NCBI RefSeq assembly: GCF_021655115.1
Contig: NZ_PPXY01000003.1
Location: 1-64,000 of the forward strand
Length of the DNA stretch: 64,000 nucleotides
Direction: 5' to 3'
From: Clostridium sp. Cult3
Lineage (GTDB): Bacteria > Bacillota > Clostridia > Tissierellales > Tepidimicrobiaceae
The notes below the pieces were generated by a model that saw only the letters and a program-made list of their open reading frames with translations, had not been told where the DNA came from and ran no database searches. This document shows, one piece after another, positions 1 to 64,000 of this stretch (position 1 is the first letter of the stretch; each line of letters starts with the position of its first letter). The position numbers and the translations under genes were made by a program.

Positions 1-90
1 TATTTCAATCCCCCTACTGTCTATATATCTATATTAGCGTTTAATCCATTCTATAGTATATCACATCCACTTTATTTTTGTGATAATATT

Positions 91-126
91 AGGTCTGAAA
101 TATTTCTCAGCAAACATTTCAGACCT
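91..126 (-). terminator. Putative hairpin terminator of the alcohol dehydrogenase gene
   Basis: Arms AGGTCTGAAAT (91-101) and ATTTCAGACCT (116-126) form an 11-bp perfect stem just past the dehydrogenase stop on the minus strand. The following tract is AT-rich but lacks a strong T-run, so efficiency is uncertain. Nothing else is seen in positions 1-90. Confidence 0.5.
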
Positions 127-131
127 AAAGG

Positions 132-1301
132 CTACAACGCTTTTCTATATATAGCTAATATATCTTCATAATAAAGGGGTTTAAAATTGCCTACTACTCC
201 ACCTTTATGCTTAATTGCTGCCTTGGCCATTTTTTCCAAATTTTCATCTCCTATGCCTACTTCCCTTAATGTCATAGGAATTCCTAAGGATAAGAAAAAT
301 TCATAGGTTTTTTCTATGGATTCTTTAGCTATATCATATTTATCCTTATTCTTATCTATCCCCCATATATTTACCCCATATTCTACAAATTTATCTACTC
401 TTTCATCATCTAGTACATAATCCATCCAAGGAGGGGTTAGGATTGCTAATCCAATACCATGGGTTATATCATAGTAGGCTGATAGTTCATGTTCCATAGC
501 GTGGACACTCCAAAATGTATCCTTCCCATAGGATAAAAGTCCATTTATGGCAAGAGAAGATGCCCACATTAAATTAGCCCTAGCCTCATAATTATCTGGC
601 TCATCCATGGCTTTTCTTCCATATTCAATACAGGTTTTAAGTATAGCTTCTGCTAATCTGTTCTGTAGATAGGCCCCTTCATCTAAAGTAAAATAGTTTT
701 CAAAGGTATGACTCATTATATCCGCTACCCCTGCTGCTGTTTGATTTTTTGGTACTGTAAAGGTATAGCTAGGATCTAGTATGGAAAACTTTGGTGCCAT
801 GGAAGGATGGCCAAAACCTAATTTTTGTTTCGTTTCCAAATTTGAAATTACTGCCCCTGAATCCATCTCAGACCCGGTTGCAGCTAATGTGAGTATGGTG
901 CCTATGGGTAAGGCTTTAGTAATAGGGGCTTTCTTTATTACCAAATCCCATGGATCCCCATCATAATAATATCCTGCTGCTATAGCTTTGGAACAATCTA
1001 TAGTACTACCTCCTCCTACAGCTAGTATAAAGTCCACATTGTTCTTTTTACATATATCTATACCTTCCCTTACGGTATCAATTCTTGGATTAGGGTCTAC
1101 GCCTCCCAATTCCCAATACTCTATATCATTTTTCTTCAATATTTCTACTACTGTATCATATATTCCATTTTTTTTAATACTTCCACCACCATAGGTCATT
1201 AAAACTCTGGAGCCGTATTCCTTTATCTGTTCACCTAATACTTCGATCTGGCCCTTTCCAAAAAAGATTTTAGTTGGAATAGAATAGTTAAAGTTTAACA
1301 A
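132..1301 (-). CDS. Iron-containing alcohol dehydrogenase (butanol dehydrogenase-like)
   Basis: This is a 389-residue group III (iron-activated) alcohol dehydrogenase, the length usual for clostridial NADH/NADPH-dependent butanol dehydrogenases of the BdhA/YqhD type. It would reduce aldehydes to alcohols in the cytoplasm. The N-terminal half carries the nucleotide-binding stretch with GGGS motifs (GGGSIKKNG, AVGGGSTIDCSK). The C-terminal half holds the metal ligands in DIMSHTFENYF and HAMEHELSAYYDITHG, which supply Asp and three His. The start is a TTG behind AAAGGAGATGA with good spacing. It stands alone, divergent from the amidohydrolase-like gene, with a hairpin downstream. The substrate cannot be fixed from sequence, so no symbol is given. 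Confidence 0.93.
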   Translation of the reverse strand: MLNFNYSIPTKIFFGKGQIEVLGEQIKEYGSRVLMTYGGGSIKKNGIYDTVVEILKKNDIEYWELGGVDPNPRIDTVREGIDICKKNNVDFILAVGGGSTIDCSKAIAAGYYYDGDPWDLVIKKAPITKALPIGTILTLAATGSEMDSGAVISNLETKQKLGFGHPSMAPKFSILDPSYTFTVPKNQTAAGVADIMSHTFENYFTLDEGAYLQNRLAEAILKTCIEYGRKAMDEPDNYEARANLMWASSLAINGLLSYGKDTFWSVHAMEHELSAYYDITHGIGLAILTPPWMDYVLDDERVDKFVEYGVNIWGIDKNKDKYDIAKESIEKTYEFFLSLGIPMTLREVGIGDENLEKMAKAAIKHKGGVVGNFKPLYYEDILAIYRKAL

Positions 1302-1486
1302 AAAATCATCTCCTTTATAGATAGACTATCTCCTCTATTATATACCAAATAGAATTATAATTAATCAATTTTAACTTCACTAGTCTTATTTTCTTAGTAC
1401 ATATTTATTCAGTATCCACAGGTTTGTAGAACAATTGATAAAATTGTGATATTATGTGATAAAAGGGACGATGGGGATGTGATATT

Positions 1487-3415
1487 GTGAATAGAATTGC
1501 AATTTTAATGATTGTAGTAATCCTATTTTCCCCTTTACAGATAAAGGCTGATGAGGAGCCTTATGATCTGGTAATAAAGGGGGGCACTATTTATAATCCT
1601 TCTACAGATCATGAGCTGTCGGGTTACAACTTAGGGATTCAAGGGGAAAAAATAGTTCGGATCACTCAAGAGGGTATATCTGGTAAAGAGGAAATAGATG
1701 CTAAAGGATTGGTAGTTTCTCCTGGCTTTATTGACCTTATTTCCTATGACCCAAATTCAGTTGGTATTGAACTGAAGGTATTGGATGGAGTTACTAGTAA
1801 TTTAGCTATGCATGGTGGGACAGAGGATGCAGAACAATGGTATAGGGGTTGGGAGAAAGCTGGAGTATTGACTAACTTTGGAGCTTCTTCCTTTGTTACT
1901 AGGCTTCGTTGGCCAATTATTGGCTATGGGGTTGATGTGGAGATGACAGAAGAAGAGGATATAGAACAGTTGGTAGAATCTGTTCGCAAGAATATCGAAG
2001 CTGGTGCTTTAGGTATCTCCTTTAGTTTTGAATATATACCTGGAGTTAAAAACGAAGTAGTACCCTTATTGAGTCTAGCCAAAGAATACAATGTTCCTAC
2101 CTTCTACCATCTAAGATATTCCGATGCAGAAAGAGGTTTAGAAGGAATTCAAGAAGTAATAGATTATGGTATGGAAACGGGAGCTACAATCCATATTATG
2201 CATATTAACAGTACTGGGGGTACCTTCCATATGGAAGAAGCTCTTGAGATGGTTAACCAGGCTAGAAAGGAAGGCTTGGATATTACAGCTTGTGTTTATC
2301 CTTATGATTTTTGGGCTACTTATATTGACTCTGCTAGATTTAGACCTGGCTGGCAAGATAGATTTAGAATCAGCTATGAAGATTTGCAAATTGGTGGAAC
2401 GGATATTAGAATTACAGAGGATACCTTTGATAAGTATAGGACACAACATCTATTGGTAGCAGCCCATGGATCTATGCCTGAAGAGGAATTGATCATGACA
2501 TTGAAGGACCCAAATATTATGATAGGTAGTGATACTATCATCGAGCCTTCTGGAAACAATCATCCCCGTGGCGCAGGAACCTATAGTAGGATGTTTGGAA
2601 AATATGTAAGGGAAAAAAAGGTTCTGTCTACTATGGATGCCATAAAGAAAGTATCCTATTTACCTGCTAAAAGAATGGAGTCCTCTGCACCCCAGATGAA
2701 TAATAAGGGAAGGATTGAAATAGGTGCTGATGCAGATATTACCATATTTAATCCCGATACAATAATAGATAAAAGTACGGTAAAGGATCCTACTATCCCC
2801 TCAGTAGGTGTAGAGTATGTTATTGTAAATGGGGTTGTTGTCAAGGATAAAGATGGTATTGTAGGCGGTGTAAGCCCTGGCAAGCCTATTAAATCCTATT
2901 TTGTTGACAAAACATCTGAAGATGAACCTATTAAATTTTATATACAAGTAGATAAAAAGGATGAAAAGGCTCTAGCTTCCGTTTATGAAATAGATGGAAA
3001 CACCTATTTACCTATAAAGGATCTATTTACTTATTTACAAATGCCTATTGAGGATAAAGGTGATGGAAGTATTCATATAGGCCAAGTATTGAATATGAAA
3101 ATAGGGGAAAGGAAAGCCAAATTAGGGGAGAAGGATATAGTCTTAGATAAAGAGCCTATTATATATAAATCTGGAATATATATCAACTCTAAGGATCTAG
3201 ATAAGCTATTAGAAGAAGAGTATAGTGTAGAGCTATCTGAAAATAGATTAGCTTTAGAGTATATTGGTAAAAGGTCCAAGCCTAAGGAAAGTTTTGTCTA
3301 TAAGGAAGATGCCAATGGAAATAAAAATATCAGTAAAAAGAACTATGTAGGTGCTTATGGATTTGCTATTATAGTTATAGCTTTGACTTTAATATTATTT
3401 AAAAAGAATGAATGA
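1487..3415 (+). CDS. Membrane-anchored amidohydrolase-like protein (D-aminoacylase-related) with stalk domain
   Basis: This 642-residue extracytoplasmic protein begins at GTG with a signal peptide (about residues 1-21). Residues about 24-470 resemble the N-acyl-D-amino-acid deacylase branch of the amidohydrolase superfamily, with the late motifs YHLRYSD, HIMHINSTGG and GSD in place. The usual HxH after PGFID is absent (the sequence reads PGFIDLISYDPN), and the usual GNCG is replaced by AMHGG. The metal site is therefore unlike the classical enzyme, and activity is uncertain. About residues 490-595 resemble a copper-amine-oxidase-N-terminal-type stalk domain. A C-terminal transmembrane helix (about 620-638) followed by KKNE would anchor it outside the membrane. 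It is followed 22 bp later by the TraX-like gene. Confidence 0.8.
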   Translation: MNRIAILMIVVILFSPLQIKADEEPYDLVIKGGTIYNPSTDHELSGYNLGIQGEKIVRITQEGISGKEEIDAKGLVVSPGFIDLISYDPNSVGIELKVLDGVTSNLAMHGGTEDAEQWYRGWEKAGVLTNFGASSFVTRLRWPIIGYGVDVEMTEEEDIEQLVESVRKNIEAGALGISFSFEYIPGVKNEVVPLLSLAKEYNVPTFYHLRYSDAERGLEGIQEVIDYGMETGATIHIMHINSTGGTFHMEEALEMVNQARKEGLDITACVYPYDFWATYIDSARFRPGWQDRFRISYEDLQIGGTDIRITEDTFDKYRTQHLLVAAHGSMPEEELIMTLKDPNIMIGSDTIIEPSGNNHPRGAGTYSRMFGKYVREKKVLSTMDAIKKVSYLPAKRMESSAPQMNNKGRIEIGADADITIFNPDTIIDKSTVKDPTIPSVGVEYVIVNGVVVKDKDGIVGGVSPGKPIKSYFVDKTSEDEPIKFYIQVDKKDEKALASVYEIDGNTYLPIKDLFTYLQMPIEDKGDGSIHIGQVLNMKIGERKAKLGEKDIVLDKEPIIYKSGIYINSKDLDKLLEEEYSVELSENRLALEYIGKRSKPKESFVYKEDANGNKNISKKNYVGAYGFAIIVIALTLILFKKNE

Positions 3416-3437
3416 AACCCTTAAAAGGAGATAGGAT

Positions 3438-4136
3438 ATGAAATATAGAATATTTGATGCTTTTACCTTAAAGATAAGCATGGTTGTACTCATGGTTTTA
3501 GACCATATTGCCCAGTTCATACCCAATAGCCCCTATTGGCTTCATTGGCCTGGACGACTGGTAGCACCGATTTTCTTCTATCTATTGACGGAAGGATATA
3601 AGCATACTAGTAGTAGACTAAATTATATGAGGAGACTATTTACTTGGGCGGGTATTATGTTTATAGGTAATAGTGTGGTATTTCTTGTGTTTAAAAGAGA
3701 ATTGCCCTTGTATAATAATATATTGTTTTCTATGGCTTTGGGGATTGCTCTGCTTATCCTCCTTGACAAGGGTAAATTTAAAGAAGGAAAAGATAAGCTT
3801 AAGAACAATTTACTGATTGTTTTGATATTATTTTTTGCTACCTTTGCAGAGGGCTCATTGATGAGTACTGCTATGGTATTGATATTTCACTATTTAAAAG
3901 AAGACAGGCTTAAGATGTCTGCAGCCTATCTAGCCCTCTCCTGTACTTTCCTTCAAGGGGGATTTACTTATGAAAATTTGTTTATACTAAATCCCCAATG
4001 GATGATGGTTTTCGCATTGCCTATTATTTTATTGTATAACGGGGAAAGAGGCAAGAATATCAAATATTTCTTCTATGTATTCTATCCCCTACATATATGG
4101 ATGCTTTATATAATTGGGTATTTCCTAGAAAAATAA
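3438..4136 (+). CDS. TraX-like polytopic membrane protein
   Basis: This 232-residue integral membrane protein has about six to seven predicted helices. The opening (FDAFTLKISMVVLMVLDHIAQ) and the closing KYFFYVFYPLHIWMLYIIGY match the TraX family, named after the F-plasmid pilin acetylase but common on Firmicute chromosomes, where the role is mostly unknown. No conjugation genes are nearby, so a conjugative role is unlikely; surface modification is possible but unproven. The ATG follows AGGAGATAGGAT, and the 22-bp spacing suggests cotranscription with the preceding amidohydrolase-like gene. Confidence 0.85.
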   Translation: MKYRIFDAFTLKISMVVLMVLDHIAQFIPNSPYWLHWPGRLVAPIFFYLLTEGYKHTSSRLNYMRRLFTWAGIMFIGNSVVFLVFKRELPLYNNILFSMALGIALLILLDKGKFKEGKDKLKNNLLIVLILFFATFAEGSLMSTAMVLIFHYLKEDRLKMSAAYLALSCTFLQGGFTYENLFILNPQWMMVFALPIILLYNGERGKNIKYFFYVFYPLHIWMLYIIGYFLEK

Positions 4137-4155
4137 ATATTACAAACATGTTACA

Positions 4156-4200
4156 AATAACTATCAATTTTGGTGCCTGGCACCGAAATTGATAGTTATT
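4156..4200. repeat. REP-like imperfect palindrome centred on GGTGCCTGGCACC
   Basis: Two 22-nt arms (4156-4177 and 4179-4200) pair along their full length with a single G-U type mismatch and a one-base centre. The core is GGTGCCTGGCACC, flanked by AACTATCAATTT and its complement. It lies in the 249-bp gap between two plus-strand genes. The tail lacks a clear T-run, so it looks more like a dispersed REP-type element than a simple terminator. No second copy was seen in the window. Confidence 0.6.
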
Positions 4201-4385
4201 CTAATTCTTACCTTTTAAAGACAGGTTTTGGGCAGAAAATAGAACTTAATATTTGTTATATTTATTTTTCTATTACATAGTATCGTAAAGCTAAGCCTTA
4301 TTCAACAATATAATATTGTTTATAAATTAAATACCTGCTATTATGATATAATAAGTTTACTATTATTTTTGGAAAGGATAGACAG

Positions 4386-5393
4386 ATGATTATTAATTTT
4401 TCTTATGAAAAAAAATATATAGATTATGTTTCTGGGTATATATTTAAAGGTAAAAACTATAGATGTAGCTATGTCAGGTATAAATCTTTATATAGGAATT
4501 GCGCTCCTGGTACGGATAATGTTGAGTTTTATTTCTTCCAACCTAAAGGGGAAGTCCGTGCTTCCACCTTAATACTCCACGGATTAGGTAGTAGAAATAT
4601 TAAGTTTTTGCTATGGCTTGGCCCTCACTTAGCTAATGCAGGGGTGAGTACTAGTATTCTCATACTTCCTGGTAACTATACTAGAGTAGAAGATAACTCT
4701 ATGAGTGGTAGATCTTATCTATATCCAGATATGGATATCATGTTTCAATTCTGGGAGCATGGGGTGATAGATACATTGACTACCATAGATCTACTGGAGC
4801 AACAGCATTTCTGGAAGGAAAACAATATTATTGTAGGCTATTGCTTAGGGGGAATGATATCTACCATAATCGGTGCTATAGACGATAGGATAAATCATCT
4901 ATTGTTTATGACTACTGGAGGGCATATTCCTAGGATATTGCACCAATCCCCTGCTACTGTATTTGCTAGGCGAATGTTTGATAAGGGGTTTGAAACGAGC
5001 TTTCACCTAAAGGATAGGGATAAACTATATAAAATTTATGATGAGCAGTTCCCAAAGGTGAAGACTATGGCTTTTGATGAAATTTTATCTAACGAAGAGA
5101 TTCATCCCCTATTTAAGATAGACCCAATATCCTATGCCCATCTGTTAGATATGAAAAAGGTTACCTTTATCGATGCTTATTTCGATTCTACATTACCTAT
5201 ACAGTCCAGGAAGGTGCTATATAAGGAGATGTATGGTGCTAATAGGAAAGTGCTACCTATAAGCCATGTAAACTGGTTACCCTTTGGGTATTTCTTGGCC
5301 AAATATGTACTTCATAAGTTGAATATCAATGCTAAGGTAGCGAAAAAAGCTTTGCTAACTAGAGAAACTATAGAAAATCCGTTGGAAAAATAA
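4386..5393 (+). CDS. Alpha/beta hydrolase with a cysteine nucleophile elbow
   Basis: This 335-residue alpha/beta-hydrolase-fold protein has an oxyanion region LILHGLG (about residues 61-67). Its nucleophile elbow is GYCLGG (about residues 156-161), giving G-x-C-x-G rather than the usual G-x-S-x-G. DAYFDSTLP and ISHVNWLPFG supply the likely Asp and His of the triad. A Cys at this position is known in PHA synthases and dienelactone hydrolases. The length and lack of other family signatures do not fix either assignment, so the substrate is unknown. The ATG follows TGGAAAGGATAGACAG. It is followed 19 bp later by a second hydrolase, suggesting one transcript. Confidence 0.82.
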   Translation: MIINFSYEKKYIDYVSGYIFKGKNYRCSYVRYKSLYRNCAPGTDNVEFYFFQPKGEVRASTLILHGLGSRNIKFLLWLGPHLANAGVSTSILILPGNYTRVEDNSMSGRSYLYPDMDIMFQFWEHGVIDTLTTIDLLEQQHFWKENNIIVGYCLGGMISTIIGAIDDRINHLLFMTTGGHIPRILHQSPATVFARRMFDKGFETSFHLKDRDKLYKIYDEQFPKVKTMAFDEILSNEEIHPLFKIDPISYAHLLDMKKVTFIDAYFDSTLPIQSRKVLYKEMYGANRKVLPISHVNWLPFGYFLAKYVLHKLNINAKVAKKALLTRETIENPLEK

Positions 5394-5412
5394 TATTTAG
5401 GGCGGTATATTT

Positions 5413-6396
5413 ATGGATAAATTAAAAGAAAAGTTAAAGATGTCCTACTTTATCGCAAATAAAATATACTTATTTTTGATATTCATATTTCTTGCTATTG
5501 AAGACTTTACCTTAGGTTTCTATTATTTTCTAATATCTGTTATCATATATACTTGGAAAACCTTAAGGTCTAAAGTGCCAATAGATGTGGATAGGGAATT
5601 TGAAAGTAAAACCTATGTATATAAACAGGCAGATAATAAAGATCTTAAATTGGACATCTGGTATCCCTCTAAGAACAATCATAAACATCCATTGGTGTTC
5701 TTCTGTCATGGTGGAGGATGGATTTCTGGATTTCGAAATCAGCCGAACAATGTATCCTGGTGTAAATACTTAGCCTCTAAAGGTTTAGCCGTTGTAAGTA
5801 TAGACTACAGATATGGATATAGAAATACAATGGAGGATATCCTGTCGGATTATACCGATGCCCTAGATTATGTAAGAGATAATAGTGAAAAGCTATCCTT
5901 AGATAGGGATAATATAGTGCTGATGGGATTGTCTGCAGGAGGTCATCTATCCTTACTATACTCCACTTATTATACCCATAATGATAATAAAGATAGGATG
6001 GAAGGTATAAAAGCCGTGGTTGCCTACTATTCACCATCGGATTTAAATGATATATTTGTTTCGGAAAATAAATCCTTATTTGCTAAGTTTGCAACCAAAC
6101 AGACTTTAAAGGGAAGTCCAGTCCCTAAGGAGGAGATATATGATTATTATTCTCCTATTAATTGGGTTAGCCAAAATATGATACCTACATTGTTGGCCCA
6201 TGGAAAATTGGATACTACCGTTCCTTTTAGGTCATCGGTAAATTTTGCTAAAAGTTTAAAGAAATATAATATAAAATATACTTTCTTAGTCCATAGAAAA
6301 GGTGGCCATTCCTTTGATACTAAATTGGAAGATGTGGCTACAGTGAATGTTTTAGAAAGAACTGCAAGTTATATTAGAAGATCAATGAAATTGTAA
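5413..6396 (+). CDS. Membrane-associated alpha/beta hydrolase (esterase/lipase, HSL-like)
   Basis: This 327-residue protein has an N-terminal hydrophobic segment of about 30-35 residues (about 14-48) that probably anchors it in the membrane. An esterase domain follows. The oxyanion motif HGGGW (about residues 100-104) and elbow GLSAGG are classic for hormone-sensitive-lipase-like esterases. HGKLDTTVP and GGHSFD supply the Asp and His of the triad. All catalytic residues appear present. It follows the Cys-type hydrolase by 19 bp and precedes recX by 12 bp. The substrate is unknown; short-chain acyl esters are typical for the family. Confidence 0.85.
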   Translation: MDKLKEKLKMSYFIANKIYLFLIFIFLAIEDFTLGFYYFLISVIIYTWKTLRSKVPIDVDREFESKTYVYKQADNKDLKLDIWYPSKNNHKHPLVFFCHGGGWISGFRNQPNNVSWCKYLASKGLAVVSIDYRYGYRNTMEDILSDYTDALDYVRDNSEKLSLDRDNIVLMGLSAGGHLSLLYSTYYTHNDNKDRMEGIKAVVAYYSPSDLNDIFVSENKSLFAKFATKQTLKGSPVPKEEIYDYYSPINWVSQNMIPTLLAHGKLDTTVPFRSSVNFAKSLKKYNIKYTFLVHRKGGHSFDTKLEDVATVNVLERTASYIRRSMKL

Positions 6397-6408
6397 ATAG
6401 GTGATAAT

Positions 6409-7023
6409 ATGATAATAACAAGGATTGAAACACAAAAAAACAATAAAGAAAGAGTAAATATATATATAGACCATGAGTTTGCCTTTGGGTTGATGATGGA
6501 AATCCAGTATAAATATGATTTAAGAGAAGGTATGGAAATAGACGAGTATTATATTGATAGGGTACTGAAAGAAGAAGAGCTATCTAAAGCCAAAGACCAA
6601 GCTTTAAAATATCTGGGCTACAGACAGAGATCTAAAAAAGAGATTGTAGACAAGCTAAAGAAAATGGGTTTTGAACAAGATATTATTGAAGACACTTTAA
6701 TCTATTTAGAGGAATATGGATTGGTAAACGACGTGGAGTTTGCTAAATCCTTTATGAGAGACAAGATAAACTTAAACAAATTTGGTCCTACCAGAATCAA
6801 GTACGAGCTATATAAAAAGGGTATTGATGAAAATATAGTTGAGGAAGTTTTAGAAGAAGATGATGATGAATATAGTAGAGCATTAACCCTTGCAAAGAAA
6901 AAATTGCCTTCCTATAAGAATGATGATAAAAATGCTATATATAGGAAATTAGGAGGTTTTCTTCAGAGGAAAGGCTATTCTTATGATTGTATTTCTAAAA
7001 TACTAAGGGAGTTGGTGAAATAG
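6409..7023 (+). CDS. recX: Regulatory protein RecX
   Basis: This 204-residue protein has the length of Firmicute RecX. RecX proteins are built of tandem three-helix repeats and bind RecA filaments, modulating strand exchange. Recognisable segments are ALKYLGYRQRSKKEIVDKLKK, then YLEEYGLVNDVEFAKSFMRD, and FGPTRIKYELYKKGI, the typical order of RecX repeats. The ATG follows AGGTGATAAT. recA itself is not in the window. The stop is directly followed by the ATG of the GIY-YIG gene, so the two are translationally linked. Confidence 0.93.
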   Translation: MIITRIETQKNNKERVNIYIDHEFAFGLMMEIQYKYDLREGMEIDEYYIDRVLKEEELSKAKDQALKYLGYRQRSKKEIVDKLKKMGFEQDIIEDTLIYLEEYGLVNDVEFAKSFMRDKINLNKFGPTRIKYELYKKGIDENIVEEVLEEDDDEYSRALTLAKKKLPSYKNDDKNAIYRKLGGFLQRKGYSYDCISKILRELVK

Positions 7024-7275
7024 ATGTGCTATGTATACATTTTAGAATGTGCTGACAAAACCCTATATACTGGGTGGACTATAGATTTAGACAAAAGGAT
7101 AAAAGTACATAATGAAGGCAAAGCCTCTAAATACACTAGAGCTAGACTACCAGTTAGGCTAGTATATACAGAAATTTATGATGACAAAATTTCCGCCCAG
7201 AGACGGGAATGGAACATAAAACAGATGAGTCGTGATAAAAAATTGAAACTAATTGAAACCCAAAATAAAGCTTGA
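7024..7275 (+). CDS. GIY-YIG domain protein (UvrC-like nuclease superfamily)
   Basis: This 83-residue stand-alone GIY-YIG domain matches the YhbQ/YazA size class. It carries the paired motif CYVYILECADKTLYTGWT (the Y-I-L...Y-T-G form) and the helix QRREWNIKQMSRDKKLKLI with the family's Arg and Glu. Some GIY-YIG proteins are structure-specific nucleases, but the short stand-alone forms are poorly characterised, so DNA cleavage is inferred. The ATG starts one base after the recX stop. Confidence 0.9.
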   Translation: MCYVYILECADKTLYTGWTIDLDKRIKVHNEGKASKYTRARLPVRLVYTEIYDDKISAQRREWNIKQMSRDKKLKLIETQNKA

Positions 7276-7343
7276 CCAAAGGGCTAAATTAGGGTATTCC
7301 TTAGGTAGATAAAGGTCAAAGTATGTCAAAGGGGGAATGTTTA

Positions 7344-8363
7344 TTGAAAATAGCTATTGTAACAGATAAGTCCAGGATGGATTTTTTGCCATCGGAAGAA
7401 GGCTTTAAGGAAGATGAACAAAAGAAAAAGACAGTAGAAGAAGTACAAAAAATACTGTCAAAAAAGTACAACTGTATTGCCTTAGTGGCAGACGATAGCA
7501 TTATCAATCAGCTAAAAGCTGAAAACGTAGATTTGGTGTTCAATCTATGTAATGGCATAAGGGGTGATAGCAAATTAGCCCAACTTCCTGCACTATTAGA
7601 ATTTGCTAATATTCCTTATACTGGTTCTTCTATTTTAGGTCACACCCTTGCCATAAATAAGATTTACTCTTCTAAAATTTTTAGAGCTCGCGGCATACCA
7701 ACGCCAGATTTCATTTCAATCTATAATGTAGATGATTTAAATAGCTTAGATATCGATTTTCCTGTATTAATAAAACCAAATGACGAAGGTTCAAGTAGGG
7801 GTATTCACCAGGATAGCCTTGTTTTCGACATGGAAACCTTAACAAATAAGGTAGAAGAGGAGTTAGATATATATAATCCTCCTATTATGCTAAACCAGTA
7901 TGTAGAAGGTAGGGAGTTTTCTGTAGGGGTAATAGGCAATGGTGAAAATATAAGCCTACTACCTATACAAGAAGTAGATCTTTCCCAATTACCTGAGGAT
8001 TTAGCTAAATTCTATAGCTTCGAAGTAAAAGCTTACTACAAGGATAAGACCCTCTATCATATACCTGCCCCACTGACTCAGGAGGAAAAAGAATTGATAG
8101 AGTCTACTGCTATTAAAGCTTATAAAGCCCTATCCTTAAGGGATTACGGTAGAGTGGATATTATATTAAAAGACGGTATACCCTATGTGCTGGAGATCAA
8201 TTCCTTGCCAGGCCTCCTGAAAGGTAAATCTGCATTATATAGAATGGCCCAAGTCACTGATTTAGGCTATGAAGGTTTAATACTGAAGATTGTGGATACT
8301 GCAATAAAAAGATATGATCTATTTGATGATTCCTTCCATAGCTCGACTATAGTCAATATTTAA
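7344..8363 (+). CDS. ATP-grasp ligase of the D-alanine-D-alanine ligase family
   Basis: The ATP-grasp fold is seen in order: an N-terminal Rossmann-like part (KIAIVTDKSR), the NLCNGIRGDSKLAQLPALLE stretch like the EGxxGEDG region of Ddl, IPYTGSSILGHTLAINK, FPVLIKPNDEGSSRGI, and the metal-binding end VLEINSLPG. Ddl enzymes usually read NTLPG(F/M)T there. Here the text is NSLPGLLKGKSALYR, so the substrate may not be D-Ala. I chose TTG at 7344 because AAGGGGGAA lies seven bases upstream; a longer reading from ATG at 7323 adds seven residues. The length is then 339. It converges on the VanW gene. Confidence 0.82.
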   Translation: MKIAIVTDKSRMDFLPSEEGFKEDEQKKKTVEEVQKILSKKYNCIALVADDSIINQLKAENVDLVFNLCNGIRGDSKLAQLPALLEFANIPYTGSSILGHTLAINKIYSSKIFRARGIPTPDFISIYNVDDLNSLDIDFPVLIKPNDEGSSRGIHQDSLVFDMETLTNKVEEELDIYNPPIMLNQYVEGREFSVGVIGNGENISLLPIQEVDLSQLPEDLAKFYSFEVKAYYKDKTLYHIPAPLTQEEKELIESTAIKAYKALSLRDYGRVDIILKDGIPYVLEINSLPGLLKGKSALYRMAQVTDLGYEGLILKIVDTAIKRYDLFDDSFHSSTIVNI

Positions 8364-8368
8364 AACAT

Positions 8369-8416
8369 AAAGATATCTCCTTTCTAGAGTCCAGGGAGTA
8401 GAAAGGAGATGTCTTT
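8369..8416. terminator. Bidirectional terminator between ligase-like gene and vanW-like gene
   Basis: Arms AAAGATATCTCCTTTCT (8369-8385) and AGAAAGGAGATGTCTTT (8400-8416) form a 17-bp stem with one G-U pair. It sits between convergent genes and touches the VanW stop codon, so it can serve both strands. Confidence 0.75.
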
Positions 8417-9344
8417 ATCTATTTATTTCAATTATATGAGGCAAGGGCAAATATCTACTAACTCCTAATTTTTTAGTTTTAATGGTACCATCTTGGTATT
8501 TGATTGTTAACCAAGACTCTGCAGTTGCTCCATCAATTCCCTGGATGATAATCTTCTCCTCTCCTATATTTAGGTTTGGATTATCCTTATAATATTTAGG
8601 TGCCTCTACTATATTTGTCACATTGTGGTGCCATTTTACTTCAGGGGGTTCCTCTCTTCCGTAAAATCCTATATATAACCTATTCTCAACGATTTCTCCC
8701 CATATTAGAATGGGATATTCCCTATCGTTTTTGAATTTAAAATCCTTAGATCCATAGGCGACGGTTGCATCTTGGCCATAGGGTACATAATTCACAGGCA
8801 TGGTATGATTATGTCTTTCAACTATATCTAGGTCGCTTAGTATGGCTACATTATATAAGGTAGAAGCGATTTTACATACTCCTCCGCCTTCCGTTTGAAC
8901 TATATTAGCTCCTGCATAAGATGCGCCTTTTTTATACCCTCTAGCCTCTGTGTAAGGGCCTATATTTTGGTTTTGGGAAAATACTTCTCCCGGTTGAACT
9001 ACTATCCCTGATAAGGATTTAGCTGCTAATTGAACATTATATTCTTCGCCAGGTAAAGGATCTATGAGTACTGAACAAAAGGCAGCCATCAATGTATGGG
9101 CATTGTTCTCTTCTTGAGCTTTTAAAAACTTTTCATCCTTTTCCCAAGGAAGATTAGCTACTGAGCTAGACTTTTCAGGTATATCCATATTATCCTCTTC
9201 ATCTACTTGAGTTTTATGGACTTCTGCTTCTATGCAATCCTCTTCTGCTTTTATACTTTGTTCTGCTAGGTCTGGATTATAGGATTCTAATGCCAACAAG
9301 GTGGCCAAATGAGCCATAAATATTGAAAATTTATCCTTATTCAA
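8415..9344 (-). CDS. VanW-like family protein
   Basis: This is a roughly 309-residue protein with a strong VanW signature from about residue 100 to 220. Examples are VVQPGEVFSQNQNIGPYTEARGY, then GGGVCKIASTLYNVAILSDL, and HNHTMPVNYVPYGQDATV. The C-terminal third (about 235-300) looks like a G5-type domain. The family is named after a gene in vanB clusters but is widespread and of unknown biochemical role, so no resistance is implied. The first 30 residues are only weakly hydrophobic and I see no clear signal peptide. TTG at 9344 is preferred because GGAGG lies seven bases upstream; GTG at 9350 is too close to it. Confidence 0.87.
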   Translation of the reverse strand: MNKDKFSIFMAHLATLLALESYNPDLAEQSIKAEEDCIEAEVHKTQVDEEDNMDIPEKSSSVANLPWEKDEKFLKAQEENNAHTLMAAFCSVLIDPLPGEEYNVQLAAKSLSGIVVQPGEVFSQNQNIGPYTEARGYKKGASYAGANIVQTEGGGVCKIASTLYNVAILSDLDIVERHNHTMPVNYVPYGQDATVAYGSKDFKFKNDREYPILIWGEIVENRLYIGFYGREEPPEVKWHHNVTNIVEAPKYYKDNPNLNIGEEKIIIQGIDGATAESWLTIKYQDGTIKTKKLGVSRYLPLPHIIEINR

Positions 9345-9472
9345 TTTCACACCTCCAAAAAACTATTACAGTATAGTTTAATTATATTTGCGTGAAATAT
9401 TCCTTCTTTACCCTATTAAATTAATATGATAAGATTATAGTAATAATTTGACATGTGTTTTGAGGTGATTTT

Positions 9473-10039
9473 TTGTCCAACTTTTTTGAAAGAGTTAATG
9501 AAAATCCTATTATTGCAGCTATTAATGAGTTAAACCTTTTAGATGAGGCTTTAGCTTCTCCTTGTGAGAGCATGTTTTTGCTTACTGGAAATATTTTTAA
9601 TCTAAAGGAGATAGCCCACAGGGTCAAAGCTAAAGATAAGGGCCTATATATAGACATTGATTTAATAGATGGCTTTTCCAAAGATACTTGGGGACTAGAA
9701 TATATTGTTAAAAACATCTATCCCCATGGGATTATAACTACCAAGGAAAACTTAGTGTGGCTTAGTAAAGATTTAGGGGCCTTTACCATTTTAAGATTAT
9801 TTATTCTAGACTCTATTTCTCTAGAAAAAGGCATCCAATCTATAAATAGCACTAGACCCCATGCTGTAGAAATATTCCCTGGTATTATGCCAAAGATTAC
9901 AAATAAAATCTATGCGGAGACAAACATTCCCATTATCACCAGTGGTTTGATCATGGAAATGGAAGATGTGGCGGAAAGTCTAAAGGCTGGTGCTGTAGCC
10001 GTGTCTACCAATAATAAAAGTTTATGGTATAGAGAATAA
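9473..10039 (+). CDS. glpP: Glycerol-3-phosphate responsive antiterminator GlpP
   Basis: This 188-residue protein has the full length of the GlpP family (glycerol uptake operon antiterminator). In Bacillus it binds glycerol 3-phosphate and leader RNA of glpD and glpFK to prevent termination. Diagnostic segments are FLLTGNIFNL, YIDIDLIDGFSKD, GIITTKENL, RPHAVEIFPGIMPK and PIITSGLI, all in place as in the TIM-barrel-like family. TTG start behind TGAGGTGATT. It converges on glpK with only 13 bp between the stop codons, so the two products fit one pathway although the genes are on opposite strands. Confidence 0.93.
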   Translation: MSNFFERVNENPIIAAINELNLLDEALASPCESMFLLTGNIFNLKEIAHRVKAKDKGLYIDIDLIDGFSKDTWGLEYIVKNIYPHGIITTKENLVWLSKDLGAFTILRLFILDSISLEKGIQSINSTRPHAVEIFPGIMPKITNKIYAETNIPIITSGLIMEMEDVAESLKAGAVAVSTNNKSLWYRE

Positions 10040-10052
10040 AGAGCCTTACAGA

Positions 10053-13269
<3,217 letters not shown>

Positions 13270-13304
13270 TATTTAATCCCTCCCATTAAATTATTAAAGC
13301 AAGA

Positions 13305-13799
13305 TTATATGCGATATACCTTGCTAACCTCCCTTCCTTTTTTATTTGTCACTATATATTCATCATCCATAGCAACCAAAATCAAACGAATATCTGCCCA
13401 TCCTTTGAATCCAAAGGCAAATCCCTTGTGATATTTAAACTTCTTTATAGCATCTAGAATATATGTGCTAGGCTTTTTCTGTAGCACTATTACCCCTGTT
13501 ATTATACTAGACATATGTTCATCCGTAGGATTTACCAGTGTATCTATGGACTTAATTAGATTGTTAATATATGTATTGAGATCATCTTCTCCTAGATTTT
13601 TGAAAAACTTTATTAAACAGTATTCATTGTTTTCCATAGCATATATGACGGTTTTCTTAGTTAGTATATATCTTTCGGTCCTGGAATTATATTTGGCAAA
13701 TAGATCAAATTTGTAATCATTGATGCTGCAATTCCTCATTAAGTCAAAGTTTTTCTCTAGCCTTTTTTCTATGATGTCCAAATACTTAGTAAATTTCAT
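13305..13799 (-). CDS. Uncharacterised protein encoded ahead of the CstA-family transporter
   Basis: A 164-residue soluble protein without signal peptide or membrane helix. I recall similar clostridial proteins of unknown function (a DUF family, possibly DUF8052) but cannot confirm the name. Conserved-looking segments are YKFDLFAKYNSRTERYILTKK, DEHMSSIITGVIVLQK, KFKYHKGFAFGFKGWADIRLILV and NKKGREVSKVY. The ATG follows GGGGGAAAAT. It lies between the LytTR regulator and the CstA-like gene on the same strand, directly downstream of phased repeats and a TATAAT. A role in the transporter's regulation or assembly is a guess from position. Confidence 0.75.
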   Translation of the reverse strand: MKFTKYLDIIEKRLEKNFDLMRNCSINDYKFDLFAKYNSRTERYILTKKTVIYAMENNEYCLIKFFKNLGEDDLNTYINNLIKSIDTLVNPTDEHMSSIITGVIVLQKKPSTYILDAIKKFKYHKGFAFGFKGWADIRLILVAMDDEYIVTNKKGREVSKVYRI

Positions 13800-13825
13800 A
13801 TTTTCCCCCTTATACTATTAATAGA

Positions 13826-13915
13826 ATTATATACTAATATAAAAAATAAAATGGAATTTAGGAATAAGATGCATAAAGTTAAGGATGAAATGCATTATAT
13901 AGGGATGAAATGCAT
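13826..13915 (-). promoter_or_regulatory. Putative LytTR-regulator operator (three phased repeats) and -10 box
   Basis: On the minus strand ATGCATTTCATCC occurs twice (ending upstream at 13915 and 13895) and a degenerate third copy, ATGCATCTTATTCC, ends at 13874. Steps are 20-21 bp, about two helical turns. Downstream is a TATAAT (13826-13831) with no recognisable -35 box, as expected for an activator-dependent promoter. LytTR proteins bind direct repeats with about 21-bp phasing, and the neighbouring gene encodes one. Confidence 0.6.
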
Positions 13916-13920
13916 GTGGA

Positions 13921-14688
13921 TTAGTCTATATTCATCAATTTTTTGAAGGCTTTGGATTGGCTTCTACTGACAGGTATCTTCTTATCAGAATTTTTTAGTA
14001 CTACATTGAAGGTAGAATTAAACCAGGGTTCTATGACCTCTACATAATCTAAATTGATAAGGAAGGATTTATGACTTCTAAAAAAGCTATACTTGTCCAA
14101 CTTTTCACAAAGCTCGCTTAAAGTATATTTAACTTGAAACTTTCCCTTTGTACTTACAATTATTGTATTTTTACCCTCTATGGTAGCATATATTATATCC
14201 TTTGGATCTAGCGGAATCAATTTTCCAACATGGTATACGCAAATTTTAGCAATAGTTTGTTGATCTTTAGAACTCAAATCATATAGCAAATTATCTAGTT
14301 TAACTAAATATTCCTCATTGCCTTTTCCTATATTAAATATGATCCTTTTCATTGCCTTTTCCAATCGTTCTTCTGAAACTGGCTTTAATATGTAATCCAT
14401 AGCATTTACCTCAAAGGCTTCTAGGGCATATTTTTCATAAGCTGTCACAAATACTATATAAGGCTTATGCTGACTAACTAGGATCTTTCTTGCTACATCC
14501 ATTCCATTTAGTATGGGCATCTGTATATCTAAGAAAATTAAATCAGGCATTAATTTTTCATTTAATTCTAAAGCTTCCACTCCATGGGATGCTTCTCCTA
14601 TAATTTCTATGTCATTAAATTTTTCTAGGGTATATATTAACTCCTGTCGAGCTGGAGTTTCATCATCTACAACTATGGTTCTAATCAT
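13921..14688 (-). CDS. LytTR-family response regulator
   Basis: A 255-residue response regulator. Residues 1-120 form a receiver domain: acidic pair in VVDDE, phospho-acceptor Asp in LIFLDIQMP, switch region FVTAYEKYALEAF, and Lys in YILKPVS. Residues about 150-255 form a LytTR DNA-binding domain (LIPLDPKDIIYATIEGKNTIIV, FFRSHKSFLINLDYV, IPVSRSQSKAFK). It would be phosphorylated by the sensor kinase encoded immediately upstream; the kinase stop and this ATG are separated by a single base. The likely target is the repeat cluster just downstream of its own gene, before the uncharacterised gene and the CstA-like transporter. Confidence 0.94.
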   Translation of the reverse strand: MIRTIVVDDETPARQELIYTLEKFNDIEIIGEASHGVEALELNEKLMPDLIFLDIQMPILNGMDVARKILVSQHKPYIVFVTAYEKYALEAFEVNAMDYILKPVSEERLEKAMKRIIFNIGKGNEEYLVKLDNLLYDLSSKDQQTIAKICVYHVGKLIPLDPKDIIYATIEGKNTIIVSTKGKFQVKYTLSELCEKLDKYSFFRSHKSFLINLDYVEVIEPWFNSTFNVVLKNSDKKIPVSRSQSKAFKKLMNID

Positions 14689-14689
14689 C

Positions 14690-16393
14690 CTACAACCTCC
14701 TTACTTCTTTAGGAACTTTCATCTTCACAGTTGTACCACAACCTAATTTACTTTCTATTATCAATCCATGATCCTCGCCATATTTGTTTTTAAGCCTATG
14801 ATTGACATTTTTTAAACCAATACTAGTGGAATCATCTTTACCGTCAAATAAGGATCTCAAAAGTTCCTCCTCCATTCCCACTCCATTATCTTTTACTATA
14901 AGCTCCGTTTCTCTTCCATTATCTAGAGCTATTATCTCTACAGTACCCCCTTCCACCTTTTCAAAGATCCCATGCTTAACTGCATTTTCTACTATAGGTT
15001 GAAGTAGTAGCGGTGGTAATGAACAATCTATACCTTCTGGTATATTATATATAATATTCAATTTATCTCCAAATCTTGCTTTTTCAATTTCCAGATAGGA
15101 TTTGATAGTTTCAATTTCCCTATTTAGAGTCACTTCCCTTTCGCTTTCCTGAAGATTATTCCTAAAATAATTACTAAGGTGAATTAATAGTCTTCTAGCT
15201 TCATCGGGTTTAGTTCTCGTTAGGGAGATTATAGTATTTATTGCATTAAATAAAAAATGCGGATTTATTTGAGATTGTAGTGCTTTTAGTTCAGCTTTTG
15301 CTAGCAATTCCGACTGGTAGTCTATTCTGCTCAGTTCGATTTGAGTTGAAAATAGATGACCTAATCCTAAGGCTAATTCAAATTCCACTTTGTTAATGGC
15401 ATTTTCTTTATCTTTGTACATTTTTAATGTACCTACTACTTTATCCCCTTCCTTTAAAGGGATGATTATAGCTGACTTGAGTTTGCAATCCCTTTTATCA
15501 CAGCCAATTTCCTCCTTACTGTTGGCAGCAATATATTTACCTTCTTTTAATACCTTTTTAGTCAAGTTAGTCCTAATAGGATTACCTGATAGGTGATGAT
15601 CTTCTCCTATACCTACATGGGCCAATATTCTTTCCGAATCCGTAAGGGCTATAGCCTTAAAATCAGTCATATCCTTTATAATATTAGCTACTTCATTGGC
15701 AGTTGTTTCGTTTAAACCCTTTCTAAAATATATCAAAGTCCTGTTAGCAATCTTTAAGGCTAATTGAGCTTGATAGGCTTCTGCCGTTTCTATATCTTTA
15801 AAAATACCATAGATTATGGATATGCATACGGCTATACCTAATCCATTAGCATTTATCATTGGTATCCCTATTATTTTGACCAATTCCCAAGCTTCTGAAA
15901 AGGGTTTAGAAAAGATTAGTATGATTATCATCTGCAATACTTCTGCTATGATTCCAGCTATAAAAGCAAAAGTAAATTTATTGTCGGATCTATCTATTTT
16001 TTTCTTTAAAAAACCGGACATAATTCCTTCAACAAAGGTTGAAAGGCCACAGGAAATTGCAGTGAAACCACCTATATCAATTAAAAATCTATGGCCTCCA
16101 GCTATGAGCCCTGATAAGGTTCCAACTACAGGACCTCCTAATAGACCGCCAACGAATACACCAATTACCCGTGCATTAGCAATGGCACCCCTTATAGGGA
16201 TGCCTGTATAGGTACCTATGATGCCATAGATGCCAAATATAATGGACAATATTATCTTATCCTTTACATTGATATTCTGTTTTACTACCAACTTTCTAAA
16301 GAATTTTACTCGAGTCATAATGAACGCTAGTAGCATAATCAATCCTACACGGCTAATTAAGTTTTGGAAAAGTATTAGTAGCAGTGGTAACAC
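14690..16393 (-). CDS. LytS/BtsS-type sensor histidine kinase
   Basis: A 567-residue membrane kinase. About residues 1-200 hold five to six helices of the 5TMR-LYT sensor type (GAIANARVIGVFVGGLLGGP, GTLSGLIAGGHRFLIDIGG). A GAF-like domain follows (about 225-350, with IIIPLKEGDKVVGTLKMY). The pfam06580-type kinase core has its His in QINPHFLFNAINTI, and the ATPase domain shows NAVKHGI and KDNGVGM. Relatives sense extracellular pyruvate (BtsS, LytS) or cell-envelope state. The neighbouring transporter favours pyruvate or a similar small acid. The apparent GTG start has a weak AAGGAT site upstream, so the exact start is uncertain. Confidence 0.92.
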   Translation of the reverse strand: MLPLLLILFQNLISRVGLIMLLAFIMTRVKFFRKLVVKQNINVKDKIILSIIFGIYGIIGTYTGIPIRGAIANARVIGVFVGGLLGGPVVGTLSGLIAGGHRFLIDIGGFTAISCGLSTFVEGIMSGFLKKKIDRSDNKFTFAFIAGIIAEVLQMIIILIFSKPFSEAWELVKIIGIPMINANGLGIAVCISIIYGIFKDIETAEAYQAQLALKIANRTLIYFRKGLNETTANEVANIIKDMTDFKAIALTDSERILAHVGIGEDHHLSGNPIRTNLTKKVLKEGKYIAANSKEEIGCDKRDCKLKSAIIIPLKEGDKVVGTLKMYKDKENAINKVEFELALGLGHLFSTQIELSRIDYQSELLAKAELKALQSQINPHFLFNAINTIISLTRTKPDEARRLLIHLSNYFRNNLQESEREVTLNREIETIKSYLEIEKARFGDKLNIIYNIPEGIDCSLPPLLLQPIVENAVKHGIFEKVEGGTVEIIALDNGRETELIVKDNGVGMEEELLRSLFDGKDDSTSIGLKNVNHRLKNKYGEDHGLIIESKLGCGTTVKMKVPKEVRRL

Positions 16394-16451
16394 CCCTTTA
16401 TCCTTACTTTTATTATATTATAGCATGAATTTCATTAAGAAGTTGATATAA

Positions 16452-17978
16452 TTACTTCAAATCTTCAATGGGGATTGCTTCATTTCTTAGAAACTCCTCT
16501 TCCCACATGACTGGGTACCTGCCTACGGCCCACTCTGCCATGATTATCTTTTCTGCTGCTTCTAATTTTATCTTTGCTATAGGTTCATATCCTATATCCC
16601 CTCCATCTATAGGATAGATCATCATGCTATTATGAGTTACAACAACCGCTATATCCTCTGCTGGCGAAGTGAAAGCATCTATGGCTTCTGGAACCCTAGA
16701 TTTAATAGCATTCCAAGGTATGGAAAGCTCATCATAGTGGACTACTTCCTTTGAGGGGATTGCCCGTATATTAAAGTTTTTGTAACTATAGTTTCCATCT
16801 TGAATAAAATTCACTCGACCCTTGTATATCCAATGACCGTTTCTTCTAAATAGACCAAAGCTCTCCTCATTAGGCCTTAAATCTATGGAACTATATCTAT
16901 ATTTATTGTCCTCAGTCAATATCACCTTGTTGCCTTCATCTAAGAATGAAGTTTGGCCAGCTTCTCCAGCTACATCGGATATCTTAATAGGATTGCCTTT
17001 GCCTATATTATCTATTAGATATAGCTCCAATAATCTTTCTCCTTTGTTCAAATAGTTTACCTTTTCTATAGATATATAATCATTACCAACATATAGTATA
17101 TTCTTAAGGGTGTTTTCTTCTACTTCTTTTTCTTCCCCTTTATCAGTCTTATCTGTATCCTGCCTATCTAAATCCTTGTTCTTTTTCAATGGATAGGCAA
17201 GAATTTTGTCATTGACCTTATCATCATTCTCTTCCCTATGAACATTTACCTTCCAGAAACCAGTCTTTCTTGGTAAAAAGATATCTTCCATTTCGTATAA
17301 ACCTACCACTTCCTTGTCGTAACTTCTTATTAATATGGTTCTATAGTTCCATTTTTCCTTTTTTTCATATCTCTCATCTAGATCAAGGGATTTAAGCCCT
17401 ATGAGAAGTGAGGAATTAGTACTTTGGCTGTCAGTTAAACTATCCATCCTAAACATGGTCTTTTCCTCATAAAAAAATTCAGCTATATCCTCATCTTTCA
17501 ATTCCTCAGATACTAGTTTTAAATAAAAGAATATGCCCTCAATGTTTACGATGATCCTATCCTCCGATTCCTTTATGAACTCATAGAAAAATTGATCCTT
17601 GCTCATAATGGATACTATTTGGATCTCGTCTTTATCTATGTTTAAAAAATCTGGGTTTGTCTTATATTGATATAAAATATAGTCTGATGCAACGACATTT
17701 TTGGTTTTGAAGATAGGCTCTTCACAGTAATCATCTCCTAATGCAACGAAATCTCCATGAAATATAGCCTCCTTACCTAAATAGGATTTGATTATTTCTT
17801 CATCTTCTTCATCGTTGCTAGGGGCTTTATAATCCTCTATTATCCATTTACCGTAGATAGGTAAGGATTCATTTTTCGGTGCAACTATAGTATCGCTTAT
17901 TTCAATTTCACCTATATTACAGGATGTGAGTAATAGTAAAGAGATTGTAAGTATAGATATCAATAAGATTTTTCTCAT
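16452..17978 (-). CDS. Large lipoprotein of unknown function linked to a two-component system
   Basis: A 508-residue secreted lipoprotein: signal peptide with lipobox LLTSC (Cys at about residue 20), then a charged Glu/Asp-rich domain with no family I recognise. A Lys/Glu/Asp-rich linker at about residues 270-292 splits the mature part into two halves. No repeats or catalytic motifs are apparent. The ATG follows GGGAGGAGCTAAT, and the ribosome binding site overlaps the end of the histidine kinase gene, so it is translated as the third gene of the regulator-kinase-lipoprotein operon. An accessory sensor or output role at the membrane surface is inferred from position only. Confidence 0.8.
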   Translation of the reverse strand: MRKILLISILTISLLLLTSCNIGEIEISDTIVAPKNESLPIYGKWIIEDYKAPSNDEEDEEIIKSYLGKEAIFHGDFVALGDDYCEEPIFKTKNVVASDYILYQYKTNPDFLNIDKDEIQIVSIMSKDQFFYEFIKESEDRIIVNIEGIFFYLKLVSEELKDEDIAEFFYEEKTMFRMDSLTDSQSTNSSLLIGLKSLDLDERYEKKEKWNYRTILIRSYDKEVVGLYEMEDIFLPRKTGFWKVNVHREENDDKVNDKILAYPLKKNKDLDRQDTDKTDKGEEKEVEENTLKNILYVGNDYISIEKVNYLNKGERLLELYLIDNIGKGNPIKISDVAGEAGQTSFLDEGNKVILTEDNKYRYSSIDLRPNEESFGLFRRNGHWIYKGRVNFIQDGNYSYKNFNIRAIPSKEVVHYDELSIPWNAIKSRVPEAIDAFTSPAEDIAVVVTHNSMMIYPIDGGDIGYEPIAKIKLEAAEKIIMAEWAVGRYPVMWEEEFLRNEAIPIEDLK

Positions 17979-17979
17979 A

Positions 17980-19380
17980 TTAGCTCCTCCCTTCTATTGG
18001 AAGGAATACAGAAATACTGGTGCCTTCCTCTAACTTGCTATCAATTTTAATGGACCCACCGTGTAGTTTTACGATCTCATCGCATATGGAAAGACCTAGA
18101 CCACTATGGGATTTGCTATTTTTGCCCTTATAAAACTTTTCAGTAATATAGGGCAGATCCTCTTCTGAAATTCCACAGCCAGTGTCTACTACCTGGATTA
18201 ATATATTGTTTTCACATTTAGTAGCCTTCAACTCTACCTGTCCACCATCGGGAGTAAACTTAAAAGCATTATCCATTAGATTTATCAAAACCTGTTTAAT
18301 CCTATTTTCATCAGCAATTATAATTGGCAGATCCTCTTGGCAGTAAACACTAAATACCATGTTTCTATCTTTGGCCCTAGGCGAAAATTGTTTTGCTACC
18401 TGCTTTATGGAATCACATACTTGTACTTCACTTTTCTCCAGGGTAATTCTGCCAGAGACAAATCTGGAAAAGTCTAGTAGTTCTTCTACCATATTGGATA
18501 ATCTATCGCTTTCCTTTTCTATAATATCTAATCCATCTGCTAATAATTGTTTGTCATTTAGTTCTTCTGCTTTTAGAGTAATAGCCCAACCCTTAATGGA
18601 GGTTAGGGGGGTTCTTAGTTCGTGAGATATGGAAGATATGAAATCATTTTTTAACTGTTCTTTTTTGATCAATTCCTCTGCCATATAGTTTAGGGTGTCA
18701 GAAAGCCTTCCTATTTCATCATCAAATTTCTTTTCAGATCTAATTTTCAGTTGTCCATCTGCCATTTTTTCTGCTACATCTGTTACTTCTTTTAATGGCT
18801 TAACTATGGTATCGGCAAGGAAAAGGCTTACCATTCCAGAGATTGCTACTACTATAGCTCCTACCAGCAACAATATCATAGCAATATTTCTAATTATCCT
18901 ATTGGTCTCCTTTAAGGAGGATATGAACCTTAATACTCCTACGGTTTCTCCCTCTACTATCAAAGGATTGGATACTGCCATTACTTGGAATGAGGAGTAA
19001 TCTACATTGCCTATCCAAGTTCCTTTTTCACCTTCCATGGCTTTTAATACATCGCTAGTGTTTATCATAGAGTCTAAGGAGGATGCTCCTATGGAATCCA
19101 TTAGGACTTTACCTTTTAAGTCCAGTATTTGCACCTGGGCTGTTGTTTGATGCCAAAATACATCTACATCATCTATTATGATATCTTCTAAATCCGTTGA
19201 GGAAAAATATCTAGAATAAAAATCCGCTGAAAACATTATCTGATTGGAAAGTATCTCTTCTACGCTTTTATAATAGTACTGCTTTACGGCATTTACTAAA
19301 AAGGTCTCCAATATCAATACGGTAATTACAATAACTAACATAAAATTCCCTACTAACCTTTGTTTTATACTAGTTCTCAT
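17980..19380 (-). CDS. Sensor histidine kinase (HAMP, HisKA, HATPase)
   Basis: A 466-residue transmembrane kinase. Helix 1 is at about residues 11-28. An extracytoplasmic sensor domain of about 140 residues follows, then helix 2 at about 165-190. HAMP is at about 190-243 (PLKEVTDVAEKMADGQLKIR). HisKA contains SSISHELRTPLTSIKG, and the catalytic domain shows NLMDNAFKFTPDGG, VVDTGCGI and SGLGLSIC. No PAS domain is seen, so it is not a textbook WalK. ATG behind TTAGGAGGAAGCT. It is 16 bp after the response regulator and abuts the lipoprotein gene. The signal is unknown; the adjacent deacetylase hints at envelope stress. Confidence 0.94.
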   Translation of the reverse strand: MRTSIKQRLVGNFMLVIVITVLILETFLVNAVKQYYYKSVEEILSNQIMFSADFYSRYFSSTDLEDIIIDDVDVFWHQTTAQVQILDLKGKVLMDSIGASSLDSMINTSDVLKAMEGEKGTWIGNVDYSSFQVMAVSNPLIVEGETVGVLRFISSLKETNRIIRNIAMILLLVGAIVVAISGMVSLFLADTIVKPLKEVTDVAEKMADGQLKIRSEKKFDDEIGRLSDTLNYMAEELIKKEQLKNDFISSISHELRTPLTSIKGWAITLKAEELNDKQLLADGLDIIEKESDRLSNMVEELLDFSRFVSGRITLEKSEVQVCDSIKQVAKQFSPRAKDRNMVFSVYCQEDLPIIIADENRIKQVLINLMDNAFKFTPDGGQVELKATKCENNILIQVVDTGCGISEEDLPYITEKFYKGKNSKSHSGLGLSICDEIVKLHGGSIKIDSKLEEGTSISVFLPIEGRS

Positions 19381-19396
19381 AGCTTCCTCCTAAAGT

Positions 19397-20095
19397 TCAT
19401 TCTTTATCCCTCCATCTATATCCTACTCCCCAGACGGTTTCAATGTAGTAGGGATTGCTAGGGTCTTTCTCTACTTTAGACCTTAGCCTTCGAATGTTTA
19501 CATCTACTATTTTTGAATCTCCTACAAAGTCATATCCCCATACTAGATTTAATATCTCATCCCTATTAAAGGCCTTGCCTGGATTCTCTATAAAGAGTTT
19601 TATTATTGAGTATTCTGTAGGGGTTAATTCTACCTCTTTCTGGTCTTTAAAAAATCTTCGGGAATATGTATCGATTCTAAAAGGAGGGTCTGTTATTGTG
19701 TCTAAATCACCTTCTGTTGTTAACTCCATCCTTCTAATTAATGATTTAACCCTTAGAACTAATTCCATTGGATTGAATGGTTTTACCATATAATCATCGG
19801 TACCGTATTCAAGGCCCATAATCTTGTCTATATCTTGGGATTTGGCTGTTAGCATTATTATTCCTATCCTTGGTAACTCTTGCCGTAATATTTTACATAC
19901 CTCAAATCCATCAATTCCTGGTAACATAATATCCAGTACTACTACATCTATGGATTCAGTTCTCGCAATATCGATCCCTTTTTCTCCAGTATCTGCCTCT
20001 AGAACTACAAATCCATTCCTTTCTAAATTTATTCTAACAAATTTTCTTATATGTTCTTCATCCTCTACTATGAGGATTTTATTGTTTATCGTCAT
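19397..20095 (-). CDS. OmpR/PhoB-family response regulator
   Basis: A 232-residue regulator. The receiver domain (1-120) has acidic residues in VEDEEH, phospho-acceptor Asp in VVVLDIMLPG, Thr in MLTAKS and Lys in MVKPFNP. The winged-helix effector (about 135-230) has EVELTPTEYSIIKLF, RDEILNLVWGYDF and VDVNIRRLRSKVE. ATG at 20095 is chosen because GGAGGT sits seven bases upstream; the longer open frame starts inside that site. Partner of the kinase downstream. It begins only about 30 bp after the deacetylase terminator, leaving little room for a normal promoter. Confidence 0.95.
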   Translation of the reverse strand: MTINNKILIVEDEEHIRKFVRINLERNGFVVLEADTGEKGIDIARTESIDVVVLDIMLPGIDGFEVCKILRQELPRIGIIMLTAKSQDIDKIMGLEYGTDDYMVKPFNPMELVLRVKSLIRRMELTTEGDLDTITDPPFRIDTYSRRFFKDQKEVELTPTEYSIIKLFIENPGKAFNRDEILNLVWGYDFVGDSKIVDVNIRRLRSKVEKDPSNPYYIETVWGVGYRWRDKE

Positions 20096-20123
20096 ACAAT
20101 GTACCTCCAATAAAATTATTAAA

Positions 20124-20155
20124 AATAATTGCTGTTAGGGATAACAGCAATTATT
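20124..20155 (-). terminator. Hairpin terminator after the polysaccharide deacetylase gene
   Basis: A 14-bp perfect stem (20124-20137 with 20142-20155) and four-base loop is followed on the minus strand by five T residues. It overlaps the deacetylase stop codon and lies only about 15-20 bases before the ribosome binding site of the response regulator. Confidence 0.8.
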
Positions 20156-21041
20156 TTAGAACATCAAATTCATAGCCACTTTGTTGTAAGTATTCTATAA
20201 TTTCTGGTAATGCAGCTACTGTAGTCTTTTTTGCTCCCATATCATGCATGAGAACAATAAGTTTCTTTTGCCCATTAGAGGTGTTTTTTAGCCTTTGAAC
20301 TAACTTGTTCTTTGGAATATTATGCCCTTCTGCATCACCATTTAATGCATTCCAGTCATAGTAGCTATATCCATTGTTTACTACTGCCTTTCTAAAAGCT
20401 GCTTTTTTATTTCCAAAGGAACCTCCTGGAAATCTGATTATCTTCGTTTCAAATTCTTCACCTAATATATTCTTCAGTACCTTTTCTGTAGTCTTTAGTT
20501 CGTTCAGAAAGTTGGTAGTGTTTTTATATATAGTTTTGTACCTATGGGAATAACTATGATTCCCTATGGCATGACCTTCTTCGTACATTCTCCTTATGGT
20601 ATCCGAGTTTTGTTCTGCTAAGTTGCCTATGACAAAAAAGGTCGCCTTAACATCGTAATTCTTTAATACATCTAATATCTCTGGGGTGATTTTAGAAGGC
20701 CCATCATCAAAAGTCAAATAGGCTATTTTCTTATTCATCTCTTGTTGTTTTTGTTCTTCTTCAATTTGTTTTTTCTGTTGATATTCAATACGAGCTTTTT
20801 CTAATCTTTCCTCTTCCATTAATACCTTTTCATGTTCAAATGCCATGTTTATGGCAGACTTTTCGGACATTAAAAGTATACTTTCCGATAGATCTCCAGC
20901 TTCTACTACATCTGAGGCAGTTTTTTGACTGAATTTGATGGAAGTTCCAACAAAAAACAATCCAAATACTACTAAAAATGCGATAAAAAATCTTTTTCTT
21001 TGTCTTCTTTTCTTAATTTTTAAAACTTGTGCCCTAGTCAT
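20151..21041 (-). CDS. Membrane-anchored polysaccharide deacetylase (NodB domain)
   Basis: A 296-residue type II membrane protein with a basic N-terminus, one transmembrane helix (about 18-35) and a Gln/Glu/Lys-rich coiled linker (about 75-100). A NodB deacetylase domain occupies about residues 105-296. Catalytic and metal motifs are LTFDDGPS, GNHSYSH (two His), RFPGGS and LMHD. Relatives remove acetyl groups from peptidoglycan N-acetylglucosamine or N-acetylmuramic acid, or from other glycans. The domain order resembles Bacillus envelope deacetylases, but substrate is unproven. It has a terminator behind it and a set of 11-bp-phased direct repeats upstream, consistent with control by an OmpR-type regulator. 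Confidence 0.92.
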   Translation of the reverse strand: MTRAQVLKIKKRRQRKRFFIAFLVVFGLFFVGTSIKFSQKTASDVVEAGDLSESILLMSEKSAINMAFEHEKVLMEEERLEKARIEYQQKKQIEEEQKQQEMNKKIAYLTFDDGPSKITPEILDVLKNYDVKATFFVIGNLAEQNSDTIRRMYEEGHAIGNHSYSHRYKTIYKNTTNFLNELKTTEKVLKNILGEEFETKIIRFPGGSFGNKKAAFRKAVVNNGYSYYDWNALNGDAEGHNIPKNKLVQRLKNTSNGQKKLIVLMHDMGAKKTTVAALPEIIEYLQQSGYEFDVLK

Positions 21042-21128
21042 TTATGTCACCCCTTGTCCAAAATCATCTTTATAGCTATTATATTGTCTTTATACCCTAT
21101 ATATAGGATACTATAGAACAAAAAATTA

Positions 21129-21172
21129 TTCACTACAAAGTTATGAATAAATTGTTACAAATCCGTTACAAA
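21129..21172 (-). promoter_or_regulatory. Four 11-bp-phased direct repeats (OmpR/WalR-type box) upstream of the deacetylase
   Basis: Read on the minus strand, consecutive 11-base units begin TTTGTAAC, TTTGTAAC, TTATTCAT and TTTGTAGT. The first two contain TGTAAC-N5-TGTAAC, which fits the published WalR consensus TGTWAH-N5-TGTWAH. OmpR-family regulators bind 10-11-bp-phased repeats. The site lies about 90-130 bp upstream of the deacetylase start. Confidence 0.5.
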
Positions 21173-21192
21173 GTATGTTGTAGAAGTAATGA

Positions 21193-21537
21193 CTAGTACC
21201 ACGGTGCATGATAACCTGGTCCATAGCTATAGGGGTTAGTTCTTCGTAATAATTCTGATAACAATATTATGGAAATTATATCCCGTACCAATCTTCGCCT
21301 ACCGTAAAAAGGTCTTTGCATAGCCCTATATCGGGAACTTCTACTCCTTCTTTCTGCAGGGTCATCGTCTATTTCTTGGCACTCCATTGCCATCTTTTGG
21401 TATACCTCATCTACCATTTTTTCCATGTCCTTATCTGTTATATCTTCCATGGATTCCTTGTCTTCTAAATGTCTATTTACCGTATCTATTACTTTTGGAT
21501 AAATTCTATAGTACAGTTCTGGATAGTTTAAATTCAT
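21193..21537 (-). CDS. Small uncharacterised protein, Arg- and Tyr-rich C-terminus
   Basis: A 114-residue protein starting at ATG 21537 behind GGGGAGG. The N-terminal part (YPELYYRIYPKVIDTVNRHLE) resembles short clostridial proteins of unknown function. The middle is acidic, followed by an Arg-rich stretch (AERRSRSSRYRAMQRPFYGRRR), a short hydrophobic segment (DIISIILLSELL) and a Tyr/Pro/Gly tail ending HAPWY. Such tails occur in spore-coat-like proteins, but that is only a resemblance. The longer frame back to 21648 overlaps the ABC exporter end and lacks a better ribosome binding site. The gene's ribosome binding site is paired in a hairpin. Confidence 0.65.
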   Translation of the reverse strand: MNLNYPELYYRIYPKVIDTVNRHLEDKESMEDITDKDMEKMVDEVYQKMAMECQEIDDDPAERRSRSSRYRAMQRPFYGRRRLVRDIISIILLSELLRRTNPYSYGPGYHAPWY

Positions 21538-21544
21538 AATAAAA

Positions 21545-21584
21545 CCTCCCCATATATACTCTCTATATAATATGCATGGGGAGG
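21545..21584 (-). promoter_or_regulatory. Hairpin sequestering the ribosome binding site of the small gene
   Basis: CCTCCCCAT (21545-21553) pairs with ATGGGGAGG (21576-21584), a 9-bp perfect GC-rich stem. On the minus strand the second arm is the GGGGAGG ribosome binding site of the 114-residue gene. It may act as terminator of the exporter gene, translational control, or both. Confidence 0.45.
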
Positions 21585-21604
21585 CGTTTTTGACACTACT
21601 TTTT

Positions 21605-23332
21605 TTATGATACCAGTTCTTTGAACTGGGATTTGTATAGTTTAGCATATATATTGTCTTGTTCTAATAATTCCTCATGGCTTCCTCTTTCCTCAATGCC
21701 TTCATTGGTTAATACTAGTATTTCATCTGCATTTTTAATGGTTGATAATCTATGGGCTATTATCAATGTGGTTCGTCCTTTTGCTAGTTCTTCTAGAGAT
21801 TGTTGTATTAATATTTCTGTTGCATTGTCTAGAGCTGAGGTAGCTTCATCTAATATCAATATTGGTGGATCCTTTAGGAACAATCTTGCTATGGATATTC
21901 GCTGCTTTTGTCCACCAGAAAGCTTCACACCTTTTTCTCCAATATAGGTATCGTATCCATTAGGTAAACTCATTATGAAGTCATGGATTCGAGCTTTCTT
22001 AGCTGCTTCAACTACATCTTCTTCTGGTTTAGTAGGGTCTCCATAGGAAATATTGTCTGCTATGGTTCCAGTGAATAAAAATACATCCTGTTGAACTAGT
22101 CCTATATTTCCTCTAAGGGATTTTAGTTTAATATCCTTGATATCGTGCCCATCTATCAATATCTCCCCTTCATTTGTATCGTAAAATCTAGGGATTAGAT
22201 GACAGAGGGTTGTTTTGCCTGCTCCTGAAGGTCCTACTATGGCTACGGTTTTTCCTGCTTGGATATTTAGATTTAAATTGGATAAAACCCTATCTTCCCC
22301 ATTGGTATAGCTAAAGGATACGTCTTTGAATTGAATCTGCCCTTCTATATCTACAAGATCTATAGCATCTTCTTTATCCACTATATCCGGTTCAATGTTC
22401 ATCACTTCCATAAACCTTTCAAATCCAGTCATTCCATCCTGATATTGTTGGATAAAATCTGCTAGCCTTCTAATCGGTTGCATGAAGAAGTTTACATATA
22501 ATGTATAGGCCAATAAATCCCCTAGATCTATAAAATCTCTATATACAAAGTATCCACCTAGGCTGATTACTACTAAGTTTAAGATGTTTGTCATAAGGCC
22601 TATTCCCGCCACAAATTCTGCCATGGCTTTGTAGGATTGTTTCCTTGCATCTTTAAATAGACTATTTCCTTCATCAAACTTTTCAATTTCATAGTCCTCA
22701 TTGGTAAAAGATTTTGCTACTCGAACACCAGATATACTATTTTCCAATTGGGCGTTTACATCGGCTATTTTTCTTCTAACCTGTCTAAATGATTCTTCCA
22801 TCTTTTTTCTTTTGGATATGGCAAACCAAATCATTAGGGGGATGAAGGAGAATATAACTAATGTAAGTCTCCATTCTATCCTCATAAGAAGGATAAAGGA
22901 ACCTATTAGCATTACCAGGGAAATAAACAAATCCTCCGGTCCATGATGGGCTAACTCCGTAATATCCCTCAAATCATTTACCAATCTAGACATTATATGG
23001 CCTGTCTGGGTGTTGTCATAGTAACTGAAGGGTAGAGTCTGTAGATGAGAAAATAAATCTCTTCTCATATCGTGTTCTATATAAACTCCTAGAACATGTC
23101 CCCAATAGGATACGATATAGTAACTAATGTATCTTAATATAAACAAAAATGCCATGATAATGGTCCATCTAATCAGCAGGTCCATTCTTCCTCCAGGAAT
23201 TATAACATTGACTATATTCCTTGAAACCATAGGGAACACCAGGTCAAATATGGATATTAAAAAAGCAAAGAACATATCTATGAAAAATAGCTTTTTGTGG
23301 GGCTTATAATAGGATATAAATTTTTTTAGCAA
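21605..23332 (-). CDS. ABC transporter, fused permease and ATPase (exporter type)
   Basis: A 575-residue half-transporter: six-helix ABC exporter membrane domain (about 1-310), then a nucleotide-binding domain with Walker A GPSGAGKTT, Q-loop, signature KLSGGQKQR, Walker B ILILDEATSALD and H-loop IAHRLST. It would work as a homodimer or with an unseen partner; relatives export lipids, peptides or drugs. TTG start behind GGAGGGTGAGCAGA. The start overlaps the last codons of the MarR gene, so the pair is translationally coupled and a drug or toxic-metabolite efflux role under MarR control is likely. Confidence 0.94.
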   Translation of the reverse strand: MLKKFISYYKPHKKLFFIDMFFAFLISIFDLVFPMVSRNIVNVIIPGGRMDLLIRWTIIMAFLFILRYISYYIVSYWGHVLGVYIEHDMRRDLFSHLQTLPFSYYDNTQTGHIMSRLVNDLRDITELAHHGPEDLFISLVMLIGSFILLMRIEWRLTLVIFSFIPLMIWFAISKRKKMEESFRQVRRKIADVNAQLENSISGVRVAKSFTNEDYEIEKFDEGNSLFKDARKQSYKAMAEFVAGIGLMTNILNLVVISLGGYFVYRDFIDLGDLLAYTLYVNFFMQPIRRLADFIQQYQDGMTGFERFMEVMNIEPDIVDKEDAIDLVDIEGQIQFKDVSFSYTNGEDRVLSNLNLNIQAGKTVAIVGPSGAGKTTLCHLIPRFYDTNEGEILIDGHDIKDIKLKSLRGNIGLVQQDVFLFTGTIADNISYGDPTKPEEDVVEAAKKARIHDFIMSLPNGYDTYIGEKGVKLSGGQKQRISIARLFLKDPPILILDEATSALDNATEILIQQSLEELAKGRTTLIIAHRLSTIKNADEILVLTNEGIEERGSHEELLEQDNIYAKLYKSQFKELVS

Positions 23333-23778
23333 ATCTGCTCACCCTCCTTTAGATTATTATATAATATGATTAAATTGTTTAATAGAGCATCTATTTCCTC
23401 TTCTTCCATCTTCTCTAGAGCTTTGAAAGTAGCCCTATTGCTCCGTTCCTCCCTAATAGCATGGATTAAATCCTCACCTTTTACAGTAATCACAACCCTA
23501 GTGATCCTTCTATCCTCTGTGTCTCCAATTCTCTCCACTAATCCCTTCTCTTCTAAACGAGAAACTTTTTCTGATATGGTGTTTTGAGCTCTATTGAATT
23601 TATCAGATAAGTCGTTGATAGTAGGGGATTGTTCTGAAAGGTCTAAATGGACCAATAGGTGGTATTGATCATAGGTCAGACCGTATTCTTGGGCTATTTG
23701 ATGTCCTTTTAGGTGAATTATACTGTTGCACTCCCTAATATAATAGGAAATAGATTCGGATCTTTGTTGTATATTCAT
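23326..23778 (-). CDS. MarR-family transcriptional regulator
   Basis: A 150-residue winged-helix regulator of typical MarR size. The DNA-binding part is at about 45-105: PTINDLSDKFNRAQNTISEKVSRLEEKGLVERIGDTEDRR, with the wing in DRRITRVVIT. The ATG at 23778 follows GGAGGCTATACTT; the frame extending to 23793 begins inside that site. It overlaps the ABC exporter gene and probably represses its own operon through the palindrome over its promoter. The ligand is unknown. Confidence 0.94.
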   Translation of the reverse strand: MNIQQRSESISYYIRECNSIIHLKGHQIAQEYGLTYDQYHLLVHLDLSEQSPTINDLSDKFNRAQNTISEKVSRLEEKGLVERIGDTEDRRITRVVITVKGEDLIHAIREERSNRATFKALEKMEEEEIDALLNNLIILYNNLKEGEQIC

Positions 23779-23815
23779 AAGTATAGCCTCCATTTTTTAA
23801 TTTCGTCCATCTAAT

Positions 23816-23859
23816 ATATCGCCCTACGATATTATATCATCTTTATTTCTTTTTTGCAA
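23816..23859 (-). promoter_or_regulatory. MarR operon promoter with overlapping palindromic operator
   Basis: On the minus strand TTGCAA (23854-23859), a 17-bp spacer and TATAAT (23831-23836) make a near-consensus sigma-A promoter. A perfect inverted repeat, ATATCG-N5-CGATAT (23816-23832), covers the end of the -10 box and the start site. This placement is typical of autorepressing MarR proteins. Confidence 0.72.
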
Positions 23860-23871
23860 TTATAATATATA

Positions 23872-23886
23872 ATGTATTTAATACAT
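23872..23886 (+). promoter_or_regulatory. 15-bp palindrome upstream of the MFS gene
   Basis: ATGTATT-T-AATACAT is a perfect palindrome 18 bp before the MFS start and just before its ribosome binding site. It overlaps a TATAAT-like run (23868-23873). It could be an operator for the divergently encoded MarR protein or another regulator, although its half-site differs from the palindrome at 23816-23832. Confidence 0.4.
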
Positions 23887-23903
23887 ATTTTAAGGAGGAA
23901 GAT

Positions 23904-25073
23904 ATGAATTTGATTTTGATGTTTTTTACTACTTTTTTTATTCAACTGATTATAGCTGTGGAGATGAATATTATTGCCCCTTTAGCTCCTTATCTAGCTA
24001 AATATTTTAATATAAGGGATAGTTCGGTATTACTGTTTAATATAGGTTTTTCCCTTGTAGGTTTACTGGTACCTTTTTTGGGGGCTTTTGCAGATAAATA
24101 TGGTAAAAAGAGGAGCATAATTATATCCTTAGTATTCTTTGTCAGTGGGGCTATTATTAGTGGATTTTCGAAATACCCTATTTTATTTGCTATAGGCCGA
24201 GTGTTTATAGGGATAGGATACTTTTCCCTTAGTGGCAGCTGTCTTTCCTATTTAAGTGAATTTGTACCTTATGAGTCCAGGGGAAAAGCTTCAGGACTAT
24301 TAAGGGTAGCTTTTGGTGCTGCTATTCTATTTAGCCCCCTATATGCTACCAATTTGATTGCTAAGTTTGATAGTCTAATCAGCGTATATCTACCCCTTGC
24401 AATTGTAGGTATGGTGACTTTAGTATTGATGCTAAGATTACCTGAAACCAAGAAGAACAAGAAGGTCCAAGTGGAAATTAAGGAATTAATATCTATGTTA
24501 AGAAAACCTGTTAATTTTAAAAGTCTATTGATTGCATTTTTATTTTTATCTACTCCCCTACTATTGATGTCCTTTTTGGGGATATATCTATCCAATAACT
24601 ATGGTTTTAATCAACTAACTATTGGATATGCTTATACAATAATCGCCATTGGAACCATGTTGGGAGTGGTTATAGCTTTTATGTTTACCGATAGAATCGG
24701 CAAGGAAAGATTGACTAGATTGTCTTATAGCCTTGTCTTTTGTGCTCTAATCCTTTTAATATTCTTAAATAATCCATATCTAATCATTGGATCTATGATA
24801 TTTATGTCCATGGGATTGGATGCAGGATGGACTGCTTATCAAACTCTGCTGTCAGAACTAGAGCCTAAAAAAAGAGGTATATTTATGAGTTTGTTGTACA
24901 CTACAAACGCTGTAGCTGTAACCATATACTCTCTTCTGGGGCCTCTACTATATAATTTAGGAGGATATAAATTGTTGATTGGAGTAGCCATAATGACTAA
25001 TTTTATTGGACTAATAATGTTATACAGTATGTCCTTAGAAGATATAATAGCTAATAAAAATCAAACCCTCTAG
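23904..25073 (+). CDS. Major facilitator superfamily transporter
   Basis: A 389-residue protein with twelve predicted helices, the usual drug:H+ antiporter-1 size. The loop 2-3 motif GAFADKYGKKRSI and the repeat at loop 8-9 (FTDRIGKERLTR) are visible, and the fifth helix region shows SYLSEFVPYESRGKASG. ATG follows AAGGAGGAAGAT. It is divergent from the MarR-ABC exporter pair, sharing a regulatory gap with palindromes, so an efflux role is plausible but the substrate is unknown. Its stop overlaps the stop of the convergent membrane-protein gene by four bases. Confidence 0.92.
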   Translation: MNLILMFFTTFFIQLIIAVEMNIIAPLAPYLAKYFNIRDSSVLLFNIGFSLVGLLVPFLGAFADKYGKKRSIIISLVFFVSGAIISGFSKYPILFAIGRVFIGIGYFSLSGSCLSYLSEFVPYESRGKASGLLRVAFGAAILFSPLYATNLIAKFDSLISVYLPLAIVGMVTLVLMLRLPETKKNKKVQVEIKELISMLRKPVNFKSLLIAFLFLSTPLLLMSFLGIYLSNNYGFNQLTIGYAYTIIAIGTMLGVVIAFMFTDRIGKERLTRLSYSLVFCALILLIFLNNPYLIIGSMIFMSMGLDAGWTAYQTLLSELEPKKRGIFMSLLYTTNAVAVTIYSLLGPLLYNLGGYKLLIGVAIMTNFIGLIMLYSMSLEDIIANKNQTL

Positions 25074-25087
25074 GAATTGGAGGGTTT
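25063..25087. terminator. Short bidirectional hairpin between convergent genes
   Basis: AAACCCTC (25063-25070) pairs with GAGGGTTT (25080-25087) around a nine-base loop. T-rich tracts follow on the minus strand. It overlaps both stop codons. Confidence 0.6.
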
Positions 25088-26971
25088 AGTTGTTCTATTA
25101 TATATTAGTAGAGATATTAGGTAGTGGATCATGTATATAAAAGTTATCATTCCAGTATCATTGATTATAAAGCCAATGATACTAACTAACAATATAGTAT
25201 ATCCTATCCTATTTAGATTAGATTTATCTCCCTTTAGCAGACTTTTTAAGGAAATAATCTGGGAGATAATTACTATACTAAAGGGTGGTAATAGTGTCAA
25301 CTTTAACAGTTCCCTAGCCTTGACCTTAAACATGTCTAGAAATTCACCAAATCCAAAGGTTTTAATCCTTACCAAAAAGTTTATGGCATGACTTTTTTCA
25401 TTGCTATGGTAGTCGAAGTACATATTGATTCCAAATATCAATATTCCTACAAAAACTAGTAGGATTATATTATAGATACTCAAATTTTCTTCCAATAGAT
25501 TTGTATATATCATGATCAAAAACAATGCTACTGAGGTAATAAAACCTCCAGTATTTGCACCATAATTCGCTGACAATGCTACCATATTGACTAAAAAGAA
25601 CAATATGCAAACCATGTAATCTACAAACTTATTAGGCATCAATTCTTTAATAAAATAATAGCTAATAATGGAGCTAACTAATAATACTCCCATGATCCCA
25701 TTGTTAAAACCATAATACCTGGCACCATAGAATAGATTGTTAAAACCTATATAGGAATTATATATAAGCTCTGGATAGAAAAATATTCCCAAAAGTATTA
25801 TTCCATAGGTAAAGGTAGCAAATAATCCTATGGTGTTTATCTCCTTATCTGCCATATATACCGTTATGATATAGGTAACCAATAGGTTTATAAATAGGTA
25901 TAGAACTATATTTATATGAAGACTGGATAGACCCATCAATAGGGATATAAATATATTTACTATAATAAAACTATTGTATAGATTTAAGTCTTCGAATTTA
26001 TCCTTTCTATTTTTATATATATAATAGGCAGAATAGACTTGCATAAAGTATACCAGCCCGTGAAATATAGAGGCAATCCAGATTAAGTTTATGGTCTTTT
26101 TAAATAGTTGTTGAGCTAATTTAAACTGACCTTCCTCTGGCTCTATATGGATGAAGTTTCCTATGGATTTAGGGCTTTCCATATCATTTGTATGAAGCAA
26201 TTGAACAAACAGGTCTTCTACCGTTATGAATCCTTCTCTTTTGGTGGAAGATGAGGTTATCAGACCTTTATCGTTGCCATCAACATATATTACAGGGGCT
26301 AAATTTTTATTGAGTATATACTTCATATCCGATGATACATTTTTTGGGATTAACAATATATTGTGTTCTCTGTATTGTCTTATATACTTCTTTAATAATT
26401 CAATTCTATGATCGGATTCTTCCACATCATAGGAAAGAACCAGTACATTAGATTTAGCTAGATGATAGTCAGTTTTTTCTTCTAACCATTTAATATCATA
26501 GTTTATTTCAATTTCCCCAGATTCAATATTTCCATCTTTATCAGCAGCTATTATAGCTGAAGAATTGTCCCCTATATATGAAATATCCTTGCCTTTCAGT
26601 TTTTCTCCTAATATATCTAGTTTGATCCTCTTGTTCTTACCCATTAGATTCTTTAACATTTCCTGAAAACCTGCCACATGGATGGTCCCATCTGTAGTCT
26701 TATAAAGCCCTCTATAGTCCTCGGACTTTATACCTACTTTTCTACCTGTAGCTATGGAGAAATAAAAGCTTTCATCTCCATAGGGTTTTCTTGTCTTTAT
26801 ATTCATAAACCCAATGCCAAAACCATCATCAGCAAAAAGCTTTTCGATATCTTCGAAGCTTAATTCATCTAACAGGATCAATATGGTCTTGTCTTGGCTA
26901 GCATAAGAAATATTAGAGGATGAAAATATTAATATTAGTGCTAATAGTAAAATTATGCTATTTCTTTTCAT
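25070..26971 (-). CDS. Membrane protein with alkaline-phosphatase-like ectodomain, function unknown
   Basis: A 633-residue protein: signal peptide (about 1-24), an extracytoplasmic domain of about 270 residues, then about ten membrane helices from residue 300. The ectodomain opens TILILLDELSFEDIE and ends with TSSSTKREGFITVEDL, reminiscent of degenerate alkaline-phosphatase-superfamily domains. The metal-binding Asp/His set is not complete as far as I can see, so catalysis is doubtful. The membrane part contains SANYGANTGGF and INDTGMI, the latter like an N-D-S/T-G motif I recall in such membrane proteins. It is followed upstream on the same strand by a small membrane protein and an XRE-TPR regulator, all probably one operon. 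Confidence 0.7.
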   Translation of the reverse strand: MKRNSIILLLALILIFSSSNISYASQDKTILILLDELSFEDIEKLFADDGFGIGFMNIKTRKPYGDESFYFSIATGRKVGIKSEDYRGLYKTTDGTIHVAGFQEMLKNLMGKNKRIKLDILGEKLKGKDISYIGDNSSAIIAADKDGNIESGEIEINYDIKWLEEKTDYHLAKSNVLVLSYDVEESDHRIELLKKYIRQYREHNILLIPKNVSSDMKYILNKNLAPVIYVDGNDKGLITSSSTKREGFITVEDLFVQLLHTNDMESPKSIGNFIHIEPEEGQFKLAQQLFKKTINLIWIASIFHGLVYFMQVYSAYYIYKNRKDKFEDLNLYNSFIIVNIFISLLMGLSSLHINIVLYLFINLLVTYIITVYMADKEINTIGLFATFTYGIILLGIFFYPELIYNSYIGFNNLFYGARYYGFNNGIMGVLLVSSIISYYFIKELMPNKFVDYMVCILFFLVNMVALSANYGANTGGFITSVALFLIMIYTNLLEENLSIYNIILLVFVGILIFGINMYFDYHSNEKSHAINFLVRIKTFGFGEFLDMFKVKARELLKLTLLPPFSIVIISQIISLKSLLKGDKSNLNRIGYTILLVSIIGFIINDTGMITFIYMIHYLISLLIYNRTTKPSNS

Positions 26972-26983
26972 ATAGACACCCTT

Positions 26984-27190
26984 TTAATAAATGATATAGT
27001 TGATTATACAGAGAGTTCCTAATACGATTGAGAATACCCCTAATAGCGCCCTGTATTTGCTCATGTAACTAGTCTTATCTATTTCTATTTTTTCGATATT
27101 TCTTTCATTGCCTACTCTTTTTATTGTATACTTCTGACCCAATATTAACATAAAACCTAATAGTAAAAACAAAAGCCCTAATACCAACAA
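26984..27190 (-). CDS. Small two-helix membrane protein
   Basis: A 68-residue protein with two hydrophobic segments (about 1-18 and 48-66) separated by a basic, charged loop (KYTIKRVGNERNIEKIEIDK). No known function. TTG at 27190 is preferred because GAGG lies eight bases upstream; a GTG at 27199 would add three residues. It sits between the XRE-TPR regulator and the large membrane protein, with 14 and 12 bp gaps, so it is probably part of the same operon. Confidence 0.6.
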   Translation of the reverse strand: MLVLGLLFLLLGFMLILGQKYTIKRVGNERNIEKIEIDKTSYMSKYRALLGVFSIVLGTLCIINYIIY

Positions 27191-27204
27191 GTTTAGCACC
27201 TCAT

Positions 27205-27942
27205 TTAAATAATATTATCTATATGATTTTCTAGTTCTAGTACCCTTTCATCTTTAAACATGATATTATTGCTAATACTTCTAGCTATATTAAATTGACC
27301 TAATTTATAATGGGATAGTGCCTTATAATAAAGTAAGCTATCTTCCCTTTCAATTAGTCCAGCCAAATTATAATAAACTATGGACATTGGATAATTTTCA
27401 TCCATGAAATAGGCTTTGCCTATAGATATATAGGATTCTTTAATCTTATTCTCATCTTCTTCCTTTCCATAATACAATAGACTATAAGAAAAATGGGTTA
27501 TAGCACAACTATATAGTCCATTCCTATAGAGAACCTTTCCTTTTTGATCCAATGCCCTGGCTAATATATCTCTTAATTGGTATTTGTTAGATAAGTATAT
27601 TATCTTATAAAGTTCCCTATAGTTTTGTATTTTATTGTTTTCCCTTTGCTTACTTATATTGTTTAACCATTCTAAGCATTTTTCTCGGGCTATATCCTTC
27701 TCGTTTTTTACAAAATAGGAAGCTGTCAGATTTAGGTCTATTCCCACTTCCTTGGCTCTATTGTTTAGAACTTCTGCAAGATAGGTAGCATTGATAATAC
27801 TTATGCGCCTTTTGCCATTTTCAAACATAGATATGTAGTTTTTTGACATATTTTTCCCTACTAAATCCTCTTGAGTTAATCCTAATTTTTTCCTAATATT
27901 TCTAAGCCTTTGTCCTGGCTCTAGTATTGTAAATTCTTCCAT
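27205..27942 (-). CDS. XRE-family regulator with TPR-like C-terminal domain
   Basis: A 245-residue protein. Residues about 5-65 form a Cro/CI-type helix-turn-helix (GQRLRNIRKKLGLTQEDLVG, NYISMFENGKRRISIINATYLAEVL). Residues about 80-245 form Tyr-rich helical repeats of the TPR kind (SYISIGKAYFMDENYPMSIVYYNLAGL, LYYKALSHYKLGQFNIARSI). This plan is shared with peptide-sensing regulators of Gram-positives, but no partner peptide gene was found. ATG at 27942 lies six bases after GGAGGAG; the frame running to 27957 starts inside that site. It is the first gene of the putative operon with the two membrane proteins. Confidence 0.88.
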   Translation of the reverse strand: MEEFTILEPGQRLRNIRKKLGLTQEDLVGKNMSKNYISMFENGKRRISIINATYLAEVLNNRAKEVGIDLNLTASYFVKNEKDIAREKCLEWLNNISKQRENNKIQNYRELYKIIYLSNKYQLRDILARALDQKGKVLYRNGLYSCAITHFSYSLLYYGKEEDENKIKESYISIGKAYFMDENYPMSIVYYNLAGLIEREDSLLYYKALSHYKLGQFNIARSISNNIMFKDERVLELENHIDNII

Positions 27943-27977
27943 TTGGATCTCCTCCAAACCTTATCCCTTTTTAGTAT

Positions 27978-28826
27978 CTATATAGAAAAGCTATTGAAAC
28001 TAATATCAGCTTTTTTGTATAGCCAATTTATCATATCGAATAGGATTTTATCCCTTTCCTTTTCATTTAATATTTCGTGATATAGATCATCATATATCTT
28101 AATTTCCTTATCTTTAGATGAAATACTATTATATAGATAGATTGCCGTCTCTTTAGGTACTATCTTATCCTTTTCTCCATGGGTTATTAAACAAGTACAT
28201 CTATATTTTTCAATATTTTTTTCTATCCAATCGGTGCCCTTGACTAAAAATTGTACATAAAAATTTAGGGTTGCTTCAGTCAATACCATTGGATCCCTTT
28301 CATATTCCTCTACAACTTTTGATACGCTACATATATCCTTGGATAGCTGGTTTTTCACTTTCATATTTGGAAGAAATAGGTTTATAAATCTATATAGATC
28401 CCCCTTAAATCCCTCAACCTGAGGTACTCTTCTAACGGCTGCTCCAGAAAATATCTGACCTTCCAGTCTATTAGGATATTGAATGCCATATAAGCAGGTG
28501 ACAAATCCACCCATACTATGGCCTAACATGAATAGGGGTGTATCCGGGTTTTCCTTTTTGATTAGATCAACCATTTCATCTGCATCCTTAGCAAAATCCA
28601 TGAAATCTCTTATATGACCTTTTTTCGATTGGCTTCTTCCGTGGCCTCTTAGATCATATCTATATACCCCTATGTTTTCTTCCTTTAATCTTTTAGCTAC
28701 ATAATCATATCTACTGCAATGCTCTGCAAAGCCATGATTAATGAGTATATTGGCTACTGGCTTTTTTGGTATATCCTTTAAATAAAATAATTTAGTTCCA
28801 TCCCTACATTCTAAATAGTTTCCCAT
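27978..28826 (-). CDS. Alpha/beta hydrolase, lysophospholipase/monoacylglycerol lipase-like
   Basis: A 282-residue cytoplasmic hydrolase of the PldB/monoglyceride-lipase-like (Hydrolase_4) group. Visible motifs: NHGFAEHCSRYDYVA (oxyanion loop), RGHGRS, the nucleophile elbow GHSMGG, THGEKDKIVP (Asp) and DLYHEILNE (His). ATG at 28826 follows TAGGGGGAGTAAA; the longer frame to 28877 runs into the addA gene. It likely releases fatty acids from monoacylglycerol or lysophospholipid. It follows addA by about 10 bp on the same strand. Confidence 0.9.
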   Translation of the reverse strand: MGNYLECRDGTKLFYLKDIPKKPVANILINHGFAEHCSRYDYVAKRLKEENIGVYRYDLRGHGRSQSKKGHIRDFMDFAKDADEMVDLIKKENPDTPLFMLGHSMGGFVTCLYGIQYPNRLEGQIFSGAAVRRVPQVEGFKGDLYRFINLFLPNMKVKNQLSKDICSVSKVVEEYERDPMVLTEATLNFYVQFLVKGTDWIEKNIEKYRCTCLITHGEKDKIVPKETAIYLYNSISSKDKEIKIYDDLYHEILNEKERDKILFDMINWLYKKADISFNSFSI

Positions 28827-28836
28827 TTTACTCCCC

Positions 28837-31800
28837 CTAATCCATATTACATAATATATTGTATATGCAATTTCCACTACAATTATATTTCTTATCGTAT
28901 TGCTCCACCCTATTATTATCCTTTACAAAGCGTACAAAGTTAGCAATGTTTTGGTAGTTATTGTCTAGTACAGATTGACTAATATCTATATCAACTAGCT
29001 CTCCAGTTTCTAAAAATAGTATACTGGCTCTTTCCACCTCCATACGACTTATGCTTTGAAAGGCATAAGTATATAGCTGTATCTGTGATTCATAATGTTT
29101 TATTAATTGTTCTTTTTGTTCTTTGTCTTCTACTCTATTGGTCTTAAAATCTATTATTTCAGCTTTACGGTTTTTTATATTTATTCTATCTATTATACCA
29201 TGAATATAGGTATCTTCAATTTTTATATAGAAATTTTTTTCTATATAAATTTCATCATAATCCTCTTTATAGTGTTTTAAATAATTTTCTATATAGGGCA
29301 TCAACTGTCCTTCCAATTCCATATCATATTGTATACCATAGGAACCTACTATATCCTTCAATAGTTTACTAGGGTCCATATTACCACGATAATGTTCGCA
29401 AAACTCATGAACTATATTCCCTCTAGTAGAAGGATCCACCTTTGTCCTTTCAGCCCCTTTGTGATAGATTGCCGGATATAGAGTCTCTATAGGAAATTTT
29501 TTGTAATACTTCATATAAAACAGTCTACTACATTGCTTAAACTCTAAATACTGGGATATGCTAAAGCTGTTAAAGTTTTTGTGATCATATCCTGGTAACT
29601 CTACCCATAGGGGAAATCTTGTGTTATCCAAAGGTTTTTTATTAAATAAACTTTTGTCTATAGCTTTTACTGTTGTATTTGCATCCTTATTGCTGTTAGT
29701 TTCACCAATGAATTCTACCTTGTCCTCATCTATTAAATCTTTTATGAGCTTTTTAAAACCTCTATTCTTCCCTTGATTACCTATTATCAGTCTTTTTTCT
29801 GCTCTGGTCATAGCGACATATAATATACGTTTGTTTTCCTCATCTTCTTTTTCTCTAATCTTTCCCTTTATACTATCGTATAGAGGAGACTTAACTCCAT
29901 ATTTTATTCCAATACCCTGACCCTTGTGGAACAAAATAGATGGTTGTTGGTAATTAAAGCCTCTGGCCATTTGGGGTAGTATCACTACAGGAAATTCCAA
30001 TCCCTTGGATTTATGTATGGTCATCATCTTTACTACATCTGCATCTTCCGACTCTATTCTTGCTTGAGATTCGTCCTTATGTTTTAATTTCTCTATATAG
30101 TCTATAAAATCCTCTAAGGAACCTATATATTCCCTATCAAATTCTCGAGCAATTTCTATAAATTTATATACATTAGATATAGCTTGTTTGCCCCCTTGTT
30201 GCAATAGCAATGTTTCCATAAAGTGGGTATGATCTAACAATTCCTTTAGTAGAGGCTGGACTCCATATAGATCTTTTTTCATCATAAGTCTATCCAATAG
30301 CCCTTTTACAACTATTATCTTTGCCTTTTCATCATCTTCTATATAGGGGATATCCTTAGTGAAAGTGTCTAACAAACTATGTTCCCTATATCTCAATAGC
30401 CAATACAAAGTACTATCGGAAAGGCCAACCATAGGACTTCTCAAAAAACCTAAAATAGCTATGGTATCATATCGATTAGATATGGCTTTTAATCCATTTA
30501 ATATATCTATTATCTCTTGGCTTTGATAGAAGCCCTTGCCTCCAATATTATAATAGGGTATTCCATATTCCCTTAATGCTTCTTCATATATATGATCTAC
30601 TGTTGAAGCCCTAAATAATAAGGCAAAATCTCCATATTTGAACTTTTTTTCTTCCACCAATTCCTTTATTCTACCAGCTATCAATCTACTTTCATAATAG
30701 GTGTTGTATTGGCTATCGGTGATATTAGGTGGAGTTTCCAAGTTCTCTTTTTCTAATATTTCCACATCGATTTTGTTTCCCGACACATGATGATGGGTTA
30801 AGGCATCATATCTATTTCCCATTATTTTTTCAAATAAGGAGTTTACCATATTCAAAATGGTATCTAAGGTTCTGAAGTTTTTATCCAAGGTAATAGGTTT
30901 TTGATTGGATACTTTTTCTATGTCCTCCATTACATCGTAGAACACCTCTAGGTCTGCTCCTCTGAAACCATAGATGGATTGTTTAGGATCCCCTACTATA
31001 AATAGATTAGAACGATCCAACAAGCTATCTTTAGAGCAGAGTCTATAAAATATATTCTTTTGTAGCTCGTTAGTATCTTGAAATTCATCTACCATTATGT
31101 ATCTAAACTTGTCTTGGTATTCTCTCCTTATGGATTCATTCTCTAAAAGTTTTAAGGTTAATATCTGCAAATCGTCATAGTCTAGAGCTGCTAATTCCTC
31201 TTTTCTACTAGTGTATTCCTCATCTATTCGTATGGATAGATCCATCAACCCTTCGTAGGCCCACCTGTATTTTACTTCCCTTACCATGAGCATTTGGTCT
31301 ATAGTAGCTTTTAACTCTTCTATCCTATCCTTTTCCTTAGTATTGGTGCCTATATTGTCATATAGATACTCTAATATAGGCAATAACTCATCTTCTTTAT
31401 ATTGATCATTATAAAATTTAATCCATATATCATCTTCTTGGAGTTTATATATCTTGGAGTTCTTTCTAGAGACCCCCATTAGGTATATGAAATTATCTTT
31501 GATATAGGATATATTATCTAAATCTATTTTGAGACTGTCAATGGTGTTAAGGGTCATAGCCTTCACCTGTTGGAAGGAATAACCAACGGTCCGTATATTG
31601 TAATATAGGCTTTTTATTTCTATTACTATTTTATTCAAATCGTCCTTATCAAATAATCTAACTAGATTATATATATTTTCATCTTCCTCGATATGTTTTA
31701 GCAATAATCTTAATATGACCTCCTCTAGTAGTTGGTCACCCTCTTCATCGTCCAAAACAGTAAACATAGGGTCAATGCCTAGTTCTAAAGCATTGTCCCT

Positions 31801-32124
31801 TAAAATACTTCCACAAAAGCTATGGATAGTAGATATATTGGCTTTTTCCATATCATTATAATATCTTCTCCACTTTTCATCTTGAGGGATTCTACTCTTT
31901 ATCTCCTGTCTAATTCTCTCCTTCATCTCCTGAGTGGCTTTTTTGGTGAAGGTTATGGCTACTATGGATTCTATTTCTTTTCCCCTTTCTAGTTTTCCAT
32001 TTTCCAATATATAAATATATCTTTCCGTCAACACTTTGGTTTTGCCTGTACCAGCCCCTGCATTGACGGATACATTTTTATCTATAGTTTGTATAGCTAG
32101 ATCTTGAGCACGAGTATTTTTCAC
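28837..32124 (-). CDS. addA: AddA-type ATP-dependent helicase/nuclease
   Basis: A 1095-residue UvrD-type helicase fused to a RecB-like nuclease, subunit A of AddAB, which resects double-strand breaks for recombination. Helicase motifs: NAGAGTGKTKVL (Walker A, about 17-28), MVDEFQDTN (motif II), GDPKQSIYGFRGAD (III), MTIHKSKGLEFPVV (V) and YVAMTRAEKRL (VI). Nuclease motif: GIIDRIN...IIDFKTN, with Asp about 979, Asp 992 and Lys 994. Unusually, Cys 865 and a C-terminal Cys1082, Cys1086, Cys1092 reproduce the Fe-S cluster pattern normally described for AddB. It is shorter than Bacillus AddA (about 1230). GTG start behind GGAGGTGTAATC, a base or two after the addB stop. Confidence 0.93.
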   Translation of the reverse strand: MKNTRAQDLAIQTIDKNVSVNAGAGTGKTKVLTERYIYILENGKLERGKEIESIVAITFTKKATQEMKERIRQEIKSRIPQDEKWRRYYNDMEKANISTIHSFCGSILRDNALELGIDPMFTVLDDEEGDQLLEEVILRLLLKHIEEDENIYNLVRLFDKDDLNKIVIEIKSLYYNIRTVGYSFQQVKAMTLNTIDSLKIDLDNISYIKDNFIYLMGVSRKNSKIYKLQEDDIWIKFYNDQYKEDELLPILEYLYDNIGTNTKEKDRIEELKATIDQMLMVREVKYRWAYEGLMDLSIRIDEEYTSRKEELAALDYDDLQILTLKLLENESIRREYQDKFRYIMVDEFQDTNELQKNIFYRLCSKDSLLDRSNLFIVGDPKQSIYGFRGADLEVFYDVMEDIEKVSNQKPITLDKNFRTLDTILNMVNSLFEKIMGNRYDALTHHHVSGNKIDVEILEKENLETPPNITDSQYNTYYESRLIAGRIKELVEEKKFKYGDFALLFRASTVDHIYEEALREYGIPYYNIGGKGFYQSQEIIDILNGLKAISNRYDTIAILGFLRSPMVGLSDSTLYWLLRYREHSLLDTFTKDIPYIEDDEKAKIIVVKGLLDRLMMKKDLYGVQPLLKELLDHTHFMETLLLQQGGKQAISNVYKFIEIAREFDREYIGSLEDFIDYIEKLKHKDESQARIESEDADVVKMMTIHKSKGLEFPVVILPQMARGFNYQQPSILFHKGQGIGIKYGVKSPLYDSIKGKIREKEDEENKRILYVAMTRAEKRLIIGNQGKNRGFKKLIKDLIDEDKVEFIGETNSNKDANTTVKAIDKSLFNKKPLDNTRFPLWVELPGYDHKNFNSFSISQYLEFKQCSRLFYMKYYKKFPIETLYPAIYHKGAERTKVDPSTRGNIVHEFCEHYRGNMDPSKLLKDIVGSYGIQYDMELEGQLMPYIENYLKHYKEDYDEIYIEKNFYIKIEDTYIHGIIDRINIKNRKAEIIDFKTNRVEDKEQKEQLIKHYESQIQLYTYAFQSISRMEVERASILFLETGELVDIDISQSVLDNNYQNIANFVRFVKDNNRVEQYDKKYNCSGNCIYNILCNMD

Positions 32125-32126
32125 GA

Positions 32127-35100
32127 TTACACCTCCAAGGACTCTTTATATCTACATATGTCCCTATATATACAATAAGGGGAACATTCCATAGGATTTA
32201 CGGAGAAATCCCCGCTATGGATGGCATCTATATAACGCCCTATGGATTGTTTGGTCTCCTCCAATAATGCCTCTAGCTCCTCCCTCGTTATTGCCCCTTT
32301 ATTACTTTTGCTTACCAGATGCTTTTCTTCTACATTGCCAATTTTCAATTGGAATTCTCCTTTGGAAATTATGCCATACATAGCTGCTACAACATCTTTT
32401 CCTTCTTGGGACATTATATATACTGGTAGCTGTAGGGACAAGCCTGATATCATATGATCTATATCTTTAAGACCATAGTCCGTATTCTTATAATCGATTA
32501 TTACGTATTTGTCTTCGCCTACATACTTATCTATTCTATCTATTTTGCCAGTAAGAAATATTTCCATATCCTCTGCATATATGCTAAAACTTTTATTCCT
32601 TCCAAAATCCACTTCAAAATCCATAGGTAAGATCTTCTTCTTGTATTTAGACAATCGGTCTATATCCGCCTTTATCAAATTCACTATCCTATGGGCATTG
32701 TTTTCAATTCTTATTTTCCAAAGCTTAGTTTTTGTTTCAATTCCTATGGCCTTCATGTTTTCCTCTATCTTATCAAATATATAATCATAAGTGTCTTCTA
32801 CAAAAAACTCTCTCTCCCCAAATATGTGACCTTCTATTTTATCTTTATGATGATAGTAGTATTCCTTCAATACCTGATGAGTAACTATCCCTCTATCTAA
32901 GGGAGAAAAATCCAAAAGTTCCCTTTCCATCTCTTCTACTACTAGTATATTGTTTAATAAAAACATATAAGGACATTTACCATAGTTCTCTAAATAACTG
33001 ATGGAATACACTTTATCCTTATGGATATTTTCTATATCCTTCAAAATAGGTTTGCTGCCTATGTTTCCACTATATTGGTTAAATTCTTCCTTATCCCTTT
33101 CTAGTTCACATAATATCTTTTTATTTATCTCTTTAAGGAACTTTTCATCTATCTGATTGAACATGTATATCAAATCTTCGTCGTATTCCCCTTCGTAGTA
33201 ACTATGTAGTAGGTATTTTAGTATATCCTCCTTTGTAGTCAGTTGAATAGGATTAGTCTTCAATAGATAATCCATATCTACATCTATCCATATTATCCTT
33301 TCATCATCTATTAGGCCTAGCATCTCATCTAAAAACATGGAGGGGATATCCTTTTCATCTCCTACAGAGTTTTCCGAATAGGATAGATATAAGTTATGAT
33401 TACAGCTGGCAAGGGCTGTGGTAAATACTAGTGATTCCTTGTCCAATTTTTCATAGTAGTTTTTTACATCTAATCCTATGGATTTTAGATCCCTGTAGTT
33501 TTCTTCTTTAAAGAAGAAGTTTTCGTCCTGAAGATTGGGATACTTTCCTTGGGATAAACCTACTATAAACAATACTTGAAATTTCTGTCCCCTGGCAGTA
33601 ACAGGAGTTAATATTTTTACTCCTTCACTGTTGCCCTGAATATCCGTTATACTTTCCTCTTCTAAATAACTCTCCATAAGTTCTATGAACTGTTCGAGGG
33701 AAATTTCGTAGGGTAATATTTGGGTTATACCCTCTAGACTATTTAACAGCTGTATTAGTTTGTTAAGGGCAGCAAAGTCCCTGTGGAGCAGCTCATAATC
33801 CCTTGTTTGATTATATATATTTAATATGCTCTCTTCTATATTACTGCTGGTTACTAGGTTTTGTACCACTGCTATATATTCTCCCAAACTAGCTTTCTCA
33901 GGAACTAGTCTTCCTTCTTCTTCTATACAATCTACTATCTCCTCTATGGTAGAACCATAGAAGGATGCCATCAACTGAGGGCTCTCTTTAATATCATCTA
34001 AAGTATTAAAGGAGGTTTTTCTCAATATATATTCGATGGCTTCTCGTTCCTCATCATCACAAATACTTATATAATTGCTCTTTATTCGGTTGATAATATT
34101 TTGTATATCCTTGGGATTATCCTTTAATTTCAACACATAAAGCAGTTCCTTTATAAGGGGAATTTCCATCAAATTCATGTCCCTGTTTAGAGTACAGGGG
34201 ATTTTTTCCTCTTGGAATACTTGAAACATGGTATTCTTGTAGCCTTGGGAGTCCGCCAGTATAATACCTATATCCTTTAACTCTACTCCTTCAACATAGT
34301 GTTTTTTTATCTCCTCAGCTATCCTTTTCATCTCTAAATAGCTATTGGCAGCTCTTATTATATGGACATCCTCCTCAAATTTAATCCCTCTATTCCTTTT
34401 GCTAAAAGCTTGGTTTGCCATCTGTTCATACAAAGATAATTCTTCCCCATGAACCAATTGGATTTTAAATCCTAACTCATCCAATATATTTAAGGTTTTC
34501 TCTAGGGTTTGAAAGTTTTCATCCCTATTGAAGGGCATATTGATGTATATGGGAATAGAGGTATTAGCTATTTCCTTTAACAGCTCCAACTCTTGAGGCC
34601 TAAAATCGAAAAACTGATCGATTACTATAAAATCCAATCCATCAAAAAAGCTATTATCTTCCTTTAGTAATTCTAGGCTTTTAAAAAAACTCTCTTCCCG
34701 ATCTATCAATCCATGGTCTTTTAGCCTTTGTTCATATACTTTGTAGACCAGACCTATTTCCCTATAGAAGGGGGATTTAGGACATCTGGATAGATATGTT
34801 TCTGGAGTGATTAAGGATCTCTTTATTTCTCCTATTATATTGGAGAGGATCTTAACAAATCCCTTTTTATCGAATATGTTTTTGTAGTATATGAGCCTAT
34901 CCTCTTCCCTTAACTCCTTTAATATATTAGATAGAAGAATTTCTTTTGTCTCTCCATCTATATGGGTATAGAAATCCCTCTTTAGCAGCCTGTCCACTAT
35001 ATCATCAAAGGTAAATAAATTGATATCAAAGGTTTGTCCCACCTGTTCTATCATATCTTTTCTATATTTAGTCAATAGATTGCCATTAGGTAGTATATAA

Positions 35101-35204
35101 TAGAATTTTTGTCCCTTATTCTTCTCTAAATAATCTAAAGCTTTATGGTACAATTCATCTTGTTTTAAATTGTTATAAGGTCCTAAATAAACTATTCTAT
35201 CCAT
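32127..35204 (-). CDS. addB: AddB-type ATP-dependent nuclease subunit
   Basis: A 1025-residue partner of AddA: a degenerate helicase-like body and a C-terminal PD-(D/E)xK nuclease (LTGKIDRID...VIIDYKNTDYG). Cys at about 744 (SYLENYGKCPYMFLL) with Cys1007, Cys1011 and Cys1017 (CSPYCIYRDIC) make the Fe-S cluster set known in AddB. The N-terminal Walker A of classical AddB is not evident (YLGPYNNLKQDELYHKA), so ATP binding is doubtful and the helicase part may be only structural. ATG at 35204 is eight bases after GGAG; a GTG at 35213 overlaps that site. Coupled to addA. Confidence 0.92.
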   Translation of the reverse strand: MDRIVYLGPYNNLKQDELYHKALDYLEKNKGQKFYYILPNGNLLTKYRKDMIEQVGQTFDINLFTFDDIVDRLLKRDFYTHIDGETKEILLSNILKELREEDRLIYYKNIFDKKGFVKILSNIIGEIKRSLITPETYLSRCPKSPFYREIGLVYKVYEQRLKDHGLIDREESFFKSLELLKEDNSFFDGLDFIVIDQFFDFRPQELELLKEIANTSIPIYINMPFNRDENFQTLEKTLNILDELGFKIQLVHGEELSLYEQMANQAFSKRNRGIKFEEDVHIIRAANSYLEMKRIAEEIKKHYVEGVELKDIGIILADSQGYKNTMFQVFQEEKIPCTLNRDMNLMEIPLIKELLYVLKLKDNPKDIQNIINRIKSNYISICDDEEREAIEYILRKTSFNTLDDIKESPQLMASFYGSTIEEIVDCIEEEGRLVPEKASLGEYIAVVQNLVTSSNIEESILNIYNQTRDYELLHRDFAALNKLIQLLNSLEGITQILPYEISLEQFIELMESYLEEESITDIQGNSEGVKILTPVTARGQKFQVLFIVGLSQGKYPNLQDENFFFKEENYRDLKSIGLDVKNYYEKLDKESLVFTTALASCNHNLYLSYSENSVGDEKDIPSMFLDEMLGLIDDERIIWIDVDMDYLLKTNPIQLTTKEDILKYLLHSYYEGEYDEDLIYMFNQIDEKFLKEINKKILCELERDKEEFNQYSGNIGSKPILKDIENIHKDKVYSISYLENYGKCPYMFLLNNILVVEEMERELLDFSPLDRGIVTHQVLKEYYYHHKDKIEGHIFGEREFFVEDTYDYIFDKIEENMKAIGIETKTKLWKIRIENNAHRIVNLIKADIDRLSKYKKKILPMDFEVDFGRNKSFSIYAEDMEIFLTGKIDRIDKYVGEDKYVIIDYKNTDYGLKDIDHMISGLSLQLPVYIMSQEGKDVVAAMYGIISKGEFQLKIGNVEEKHLVSKSNKGAITREELEALLEETKQSIGRYIDAIHSGDFSVNPMECSPYCIYRDICRYKESLEV

Positions 35205-35215
35205 AGTGTTCACTC

Positions 35216-36115
35216 CTATATATTATCAAAGGCTACTTTAGCCGCTCCTATCATCCCAGAATCGTTGAGATATTTAGCCGGTAGAATCACCGTTCCATCT
35301 GGATTATTACAATTTTTATTGTAGTATTCTAGCATTTCATCCCACCAGTATTCCCTAGAATTTATGACACCTCCGCCGAGGATTATTCCTTCTGGATCAA
35401 ATATATTTTTAATGCTTATTAGATACATGCCTAAATCCTTGATATACTTTTCTACAGCTTCTTTTGCCTTTTCATCCTCTTGAGAATTTTTAAATATTTC
35501 CTTACCCTTTAGTCTTTTGCCGGTCATATCATAATAGGTTTTTTCAATGGCATTGCCGGAGACGTATTGCTCTACACAGCCTTTTTGACCGCAATTACAC
35601 TGTCTGCCATTAGGATATAGAATTACATGGCCCAGTTCTGCCCCTTGATAGTTTTTACCATACCATATGCCTGCTTTTTGGGAGTATATGCCACCTCCTA
35701 CACCTGTGCCTAAGGTTAACATCACGAAGCTATGTAAACCTTTAGCTGCTCCTAGCCATTCTTCACATATGGCAGCTACATTGGCATCATTTTCTACAAA
35801 AATAGGTATATCTTTAAATTCCTTAGACAGTTCTTCTCTTATCTTGGTATAAGCCCAGCCTTCTATATTGCCTCCTATAGATAGAACCTTGCCTTCCCTT
35901 ACATCTATAAAGCCTGGAGAACCTAAACCAATGGCATCTACTTTTTCGCCTTTCATTAGCTCTTCTATGACTTCCGATATCCTATTTAATACCACTTGTC
36001 TTCCTTGATGAGCCTGGGAATCCCTAGAAGCTCTTTTCAATATCTCACCCTTTTCATCAATAATACCACCATATATGCTAGTACCACCTAGATCTATGCC
36101 TATTGCTTTTTTCAT
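35216..36115 (-). CDS. ROK-family sugar kinase (glucokinase/N-acetyl-amino-sugar kinase-like)
   Basis: A 299-residue ROK kinase without a DNA-binding domain. Motifs: ATP loop GIDLGGTSIYGG, catalytic Asp in VENDANVAAICEEWLGA, and the Zn-binding signature GRQCNCGQKGCVEQYVSG. ROK kinases phosphorylate glucose, N-acetylglucosamine, N-acetylmannosamine and others. The NagZ-like glycosidase gene just upstream releases N-acetylglucosamine, so that sugar is the most natural substrate here, by inference. ATG after GGGAGATATTCAT. It lies 42 bp after the glycosidase gene. Confidence 0.9.
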   Translation of the reverse strand: MKKAIGIDLGGTSIYGGIIDEKGEILKRASRDSQAHQGRQVVLNRISEVIEELMKGEKVDAIGLGSPGFIDVREGKVLSIGGNIEGWAYTKIREELSKEFKDIPIFVENDANVAAICEEWLGAAKGLHSFVMLTLGTGVGGGIYSQKAGIWYGKNYQGAELGHVILYPNGRQCNCGQKGCVEQYVSGNAIEKTYYDMTGKRLKGKEIFKNSQEDEKAKEAVEKYIKDLGMYLISIKNIFDPEGIILGGGVINSREYWWDEMLEYYNKNCNNPDGTVILPAKYLNDSGMIGAAKVAFDNI

Positions 36116-36157
36116 ATGAATATCTCCCTTCTATCAATAATATTAATTGGACCTATT

Positions 36158-37399
36158 TTATTTAAATTCTTTTATCTTATCTAATAACAACTGTGTATCA
36201 TGGTTTATGGATTGTATATCTTCCGAATCTACGATTTCGTCAGAAATATTATATTTATCCTTAAGTTTCAAGATCCTATATAGCTTTTCGTCTAATGCTT
36301 CTTCTCTAATATTTCCCCTTTCTACTTCCTCTTTGATCCTTTGGATTACCTTAATTGGTTCATCATGTCCATGACATATAAGTAGGATATCCCCACCGGC
36401 TTTTAAATAGCTTACAGCTGCATCTTCTATTTCATAGTTCTTGGCTATAGCCCCCATGGTCATATCGTCTGAGATGACCACACCATCAAAAAATAGTTTT
36501 TCCCTTAATATATCGGTTATTATCTTTTTAGATAAGGTTGCAGGGTAGGTATCATCTATTTGGGGAAACATTATATGGCCTATCATTACCCCATCTACTC
36601 CTGCTTCTATTCCCCTGGTAAAAGGAATTAATTCCAAATGTTCTATCTGTGTTAACCCTTTATCTACTATAGGTATATTGATATGGGAATCTGCAGATGT
36701 ATCTCCATGGCCTGGAAAATGCTTTATGATGGGTATTATGTTTTCGGAGTTAATACCATTCATCACTTGGATTCCAGTATTACTTACTATATCAACGGTG
36801 GCCCCAAAGGCTCTATCTCCTATTACTGGATTTTGAGGATTGGAGTTTACATCCATCACTGGCGCAAAGTTCATATTGAAACCTATGGATTTAATCCTTC
36901 TACCTAATATTTTACCATATTGGAAAGAAATATTTTTATCATTTATATCCCCTATTTTCTTCGCCGTTGGTAATTTTAAAAATGGATAGGGTAGTCTACG
37001 GACTCTCCCTCCTTCTTCATCTATGGATAAAAACAAGGGTATAGGATTGGTTTTGTTGGTATCCTTTAGGGTATTCAATAATTCAGTTGTCTGTTCAACG
37101 CTAGATATATTCTCCCTAAATAGTATAAATCCTCCTATATGATATTTTTTTATCATAGTCTCTACCCGTTCATCTATTGATGTGCCATTAAACCCAATTA
37201 TCAACAATTGACCAATTTTTTCATCTAAGGTCATAGAGTTTATTAACTCTACTATCTCGTCTATATCTTCAGTTTCTTCTCCTAGCTCATCGTCAACTTG
37301 ATTAGAGTTGTTATCTATGATTTCCTCCTGAGATTTTGTACAACTAGATAGAACTAGCATCAAACCTAGTATTATTAATATGTAAAATTTATTGTTCAT
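36158..37399 (-). CDS. nagZ: Glycoside hydrolase family 3 beta-N-acetylglucosaminidase lipoprotein (NagZ-like)
   Basis: A 413-residue lipoprotein (lipobox VLSSC at about 16-20), acidic linker, then a GH3 domain from about residue 45. It holds the NagZ signature KHFPGHGDTSADSH (flexible-loop Asp/His acid-base pair) and the nucleophile in VISDDMTMGA. Such enzymes remove N-acetylglucosamine from muropeptides. The lipoprotein signal places it outside the membrane, as in Bacillus NagZ, not in the cytoplasm as in E. coli. It forms part of the muropeptide-recycling set here and is followed by the ROK kinase gene. Confidence 0.92.
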   Translation of the reverse strand: MNNKFYILIILGLMLVLSSCTKSQEEIIDNNSNQVDDELGEETEDIDEIVELINSMTLDEKIGQLLIIGFNGTSIDERVETMIKKYHIGGFILFRENISSVEQTTELLNTLKDTNKTNPIPLFLSIDEEGGRVRRLPYPFLKLPTAKKIGDINDKNISFQYGKILGRRIKSIGFNMNFAPVMDVNSNPQNPVIGDRAFGATVDIVSNTGIQVMNGINSENIIPIIKHFPGHGDTSADSHINIPIVDKGLTQIEHLELIPFTRGIEAGVDGVMIGHIMFPQIDDTYPATLSKKIITDILREKLFFDGVVISDDMTMGAIAKNYEIEDAAVSYLKAGGDILLICHGHDEPIKVIQRIKEEVERGNIREEALDEKLYRILKLKDKYNISDEIVDSEDIQSINHDTQLLLDKIKEFK

Positions 37400-37476
37400 A
37401 GACCCTCTTTCCTTTCCATCATTAATCCAATTTTAATATAGTTTGTCCTTTGTTTCAACATTCATACCAAATAAAA

Positions 37477-37506
37477 AAACAGGGGTCAATTAAGATCACC
37501 CTGTTT
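37477..37506 (-). terminator. Terminator of the opp gene cluster
   Basis: On the minus strand AAACAGGG pairs with CCCTGTTT around a 14-base loop and is followed by a run of T residues. It lies about 40 bases past the oppF-like stop, separating opp from the glycosidase gene. Confidence 0.7.
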
Positions 37507-37543
37507 AAATTTTAAATACATTAGCTATTTCTTTTAACCCTTC

Positions 37544-38530
37544 CTATAATCCTGATGTTCTTGGTTTAAAATATTTATTACAACTCCCCCCTGCTAATCT
37601 ATTCATATATTCTTCCATTTCCTCCTCATTGGCCAATACAAAGTGCCCTGGCTCTATTTCTATCCACTTTGCTGGATCCTTCCTATAATTATGACAGTTT
37701 GGATCATATACTTCCAGAGTTTTTTTCTTTTCTTTAATAGGATCGGGTATAGGGATAGCTGATAGTAGGGCTCTAGTATAGGGGTGCAATGGATTTTCAA
37801 ATAGTTTGTCCGTTTCAGCTAATTCTACTATTTTGCCCTTATGGATTACTGCCAGTCTATCGGTAATAAATCTCACTACCGATAGGTCATGGGCGATAAA
37901 CAAATAGGTTAGATTCTTTTCCTTTTGAAGCTCCGATAGCAGGTTTAACACTTGGGCCCGTATGGATACGTCTAAGGCAGAAATAGGCTCATCAGCGATG
38001 ATAAACTCCGGTTCCATTACCAAGGCCCTAGCAATGCCTATTCTTTGCCTCTGACCTCCAGAGAATTCGTGGGGGAAGCGGGAAACAAATTCTGGTAACA
38101 ACCCTACATCCAATAGGGCTTTTTCTACTTTGGACTTCCTTTCTTCTTCATTTTTGTAGTTTTTTATATTGTATAATCCTTCAGATACAATATAGTCTAC
38201 CTTAGCTCTTTCGTTTAATGAGGCCATAGGATCTTGAAATATCATCTGAATTTTTCTAGTCAATTGTTTGTCTAGTTCCTTGCTAATCTTTCCATTTATC
38301 TTCTGTCCTTTATAGAAAATTTCGCCACTAGCAGTTTCGTTTATACGGGCAATAGCTCTACCAATAGTAGTTTTGCCTGATCCTGATTCCCCTACTAATC
38401 CAAAGGTTTCTCCTTTGTATATATGGAAAGATACACCGTCTACAGCAACAAATTTGTCCTTTCTTTTCTTGCCAAATTCCACCCGTAAGTTTTTTACTTC
38501 TAATAGAATTTCCTTTCTAAAGTCCTTCAT
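37544..38530 (-). CDS. oppF: Oligopeptide ABC transporter ATPase (OppF-like)
   Basis: A 328-residue ATPase: Walker [10 protein letters not shown], signature FSGGQRQR, Walker [14 protein letters not shown]-loop IAHDLSV. The C-terminal oligopeptide-type extension contains [17 protein letters not shown] and a late Cys. ATG at 38530 lies six bases after GGAGG; the open frame extends to 38536. It overlaps the end of oppD by 14 bases, so the two ATPases are translationally coupled. It should power peptide import with OppBC, but those genes are deleted here, so its product may be idle or serve another permease. Confidence 0.92.
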
Positions 38531-39572
38531 CTCCACCCTCCCTCCATTGTCGACGTAAATTAGCTATAAAATCAGGGGGATCTACCTTTGGTGCCCTAGG
38601 ATCTAATAGCCAAGTTTTAGCTTTGTGGGTAGGGCTTACTTGAAAATAGGGAGGTCTTTTAATAAAATCTATTTTCAATGCCTTTTTATTACGTGGAGCA
38701 AAGGCATCACCTTTGATTTCATTAAACAGATTTGGCGGTGTACCCTTTATGGCATACAATAGTTCACCTTTAACCCCTAGTTGAGGCAAAGAAGAAAGCA
38801 ATGCCCATGTGTAGGGATGTTGAGGATTGTAAAACACTTCTTCAGAAGTCCCAATTTCTATGATATCTCCTGCATACATTACTGCAATTCTATCTGCAAT
38901 ATTGGCTACCACCCCCAAATCATGAGTGATGTATATGGTGGTTAGATTGTACTTTTTCTGTAATTCTTTCAATAGATTTAATATTTGAGCCTGAATAGTA
39001 ACATCTAAAGCAGTAGTAGGTTCATCACAGATGAGTATCTTAGGCTTACAGGCAATGGCGATAGCTATTACTACCCTTTGTCTCATGCCTCCTGAAAATT
39101 CATGGGGATATTGGTAGTACCGTTTTTCAGCCTCTGGTATGCCTACATCTTCTAGCATTTGAAGAGTGACTTCTTTTGCCTTATCTCCCTTTAAACCTTG
39201 ATGGAGTATTACCGCTTCTTCCACTTGACTCCCTATGGTCTTTAATGGGTTTAAGGAGGTCATAGGCTCTTGAAATACCATAGCAAATTCTTTACCTCGA
39301 AGGTTTATCCAATCATCTTCTACCTCATAGGTAGCAAGATCCTCTCCTTTATATATTATGCTTCCAGAATCAATCCAACCATTGGTATCTAGTAATCCCA
39401 TGAAGCTTTTAACAAGGACGGATTTACCAGCCCCAGATTCCCCTACAATAGCTAGGCTTTCACCTTCATATAGGTCTAAAGAGGCTTCTCTGATGGCAGT
39501 TAATATATTCCCTCGTAAATTAAATTTAATGACTAAATTTTTTACGGATAGTATGACCTTATCTCTTTTCAT
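38517..39572 (-). CDS. oppD: Oligopeptide ABC transporter ATPase (OppD-like)
   Basis: A 351-residue ATPase: Walker [11 protein letters not shown], signature FSGGMRQRV, Walker [16 protein letters not shown]-loop THDLGV. The OppD/DppD-type C-terminal part ([18 protein letters not shown]) carries few Cys, so the Fe-S set seen in some relatives seems absent. ATG after GGAGGGATATAT. It lies 11 bp after the broken oppC and is followed by oppF. The intact state of oppD and oppF contrasts with the loss of oppA and oppB, suggesting the deletion is recent. Confidence 0.93.
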
Positions 39573-39583
39573 ATATATCCCTC

Positions 39584-40084
39584 CTAGACATGATTTCTTG
39601 GATCCGCTGCATCAGCAAATACATTACCTATTACATAGAAGGATATGGTGATAAGAGAAAGTACAATAGCTGGAAATATCAATTGATAGCGTAATGCTGG
39701 CACCATCATAACATGTCTACCTTCATTGATTAGGTTTCCTAAGGATGGAATACTGGTAGGAAGACCTAATCCAATATAAGTTAGAAATACTTCAGAACCT
39801 ATGGCAGCTGGAATAGCTAAGGCCATTCTTAACATTATAACGGAAACCAAATAGGGAAGTAAATTTCTAAATATGATCCTTCTAGTAGGGGTTCCTAAAC
39901 ATCTGGAGGCTAAATTGTATTCCCTGTCCCTTATGATGACTATTTGATTCCTAACAAATCTGGCCATGCCTAACCATCCTGTCATGCACATGGCAAATAT
40001 CATAGTGGATACGCTAGGTTTCATGATATAGGTTAATAGTATAAGGACTATGGTAGTAGGAATATTGTTGATTACGATGTGTAT
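39584..40084 (-). pseudogene. oppC: oppC remnant (3' half of oligopeptide permease)
   Basis: The readable frame matches only the second half of an OppC/DppC permease. It begins HIVINNIPTTIVLILLTYI and contains the EAA loop EYNLASRCLGTPTRRIIFRNLLP. It ends correctly with ADAADPRNHV. About the first 150 residues (first helices and periplasmic loop) are missing. Upstream the frame runs directly into the start of an oppA-like gene with no transition. An internal ATG at 40024 could allow a 146-residue fragment, but this would lack several helices. I treat it as a deletion pseudogene; the exact junction lies near 40075-40095. Confidence 0.8.
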
Positions 40085-40185
40085 TCCTGAATTGCAGCTA
40101 TATTTTCTCCAGAGGTTTTTTTACCTCCTGAACATCCAGTCATAAGTACTAACAATGCCATCATCAAAGCTATTAGTCTTTTCAC
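40072..40185 (-). pseudogene. oppA-like lipoprotein remnant (5' end only)
   Basis: GTG at 40185, preceded by GAGGAGGG, opens a lipoprotein signal peptide with lipobox LMTGC, followed by SGGKKTSGENIAAIQ. This matches the start of an extracellular solute-binding protein. The frame stops at 40072 after 37 codons because the body of the gene is missing. The same DNA then continues in another frame as the middle of oppC. All of oppB and most of oppA are gone. The promoter region and ribosome binding site look intact. Confidence 0.75.
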
Positions 40186-40297
40186 ATTATCCCTCCTCAA
40201 TATATTATCTAGATATAAACAACTAACCCCTTTCCAAAAAATCTCTTTTCCATTGAAGTAGTTTTAACCATTGACAAAATATTCTGATAATTTATGC

Positions 40298-40313
40298 TGC
40301 CTAGGGCCTCCCA
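40298..40313 (-). promoter_or_regulatory. Candidate sigma-54 promoter for the opp cluster
   Basis: On the minus strand TGGGAGGCCCTAGGCA offers GG and GC with the required 10-bp spacing between them, about 113 bp before the oppA-like start. The match outside GG/GC is modest, and the motif sits in a short GC-rich palindrome. It is supported mainly by the adjacent sigma-54 activator gene. The rest of 40186-40356 shows no other structure I can name. Confidence 0.35.
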
Positions 40314-40356
40314 GCCCCTCTGTTCAGAATCTTTCCCAATATCCGTATTCATTCTA

Positions 40357-42210
40357 TTATATTTCATATCTCCTTATTTTTTCATAGAGGGTAGTCTTGC
40401 TAATATCTAAAGCTTTCATGGTTTTTTTCTTGTCCCCATCATAATGATCTAAGGCTCTTTGAATCAATTTCTTTTCATAGTTCTGAACAGCTTCTTTTAA
40501 TGGAGTTATTCCCTTAAAATTAGTTTCTTCCTGACCCACATCTATGGCTATATGTTTGGATAATATAGCCTTGCCTTCCGATAGATTAATAGCCCTTTCT
40601 AATATGTTTTCTAACTCCCTTATATTACCTGGCCAATCATATTTAGTAAGTAGGTTCATAGCTTCTGCAGATATTCTCTTATCTTCGCCTCCCACTTCCC
40701 TACATATTCTAGGCAATATTTCATCCACTAATAGGTGAATATCTTCTATTCTCTCCCTTAGGGGAGGTATCCATATGGGAAACACATTGATCCTATAGTA
40801 TAGGTCTTCTCGGAATCTTCCTTCTAACATTTCCTCCTCTAAATTTTTGTTGGTTGCGGCAATGACCCTAATATCTACTTGTACCTTTTCCATTCCTCCT
40901 ACCCTATAGAAAGACTTATCTTGAAGAACTTGCAATAATTTCACCTGTAAATTAGGTGGGATGTCTCCAATTTCATCTAGAAATATGGTTCCTCCATTGG
41001 CCATTTCAAAGTATCCTATTTTTCCTTCCTTCCTAGCACCAGTAAATGCTCCTCTTTCATATCCAAATAGTTCTGATTCCAAAAGGGTACCAGGTATAGC
41101 TCCACAGTTTACATGTATAAAAGGCTTGTCTTTAAATCTGCTATTTTGGTGAATTGATTTTGCTAATACGGTTTTTCCTGTGCCGCTTTCTCCTAGTATT
41201 AATACGGTAGAATTTGTCTTAGAGGCTTTTAGGGCTAGCTTTTTCACATGGTTTATCTCTCTGCTCTCCCCTAATATATTAGGAAAAGCTTTTTCTAAAA
41301 CCTCTTCTTCTTTTAGTTGCCCTTCCATCCTTTCCAAATCCAAAAGAGCTTCGTCCCTTTCGCTGATTATTCTTTTTATTTCCGATATATCTTCTACTTT
41401 TAGTGCAGCACCTATCCTCTTTCCATCCTTATCTACAGCCATCAAGGTGCACATGGTAGGAAATCCATTTATCTCCTTAAATTGGTCTATATAGCTGATA
41501 TTTTCACCTTTGGCCACCCTATAGAATTCATTGATAGTAGTACTGCCTGGATGGATTTCAAATATATTTTTGCCTATAACGTTTAATACTTCCGTGTTTT
41601 CCCCCTTGGCTCTATATTGACCGCCTTTCAATATATCATTTATGCTTTCGCCCCTAGCCGTATAGCCTTGGGCTTGGTAAAATTTCATCTTCTTAGTTCT
41701 TCCGTCTATTAATACCATATGGCCTATAGCATTTATATAGTTCATGGAAAATTTTTCACCATCTACTTCAATGGTAACTATCTTGTTGACAAAATCTATA
41801 CTCACTCCTACATTAATTCCTAGATAATTGGTATTTAGTTTAAAAGTATCTTCTATATTCTCCTTTTTTAAGTATTTATATATAGGAGGAACTCCAGGTT
41901 GATGAAGCAATCCTACAGCTATTAGGGCATCACCTTTTTGTATGTTTTCATCTTCTATTCCCAAACATTTTAGAGATGTGGAGTCTAAATTTCCATCGTC
42001 TCGACCCAAGGAATTGTCTCCAACTATAACAATATCTCCTTTTTTGATTTGACCTTTGCCATGACTTATCTGTTGGTTGTGGGATATACCAAAAATATCC
42101 TTGGCTTTATCATTATATATCTGGATGATTCCATCCTTATCTATGACAATGAAACCCTCGGACATCATATTGGTAAATAGTTTTGTAAAGTATTCAGAAT
42201 TATAAATCAC
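40357..42210 (-). CDS. Sigma-54-dependent transcriptional activator with PAS domains
   Basis: A 617-residue bacterial enhancer-binding protein. PAS domain near the N-terminus (about 5-45: EGFIVIDKDGIIQIYNDKAKDIFG), a middle region with a second PAS-like sensor (about 200-280), then the AAA+ domain from about 310: GESGTGKT, ELFGYERGAFTGARKEG (the GAFTGA loop that contacts sigma-54), FLDEIGDIPP, and RVIAATN. A Fis-type HTH closes it (KKTMKALDISKTTLYEKIRRY). GTG start after AGGGTGATTAG. It lies between the dipeptide epimerase and the opp genes on the same strand and probably controls one or both sets. Confidence 0.95.
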   Translation of the reverse strand: MIYNSEYFTKLFTNMMSEGFIVIDKDGIIQIYNDKAKDIFGISHNQQISHGKGQIKKGDIVIVGDNSLGRDDGNLDSTSLKCLGIEDENIQKGDALIAVGLLHQPGVPPIYKYLKKENIEDTFKLNTNYLGINVGVSIDFVNKIVTIEVDGEKFSMNYINAIGHMVLIDGRTKKMKFYQAQGYTARGESINDILKGGQYRAKGENTEVLNVIGKNIFEIHPGSTTINEFYRVAKGENISYIDQFKEINGFPTMCTLMAVDKDGKRIGAALKVEDISEIKRIISERDEALLDLERMEGQLKEEEVLEKAFPNILGESREINHVKKLALKASKTNSTVLILGESGTGKTVLAKSIHQNSRFKDKPFIHVNCGAIPGTLLESELFGYERGAFTGARKEGKIGYFEMANGGTIFLDEIGDIPPNLQVKLLQVLQDKSFYRVGGMEKVQVDIRVIAATNKNLEEEMLEGRFREDLYYRINVFPIWIPPLRERIEDIHLLVDEILPRICREVGGEDKRISAEAMNLLTKYDWPGNIRELENILERAINLSEGKAILSKHIAIDVGQEETNFKGITPLKEAVQNYEKKLIQRALDHYDGDKKKTMKALDISKTTLYEKIRRYEI

Positions 42211-42221
42211 CTAATCACCCT

Positions 42222-43310
42222 TTAGTCGTATATTACATCTTCCAGTTCGTCGAATCCAAAACCTGGCCTATCCTCCAGCTTTATCTTATATTCCTGGTAT
42301 ATAGCACCTCCCTCAATAGGGTCTTCTGCTAATAGATTGGGACTATCTAGATCGAATTTGGTTATATTCTTCTTACCTCCTGCTAGATGGGTAGCTGCCG
42401 TCAACCCAATTTTGCTTTCCATCATACAGCCAATCATACATTCTACCTGGAAGATCTCCGCTATGTGACATATTTTTAAAGCATTGTGTATTCCTCCAGT
42501 TTTCATCAACTTTATATTTACCATGTCTGCCGCTCTATTTTGTATTATATTTATTGCATCCAAAGGCGAAAAACAACTTTCATCAGCAAGTATAAGGGTA
42601 TTTACATTGTCCCTTACAAATTTTAAACCCTTTAGATCCTTGGCTTTAACCGGTTGTTCTACAAGTTCTATATCCAGATCTAAATCCTCCATATGTCTTA
42701 TGACCATTACCGCTTCCTTAGGAGTCCAACCTTGATTGGCGTCGATTCTAATCTGTCTATCATATCCAACAGCTTTTCGTATAGCCTTTAGCCTTTCTAA
42801 GTCCTTTCTCCAATCCTTGCCTACTTTTATCTTCAAGGTTTCATAGCCTTTCTCAATGGCCTCTAGACTGTCTTCTACCATCTCTTCCGGTTCATTGACA
42901 CTTATGGTTATATCCGTAGTTATTTCATTTCTAAAGCCACCTAATAACTTGTAAACCGGTATATTATATAACTGGCCATACAAATCATATAGTGCCATAT
43001 CTACTGCTGCTTTAGGGCTTGAATTGTTTACTAGGGAATTGTCCAGTATATACATTAGCTCTTCGAAATTTTCTATGGATCTATTCGTTATATTGGGGCC
43101 TATATGCTCCATTATAGCCCATTTAATAGAACCCATAATATCTCCTGTAATAACAGGCGTAATGGCAGCTTCACCATAACCAATATGGCCTGTGTCCGTT
43201 GTAATCTTTACCACTACATTTTCTAATACCTCTACCTCCCTCAAAGCAGTTTTGAAGGGTTTTTTTAATGGGATGCTGATTTCACCTACCTGTACATCTT
43301 TAATTTTCAT
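42222..43310 (-). CDS. Dipeptide epimerase (L-Ala-D/L-Glu epimerase-like, enolase superfamily)
   Basis: A 362-residue muconate-lactonizing-type enolase-superfamily enzyme. Catalytic signatures: LKIKVGKDW (KxK), RIDANQGW (Asp metal ligand), LVEQP (Glu), ILADES (Asp) and NIKLMKTGG (second Lys). The order and spacing match AEEs that interconvert L-Ala-D-Glu and L-Ala-L-Glu during muropeptide recycling. ATG at 43310 lies after AGAGGTGGAGTTTATC; a GTG four codons earlier overlaps that site. It follows the NlpC/P60 gene, the same pairing as ykfB/ykfC in Bacillus, and precedes the sigma-54 activator by 12 bp. Confidence 0.93.
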   Translation of the reverse strand: MKIKDVQVGEISIPLKKPFKTALREVEVLENVVVKITTDTGHIGYGEAAITPVITGDIMGSIKWAIMEHIGPNITNRSIENFEELMYILDNSLVNNSSPKAAVDMALYDLYGQLYNIPVYKLLGGFRNEITTDITISVNEPEEMVEDSLEAIEKGYETLKIKVGKDWRKDLERLKAIRKAVGYDRQIRIDANQGWTPKEAVMVIRHMEDLDLDIELVEQPVKAKDLKGLKFVRDNVNTLILADESCFSPLDAINIIQNRAADMVNIKLMKTGGIHNALKICHIAEIFQVECMIGCMMESKIGLTAATHLAGGKKNITKFDLDSPNLLAEDPIEGGAIYQEYKIKLEDRPGFGFDELEDVIYD

Positions 43311-43393
43311 GATAAACTCCACCTCTATTAATATATTAATAAGATTATACCACTAAGATTCAATTTATCCTAGTATAATATTAAAGCACTGCT

Positions 43394-43415
43394 GTATATC
43401 CCCTAGGGGATATAC
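43394..43415. promoter_or_regulatory. Perfect 22-bp palindrome over the NlpC/P60 stop codon
   Basis: Arm GTATATCCCCT is followed directly by its exact complement, with no loop. It spans the stop codon of the NlpC/P60 gene and lies about 84 bp before the dipeptide epimerase start. An operator is more likely than a terminator, since there is no loop and no T-run. Confidence 0.45.
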
Positions 43416-44758
43416 TCCTTTGCTAAATATACCATCTCAATATAGGTTTTTTCTGATGAGGCTTTAATGTCTACAGGGGTTACAGCGGTTTTCATAACTG
43501 AAATATATTCTAAGCCTCCTTCTGTTTCCTCGTAATAGCCAGCAAACTGATGTATCATATAGTGTTTGCCTTCATGCTGACCTAAATATAGCATAGTATG
43601 GCCTGGCATGTATAGTATGCTAGCTGGAGGCAATGTCTCTAAAGCTTCCAATCCTTCGCCAAGGGTTCTCATAGAGCTAAAGTCATATAGCTTGCCTATA
43701 TTATTTTTTCCTTGGTCTATGGTATTTCTAGGTAACATAATTCCGAAGCTTCTGTGAATATCCATGATGAAAGCTGAGCAGTCCCTGGTGTTGTTCATAC
43801 CACCCCACCCGTATTCTTCGTCTTTAAATTTGAAGGCTTGTAGTAGTATGTTCTCTTTAGTATAAGGTAGATAACCTTGATGGAGGCTATTAGATTTCGC
43901 CAATTCCTTTTCTATAAAAAATAAATTGTCTTTATCTCCTTTTTTAGGGATCAATATCCTATAGCTGTTATCCCCTTCATCTATTAATGGTATTCGAACT
44001 CCCATATCATACAATGTATCGTCTATGGATATCTGCCTGTCTATAACCATTAGAAAATCCTGGCTATGGGTTAGATGAAATATTTCATCCCTGTCTCCTA
44101 GAGCCACATCCTCTTTAGGTATCCAACCTATATAATTGTACGTTCTGCCAAAATACCATAGTCCATCTCTACTTTCCCAGTATAGGATCAAGGGTTCCCA
44201 AGGATAGATGGCTGTTTCCATAAATCTATCAAATTGATAATCGTCTTTTTTGTTATAGGAGGTTTCAAAGGTAGGAAAGGTTCTTATCATGGTCCTATTT
44301 ATAGCAATGCCATATTGAATATGAACCCTGTCCTCAATGGAATCTAAATTCATATTGGATATTAGATGGTTGTAGAAATCCTTATCCATTAAATTTCCAT
44401 TGGAATCATACCTTTCCTCCTTAGGTACTTTGCTCAGGCTTTGTATTAGTGATAGGATATCCTCCTTATCTGCGCTGGCTTCATGTTCTCTTAAATCCAT
44501 CAGGGATTCCTCTTTTTGAAAGCTCCTTTTGTTATATTCTTCTATATCTGTGGAATTCATTAGTAGCTGGTCTTTGGGCTGGATCTTGCTGATCCAAAAT
44601 TCCCCATCTTCAAGGGTTAAAGTTCTTTCATCTATGGGAATATTCATCTCCTCCTCTTCATTATTTTCTTTGAGATATTCCTTAGGTTGGGTTTTTAGTA
44701 GATATATAGCTATAATTAAAAGCACTATAATGGCTATTAGTTTGTACTTGGTTTTCAA
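43403..44758 (-). CDS. NlpC/P60 peptidoglycan endopeptidase with SH3 domains (YkfC-like)
   Basis: A 451-residue extracytoplasmic enzyme: N-terminal membrane anchor or signal (about 5-22), linker, two SH3b-like domains (about 135-300), and a C-terminal NlpC/P60 domain. The domain carries YGWGGMNNTRDCSAFIMDIHRSFGI (catalytic Cys) and PGHTMLYLG (catalytic His). The family cleaves gamma-D-Glu to diamino acid bonds in muropeptides. Start taken as TTG at 44758 because GAGG lies eight bases upstream; GTG at 44767 overlaps that site. First gene of the recycling cluster, followed by the epimerase. Confidence 0.92.
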   Translation of the reverse strand: MKTKYKLIAIIVLLIIAIYLLKTQPKEYLKENNEEEEMNIPIDERTLTLEDGEFWISKIQPKDQLLMNSTDIEEYNKRSFQKEESLMDLREHEASADKEDILSLIQSLSKVPKEERYDSNGNLMDKDFYNHLISNMNLDSIEDRVHIQYGIAINRTMIRTFPTFETSYNKKDDYQFDRFMETAIYPWEPLILYWESRDGLWYFGRTYNYIGWIPKEDVALGDRDEIFHLTHSQDFLMVIDRQISIDDTLYDMGVRIPLIDEGDNSYRILIPKKGDKDNLFFIEKELAKSNSLHQGYLPYTKENILLQAFKFKDEEYGWGGMNNTRDCSAFIMDIHRSFGIMLPRNTIDQGKNNIGKLYDFSSMRTLGEGLEALETLPPASILYMPGHTMLYLGQHEGKHYMIHQFAGYYEETEGGLEYISVMKTAVTPVDIKASSEKTYIEMVYLAKEYIP

Positions 44759-44799
44759 TCCCATCACCTCATACGGCTTGTATTTTGGAGAAAAACTAT

Positions 44800-45717
44800 T
44801 TACAGAAAAATACTTAAGCCTAGCTCCTGGGAAAAGCTTTTGAGTATTCCATAGCCAGCTATGGAATTGCCATATTTGTCTAGGGCAGGCCCATATACCC
44901 CTATGCCATATTTATTAGGTACTGATGCCAATATACCTCCTGCTACACCAGATTTAGATGGTATGCCTACCTCTAAGGCGTATTGTCCACTAAAATCATA
45001 CATGCCACTGGTGGTCATTACAGCCATTACTATGGCTGTTATTTCCTTTGGGCATAGTTGTTCATCTCTATTGATAATTTTACATTTGTTTGCAAAGAAG
45101 GCGCCTATTCTAGCTAAATGGATACAATCTACTTCTATGGAACATTGTTTGAAATAGATATCTAATATCTCCTCTACATCCCCTTCTATTAGCCCTTTAT
45201 CTTTTAACAAATAAGCTATAGCCCTGTTTTTATTGCCGGTCTTTTTTTCCGATAGATATACCTCCTTGTTATAGGATATACTTTCGTCCTCAGTAATATA
45301 TCTAATTAGGTTTAACAACCTAATAAATTTTTCATCTCCTTGCCCCTTTATCAAAGATGTCGTGACTATCGCTCCAGCATTTATCATGGGATTAGAGGGT
45401 TTTTCTCCTTCATATAAATCCAATTTGTAGAAGGAATTAAAGGGTTCGTCGGTAGGTTCCACGCCTACTTTTTCAAACACCCTATCTTTTCCCCGATCCA
45501 TGATAGCTAACATCAAGGATATGACCTTTGATATACTCTGGATGGTAAACTTTTTAGTATAATCTCCACTATGGTAGATATCTCCCTCCATATTCATAAT
45601 GCAAATCCCAATGTCATTGGGATTTGCATTGGATAGGGCTGGTATATAATCGGCCACTTTTCCATACTGAACTAAATATCTATTTTCCTCTATTAATCTA
45701 TCTAATATATTCTCCAT
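44800..45717 (-). CDS. glsA: Glutaminase (GlsA family)
   Basis: A 305-residue serine-dependent beta-lactamase-like glutaminase converting glutamine to glutamate and ammonia. The full family length is present. SxxK motif in FTIQSISKV, then NPMINAGAIVTTSLI, GMYDFSGQYALEVGIPSKSGVAGGI and YGNSIAGYGILK. No STAS or ankyrin extension, as in most bacterial forms. ATG follows GGGGGCTATTAT. It precedes the NlpC/P60 gene by about 40 bp, so it may be cotranscribed; a Glu-handling role alongside the epimerase would make sense but is not proven. Confidence 0.96.
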   Translation of the reverse strand: MENILDRLIEENRYLVQYGKVADYIPALSNANPNDIGICIMNMEGDIYHSGDYTKKFTIQSISKVISLMLAIMDRGKDRVFEKVGVEPTDEPFNSFYKLDLYEGEKPSNPMINAGAIVTTSLIKGQGDEKFIRLLNLIRYITEDESISYNKEVYLSEKKTGNKNRAIAYLLKDKGLIEGDVEEILDIYFKQCSIEVDCIHLARIGAFFANKCKIINRDEQLCPKEITAIVMAVMTTSGMYDFSGQYALEVGIPSKSGVAGGILASVPNKYGIGVYGPALDKYGNSIAGYGILKSFSQELGLSIFL

Positions 45718-45739
45718 ATAATAGCCCCCTTTTTTTCTA

Positions 45740-45922
45740 CTAGTCCCCTATACACAAGGCTACTAACATGAATAACAATATTATTATAGAGATAGCCCTT
45801 GTATAATATAAATATGCATCAGATGGTTCTACATTTTTATACTTCCAACCTTCGCCTATTTTCCATGCAATTTTAGGATTGATTATATTGACTATTAATA
45901 ATAAAATTAACAGTATTTTCAT
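45740..45922 (-). CDS. Small membrane protein (DUF6199-like)
   Basis: A 60-residue protein with two hydrophobic helices. The middle segment WKIGEGWKYKNVEPSDAYLYYTRAISII resembles what I recall of DUF6199 (helix, W-K-Y, E-P-S, R). Function unknown. ATG after AAGGGACAGGACA. It lies between the uridine-kinase-like gene and the glutaminase gene with gaps of 14 and 22 bp on the same strand. Confidence 0.72.
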   Translation of the reverse strand: MKILLILLLIVNIINPKIAWKIGEGWKYKNVEPSDAYLYYTRAISIIILLFMLVALCIGD

Positions 45923-45936
45923 TGTCCTGTCCCTTA

Positions 45937-47601
45937 TCAGTGAATATCAAAATAAGTGCCGCCTACAAACTCTCTTAAAATAGAATTAGGTGGAATTATC
46001 TTTTCATCTTCTATATCCATAAAATAGTTTAAAAACCTCAATAGCCTTTTAGATTCTGAATAGTATATACTGCTGTTGTCTACCGCCTTTAGTAGAGGTA
46101 CTGCATGCTTTTTCAGTACTGATAATTCATAAACTAAGGCTGAATCAAACATGACATCTGCTTCCTCCTGATAGGGGAATATGTTTTTTTCTTCCCCCTT
46201 AGTAACCCCTTCCCATAGCTCAAAGGTTCTAAATACATCGTTTCCTCTAAACATATTGTCTCTTACCATTCTTCTTATAAGTCTAGTATCGGTGGTGGAA
46301 ATCCTATTGTGGGCATCGATATTTAATTGGGTTAGAGCAGATATATATATTTTAAATTTGTTCTTTTCTGGAATGTAGGTAGCTAGTCTAGGATTTAATC
46401 CATGGATTCCCTCTACTATTATGGGATGATCTTTATCTACCTTTATTTTTATACCTGACATTTCAGATTTTCCAGCTATAAAGTTGAACTTAGGTAGTTC
46501 TATTTCTGCTCCTTCTAATAATTTGACTAGGTCTTCGTTGAAACGCTCTAGATCTATGGCTTCTAAGGCTTCAAAATCGTATTCACCCTTTTCATCTAGA
46601 GGAGTTAGTTCTCTATCGACGAAATAATCATCTACTGATATGGATATTGGTCTTTTTCCATTAACCTTTAGGTGAACAGCTAATCTTTGGGCAAAAGTGG
46701 TCTTCCCTGAAGAAGAAGGCCCAGCTATTAATATCATATTTATATCGTCATCTCGGCAAATCATATCGGCTATTTGACCGATTTTTTTCTCGTGTAAGGC
46801 TTCTGATACCCTTATTACTTCATTGATATCTCCATTGTATATCTTCTCGTTTAGCGAACCTACATAGGCCAAATCCAATATATCTGCCCATTCGGTAGCT
46901 TGTTTAAATACCTTGCCTAGTTTTTTCTGCTCTTTGAATTCCGGTAGCTTGTTTTGGCTCTTTCTAGTTGGAAATAGTATGATAATACCTGGATAGTAAT
47001 ACTTTAAGTCAAATACATCTACATAGCCTGTAGAAGGAGCCAAGTATCCATAAAAACCGTCTACATGGTCTCCAATTCTATATATTTGTATTTTTTCCCT
47101 ATCTAAAGTATTGTACAATCTTATCTTGTCCTCATGACCATGTTCCTGAAATAAGGTCATACCTTCTTCATAGGGTACCTTTTCCCTTATAATGGGTAGA
47201 TCCCTTTGGACTATTTCTTTCATCTTGGATTTTATCAACTCTATTTCGCTAAAGTTTATGGATTTGTCCTTTTCCAATTCTGCATACAATCCCTTGCCTA
47301 AAGAATGTTCTATTTTAGCTGTACAATCAGGAAATATTTCCTTACAAGCCATTATGAATACGGCGGAGATAGTCCTTATATAGATTCTATGTCCATCCTT
47401 ATCGCTACTATCCAAAAACTTTATATACATATCCTCTTGTACCTTTTTCCTCATGTGATATATTTCGTTGTTTATCCTTGCTCCCAGGTATCTTTTATAA
47501 TCTTTTCCGTAAACTTCTTTAGATAGTTCCTTTAATGTGGTATCCTTTTGGGCATATACTTCTCCTATGCCTTCTACATAGACTTTTATCTTCTTTCCCA
47601 T
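45937..47601 (-). CDS. Uridine-kinase-like P-loop protein with TGS and threonyl-tRNA-synthetase-like N-terminus
   Basis: A 554-residue protein. About 1-65 resembles TGS, about 70-270 the editing-domain region of threonyl-tRNA synthetase, and about 285-480 a phosphoribulokinase/uridine-kinase domain with Walker A AGPSSSGKTTFA and VDDYFVDR, then DAHNRISTTDTRLIRRMVRD. It is the usual annotation 'nucleoside kinase' in Firmicutes. The phosphate acceptor is not known to me. No complete aminoacylation core is present. Start ATG after GGGGGAATTCAAT. Follows the RluA gene on the same strand by 12 bp. Confidence 0.88.
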   Translation of the reverse strand: MGKKIKVYVEGIGEVYAQKDTTLKELSKEVYGKDYKRYLGARINNEIYHMRKKVQEDMYIKFLDSSDKDGHRIYIRTISAVFIMACKEIFPDCTAKIEHSLGKGLYAELEKDKSINFSEIELIKSKMKEIVQRDLPIIREKVPYEEGMTLFQEHGHEDKIRLYNTLDREKIQIYRIGDHVDGFYGYLAPSTGYVDVFDLKYYYPGIIILFPTRKSQNKLPEFKEQKKLGKVFKQATEWADILDLAYVGSLNEKIYNGDINEVIRVSEALHEKKIGQIADMICRDDDINMILIAGPSSSGKTTFAQRLAVHLKVNGKRPISISVDDYFVDRELTPLDEKGEYDFEALEAIDLERFNEDLVKLLEGAEIELPKFNFIAGKSEMSGIKIKVDKDHPIIVEGIHGLNPRLATYIPEKNKFKIYISALTQLNIDAHNRISTTDTRLIRRMVRDNMFRGNDVFRTFELWEGVTKGEEKNIFPYQEEADVMFDSALVYELSVLKKHAVPLLKAVDNSSIYYSESKRLLRFLNYFMDIEDEKIIPPNSILREFVGGTYFDIH

Positions 47602-47613
47602 ATTGAATTCCCC

Positions 47614-48594
47614 CTATTCTTGTTTCATTTGAAATAGCTCTTTTTCAATTTTATTAAACTTTTTATCAGACTTTCCTATGAACTGTCTGTTGTTCAAATA
47701 ATTTAAAGACTCATCTAATCCATGGAATACTACCTTATAGCTATGGAGAAATTGGCTTTCTAGCCCATATTTTTCCCTGAAGTATCTGTTTGTCTTTCTA
47801 TCTCCATATTTTACATCCCCTATAACTGGGTGTCCTATAGAGCTTAAATGTGCTCTAATTTGATGGGTTCTCCCAGTGATCAATTGTATTTCCAATAAGC
47901 TATATTCCTTAGAATTAGCTATGGGTACTATTCTAGTGATGATTTTTTTAGAGCCTTCTATATTGTCTTTTAAGACTTTTACCTTGTTTAATTCTTCATC
48001 CTTTACCAGATATCCTTCTAATATTATTTCTTTATTGACAACCCCTTTAACTATGGTCTTGTAATATCTATGGATTTCCTCCTTTTTTATTCCTTCGTTT
48101 ATCATTCTTAGGGCCTCGTAGTTCTTTGCCCCTATGATGATGCCACTAGTGTTTCTGTCTAGGCGATTACAAATAGATGGAGTAAAGGTCTTTTCAATTC
48201 TTGGATTGTATTCCCCTTTTACATGGAGGTAATGGATCATGCTGTCCACTATATTGTTTCCATAGTCCTTATTAGCTGAATGGGATAGTATACCTACTGG
48301 CTTGTTTATTAATATTGTATTATCATCTTCATATATTATATTAGGAATTAATGGACTATTTATTATCTCGTCTTTTCCCTTGAATTTTTCTATGGTTTCA
48401 TCAGCAAGATACAATTGAATAATATCCCCTTCTGTTATCATAGTATCTGGATTAGCCTTTTTGCCATTTAGCTTAATATTCTTTTTCCTAAGCATTTTGT
48501 ATATAAAGCTCTGAGGCGCTTGGGAAAAATATTTTTTTAAAAATCTATCTAACCTTTGCTCTGCTTCATTTTTACCAATAATTAACTCTCTCAA
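47614..48594 (-). CDS. RluA-family pseudouridine synthase
   Basis: A 326-residue RNA-modifying enzyme: S4-like RNA-binding part (residues about 10-75: AEQRLDRFLKKYF, INLKLNGKKANPD-like region), then the RluA catalytic domain with the Asp in NRLDRNTSGIIIGAKN, plus ITGRTHQIRAHLSSIGHPVIGD. It would convert uridines in 23S rRNA, or possibly tRNA; the site cannot be read from sequence. TTG at 48594 follows AGGTGATAAAAGT; the longer frame to 48642 crosses the promoter. On the minus strand TTGAAT-16-TATAAT lies upstream at about 48630-48660. Confidence 0.93.
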   Translation of the reverse strand: MRELIIGKNEAEQRLDRFLKKYFSQAPQSFIYKMLRKKNIKLNGKKANPDTMITEGDIIQLYLADETIEKFKGKDEIINSPLIPNIIYEDDNTILINKPVGILSHSANKDYGNNIVDSMIHYLHVKGEYNPRIEKTFTPSICNRLDRNTSGIIIGAKNYEALRMINEGIKKEEIHRYYKTIVKGVVNKEIILEGYLVKDEELNKVKVLKDNIEGSKKIITRIVPIANSKEYSLLEIQLITGRTHQIRAHLSSIGHPVIGDVKYGDRKTNRYFREKYGLESQFLHSYKVVFHGLDESLNYLNNRQFIGKSDKKFNKIEKELFQMKQE

Positions 48595-48698
48595 ACTTTT
48601 ATCACCTTTTCTATATTCTTGTGTTATAATTATATTATACAATAAATAAAATTCAAAACCCTAATTTCGTGAAAAGCCATTTAAAGAGGTGAATTTTT

Positions 48699-49178
48699 AT
48701 GAAAAATTTTTTTGAAGGATTGAAAGATATTCTATACGATGGTATAGATTACATAATGATGGTTCTAGTAATTGTGATAGTTGCTTTGATTATCAATTGG
48801 AGATTAGGCGGACTGTTTACTAAGGATAGTATGGGTGCATCTTCTTCAAAATCTGAAGGACAAGCTACTAATAGGGGTTCTAGCCTTGTTGAGGATAGTA
48901 AGACAAACCAGGAAAAGCCAGAAGATACCTGGGAAAACGAAGATGAGAAAGATCCAAAGGATAAAAATTCAGGTACAATAGTTAAGATTAGTATACCTGC
49001 TGGCTCATTGCCATCTAAGATCGGAAGCATTCTAGAGGATAGTGGCCTAGTCGAGGACAAAAATGCCTTTGTTCAAAAAGCTATTGATTTAAATTTAGAA
49101 ACCAAGTTAAAGTATGGAGACTTTGAGATACCTAAAGATAGCTCTATGGAGAAAATACTAGAGATACTTACTAAATAA
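48699..49178 (+). CDS. Short MltG/YceG-like membrane protein without catalytic domain
   Basis: A 159-residue protein: one membrane helix (about 17-35), an acidic, Ser/Lys-rich linker, and a C-terminal domain (about 92-159) resembling the LysM-like N-terminal domain of endolytic transglycosylase MltG (IPAGSLPSKIGSILEDSGLVEDKNAFVQKA, LKYGDFEIPKDSSMEKILEIL). The catalytic YceG domain is absent, so it is not a functional transglycosylase. Similar short forms occur in Clostridia. ATG follows AAAGAGGTGAATTTTT. Divergent from the RluA gene and followed by a strong terminator. Confidence 0.78.
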   Translation: MKNFFEGLKDILYDGIDYIMMVLVIVIVALIINWRLGGLFTKDSMGASSSKSEGQATNRGSSLVEDSKTNQEKPEDTWENEDEKDPKDKNSGTIVKISIPAGSLPSKIGSILEDSGLVEDKNAFVQKAIDLNLETKLKYGDFEIPKDSSMEKILEILTK

Positions 49179-49220
49179 AAAACTCTTTTCTGGTTTGTAT
49201 TGTTGCCAGAAAAGAGTTTT
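49179..49220. terminator. Strong bidirectional terminator
   Basis: AAAACTCTTTTCTGG (49179-49193) and CCAGAAAAGAGTTTT (49206-49220) form a 15-bp perfect stem with a 12-base loop, between converging genes. Confidence 0.85.
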
Positions 49221-49231
49221 CTCTTTTATAA

Positions 49232-49783
49232 TCAATATCTTTCGTTTATATAACCATCTATTAAGGACTTCTTCTTTCCTTCGATGAATACTCCCTCTTC
49301 CCTTAGGATCCTCAATAGCCAATAGCTCTTAGAATGAAATATGGCCTCCTTATAATCCAATAGTACTATTTCATATAATTTGTCCCTTAAAAATTTCGAC
49401 TCTACTTTTATGAAATAAGCTTCTACATTTTGAAATTCTAAATGTCTTAGCAATTGTAATGTAGCCTTATCTTTTTCATGATAATAATGATTGCCCATGT
49501 TTTTATAGTAGGTATAATATTTATCATGTTTTCCTGATCTTCTAATATCCTTAGCTAACATAGTATAATATTTTGCCAACACGTTGAAATATTGATAATT
49601 GTACATCCCCTTTTCATAACTATCGATTTTAGTAAAAGGTTTTATATCCATCTCTTGTACAAAGTCAAAGTTAGATTCTAAAAACTCCTTTTTCGAAATA
49701 TCCCCGTTGCTATATTGAATGATAAGGGAGCTTCTATTCTCAAAAAATGTATCAAATATACCCTTACTTTTATAATACGCCAA
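49232..49783 (-). CDS. Uncharacterised helical protein (possibly DUF6648)
   Basis: A 183-residue soluble protein, Tyr- and Lys-rich, probably all-helical, without signal peptide or metal motif. The segments NGDISKKEFLESNFDFVQ, YQYFNVLAKYYTMLAKDIR and KATLQLLRHLEFQNVEAYFIKV look conserved. I recall a clostridial DUF6648 family with this look but cannot confirm it. Start TTG (49783) with a weak upstream GGGTG. It is transcribed convergently to the MltG-like gene and follows the RsuA-type gene by 55 bp on the same strand. Confidence 0.72.
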   Translation of the reverse strand: MAYYKSKGIFDTFFENRSSLIIQYSNGDISKKEFLESNFDFVQEMDIKPFTKIDSYEKGMYNYQYFNVLAKYYTMLAKDIRRSGKHDKYYTYYKNMGNHYYHEKDKATLQLLRHLEFQNVEAYFIKVESKFLRDKLYEIVLLDYKEAIFHSKSYWLLRILREEGVFIEGKKKSLIDGYINERY

Positions 49784-49838
49784 TTATAACACCCTATCTA
49801 AATATAATTTTATATTTAATTAAATTATATCATAAACT

Positions 49839-50564
49839 TTAAGTTTTTTCTTTCAGTAATTTGATTTCCTCTTCTGTTAATTCCCTATATTCACCTGGAT
49901 TTAGGGTCTCATCTAGTTTTAGTGGCCCCATAGATATTCTCTTTAGATATACTACTTTCATATTGAGGGCTTCAAACATCCTCTTTACCTGATGATATTT
50001 TCCTTCCTTAATGGATAGTTTAACTTTAGAATACATGTTAGATTCAAGTATTTCCAATGTTGATGGTAAAGTCTTGTATCCATCGTCTAATATAATTCCC
50101 TGTTGAAAGTATGCCTTGTGCTTTTCCTCTACAAAACCGTGAACTTCTGCATAATAGGTTTTTTTCACTTCCTTTTTAGGGGATAAAAGTTCATGGGCAA
50201 GTTTGCCATCATTGGTAAGTAGCAATAAGCCTTCCGTATCCTTATCTAGCCTTCCAGCAGGGAAGGGATTGAATATAATATATTCCTCATCTATTATGTC
50301 TAGCACCGTTCTATTGACTGGATCATCTGTAGATGAAACTAAGCCTTTTGGCTTGTTCATCATTAGATAAATATATTCCCTATAGAGTACTCTATATCCA
50401 TCAAGAGTAACTATGTCTTCGTACGGATCTAGTTTGAAATCCTTTTTATTGATAATGTGGCTATTTACCTCAACTCTGCCCTCTTTTATAATCTTCTGTA
50501 CATCTTTCCTGCTACCGTATCCCATGTTGGAAAGTATCTTGTCTAATCTCTCTTTTTTACTCAT
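49839..50564 (-). CDS. RsuA-family 16S rRNA pseudouridine synthase
   Basis: A 241-residue enzyme: S4 RNA-binding domain (about 4-60: ERLDKILSNMGYGSRKDVQKIIKEGRV) and the RsuA catalytic domain with Asp in GRLDKDTEGLLLLTND, plus EGKYHQVKRMFEALNMKVVYLKRISMGPL. It isomerises uridine in ribosomal RNA; E. coli RsuA modifies U516 of 16S, and the family assignment implies the same target but not proof. ATG after AAAAGGAGAATTAT. Confidence 0.94.
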   Translation of the reverse strand: MSKKERLDKILSNMGYGSRKDVQKIIKEGRVEVNSHIINKKDFKLDPYEDIVTLDGYRVLYREYIYLMMNKPKGLVSSTDDPVNRTVLDIIDEEYIIFNPFPAGRLDKDTEGLLLLTNDGKLAHELLSPKKEVKKTYYAEVHGFVEEKHKAYFQQGIILDDGYKTLPSTLEILESNMYSKVKLSIKEGKYHQVKRMFEALNMKVVYLKRISMGPLKLDETLNPGEYRELTEEEIKLLKEKT

Positions 50565-50706
50565 ATAATTCTCCTTTTCCCTTTATATATTATATTCTAT
50601 ACTATTTTTAAAATTATTAAAATAACCCATCGTATAATTTTATTAAAAGAACACAAAATAGTTATAGGTATTAGCAATAGTCTTAATATATAAGGAGGGA
50701 AAAATT

Positions 50707-50892
50707 ATGCATAAGGATAATAACAAAGAACCTCTTGATGGTGTAAAATGCATAGTGAATACTTGTCACTATCATTTACTAGAGGACCAATGTGGAGCTC
50801 ATAAGATTGAAATTCAACCAAGGAATGCCTCAACTACTGAAGAAACCGATTGTGCTACTTTTAGGCCCCATGACTCAGGTATGGAAGGGTAA
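50707..50892 (+). CDS. DUF1540 domain protein, metal-binding-like
   Basis: A 61-residue Cys-rich protein of the DUF1540 family: VKCIVNTCHYHLLEDQCGAHKIEI...ETDCATF holds four Cys in the family pattern C-x5-C-x8-C and a later Cys, suggesting a bound metal; function unknown. ATG follows GGAGGGAAAAATT. A strong terminator follows, so it is a single-gene transcript upstream of the polymerase. Confidence 0.9.
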   Translation: MHKDNNKEPLDGVKCIVNTCHYHLLEDQCGAHKIEIQPRNASTTEETDCATFRPHDSGMEG

Positions 50893-50911
50893 AGTAAATA
50901 GATGTTTAGAT

Positions 50912-50949
50912 AAGCAGAGGAACCTTATCCAAATAAGGTTCCTCTGCTT
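50912..50949 (+). terminator. Strong terminator after the DUF1540 gene
   Basis: A 16-bp perfect stem (50912-50927 with 50934-50949), six-base loop, followed by a run of T residues on the plus strand. Confidence 0.88.
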
Positions 50950-50974
50950 TTTTAATAAAAATATTAAAATCCTA

Positions 50975-51003
50975 TTTACACAAAACATATGTTCTGTTAT
51001 AAT
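50975..51003 (+). promoter_or_regulatory. SOS-regulated promoter of the Y-family polymerase operon
   Basis: TTTACA (50975-50980), a 17-bp spacer and TATAAT (50998-51003) form a near-consensus promoter. The spacer contains AAACATATGTTC (50983-50994), one mismatch from the Firmicute LexA box GAAC-N4-GTTC with ATAT centre. LexA bound there would block RNA polymerase. Confidence 0.8.
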
Positions 51004-51022
51004 GATCCTAGGAGGGATATTT

Positions 51023-52267
51023 GTGAAACATAGGATTATATTTCATATAGATGTTAATTCTGCCTATGTCTCTTGGGAGGCAGCATATGGGTTACAGCAA
51101 GGAAAAAGGGTGGACTTAAGGGATATACCTTCAATAGTAGGAGGAGATGAATCAAAACGACATGGTATAGTACTGGCTAAATCCATACCTGCAAAAGAAT
51201 ATAAAATTTTGACGGGAGAAAGTATCTATTCAGCTAGACAAAAATGTCCTAATCTAACCATTGTACCCCCGAATTATGAGTTATATATCAAGGCCAGTAG
51301 CAGTATGGTAGATTTACTGAAAGAATACTCTCCTTATATACAAAGGTATTCTATCGATGAAGTGTTTATGGACTATTCTTATATTGATGGAGAGGATTTT
51401 TTGGATACTGCTTATGAAATCAAGGATAGAATTAAAAGGGAATTGGGTTTTACAGTAAATATAGGTATAGGTCCCAATAAACTATTAGCAAAAATGGCTT
51501 CTGATTTTAAAAAACCTGATAGAATCCATACCTTATTTTATTATGAAATAGAAGATAAAATGTGGCCATTGCCAATAGAGGAATTGTTTATGGTAGGGGC
51601 TAGAACCAAAACCAAGCTAAATAAAAGGGGAGTATTTACCATAGGAGAGTTGGCTAAACTGGATAGAGAATATATGTATTCTTGGCTTAAAAAACCAGGC
51701 TTGACTCTATGGGAATATGCCAATGGAATAGAGGATTCCCCTGTGAGGAATTGTCCGCCTCCTGTTAAATCCATAGGTAATTCAACTACTACTTCCTATG
51801 ATGTAGATAACAAAGAGGAATGCTATATGTTCCTATTAGGTTTGTCAGAGATGGTAGGGATGAGACTTAGGGATATAGAACAAAGGGGAAGAGTGATTTC
51901 TGTATCCTTAAAAAATGATCAATTTCATTCCTATTCCCATCAAATAAAATTGGATACGCCTACGGATTCTACCAATATTATATATAGGGTTTCAAAAAAA
52001 CTATTTGATGCAATGTGGAATGGAGAAGCTATAAGGCGTTTTTCTATAAGCATATCTGAACTTTCTTCTAATGAGTTCTGCCAGCTATCCTTGCTAGAGG
52101 ATTATGATGAAAGGGAGGAAATATTGGATCAAACCATAGATAGTATAAGGTATCGATATGGATATAATTCTGTGATTCGCTCTTGTTTTCTACATTCTGG
52201 TATAAATCCTATTATCGGTGGTGTAGTTGCAGAAAAGGATTATCCTATGATGTCTAGTATCTTTTAG
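51023..52267 (+). CDS. Y-family DNA polymerase (DinB/UmuC-like)
   Basis: A 414-residue translesion polymerase: HIDVNSAYVSWEAAY (first metal Asp), YSIDEVFMDYS (second Asp/Glu pair), helix-hairpin-helix region and little-finger domain (about 240-350). It lacks the short C-terminal beta-clamp peptide I can name with certainty. GTG at 51023 follows GGAGGGATATTT and is preferred over a much longer frame reading back through the terminator. SOS control is seen in the promoter. A small gene follows 10 bp later. It could be a UmuC-like polymerase rather than DinB; I give no symbol. Confidence 0.9.
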   Translation: MKHRIIFHIDVNSAYVSWEAAYGLQQGKRVDLRDIPSIVGGDESKRHGIVLAKSIPAKEYKILTGESIYSARQKCPNLTIVPPNYELYIKASSSMVDLLKEYSPYIQRYSIDEVFMDYSYIDGEDFLDTAYEIKDRIKRELGFTVNIGIGPNKLLAKMASDFKKPDRIHTLFYYEIEDKMWPLPIEELFMVGARTKTKLNKRGVFTIGELAKLDREYMYSWLKKPGLTLWEYANGIEDSPVRNCPPPVKSIGNSTTTSYDVDNKEECYMFLLGLSEMVGMRLRDIEQRGRVISVSLKNDQFHSYSHQIKLDTPTDSTNIIYRVSKKLFDAMWNGEAIRRFSISISELSSNEFCQLSLLEDYDEREEILDQTIDSIRYRYGYNSVIRSCFLHSGINPIIGGVVAEKDYPMMSSIF

Positions 52268-52277
52268 GAGGGATATC

Positions 52278-52541
52278 ATGAAGATATTGATGAAGCCAAT
52301 AGAGATGATCGCTTGGTTTACCACAGAGAAAAAACCAATCCCCCTTAGGTATAGGCTTGTGGATGAAAATGATACATACAAGGTGATAAAAGTAGATCGT
52401 ATATTGTTTGCCGAGGAAGAGAAGATTGCAGGTAATAGGATGATCCTATATAGATGCCAAAGTATAATACACAATACTCAAAAAATATATGAATTGAAAT
52501 ATGAAATAGATACCTGCAAATGGTTCCTTTTTAAAATTTAA
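52278..52541 (+). CDS. Small protein cotranscribed with the SOS polymerase
   Basis: An 87-residue protein, basic and rich in beta-prone residues, without cysteine pairs, signal peptide or a family I can name. It reads PIPLRYRLVDENDTYKVIKVDRILFAEEEKIAGNRMILYRCQ, a pattern typical of a small SH3-like or beta-barrel fold. ATG follows GGAGGGATATC. It lies 10 bp after the polymerase stop in the same SOS transcript, so a translesion-synthesis accessory role is inferred. It is not a YolD or ImuA homologue as far as I can see. Confidence 0.75.
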   Translation: MKILMKPIEMIAWFTTEKKPIPLRYRLVDENDTYKVIKVDRILFAEEEKIAGNRMILYRCQSIIHNTQKIYELKYEIDTCKWFLFKI

Positions 52542-52560
52542 TATATAGGACCAAGAAGAT

Positions 52561-52579
52561 AGGCAGGATTACCCTGCCT
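52561..52579. terminator. Short hairpin between convergent genes
   Basis: AGGCAGG (52561-52567) pairs with CCTGCCT (52573-52579) around a five-base loop, with some extension of the stem on both sides. Confidence 0.55.
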
Positions 52580-53004
52580 TATTCTACTCCTAGTTCTATA
52601 CAGTTGTCCTTTAAACCCTCTGGCATATCTTCTAGCATATATTCCACATTGATATAAAATTCCGTTTCAAACTTCTCCGATATCAATTCTAGATCCCCTT
52701 TAAGCTTTTCTAAGTCCTGGATTTCTAAAGGTATAACCTTGTATATGCTATCTACATATATCTTTTTTACATCGTAATCCCTGCCTATTATTCCACACAA
52801 AAAGCCATAGAAAGATTCAATATTTTTTATATTGAACTCCATGGCATTAATAAGTCTTACAGCATAATTAAGACTAAATATATGATTATCGTCTACATCG
52901 ATAAAGATGATGTTTCCATTACCTTCCTTAATATCCTCGTTGGCTTTATCTATTAGCCATTTAGTTTTTCCACTGCCCTTTGGGCCTAATATAAATTTGA
53001 CCAT
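52579..53004 (-). CDS. Small P-loop NTPase-like protein
   Basis: A 141-residue protein with Walker A GPKGSGKTKWLI at residues 6-17 and IIFIDVDD (about 38-45) as a hydrophobic strand ending in Asp. No larger domain is recognised. Similar short clostridial proteins are annotated only as ATP-binding or PilT-like. ATG at 53004 follows GGAGGTGGTTTAT; the frame to 53019 starts at that site. Convergent with the SOS operon. Function unknown. Confidence 0.75.
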   Translation of the reverse strand: MVKFILGPKGSGKTKWLIDKANEDIKEGNGNIIFIDVDDNHIFSLNYAVRLINAMEFNIKNIESFYGFLCGIIGRDYDVKKIYVDSIYKVIPLEIQDLEKLKGDLELISEKFETEFYINVEYMLEDMPEGLKDNCIELGVE

Positions 53005-53092
53005 ATAAACCACCTCCACTTTTATTTATATGACTCTATATTATATTATTCTACATTATTTTTCATTTTCCTCTTTTTTTTGAGTAATTTTT

Positions 53093-54049
53093 TTATTTTT
53101 TAATAATTTTTTTCAGAGCCTTTCCATTTAGATAGTTACACTTGATCCCTTGTTTAGTATTTCTTTTTTCCATCTCAGCTACTATTTCATCCCTGATCTT
53201 CCACCAGGATTCATTCCAGTTGACGAATAAAGAATTTTCCTCTGGCGCTCGGCCTATAATCCTTTGGATTACTATGTTTTCGTCTAAGTGTTCTAGAAAG
53301 GTAATTACCCTTTCCATATACTCCTCCTTAGATATTAAGGAAATCTCTCCTTCTTTGTACATCCTACCTAGTTCAGTCCCTTCTACTATATATAGGGCGT
53401 GAAGCTTCACCTCCTCAACCCCTAGAGCAGAGAGTATTTTGGCATTTTCTATTGCATCCTGGGTGTTATCCCAAGGAAGATTTAGTATCAAATGGGCACA
53501 AGTTCTAATGCCATGTTTTTTGTTTCTGATTACGGCGTCTATGAATTCGGCTAAAGAATGCCCTCGATTTATCTTCATTAAGGTATGGTAGTTTACCGTC
53601 TGTAGACCTAGTTCTACAGTTATTTCCAAATCATATTTTTCTCCAATATAGGCTAGATACTCTAGGTATTCATCCTGTATGCAATCTGGTCTAGTGGATA
53701 CGGATATGCCTACTACATCTTCTACTATGGATTCTTCTATTTGTTCTTTAAAATCCTCTAAAGGCATATAAGTATTGGTAAAGGATTGAAAGTAGGATAT
53801 AAATTTTTTAGCTTTGTACCTCCCTTCTATATATTGTTTGTTCTTTTCTACTTGTTCTCTTACGGAGAGGGTATTGGGAAGGTTCTCAAAGGAACCTCCT
53901 TCCTCACCACAGTATATACAGCCACCAGTACCTACACACCCGTCCCTGTTGGGACAAGTAAGAGGTAGGCTTATGGGAAGCTTATATACCTTTTCTCCAA
54001 ATTTATCCTTTAGATACTGGGAATAAACATTGTATACTGATATATTCAT
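53093..54049 (-). CDS. Radical SAM protein, TIGR01212 family (YtqA/YhcC-like)
   Basis: A 318-residue radical SAM enzyme of the YtqA/YhcC type. Cluster cysteines: CPNRDGCVGTGGCIYC near residues 32-47, with the CxxC end at 44 and 47. SISTRPD-like VSTRPDCI and ELGLQT are seen further in. The reaction of this family is not established to me (tRNA modification is suspected). The C-terminus is Lys-rich. ATG after AAAGGTGAATTTAT. It follows the M1 peptidase gene by 14 bp on the same strand. Confidence 0.92.
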   Translation of the reverse strand: MNISVYNVYSQYLKDKFGEKVYKLPISLPLTCPNRDGCVGTGGCIYCGEEGGSFENLPNTLSVREQVEKNKQYIEGRYKAKKFISYFQSFTNTYMPLEDFKEQIEESIVEDVVGISVSTRPDCIQDEYLEYLAYIGEKYDLEITVELGLQTVNYHTLMKINRGHSLAEFIDAVIRNKKHGIRTCAHLILNLPWDNTQDAIENAKILSALGVEEVKLHALYIVEGTELGRMYKEGEISLISKEEYMERVITFLEHLDENIVIQRIIGRAPEENSLFVNWNESWWKIRDEIVAEMEKRNTKQGIKCNYLNGKALKKIIKK

Positions 54050-54063
54050 ATAAATTCACCTTT

Positions 54064-56163
54064 CTATTGGTACATTCCCTGAATTTCTATGTCTCCTGTA
54101 TTTATTATAAATTGGTTACTATTTTGATATATTGGATTGTACATGTACATGGTATCATATGTTAAATCGGGTTCATCTGCCTTTGTTGCAGCTTCATGTT
54201 CATCCATAAATATTATTAAAGCTAACTTCTTAGGATTGTAAGGATTTTCTGCTATAAAACTGCCTGAAACATTTTCATTTTTTATAGATACTCCATTGAT
54301 ATCTATAGTATCCAAATCCATCCTTATAGGTAATTTAGATGATAGATCTTTCATCAGACTATGTTTTTTAGGATAACCTATTATTACTAGATTTTCCTTC
54401 TTATCTTCTTCTGTAAGCTTCTTTTCCTCTAGGACTTCTAAGTCTATGCCATATTCCATCTCCAAGTTAGTCTTAAAAAAGTTTATAAATCCATCTGTAT
54501 CCTGTGGACCGCCTTTCTTAACATAGGCAGGCTTTACTAACACTATCTTTTCTCCCTCTAAACCTCTAAGGACGATGCTTCCTATTATCAGTCCCTTTTC
54601 CTCTACCATTCTCTTCAGTTGACGTTTTTCCATATTCCTATATAAATCCATTCTTTCTTCCTGGGTCAATTCTATATCTTGAGGATAATAATTAGGGTCC
54701 TCTATGGCTTCTGCCATGGCTTTACCTATATCCTTTCCCCCTACTTCATCTATTACACCTAATAATCCATCTATGGTAGCATTTTTAAATAGATATCTTT
54801 CATAATAGGTTTGAAGGATTTCCAGAAACTTCTCTTCTCCTAATCTTTGCCTTAAATCCTCAAAGAAGGCTGGACCTTTGCCGTTATATATTACCTGTCC
54901 ATAGTTTCCCCAATCCTTAAATTCATCTACACTACTATTTAACGTCAGCGTAGTGGAGGGATATATATAATTTCTAACAGCATAGGCAACGCTATTTTCG
55001 TGATATTTCCCATATTCCTGTTCAAAATAATAGGCGGTCATAAACACGGTTAAGGATTCATCTAAGAAGGGTTCTTTAAACTCATTGTTCCCTACCCCTA
55101 CATACCACCATTGATGCATGGTTTCATGGACAGCAGCTTCTATAGTAAAGGGTGCCTGATCCTTTAAATCTACCTTGGATAGATCCCCATATCTACCCAT
55201 CTGAATTACTTGGGGGTATTCCATAGCCCCTCCGGAAAGAAAAGTTTCCCCTATTCTCAATTCATCATAGGCATATTTACCTACGGTTTTGTTCATAAAT
55301 TTTACGGTTTTGGCTACTTCGTCTAGTATAATCTCTGCAGTTTTATCCCCTGATTTTCCTTGATCCTTCATATAATAATGACTAATCTTTATACCATCTA
55401 CTTCTTTGGTCTTTACCTTGTAATTAGGACTCATGAGGATTACAAAATCCCTCACCTTTTCTGCCTTTAGGCTTAAGACCTTGTTCTCTCCTATTATCTT
55501 TTCCTCTACTATAGTTCCTGTAGGAGCTACTACCATGTTCTTAGGTACAGTTAATTTAACATAATAGTTAGATACATCACTATAATTGGATTCACCTATG
55601 GGATGGTAAGGGTTTTCATCCCACTTTTTAGTCTTCTCATCGTATATGGATAGAATAGGATACCAATTGGTTAGGGAATAGGTATCATTAATATGGTGAA
55701 TACGTTGATTTCCTTGTGGAACCTTTAATGTAAACTTGATCCTTATATCTACCTTTTCACCTTTTTTTATTGGCTTCTCCATCTTTAGTTTAAGGATTTG
55801 ATCATCAGCTGTATACTTGACCTTTTTGTTGTTGATATGTACTTCTTGTATTTTAATATATCCCTTTTCCTCTTCCTTTAACTGTTCCCCATCTTGGAGA
55901 TACATGCCACCAATAGTGGGCATGGTCTCCTGAGAAGAGTAGGAATTTGGATATAGATGGAATACCAATTCCTTCAGCTCCCCATTATAGGAGTTGGTAA
56001 ATTTTACATTCTGCTCCCCTTCTACTATGCTTTCCTTAGGGTTTAGCTTAACATCCATATGGTATTCCGTAGGATTATCTAAATCCACGGCAAAACCAAT
56101 TTGAAAACTGCTTAAAATAATTATCAGTACTAATAAAATAGACAGGTGTTTTTTCCTATTCAA
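54064..56163 (-). CDS. Secreted M1-family metallopeptidase
   Basis: A 699-residue exported peptidase: signal peptide (1-25, MNRKKHLSILLVLIIIL), beta-sandwich N-domain (about 30-235), thermolysin-like catalytic domain with GGAMEYPQVIQMG and HETMHQWWYVGVGNNEFKEPFLDESLTVF. That supplies HExxH with the third ligand Glu. A C-terminal part of about 200 residues has no domain I can name. TTG at 56163 follows AGGAGGG; the frame to 56178 starts within that site. Aminopeptidase activity on peptides outside the cell is inferred. Confidence 0.92.
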   Translation of the reverse strand: MNRKKHLSILLVLIIILSSFQIGFAVDLDNPTEYHMDVKLNPKESIVEGEQNVKFTNSYNGELKELVFHLYPNSYSSQETMPTIGGMYLQDGEQLKEEEKGYIKIQEVHINNKKVKYTADDQILKLKMEKPIKKGEKVDIRIKFTLKVPQGNQRIHHINDTYSLTNWYPILSIYDEKTKKWDENPYHPIGESNYSDVSNYYVKLTVPKNMVVAPTGTIVEEKIIGENKVLSLKAEKVRDFVILMSPNYKVKTKEVDGIKISHYYMKDQGKSGDKTAEIILDEVAKTVKFMNKTVGKYAYDELRIGETFLSGGAMEYPQVIQMGRYGDLSKVDLKDQAPFTIEAAVHETMHQWWYVGVGNNEFKEPFLDESLTVFMTAYYFEQEYGKYHENSVAYAVRNYIYPSTTLTLNSSVDEFKDWGNYGQVIYNGKGPAFFEDLRQRLGEEKFLEILQTYYERYLFKNATIDGLLGVIDEVGGKDIGKAMAEAIEDPNYYPQDIELTQEERMDLYRNMEKRQLKRMVEEKGLIIGSIVLRGLEGEKIVLVKPAYVKKGGPQDTDGFINFFKTNLEMEYGIDLEVLEEKKLTEEDKKENLVIIGYPKKHSLMKDLSSKLPIRMDLDTIDINGVSIKNENVSGSFIAENPYNPKKLALIIFMDEHEAATKADEPDLTYDTMYMYNPIYQNSNQFIINTGDIEIQGMYQ

Positions 56164-56196
56164 AATATCCCTCCTCATTATTTCAGAGCTACACCC

Positions 56197-56277
56197 CTAG
56201 TGCAGCTCATTTTTGATAAAATCCAATACCTTCTCTGCATGACCTTTTGCCCTTATGTTTCTAAATTCCTTTACCAA
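56197..56277 (-). other. Small in-frame coding-like tail beyond the HAD stop codon
   Basis: After the TAG of the HAD phosphatase gene the same frame stays open for 27 codons. Reading from a TTG at 56277 gives 26 residues (VKEFRNIRAKGHAEKVLDFI...), with GGAAGGGGAG just before it. The composition looks like a folded-protein C-terminus. It may be a small gene, a vestigial C-terminal extension or chance. There is no homology I can name. Confidence 0.35.
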
Positions 56278-56286
56278 CTCCCCTTC

Positions 56287-57120
56287 CTATAACTTTAATA
56301 CCCTTTTTAATTCAAAAGCAACCCCCGATTGATTGTTATCCTTTTCAGTTATAATATCTGCCACGGCTTTTACCTGTTTGCTGGCATTTTTCATGGCTAT
56401 ACCACAGCCAGCATTTTTTATCATCTGGGCATCGTTGTTGTCATCGCCTATGGTGATAATCTCTCGAGGGGATATTCCCTTCTCCCTGGCATATTCCAAT
56501 AGGCTTAGCCACTTGCAACCCAGTGGATTCATAACTTCCAAAAGAGCTTCAGCTACTTGGATATTTTCCATCACATGAGAATTGTATCTATTAGGGTGTC
56601 TTTCGTTGATATCTAAATGGAAGCTCTCTAATTCCCTTCTATTTCCCGCATATATGACTGCTAATATCTTATGGTCTTCTAGCTCCAAATAGTCCTCTAT
56701 TTGCCTATATCTTGTTTCATCAGGAGATATATAGTTGTTATATCCTTGATTCTCTTTTTCCATTTCAATTATTATATCGTATCCTTCTTCATAGTTATCT
56801 ACATGAACTATAGGATGTAGACCTCTTCGTCTACCTTCTTTTATCAGAATCCTAAAGTCCTCAGCATCTAAATATTTTTTGATTATTATTTTATCCTCTA
56901 GAGTGTCTCTTACTATATTGCCATTGTTGGCTAATATGATTAAAGACCTGTCTATGTCTTTTACAAGACGTTTTGCCGACCAATATCTTCTTCCTGTGGC
57001 AATTACAACTTCATATCCCTTGTCTATTAGTTCATGAATTAATATTAAATTTTCCTTAGGAATATCCTTATTGTCATCTAATAAGGTGCCGTCTAGATCT
57101 ATGGCGATTAGTTTGTACAT
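56287..57120 (-). CDS. Cof-type HAD-IIB phosphatase
   Basis: A 277-residue HAD hydrolase of the Cof/YwpJ group: motif I AIDLDGTLLDD, motif II VIATGRR, Lys in the cap region, motif IV GDDNNDAQMI. Typical substrates are sugar phosphates, flavin or pyridoxal phosphates; not identifiable here. ATG at 57120 follows GAGGTGATAGGTATA; the frame to 57132 begins inside that site. In-frame open sequence continues past its TAG (see 56197-56277). Confidence 0.93.
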   Translation of the reverse strand: MYKLIAIDLDGTLLDDNKDIPKENLILIHELIDKGYEVVIATGRRYWSAKRLVKDIDRSLIILANNGNIVRDTLEDKIIIKKYLDAEDFRILIKEGRRRGLHPIVHVDNYEEGYDIIIEMEKENQGYNNYISPDETRYRQIEDYLELEDHKILAVIYAGNRRELESFHLDINERHPNRYNSHVMENIQVAEALLEVMNPLGCKWLSLLEYAREKGISPREIITIGDDNNDAQMIKNAGCGIAMKNASKQVKAVADIITEKDNNQSGVAFELKRVLKL

Positions 57121-57171
57121 TATACCTATCACCTCATATAATACTTTTATCTAATTATACCAAAGCCTTAA

Positions 57172-58473
57172 TTATAAGCTATAAAATTCTTTAAAGGATC
57201 TATATACATAATGGTGATCTAATACTCCCCCTAATTCCCTAATGGAGTGCATAGCTAGTATTGGGTTCCCAATATCTACTGATGGAATGTCCAATTGAGT
57301 TGAGGAAATAGGTCCTATGGTAGAGCCTCCCCTTTCATCGGATCTGTTGACAAATTTCTGCACTGGTACTCCAATGGACTTACATATACCCTCATAAATA
57401 GCTGATGATAGACTATCCGTAGTATAGGATTGTCTAGCAGATATCTTTATGGTTGGGCCTCCATTGATTACCGGTCTATTAGTTGGATCCTGTTTACCTG
57501 TATAATTGGGATGTAGTGCATGGGCCATATCTGCAGATATCAAGAAAGATTTGGATAAGGCTCTATAGTAATCCTCTCTATCTTTGCCTAAAGCTAGGGC
57601 TATTCTTTCTAAAGCTGTCCTGAGCATTGGACTGGCTGCCCCTTGTTTAGTAGTACTACCTACTTCTTCATTGTCAAAGCATACTAATACATTGGTAGCC
57701 TGGGATACTTGACTATCTACAAGACCATACAGTCCTGCATGAACCATTGCTAAATCGTCTAATCGGCCTATAGATATGAACTCTTCATTAAGCCCTACTA
57801 GAGATCCCTCTTCTGTATCATATAGGAATAGTTCAAAATCCAATATGTCTTCTACCTTAATATCCAGTTCTTCTGCTATTAGTTTTAATAGAAAACCATC
57901 TTTCTCAAATTTATCATCGATCATGGATACTAAAGGTAAAGTGTCGGTTTGAGGATTTATCTTGACACCTTCATTTACCTTTCCATTCATATGGATAGCT
58001 AAGTTGGGTATGATCATCAATGGTTTTTTCATATTAACAAGCAATTTCTCAGGTTCTAGAGGATTGTCCGTTTTTATAGTAACCCTTCCTGCTAAGGATA
58101 GAGGTCTATCAAACCAGGTATTAAATATTGGTCCTCCATATACTTCCGTATTCAATTTTAGATATTTGTTTTCTACTGTCATTTCAGGATTAGGTTTGAT
58201 TCTAAAGGTTGGGGCATCTGTATGGGACCCTATTAGTCTAAAGCCTTCTTCTTCTACTTCCCCTTTGCCTACTACAAAGGCTATAAGAGCAGATTGATTT
58301 TTAACTATGTAATACTTGCCTTCCTTTTGTAGATTCCACTGGTCTTCTAATTTTATTTCTTTAAAACCTTTTTCTATGAGTACTTCTTCTACCTTGCTTG
58401 TTGCATGGAAGGAACTAGGGCTTTCCTGGATAAAATCCATTAAGGATTTTGCAAAATCTTTTTCCTTATTCAT
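57172..58473 (-). CDS. M18-family aminopeptidase
   Basis: A 433-residue aspartyl-aminopeptidase-like metalloenzyme. It shows GSHTDAPTFRIKPNP (first His/Asp), SMIDDKF, CFDNEEVGSTTKQGA (catalytic Glu pair), and HALHPNYTGKQDPTNRP near the end. Length and order match the bacterial ApeB/M18 group, which trims N-terminal residues as part of cytoplasmic peptide turnover and forms large dodecamers. ATG after GAAAGGATGATTTC. It lies between HAD and DUF1292 genes and is followed by no strong terminator. Confidence 0.95.
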   Translation of the reverse strand: MNKEKDFAKSLMDFIQESPSSFHATSKVEEVLIEKGFKEIKLEDQWNLQKEGKYYIVKNQSALIAFVVGKGEVEEEGFRLIGSHTDAPTFRIKPNPEMTVENKYLKLNTEVYGGPIFNTWFDRPLSLAGRVTIKTDNPLEPEKLLVNMKKPLMIIPNLAIHMNGKVNEGVKINPQTDTLPLVSMIDDKFEKDGFLLKLIAEELDIKVEDILDFELFLYDTEEGSLVGLNEEFISIGRLDDLAMVHAGLYGLVDSQVSQATNVLVCFDNEEVGSTTKQGAASPMLRTALERIALALGKDREDYYRALSKSFLISADMAHALHPNYTGKQDPTNRPVINGGPTIKISARQSYTTDSLSSAIYEGICKSIGVPVQKFVNRSDERGGSTIGPISSTQLDIPSVDIGNPILAMHSIRELGGVLDHHYVYRSFKEFYSL

Positions 58474-58532
58474 GAAATCATCCTTTCTCTTTTATTGTCT
58501 AAAATGATTATACTATTAGTATATATATACAA

Positions 58533-58568
58533 AAAAAATACTTCAACTAATTAGCTGAAGTATTTTTT
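58533..58568. terminator. Bidirectional terminator near the DUF1292 stop
   Basis: AAAAAATACTTCA (58533-58545) pairs with TGAAGTATTTTTT (58556-58568), giving a 13-bp stem with A/T tracts on both sides. Confidence 0.75.
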
Positions 58569-58572
58569 TGAT

Positions 58573-58938
58573 TTATTCTTCATCTTCTTCATCATCAAAT
58601 GATAAGTCGTAATCTTCCTCTTCATCATAAAAATCTAAATCTTCTTCTACGAATAATTCATAGAAAGCTTCGGAAACCGTTTCAAATTCTTCATCGTCTT
58701 CAATGTTTATTAATTGAAATCCTTCATCATCTTCTTCAAATCCATATAGGAATACTTGATCGTCATCTAAGGGAACTAAAGCTATATATTCGTAGTCCTC
58801 TACTTCAAATATTCCCAGCACTGTACATTCTAATTCTGTACCATCGTCAAGGGTAAGGTAGATAATATCCATTTCCTCAGGATATCCATGTTGGTCTTCA
58901 CAGCCACAGCCACAGTTTTCATCATGGTTTTTGTTCAT
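58573..58938 (-). CDS. DUF1292 domain protein (acidic)
   Basis: A 121-residue, very acidic protein. An N-terminal Cys-rich patch (NCGCGCEDQ) is followed by a DUF1292 domain (about 22-95): MDIIYLTLDDGTELECTVLGIFEVEDYEYIALVP, then FEEDDEGFQLINIEDDEEFE. A Glu/Asp tail ends it. Function unknown; the family is common in Firmicutes near yrrL/mnmA-type genes. ATG at 58938 follows AAAGGAGAATGATT. Confidence 0.92.
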   Translation of the reverse strand: MNKNHDENCGCGCEDQHGYPEEMDIIYLTLDDGTELECTVLGIFEVEDYEYIALVPLDDDQVFLYGFEEDDEGFQLINIEDDEEFETVSEAFYELFVEEDLDFYDEEEDYDLSFDDEEDEE

Positions 58939-59039
58939 AATCATTCTCCTTTATAAAATATTTTATATACTATATGCTAATAATATCCTATTTTATTATA
59001 GAAGTATACAGGATATTAAAATATTTTATTTTTTATATT

Positions 59040-60431
59040 TTAATATATGATCACCCTTTCCTGAGCTATTTCCAATACAATATCCGATTGAAGTCCAAAT
59101 ATATCGATGGATTTTATGAATATTTTTTGTCCTGGTCTAAAGCTATCCCTTTTTAACTTTATTTTGGATTCAATGGATAGCTTATCTCCTCTCCGATAGT
59201 CCTTCCAATGGATTATAGGCGTCTCACCATCATAATCCATATCTATGCCAATGAAATCTATAAGGGCTAGGGAGTCATTTAATAATATTTCCATAACCTT
59301 TTGTTTATATTTATTGTTCATATCTATTTTTTCTATATCTATGTAGTATTTATCCAATTGTATATGAAGTTCTTCTTTTTTTATTATATCCACATGCTTT
59401 ATATATAATTTACCTTTATTCAGTGAAGAAATATCGGTGTTGTAAATACAATAAGTTTTAGATTGGTTGTCTATCAATCGCTTGTTGATTGTAGTAAGAG
59501 AAAGGCCGCCTTTATCTACCATTATCCATCTCCTATTATGCTTTTCTGCTACTACACCGGTAGTGCCACTACCGGCAAAAAAATCTCCAACTACAGAATC
59601 TTCATTAGAGGAAGTGAGGATTATCCTTTCCAATAGTTTTTCTGGCTTTTGGGTATCATAACCTACCCTTTCCTTGGCCGTTCTACCTACCATGTCTATT
59701 TGCCATACATCTCTTAATTTCACCAAGGTATACCAGCCTATTTCATCTTCAAATTCCTCTACTCCCTTAAATCCATAGGGTTTTAATCCTCGATTATAAG
59801 ACTTTTCCAACTGGGGATTGAATATATAGTCTTTAGTTTTACTATACACCAATATATTGTCATGCTTTCGTGAAAAATATCTATTGCTAGTTCCTCCTGA
59901 TTTGTAGGCCCATATTACCTCATTTAAAAAATTTTCTCTTCCAAATATCTCATCCATTAAAATCTTCACATAGTGAACAGCCCTATAATCTAGGTGAACA
60001 TATATGGTACCCTTAGGGCTTAACAACTCCCTCAGTAGATATAATCTTATATATATCATTTCCAGATAACTTGCAAATCCCCTTTCCCAAGTATCCCTAT
60101 AGGCAAAATACTCTAGGGTTTCTTTAGCATCTCTATTCTCAACTACAATTCTTCCTTTGTAGTTTGCATTGGTCAAAAATGGCGGGTCTATGTAGATTAA
60201 ATCTAGCTTTTCCCTATAGCCTTCCTCTAGCAATTTTTCCATTATGATTAAATTGTCCCCTTGATATAGCTGATTTATCCATTTTTCTTCAGTAGTTTCT
60301 CGCCTATTTGACGCCTTTGGTGGAATAAGCATCTGCTGTATAACTTGGTTTTCATAATCCCTATCTAGTATTCCCCTTGCTGTTTTTTTTCCCTTTTCAA
60401 CTACTTGAAGCAATGCTTCTATGATGTCCAT
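59040..60431 (-). CDS. Solitary DNA methyltransferase, beta class
   Basis: A 463-residue DNA methyltransferase. Motif IV reads DLIYIDPPF (about residues 77-85) and motif I, DFFAGSGTTG, follows at about 260-270; this order is the beta-class, and DPP[F/Y] suggests N6-adenine modification. The RHDNILVYSK-like stretch (about 185) and WQIDMVGRTAKERVGYDTQKPEKLL fit. About 170 C-terminal residues after motif I are unassigned and may hold target recognition. No restriction nuclease is adjacent, so it looks solitary. ATG after AAAGGAGGTCAAT. Confidence 0.9.
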   Translation of the reverse strand: MDIIEALLQVVEKGKKTARGILDRDYENQVIQQMLIPPKASNRRETTEEKWINQLYQGDNLIIMEKLLEEGYREKLDLIYIDPPFLTNANYKGRIVVENRDAKETLEYFAYRDTWERGFASYLEMIYIRLYLLRELLSPKGTIYVHLDYRAVHYVKILMDEIFGRENFLNEVIWAYKSGGTSNRYFSRKHDNILVYSKTKDYIFNPQLEKSYNRGLKPYGFKGVEEFEDEIGWYTLVKLRDVWQIDMVGRTAKERVGYDTQKPEKLLERIILTSSNEDSVVGDFFAGSGTTGVVAEKHNRRWIMVDKGGLSLTTINKRLIDNQSKTYCIYNTDISSLNKGKLYIKHVDIIKKEELHIQLDKYYIDIEKIDMNNKYKQKVMEILLNDSLALIDFIGIDMDYDGETPIIHWKDYRRGDKLSIESKIKLKRDSFRPGQKIFIKSIDIFGLQSDIVLEIAQERVIIY

Positions 60432-60508
60432 ATTGACCTCCTTTAAATAGATCTATAAGGATATTATACTATATTTGAGTACCTAAATGTCATCTTGGGC
60501 ATTAGCAA

Positions 60509-60543
60509 AGGGTCTCATTTTTCAAAGAAACATATGAGACCCT
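60509..60543 (-). terminator. Hairpin downstream of nrdJ
   Basis: AGGGTCTCAT (60509-60518) pairs perfectly with ATGAGACCCT (60534-60543) around a 15-base loop, just past the reductase stop on the minus strand. The T-run is weak. Confidence 0.6.
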
Positions 60544-60562
60544 ATACTTAATTGCAGGATTT

Positions 60563-62695
60563 TTATATTGAACAAGGACTATATCCACAATCTTGACATT
60601 CGGAACATCCACCGCTATGGATTAAAACACCACCACACATAGGACAATTATCTGGATCCTCTTTTAACTGTTCTTGCACCAGTTCATCTATTTCCTGCTG
60701 CAATTTTTCAATCTCTTCAAGTCTGCTTAATTTGGATTTATCTGTGATTAGTATTCCCGATCTAGCACAGCCATCCCTATATATGGTAACCCCTTTGAGA
60801 CCTTTCTTCCAAGCGTACATATATAGTTCTTCTACTTCTTCCACAGTAAATTCATTGGGAACATTCACCGTAGAGGATATACTAGCATCTATATACTGTT
60901 GCCATGCCGCTTGCACTTCTATTCTAGATTTATAATCCAAGTTTGAGGTAGTTACAAAGAAATCTGGCAAATCCTCTTCCCTGGTTATACCGTTTCTATC
61001 CATGTATTCCTTCACTATAGGAGTAAACACCTTATAGTAAGTGTCCTCATGATGAAGGGATTCAGATTTTCTAGTATAAGATACTTGAAATATTGGCTCC
61101 AACCCATTGCTACATCCAATCAATGTAGATATGCTTCCTGTTGGTGGTATAGTCAAAAGTTGAGAATTTCTTAGACCATGCTTTTTTATCAATTGAAGTA
61201 CATCTTCCTCTGCATTGGATAACAAAAATGGTGATTTTAAAACCGCCTCTTCTTTGTATCTAGGGAAGGGCCCATGTTCTGCTGCTAAAAGGGCTGACTG
61301 CCTTAAAGCCTCGTTTATCAACACTTTCCCTATTTGATGGATTAATTCTATAGATTCTTGACTGCCGTATTTGACTCCCATCTTGATGAACATATCGGCT
61401 ACTCCCATAAGACCAAGACCTATCTGCCTTAAATCCCTAGACATTTCTCTTTGTTTCTCCAATGGATGAAGATTCATATTTTCATCTAGTACTTCATTTA
61501 AGTAGATAACCCCCTCCCTTACCATTTCTTCAAATCTTCCAATGTCAAATTCTGCTTTAGGTGTAAATGGGTTTTTGACGAATTCGCTTAGGTTTATAGA
61601 GGATAGATTACAGGAACCATAACCTGGTAAGGTCTCCTCAGCACAAGGATTTACCCCTGCAAATTCAAAGCTATCGTCTTCACTCATTAAATGCCAAGAA
61701 TCAATGCGATCTTGATATAATATACCTGGTTCGGCCATATTCCAGTTGTTTTCCGCTATTTTTCTAAATAGCTCTCTAGCTTTTACAACTTTTCTAATTT
61801 CTTCACCAGTAGCATCTACATAGAAATACAATTCATATTCCCTATCTTCTTCAACAGCTTTCATGAAATCATCAGTAATATTGATGGATATATTGGCATA
61901 ATTTACCTTGTCTAAATCATTTTTCACATCGATAAAATCCTCAATATCTGGATGACTACAATCCATATTGAGCATCAAAGCCCCCCGTCTACCTTTCATG
62001 CCAATTAGTCCTGTAACTAGGGAAAATAGATCCATGAAGGATACTGCACCAGTAGTGGTATTGGCTGCATTATTTACTTTTGCTCCCTTAGGCCTTAGTT
62101 TAGATAGATTAAGTCCTACCCCTCCACCATAGGAATAGGTCCTAGCCATGTATTTAGCCGTATCAAATATGGATTCGATATTGTCCTCAACTTTAGGCAT
62201 CACATAGCAATTACTAAGTGTAATCTTCCTACCATACTTGTCCAAACCCCTTCCTGCTAATATTCTCCCTGCAGGCATGAATTTCTTGTCCTTTATAGCC
62301 TTCTTAATATAATTGTTGCAACCGCTTACCCTAGTTAAGAAATCATCAAAACTTTCATTTTCATATCTATATTTTTTCTCATATATATCCCTTTGTAAAT
62401 CCGACATCTCCCAACCATATTTTCTAAGTCTAGCCCGTTTATCTCTATATAAAATGTACTTTTTAGCCACATCTGGTCGAGAACCCATGAGTTCAATTTC
62501 TACAAAGTCTTGAATTTTCTCTATATGTACCAGATCTGAAGTGCTGAAAGTATTAAATGCTTTATCTGCTATCTTTTTAGCTATGGTTTCATCTACTCCT
62601 AGTTCTGTTTCAGCCATAGCTTTACAAATGGCATTAACTATTTTCTCTCCTTCAAAATTGACAATCATGCCATTTCTCTTTTCAACCTTTAACAT
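60563..62695 (-). CDS. nrdJ: Class II (adenosylcobalamin-dependent) ribonucleotide reductase
   Basis: A 710-residue cobalamin-dependent reductase making deoxyribonucleotides without oxygen or a radical subunit. An ATP-cone occupies about 1-90. Then GRILAGRGLDKYG, NCYVMPKVEDNIESIFDT, GGVGLNLSKLRPKGA, PCAEETLPGYGSCNLSSINLSEF (catalytic region) and PTGSISTLIGCSNGLEP. The zinc-ribbon-like tail CPMCGGVLIHSGGCSECQDCGYSPC probably supports the C-terminal reductive transfer. ATG follows GGAGGGG. Tandem NrdR boxes lie upstream. It requires a cobalamin supply not encoded here. Confidence 0.95.
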   Translation of the reverse strand: MLKVEKRNGMIVNFEGEKIVNAICKAMAETELGVDETIAKKIADKAFNTFSTSDLVHIEKIQDFVEIELMGSRPDVAKKYILYRDKRARLRKYGWEMSDLQRDIYEKKYRYENESFDDFLTRVSGCNNYIKKAIKDKKFMPAGRILAGRGLDKYGRKITLSNCYVMPKVEDNIESIFDTAKYMARTYSYGGGVGLNLSKLRPKGAKVNNAANTTTGAVSFMDLFSLVTGLIGMKGRRGALMLNMDCSHPDIEDFIDVKNDLDKVNYANISINITDDFMKAVEEDREYELYFYVDATGEEIRKVVKARELFRKIAENNWNMAEPGILYQDRIDSWHLMSEDDSFEFAGVNPCAEETLPGYGSCNLSSINLSEFVKNPFTPKAEFDIGRFEEMVREGVIYLNEVLDENMNLHPLEKQREMSRDLRQIGLGLMGVADMFIKMGVKYGSQESIELIHQIGKVLINEALRQSALLAAEHGPFPRYKEEAVLKSPFLLSNAEEDVLQLIKKHGLRNSQLLTIPPTGSISTLIGCSNGLEPIFQVSYTRKSESLHHEDTYYKVFTPIVKEYMDRNGITREEDLPDFFVTTSNLDYKSRIEVQAAWQQYIDASISSTVNVPNEFTVEEVEELYMYAWKKGLKGVTIYRDGCARSGILITDKSKLSRLEEIEKLQQEIDELVQEQLKEDPDNCPMCGGVLIHSGGCSECQDCGYSPCSI

Positions 62696-62707
62696 AAAAC
62701 CCCTCCT

Positions 62708-62754
62708 ACCCTATATATAGTGTTTCCTTTGTATTCATATACTATATATACACA
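62708..62754 (-). promoter_or_regulatory. Tandem NrdR boxes upstream of nrdJ
   Basis: Box 1 (62708-62723) is ACCCTATATATAGTGT, one base off the consensus acaCwAtATaTwGtgt. Box 2 (62739-62754, ATACTATATATACACA) conserves the centre. Starts are 31 bp apart, three helical turns, as for known NrdR sites. They lie just before the nrdJ ribosome binding site. Confidence 0.72.
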
Positions 62755-62890
62755 ATGTATCACAAGTTTAAACTAAAATCAAGGTGATTTTTCCTACTTT
62801 TATGCTCATATATAAACTATATACTTTTAAATTTACCTAACTAACTATATAATATATTAAAGTGGATAGTTTACTATAGGAGGGATTGTT

Positions 62891-64000
62891 TTGAAGGATT
62901 ATAGATTCTTAATGTTAGATTTACCTGAGGATATAAATAAGCTAGTTAATTATGGGAACTTTGATAAGGCATTTGAACTAATAGATTTATATATGACGAG
63001 AAATATTCCCCAAATGCTAAAAGACAGATTATCTTTTGAAAAGGATAGGATTAGAAGGTTTAAAGAAGATTATACCTACTCCTATGATGAAGCTTTAGCC
63101 TTAGCCCAGGATAATATTAAAGGTTTTACGGTGGAAGAATTAGAATATATTAAAGACGAAAGATATGCAGATTGGATTTACATAGATGGGGAAATTAGAT
63201 TTCACAAGAGGTTCTTAGAAAACTCCATTAAGGTTCATCCTACTTTAGAAAAAAGACTAATCAACCCAAGGGAAGATACTCCTAATATATTGGATAAAGT
63301 TATTGATGATATTATCGAAAATGGCCGAAAAAAATATTTTATCCATGTAAAAGTTGGATTAAAGCTAGATCCTAAGTATGCAATGAAGGGAGAAACCATA
63401 AGGGTTCACCTGCCTATTCCTAGAGAAGCTCAGCAGATAAAAAACATCCAAATAATAAACACTTCCCATGAACCTAAATTTATTGCACCTACTAGTCATC
63501 CCCAAAGGACCATCTATTTTGAAGAGGTAGTGGAGGGAGAAGATGAGTTTACAGTAGAGTATTCCTATGAAAGCCATATTGAATATAAAAATACATCTGC
63601 TGATAGGGTTTCCCAAAACCAACCTACTTTTTATACTGAAGAATGGCTTCCCCATATACGATTTACCCCTTTTCTAGTGGAATTGGCACATTCCATTGTG
63701 GAAGATGAAAAAAATCCCCTATTAAAGGCAAGGAAAATATATAATTACATTACCGAAAATGTACAATATTCCTATGTAAGACAATATGCCACCATAGTAA
63801 ATGTTCCTGAATATGCTGCTTATAATCTGAAGGGAGATTGTGGCATACAAGCTATGCTATTTATCACCCTCTGTCGAATAATGGGAATTCCAGCTCGATG
63901 GCAATCGGGACTAGTAGTAAATCCATATTCTATTGGCTCCCATGATTGGGCAGAGTTCTATATAGAGCCCTTTGGTTGGCTATTTGCTGATCCATCCTTT
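62891..64000 (+). CDS. Transglutaminase-like domain protein (partial, right edge)
   Basis: The frame stays open for 370 codons to the window edge. It starts at TTG 62891 behind GGAGGGATTGTT. The first 200 residues are helical and charged; about 200-270 resemble a beta-sandwich; a transglutaminase-like (papain-fold) domain begins near residue 270. The triad residues are visible: Cys in LKGDCGIQALLF, His in SHDWAEFYIEP and Asp in LFADPSF. Such domains often act as proteases or peptide amidases in bacteria. The C-terminus lies outside the window, so full length and any membrane segment are unknown. Confidence 0.8.
   Translation, partial: MKDYRFLMLDLPEDINKLVNYGNFDKAFELIDLYMTRNIPQMLKDRLSFEKDRIRRFKEDYTYSYDEALALAQDNIKGFTVEELEYIKDERYADWIYIDGEIRFHKRFLENSIKVHPTLEKRLINPREDTPNILDKVIDDIIENGRKKYFIHVKVGLKLDPKYAMKGETIRVHLPIPREAQQIKNIQIINTSHEPKFIAPTSHPQRTIYFEEVVEGEDEFTVEYSYESHIEYKNTSADRVSQNQPTFYTEEWLPHIRFTPFLVELAHSIVEDEKNPLLKARKIYNYITENVQYSYVRQYATIVNVPEYAAYNLKGDCGIQAMLFITLCRIMGIPARWQSGLVVNPYSIGSHDWAEFYIEPFGWLFADPSF

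Follow-up and report, generated by a model that had tools for sequence, protein, structure and literature searches.

A 64,000-nucleotide stretch of the genome of Clostridium sp. Cult3 (hereafter, the window) contains a locus at which the beginning of oppA runs into the second half of oppC, next to an intact sigma-54-dependent activator gene. The question that it raises is whether this is an oligopeptide uptake operon in decay, an artefact of assembly or a remodelled system, and why the regulator beside it has survived. We favor decay, to which we assign a probability of about 85%: an operon that most likely served the uptake of murein peptides would have suffered at least three lesions, and its regulator would have been kept by another target. 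All of the window features described below lie on the minus strand.

The oppA–oppC junction

The remnant of oppA begins with a GTG at 40185(-), preceded by GAGGAGGG, which opens VKRLIALMMALLVLMTGCSGGKKTSGENIAAIQEYTS, a frame of 37 codons that ends with TAA. It encodes a lipoprotein signal with the lipobox LMTGC, and alignment to G010 (UBA4916) and other relatives assigned codons 1–36 of oppA to positions 40078..40185. From ∼40077, the DNA continues as the middle of oppC (HIVINNIPTT...) in a different frame from oppA, up to a stop at 39584. The oppC remnant (39584..40066), defined by the match to G010 and by Pfam (BPD_transp_1, E=3e-21), comprises the last 160 codons of the gene and contains no internal stops. 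The oppA part of G010 matches positions 40078–40200 and the oppC part matches positions 39584–40066, which leaves an 11-nt deletion junction (40067..40077) assignable to neither side. These frames and the Pfam match bear out the first-pass annotation, which had described the start of oppA fused to the second half of oppC.

When compared with relatives, the locus lacks oppA codons 37–614, the entire oppB, and approximately the first 136–150 codons of oppC, much as had been estimated earlier (most of oppA, all of oppB, and ∼150 codons of oppC). The loss, measured against intact relatives, amounts to 3.19–3.31 kb, which is slightly larger than the originally proposed 2.5–3 kb; this loss of ∼3.2–3.3 kb joins oppA codon 36 to approximately oppC codon 150. 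A working Opp importer requires a solute-binding protein (SBP_bac_5), of which only oppA codons 1–36 are present here, two transmembrane subunits, of which OppB is gone and OppC is reduced to its last 160 codons, and a pair of ATPases carrying ABC and oligo_HPY domains, which are provided by OppD and OppF, the latter with an altered tail. The permease would be inactive because the binding protein and both transmembrane subunits are lacking. A search of the Cult3 genome, which is 99.8% complete, with the oppABC DNA of G010 returned the two remnants as the only matches, and no OppA orthologue was found in this genome at E ≤ 1e-60.

A junction of this kind could also arise from a mixture of strains, or if oppABC were present in the organism and had been dropped from the assembly, which consists of 69 contigs; an intact oppC remnant would suit a missing gene rather than a dead one. 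However, a single contig of 67.5 kb spans the junction, and the missing segment is on no other contig. The sequence shared by the two breakpoints is 3–7 nt in relatives and 12 nt in G004 only, and identities of 3–12 nt are too short for assembly collapse at the usual k-mer sizes. Two further lesions in the operon and the losses in related genomes, both described below, agree with real decay, and an assembly artefact is therefore very unlikely. A short direct repeat is at best a candidate cause of the deletion, with 12 nt in G004 alone and ≤7 nt in the other relatives.

A second deletion behind oppF

The gene for OppD (38517..39572) is a full-length open reading frame with ABC domains in Pfam, intact as first annotated. 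The same had been claimed for oppF (37544..38536, open reading frame and Pfam), but this gene is native only up to approximately codon 315, and its last ∼15 residues form a foreign tail that originates from a second junction. In relatives with the full operon, oppF is followed by a gene for a 270-aa SH3-NlpC/P60 peptidase (Pfam), which in G010 stands behind oppD; in the window, nagZ comes directly after oppF. What is left of the peptidase gene is a remnant of its last ∼26 codons (37514..37591), in a frame other than that of oppF and with an internal frameshifting gap. Sixteen residues of the remnant align with GGVVINSLNPDHDDYR of the relatives' peptidase, with a local score of 65; none of 2000 shuffles scored above 31, and no other part of the window above 33. 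The 270-aa peptidase was not found elsewhere in the Cult3 genome. This second loss, of ∼0.75 kb, joins the end of oppF to these last ∼26 codons. In G010 itself, oppABC is intact next to the activator gene and oppD is followed at once by the peptidase gene (L031:2738-4683), so that oppF is missing from an otherwise intact operon.

Loss of the switch between the activator gene and oppA

In relatives with an intact opp operon, a sigma-54 promoter (TGGCATG-N4-TTGCW) lies between the activator gene and oppA, in most cases together with up to three TTCC-N8-GGAA palindromes. The corresponding gap in the window (40186..40356) measures 171 bp, compared with ∼294–358 bp in six family relatives, and is thus shorter by ∼120–190 bp. 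Neither a sigma-54 promoter nor an intact TTCC-N8-GGAA palindrome was found in it, and the gap keeps one degenerate activator site near 40330–40350, GAATACGGATATTGGGAAAG, with a score of 10.9. The promoter and activator sites ahead of oppA are lost or degenerate, which makes a further lesion. It had been proposed that one deletion explains the whole locus. That proposal holds for the oppA–oppC junction, but the lost promoter and activator sites and the second junction behind oppF rule it out as a full account.

Substitution rates and the age of the lesions

Compared with G010, the oppC remnant has a dN of ∼0.06 and a dS of 1.2 (dN/dS near 0.05); dS is near saturation, so these values and the change counts that follow are rough. 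The remnant carries 0–2 window-specific changes versus 4–6 comparator-specific changes. OppF likewise has no excess of changes (12 versus 8 and 13 versus 10), and OppD has accumulated 25 lineage-specific versus 4 comparator changes, 23 versus 7, and 24 versus 6 (p from 1e-4 to 3e-3). The counts leave out OppF versus L047 (a locus without oppF, where another ATPase was matched), the NagZ rows, and the pooled L047 rows. Decay as proposed here does not account for the acceleration of OppD (38517–39572), in which neither OppF nor the dead oppC remnant shares.

The loss of oppABC probably occurred recently when measured against the divergence from G010, because the oppC remnant shows neither a stop codon nor an excess of changes. 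The peptidase deletion is probably older, because the peptidase remnant is frameshifted. Had the sigma-54 promoter disappeared early, oppC could have stayed conserved up to recent times only with a different promoter or by transcriptional read-through out of the activator gene.

As a counterpoint to decay, the oppD and oppF frames are open and keep their ABC motifs. ATPases are shared among permeases in other bacteria, and OppD and OppF might have been retained to power another OppBC pair of the genome, in line with their intact ABC domains and the normal number of changes in OppF. We give this functional remodelling hardly any credence, as each of the seven other opp-type operons of the genome has an ATPase pair of its own, no sigma-54 promoter is left at the locus, and OppD has significantly more changes than its counterparts in relatives. 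On the favored reading of decay, oppD and oppF would probably be on their way out.

Neighboring genes and the state of the locus in relatives

Upstream of the activator gene, the window contains an intact enolase-superfamily epimerase gene (42222..43322; Pfam MR_MLE_C/N). The product is probably an L-Ala-D/L-Glu epimerase, which is its best NCBIfam model at 275.8 bits, under the cut-off of 500. Farther upstream is an intact gene for an SH3_6 and NlpC/P60 peptidase (43403..44767; Pfam), which provides the SH3-NlpC/P60 endopeptidase of a ykf-type cluster; the second such enzyme is the one lost behind oppF. On the other side are intact genes for a NagZ-type beta-N-acetylhexosaminidase (36158..37399; Pfam Glyco_hydro_3, NCBIfam PRK05337 over the cut-off) and a ROK-family sugar kinase (35216..36115; Pfam). 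An S66 LD-carboxypeptidase, which we counted as part of the set, is encoded at C1:32745, outside the cluster, and lies inside the cluster in several relatives. Judged from these neighboring genes, the substrate of the lost permease was most likely murein peptides.

Orthologues of the activator, with 55–83% identity, occur in 15 of 40 related genomes. An intact opp locus adjoining the same sigma-54 activator, which the first-pass annotation had suggested looking for, is found in several of them: the order activator-oppA-oppB-oppC-oppD-oppF-peptidase is kept in G011 (Clostridium ultunense DSM 10521), G004, G014, and G033, and G010 has the activator with oppABC. In G027, G040, Lutispora, Sedimentibacter, and an Alkaliphilus, opp is part of the same cluster in a slightly changed order. 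None of the relatives examined shares the short oppA–oppC junction; its presence in them would have spoken for a functional arrangement. The closest relative by activator, G016 (83%), has no opp, and its epimerase gene is reduced to the last ∼90 codons (L030:6261-6533) next to an intact activator gene. Two Anaerosalibacter genomes also lack opp at the locus and retain the activator, the epimerase, and the second peptidase. Loss or breakage of the opp operon, as judged from these gene arrangements, is thus repeated among relatives. In G017 (Clostridium sp. Cult1), oppA is found in two distant places on opposite strands (L033:8347-8925 and L113:8477-9769). The two parts overlap by 37 codons and therefore point to rearrangement or misassembly, and with the remaining oppA elsewhere we dropped this genome as a simple second case of opp loss.

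The activator and its probable lysA target

The activator gene (40357..42210) is intact and encodes a PAS-like N-terminus, an AAA+ sigma-54 interaction domain (Pfam Sigma54_activat, E=7e-70) with the GAFTGA motif in the translation, and a Fis-type helix-turn-helix DNA-binding domain (HTH_8). RpoN is also present in the Cult3 genome, which contains 12 matches to the sigma-54 promoter pattern and none to the reversed pattern. We built a matrix for the 20-nt palindrome from sequences of relatives alone and applied it to the upstream regions of 11 of the 12 promoters (all but C39:16895). Two strong sites, with scores of 14.9 and 14.5, were located at the promoter at C4:9563; the best score in the 64 kb window is 12.65, and the other ten promoters scored ≤2.2. 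No activator gene was found beside C4:9563. The gene driven by this promoter (L105:8255-9578, contig C4) is lysA, which encodes diaminopimelate decarboxylase (459.7 bits, cut-off 297.9).

A lysA gene with a sigma-54 promoter and the motif is present in 15/15 genomes with the activator (Cult3 included) versus 1/10 without it (Fisher p = 5e-6, uncorrected for relatedness of the genomes). The best lysA site scores range from 8.9 to 23.6 in genomes with the activator and from –5.3 to 3.8 in those without it, except for G036, where the site scores 20.8 and lysA is near a contig start. G016 has two lysA copies on contig C124 (L158:8931-10187 and L159:5756-7012), ∼10 kb apart and in opposite orientation, which score equally and both have upstream sites. 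The activator probably still controls lysA through binding to these putative sites. Its survival in Cult3 is probably explained by lysA as a conserved other target: the activator would persist because at least this one gene has its sites at a sigma-54 promoter.

Other permeases in the genome

The Cult3 genome encodes nine SBP_bac_5 proteins and, in addition to the broken locus, seven complete operons of the opp type, each with its own ATPase pair. Six are of the Opp/Dpp kind (C4, C11, C15, C18, C29, C39), and the one on C48 has shorter ATPases; none of the seven is orthologous to the lost permease, and they are at most candidate carriers of muropeptides. On C4, a complete oppABCDF stands directly behind lysA, whose sigma-54 promoter bears the activator's sites, and might have replaced the lost permease; in G004 and G014, the same opp operon likewise lies a few kb from lysA. 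However, a strong terminator-like hairpin stands immediately 3′ of lysA, the C4 oppA has a sigma-70-like promoter in front of it, and in most relatives the C4-type operon is not behind lysA. The C4 OppA is also GsiB/DppA-like and, across 205 residues, shares only 28% identity with the OppA of the relatives. We consider such a replacement unlikely. Because of the hairpin, we rejected the inclusion of C4 opp in the lysA transcription unit, and the operon is probably a separate unit.

Comparison with known systems and implications

Internal deletions produce pseudogenes in transporter operons, and the Cult3 locus resembles such cases in that two genes are fused out of frame, ATPase genes survive downstream, and loss is repeated in relatives. 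It differs from typical examples in its intact regulator, which probably has a target elsewhere. The decay of a transporter operon is in itself ordinary, and the point of interest is the surviving regulator. The locus provides a snapshot of one genome in which a regulator and half of a transporter remain among three scars, beside relatives that have an intact operon or none.

The cluster resembles the murein-peptide cluster ykfABCD-dpp of Bacillus (PMC2954226) in that a probable L-Ala-D/L-Glu epimerase, an SH3-NlpC/P60 peptidase, and an oligopeptide/dipeptide ABC transporter occur together; an S66 carboxypeptidase, clustered in several relatives and located on contig C1 in Cult3, adds to the likeness. 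Unlike in the Bacillus cluster, a sigma-54 activator gene lies within the Cult3 cluster, and the Cult3 permease is destroyed. A survey of sigma-54 regulation in Clostridiales lists 39 activator regulons in its Table 1 (PMC6615313). The present system has the same design, with an activator gene that adjoins its target, a sigma-54 promoter, and upstream activator sites, but 0/39 of the listed regulons have lysA, opp, or an epimerase gene as the target, so a lysA/opp regulon would be new relative to that table.

The chances seem to us evenly balanced that the activator heads a hitherto undescribed sigma-54 regulon, which would serve the use of murein peptides and diaminopimelate across Tissierellales and related clostridia. 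Its members would be lysA and oppABCDF, perhaps joined in certain genomes by the genes for the S66 carboxypeptidase and the epimerase, with the uptake branch lost repeatedly and the lysA branch kept in the lineage of Cult3. If this is true, the regulator now has to answer a signal that arises within the cell or enters via another permease, and the conserved motif ahead of lysA would tie lysine, under the control of sigma-54, to the recycling of diaminopimelate from the cell wall.
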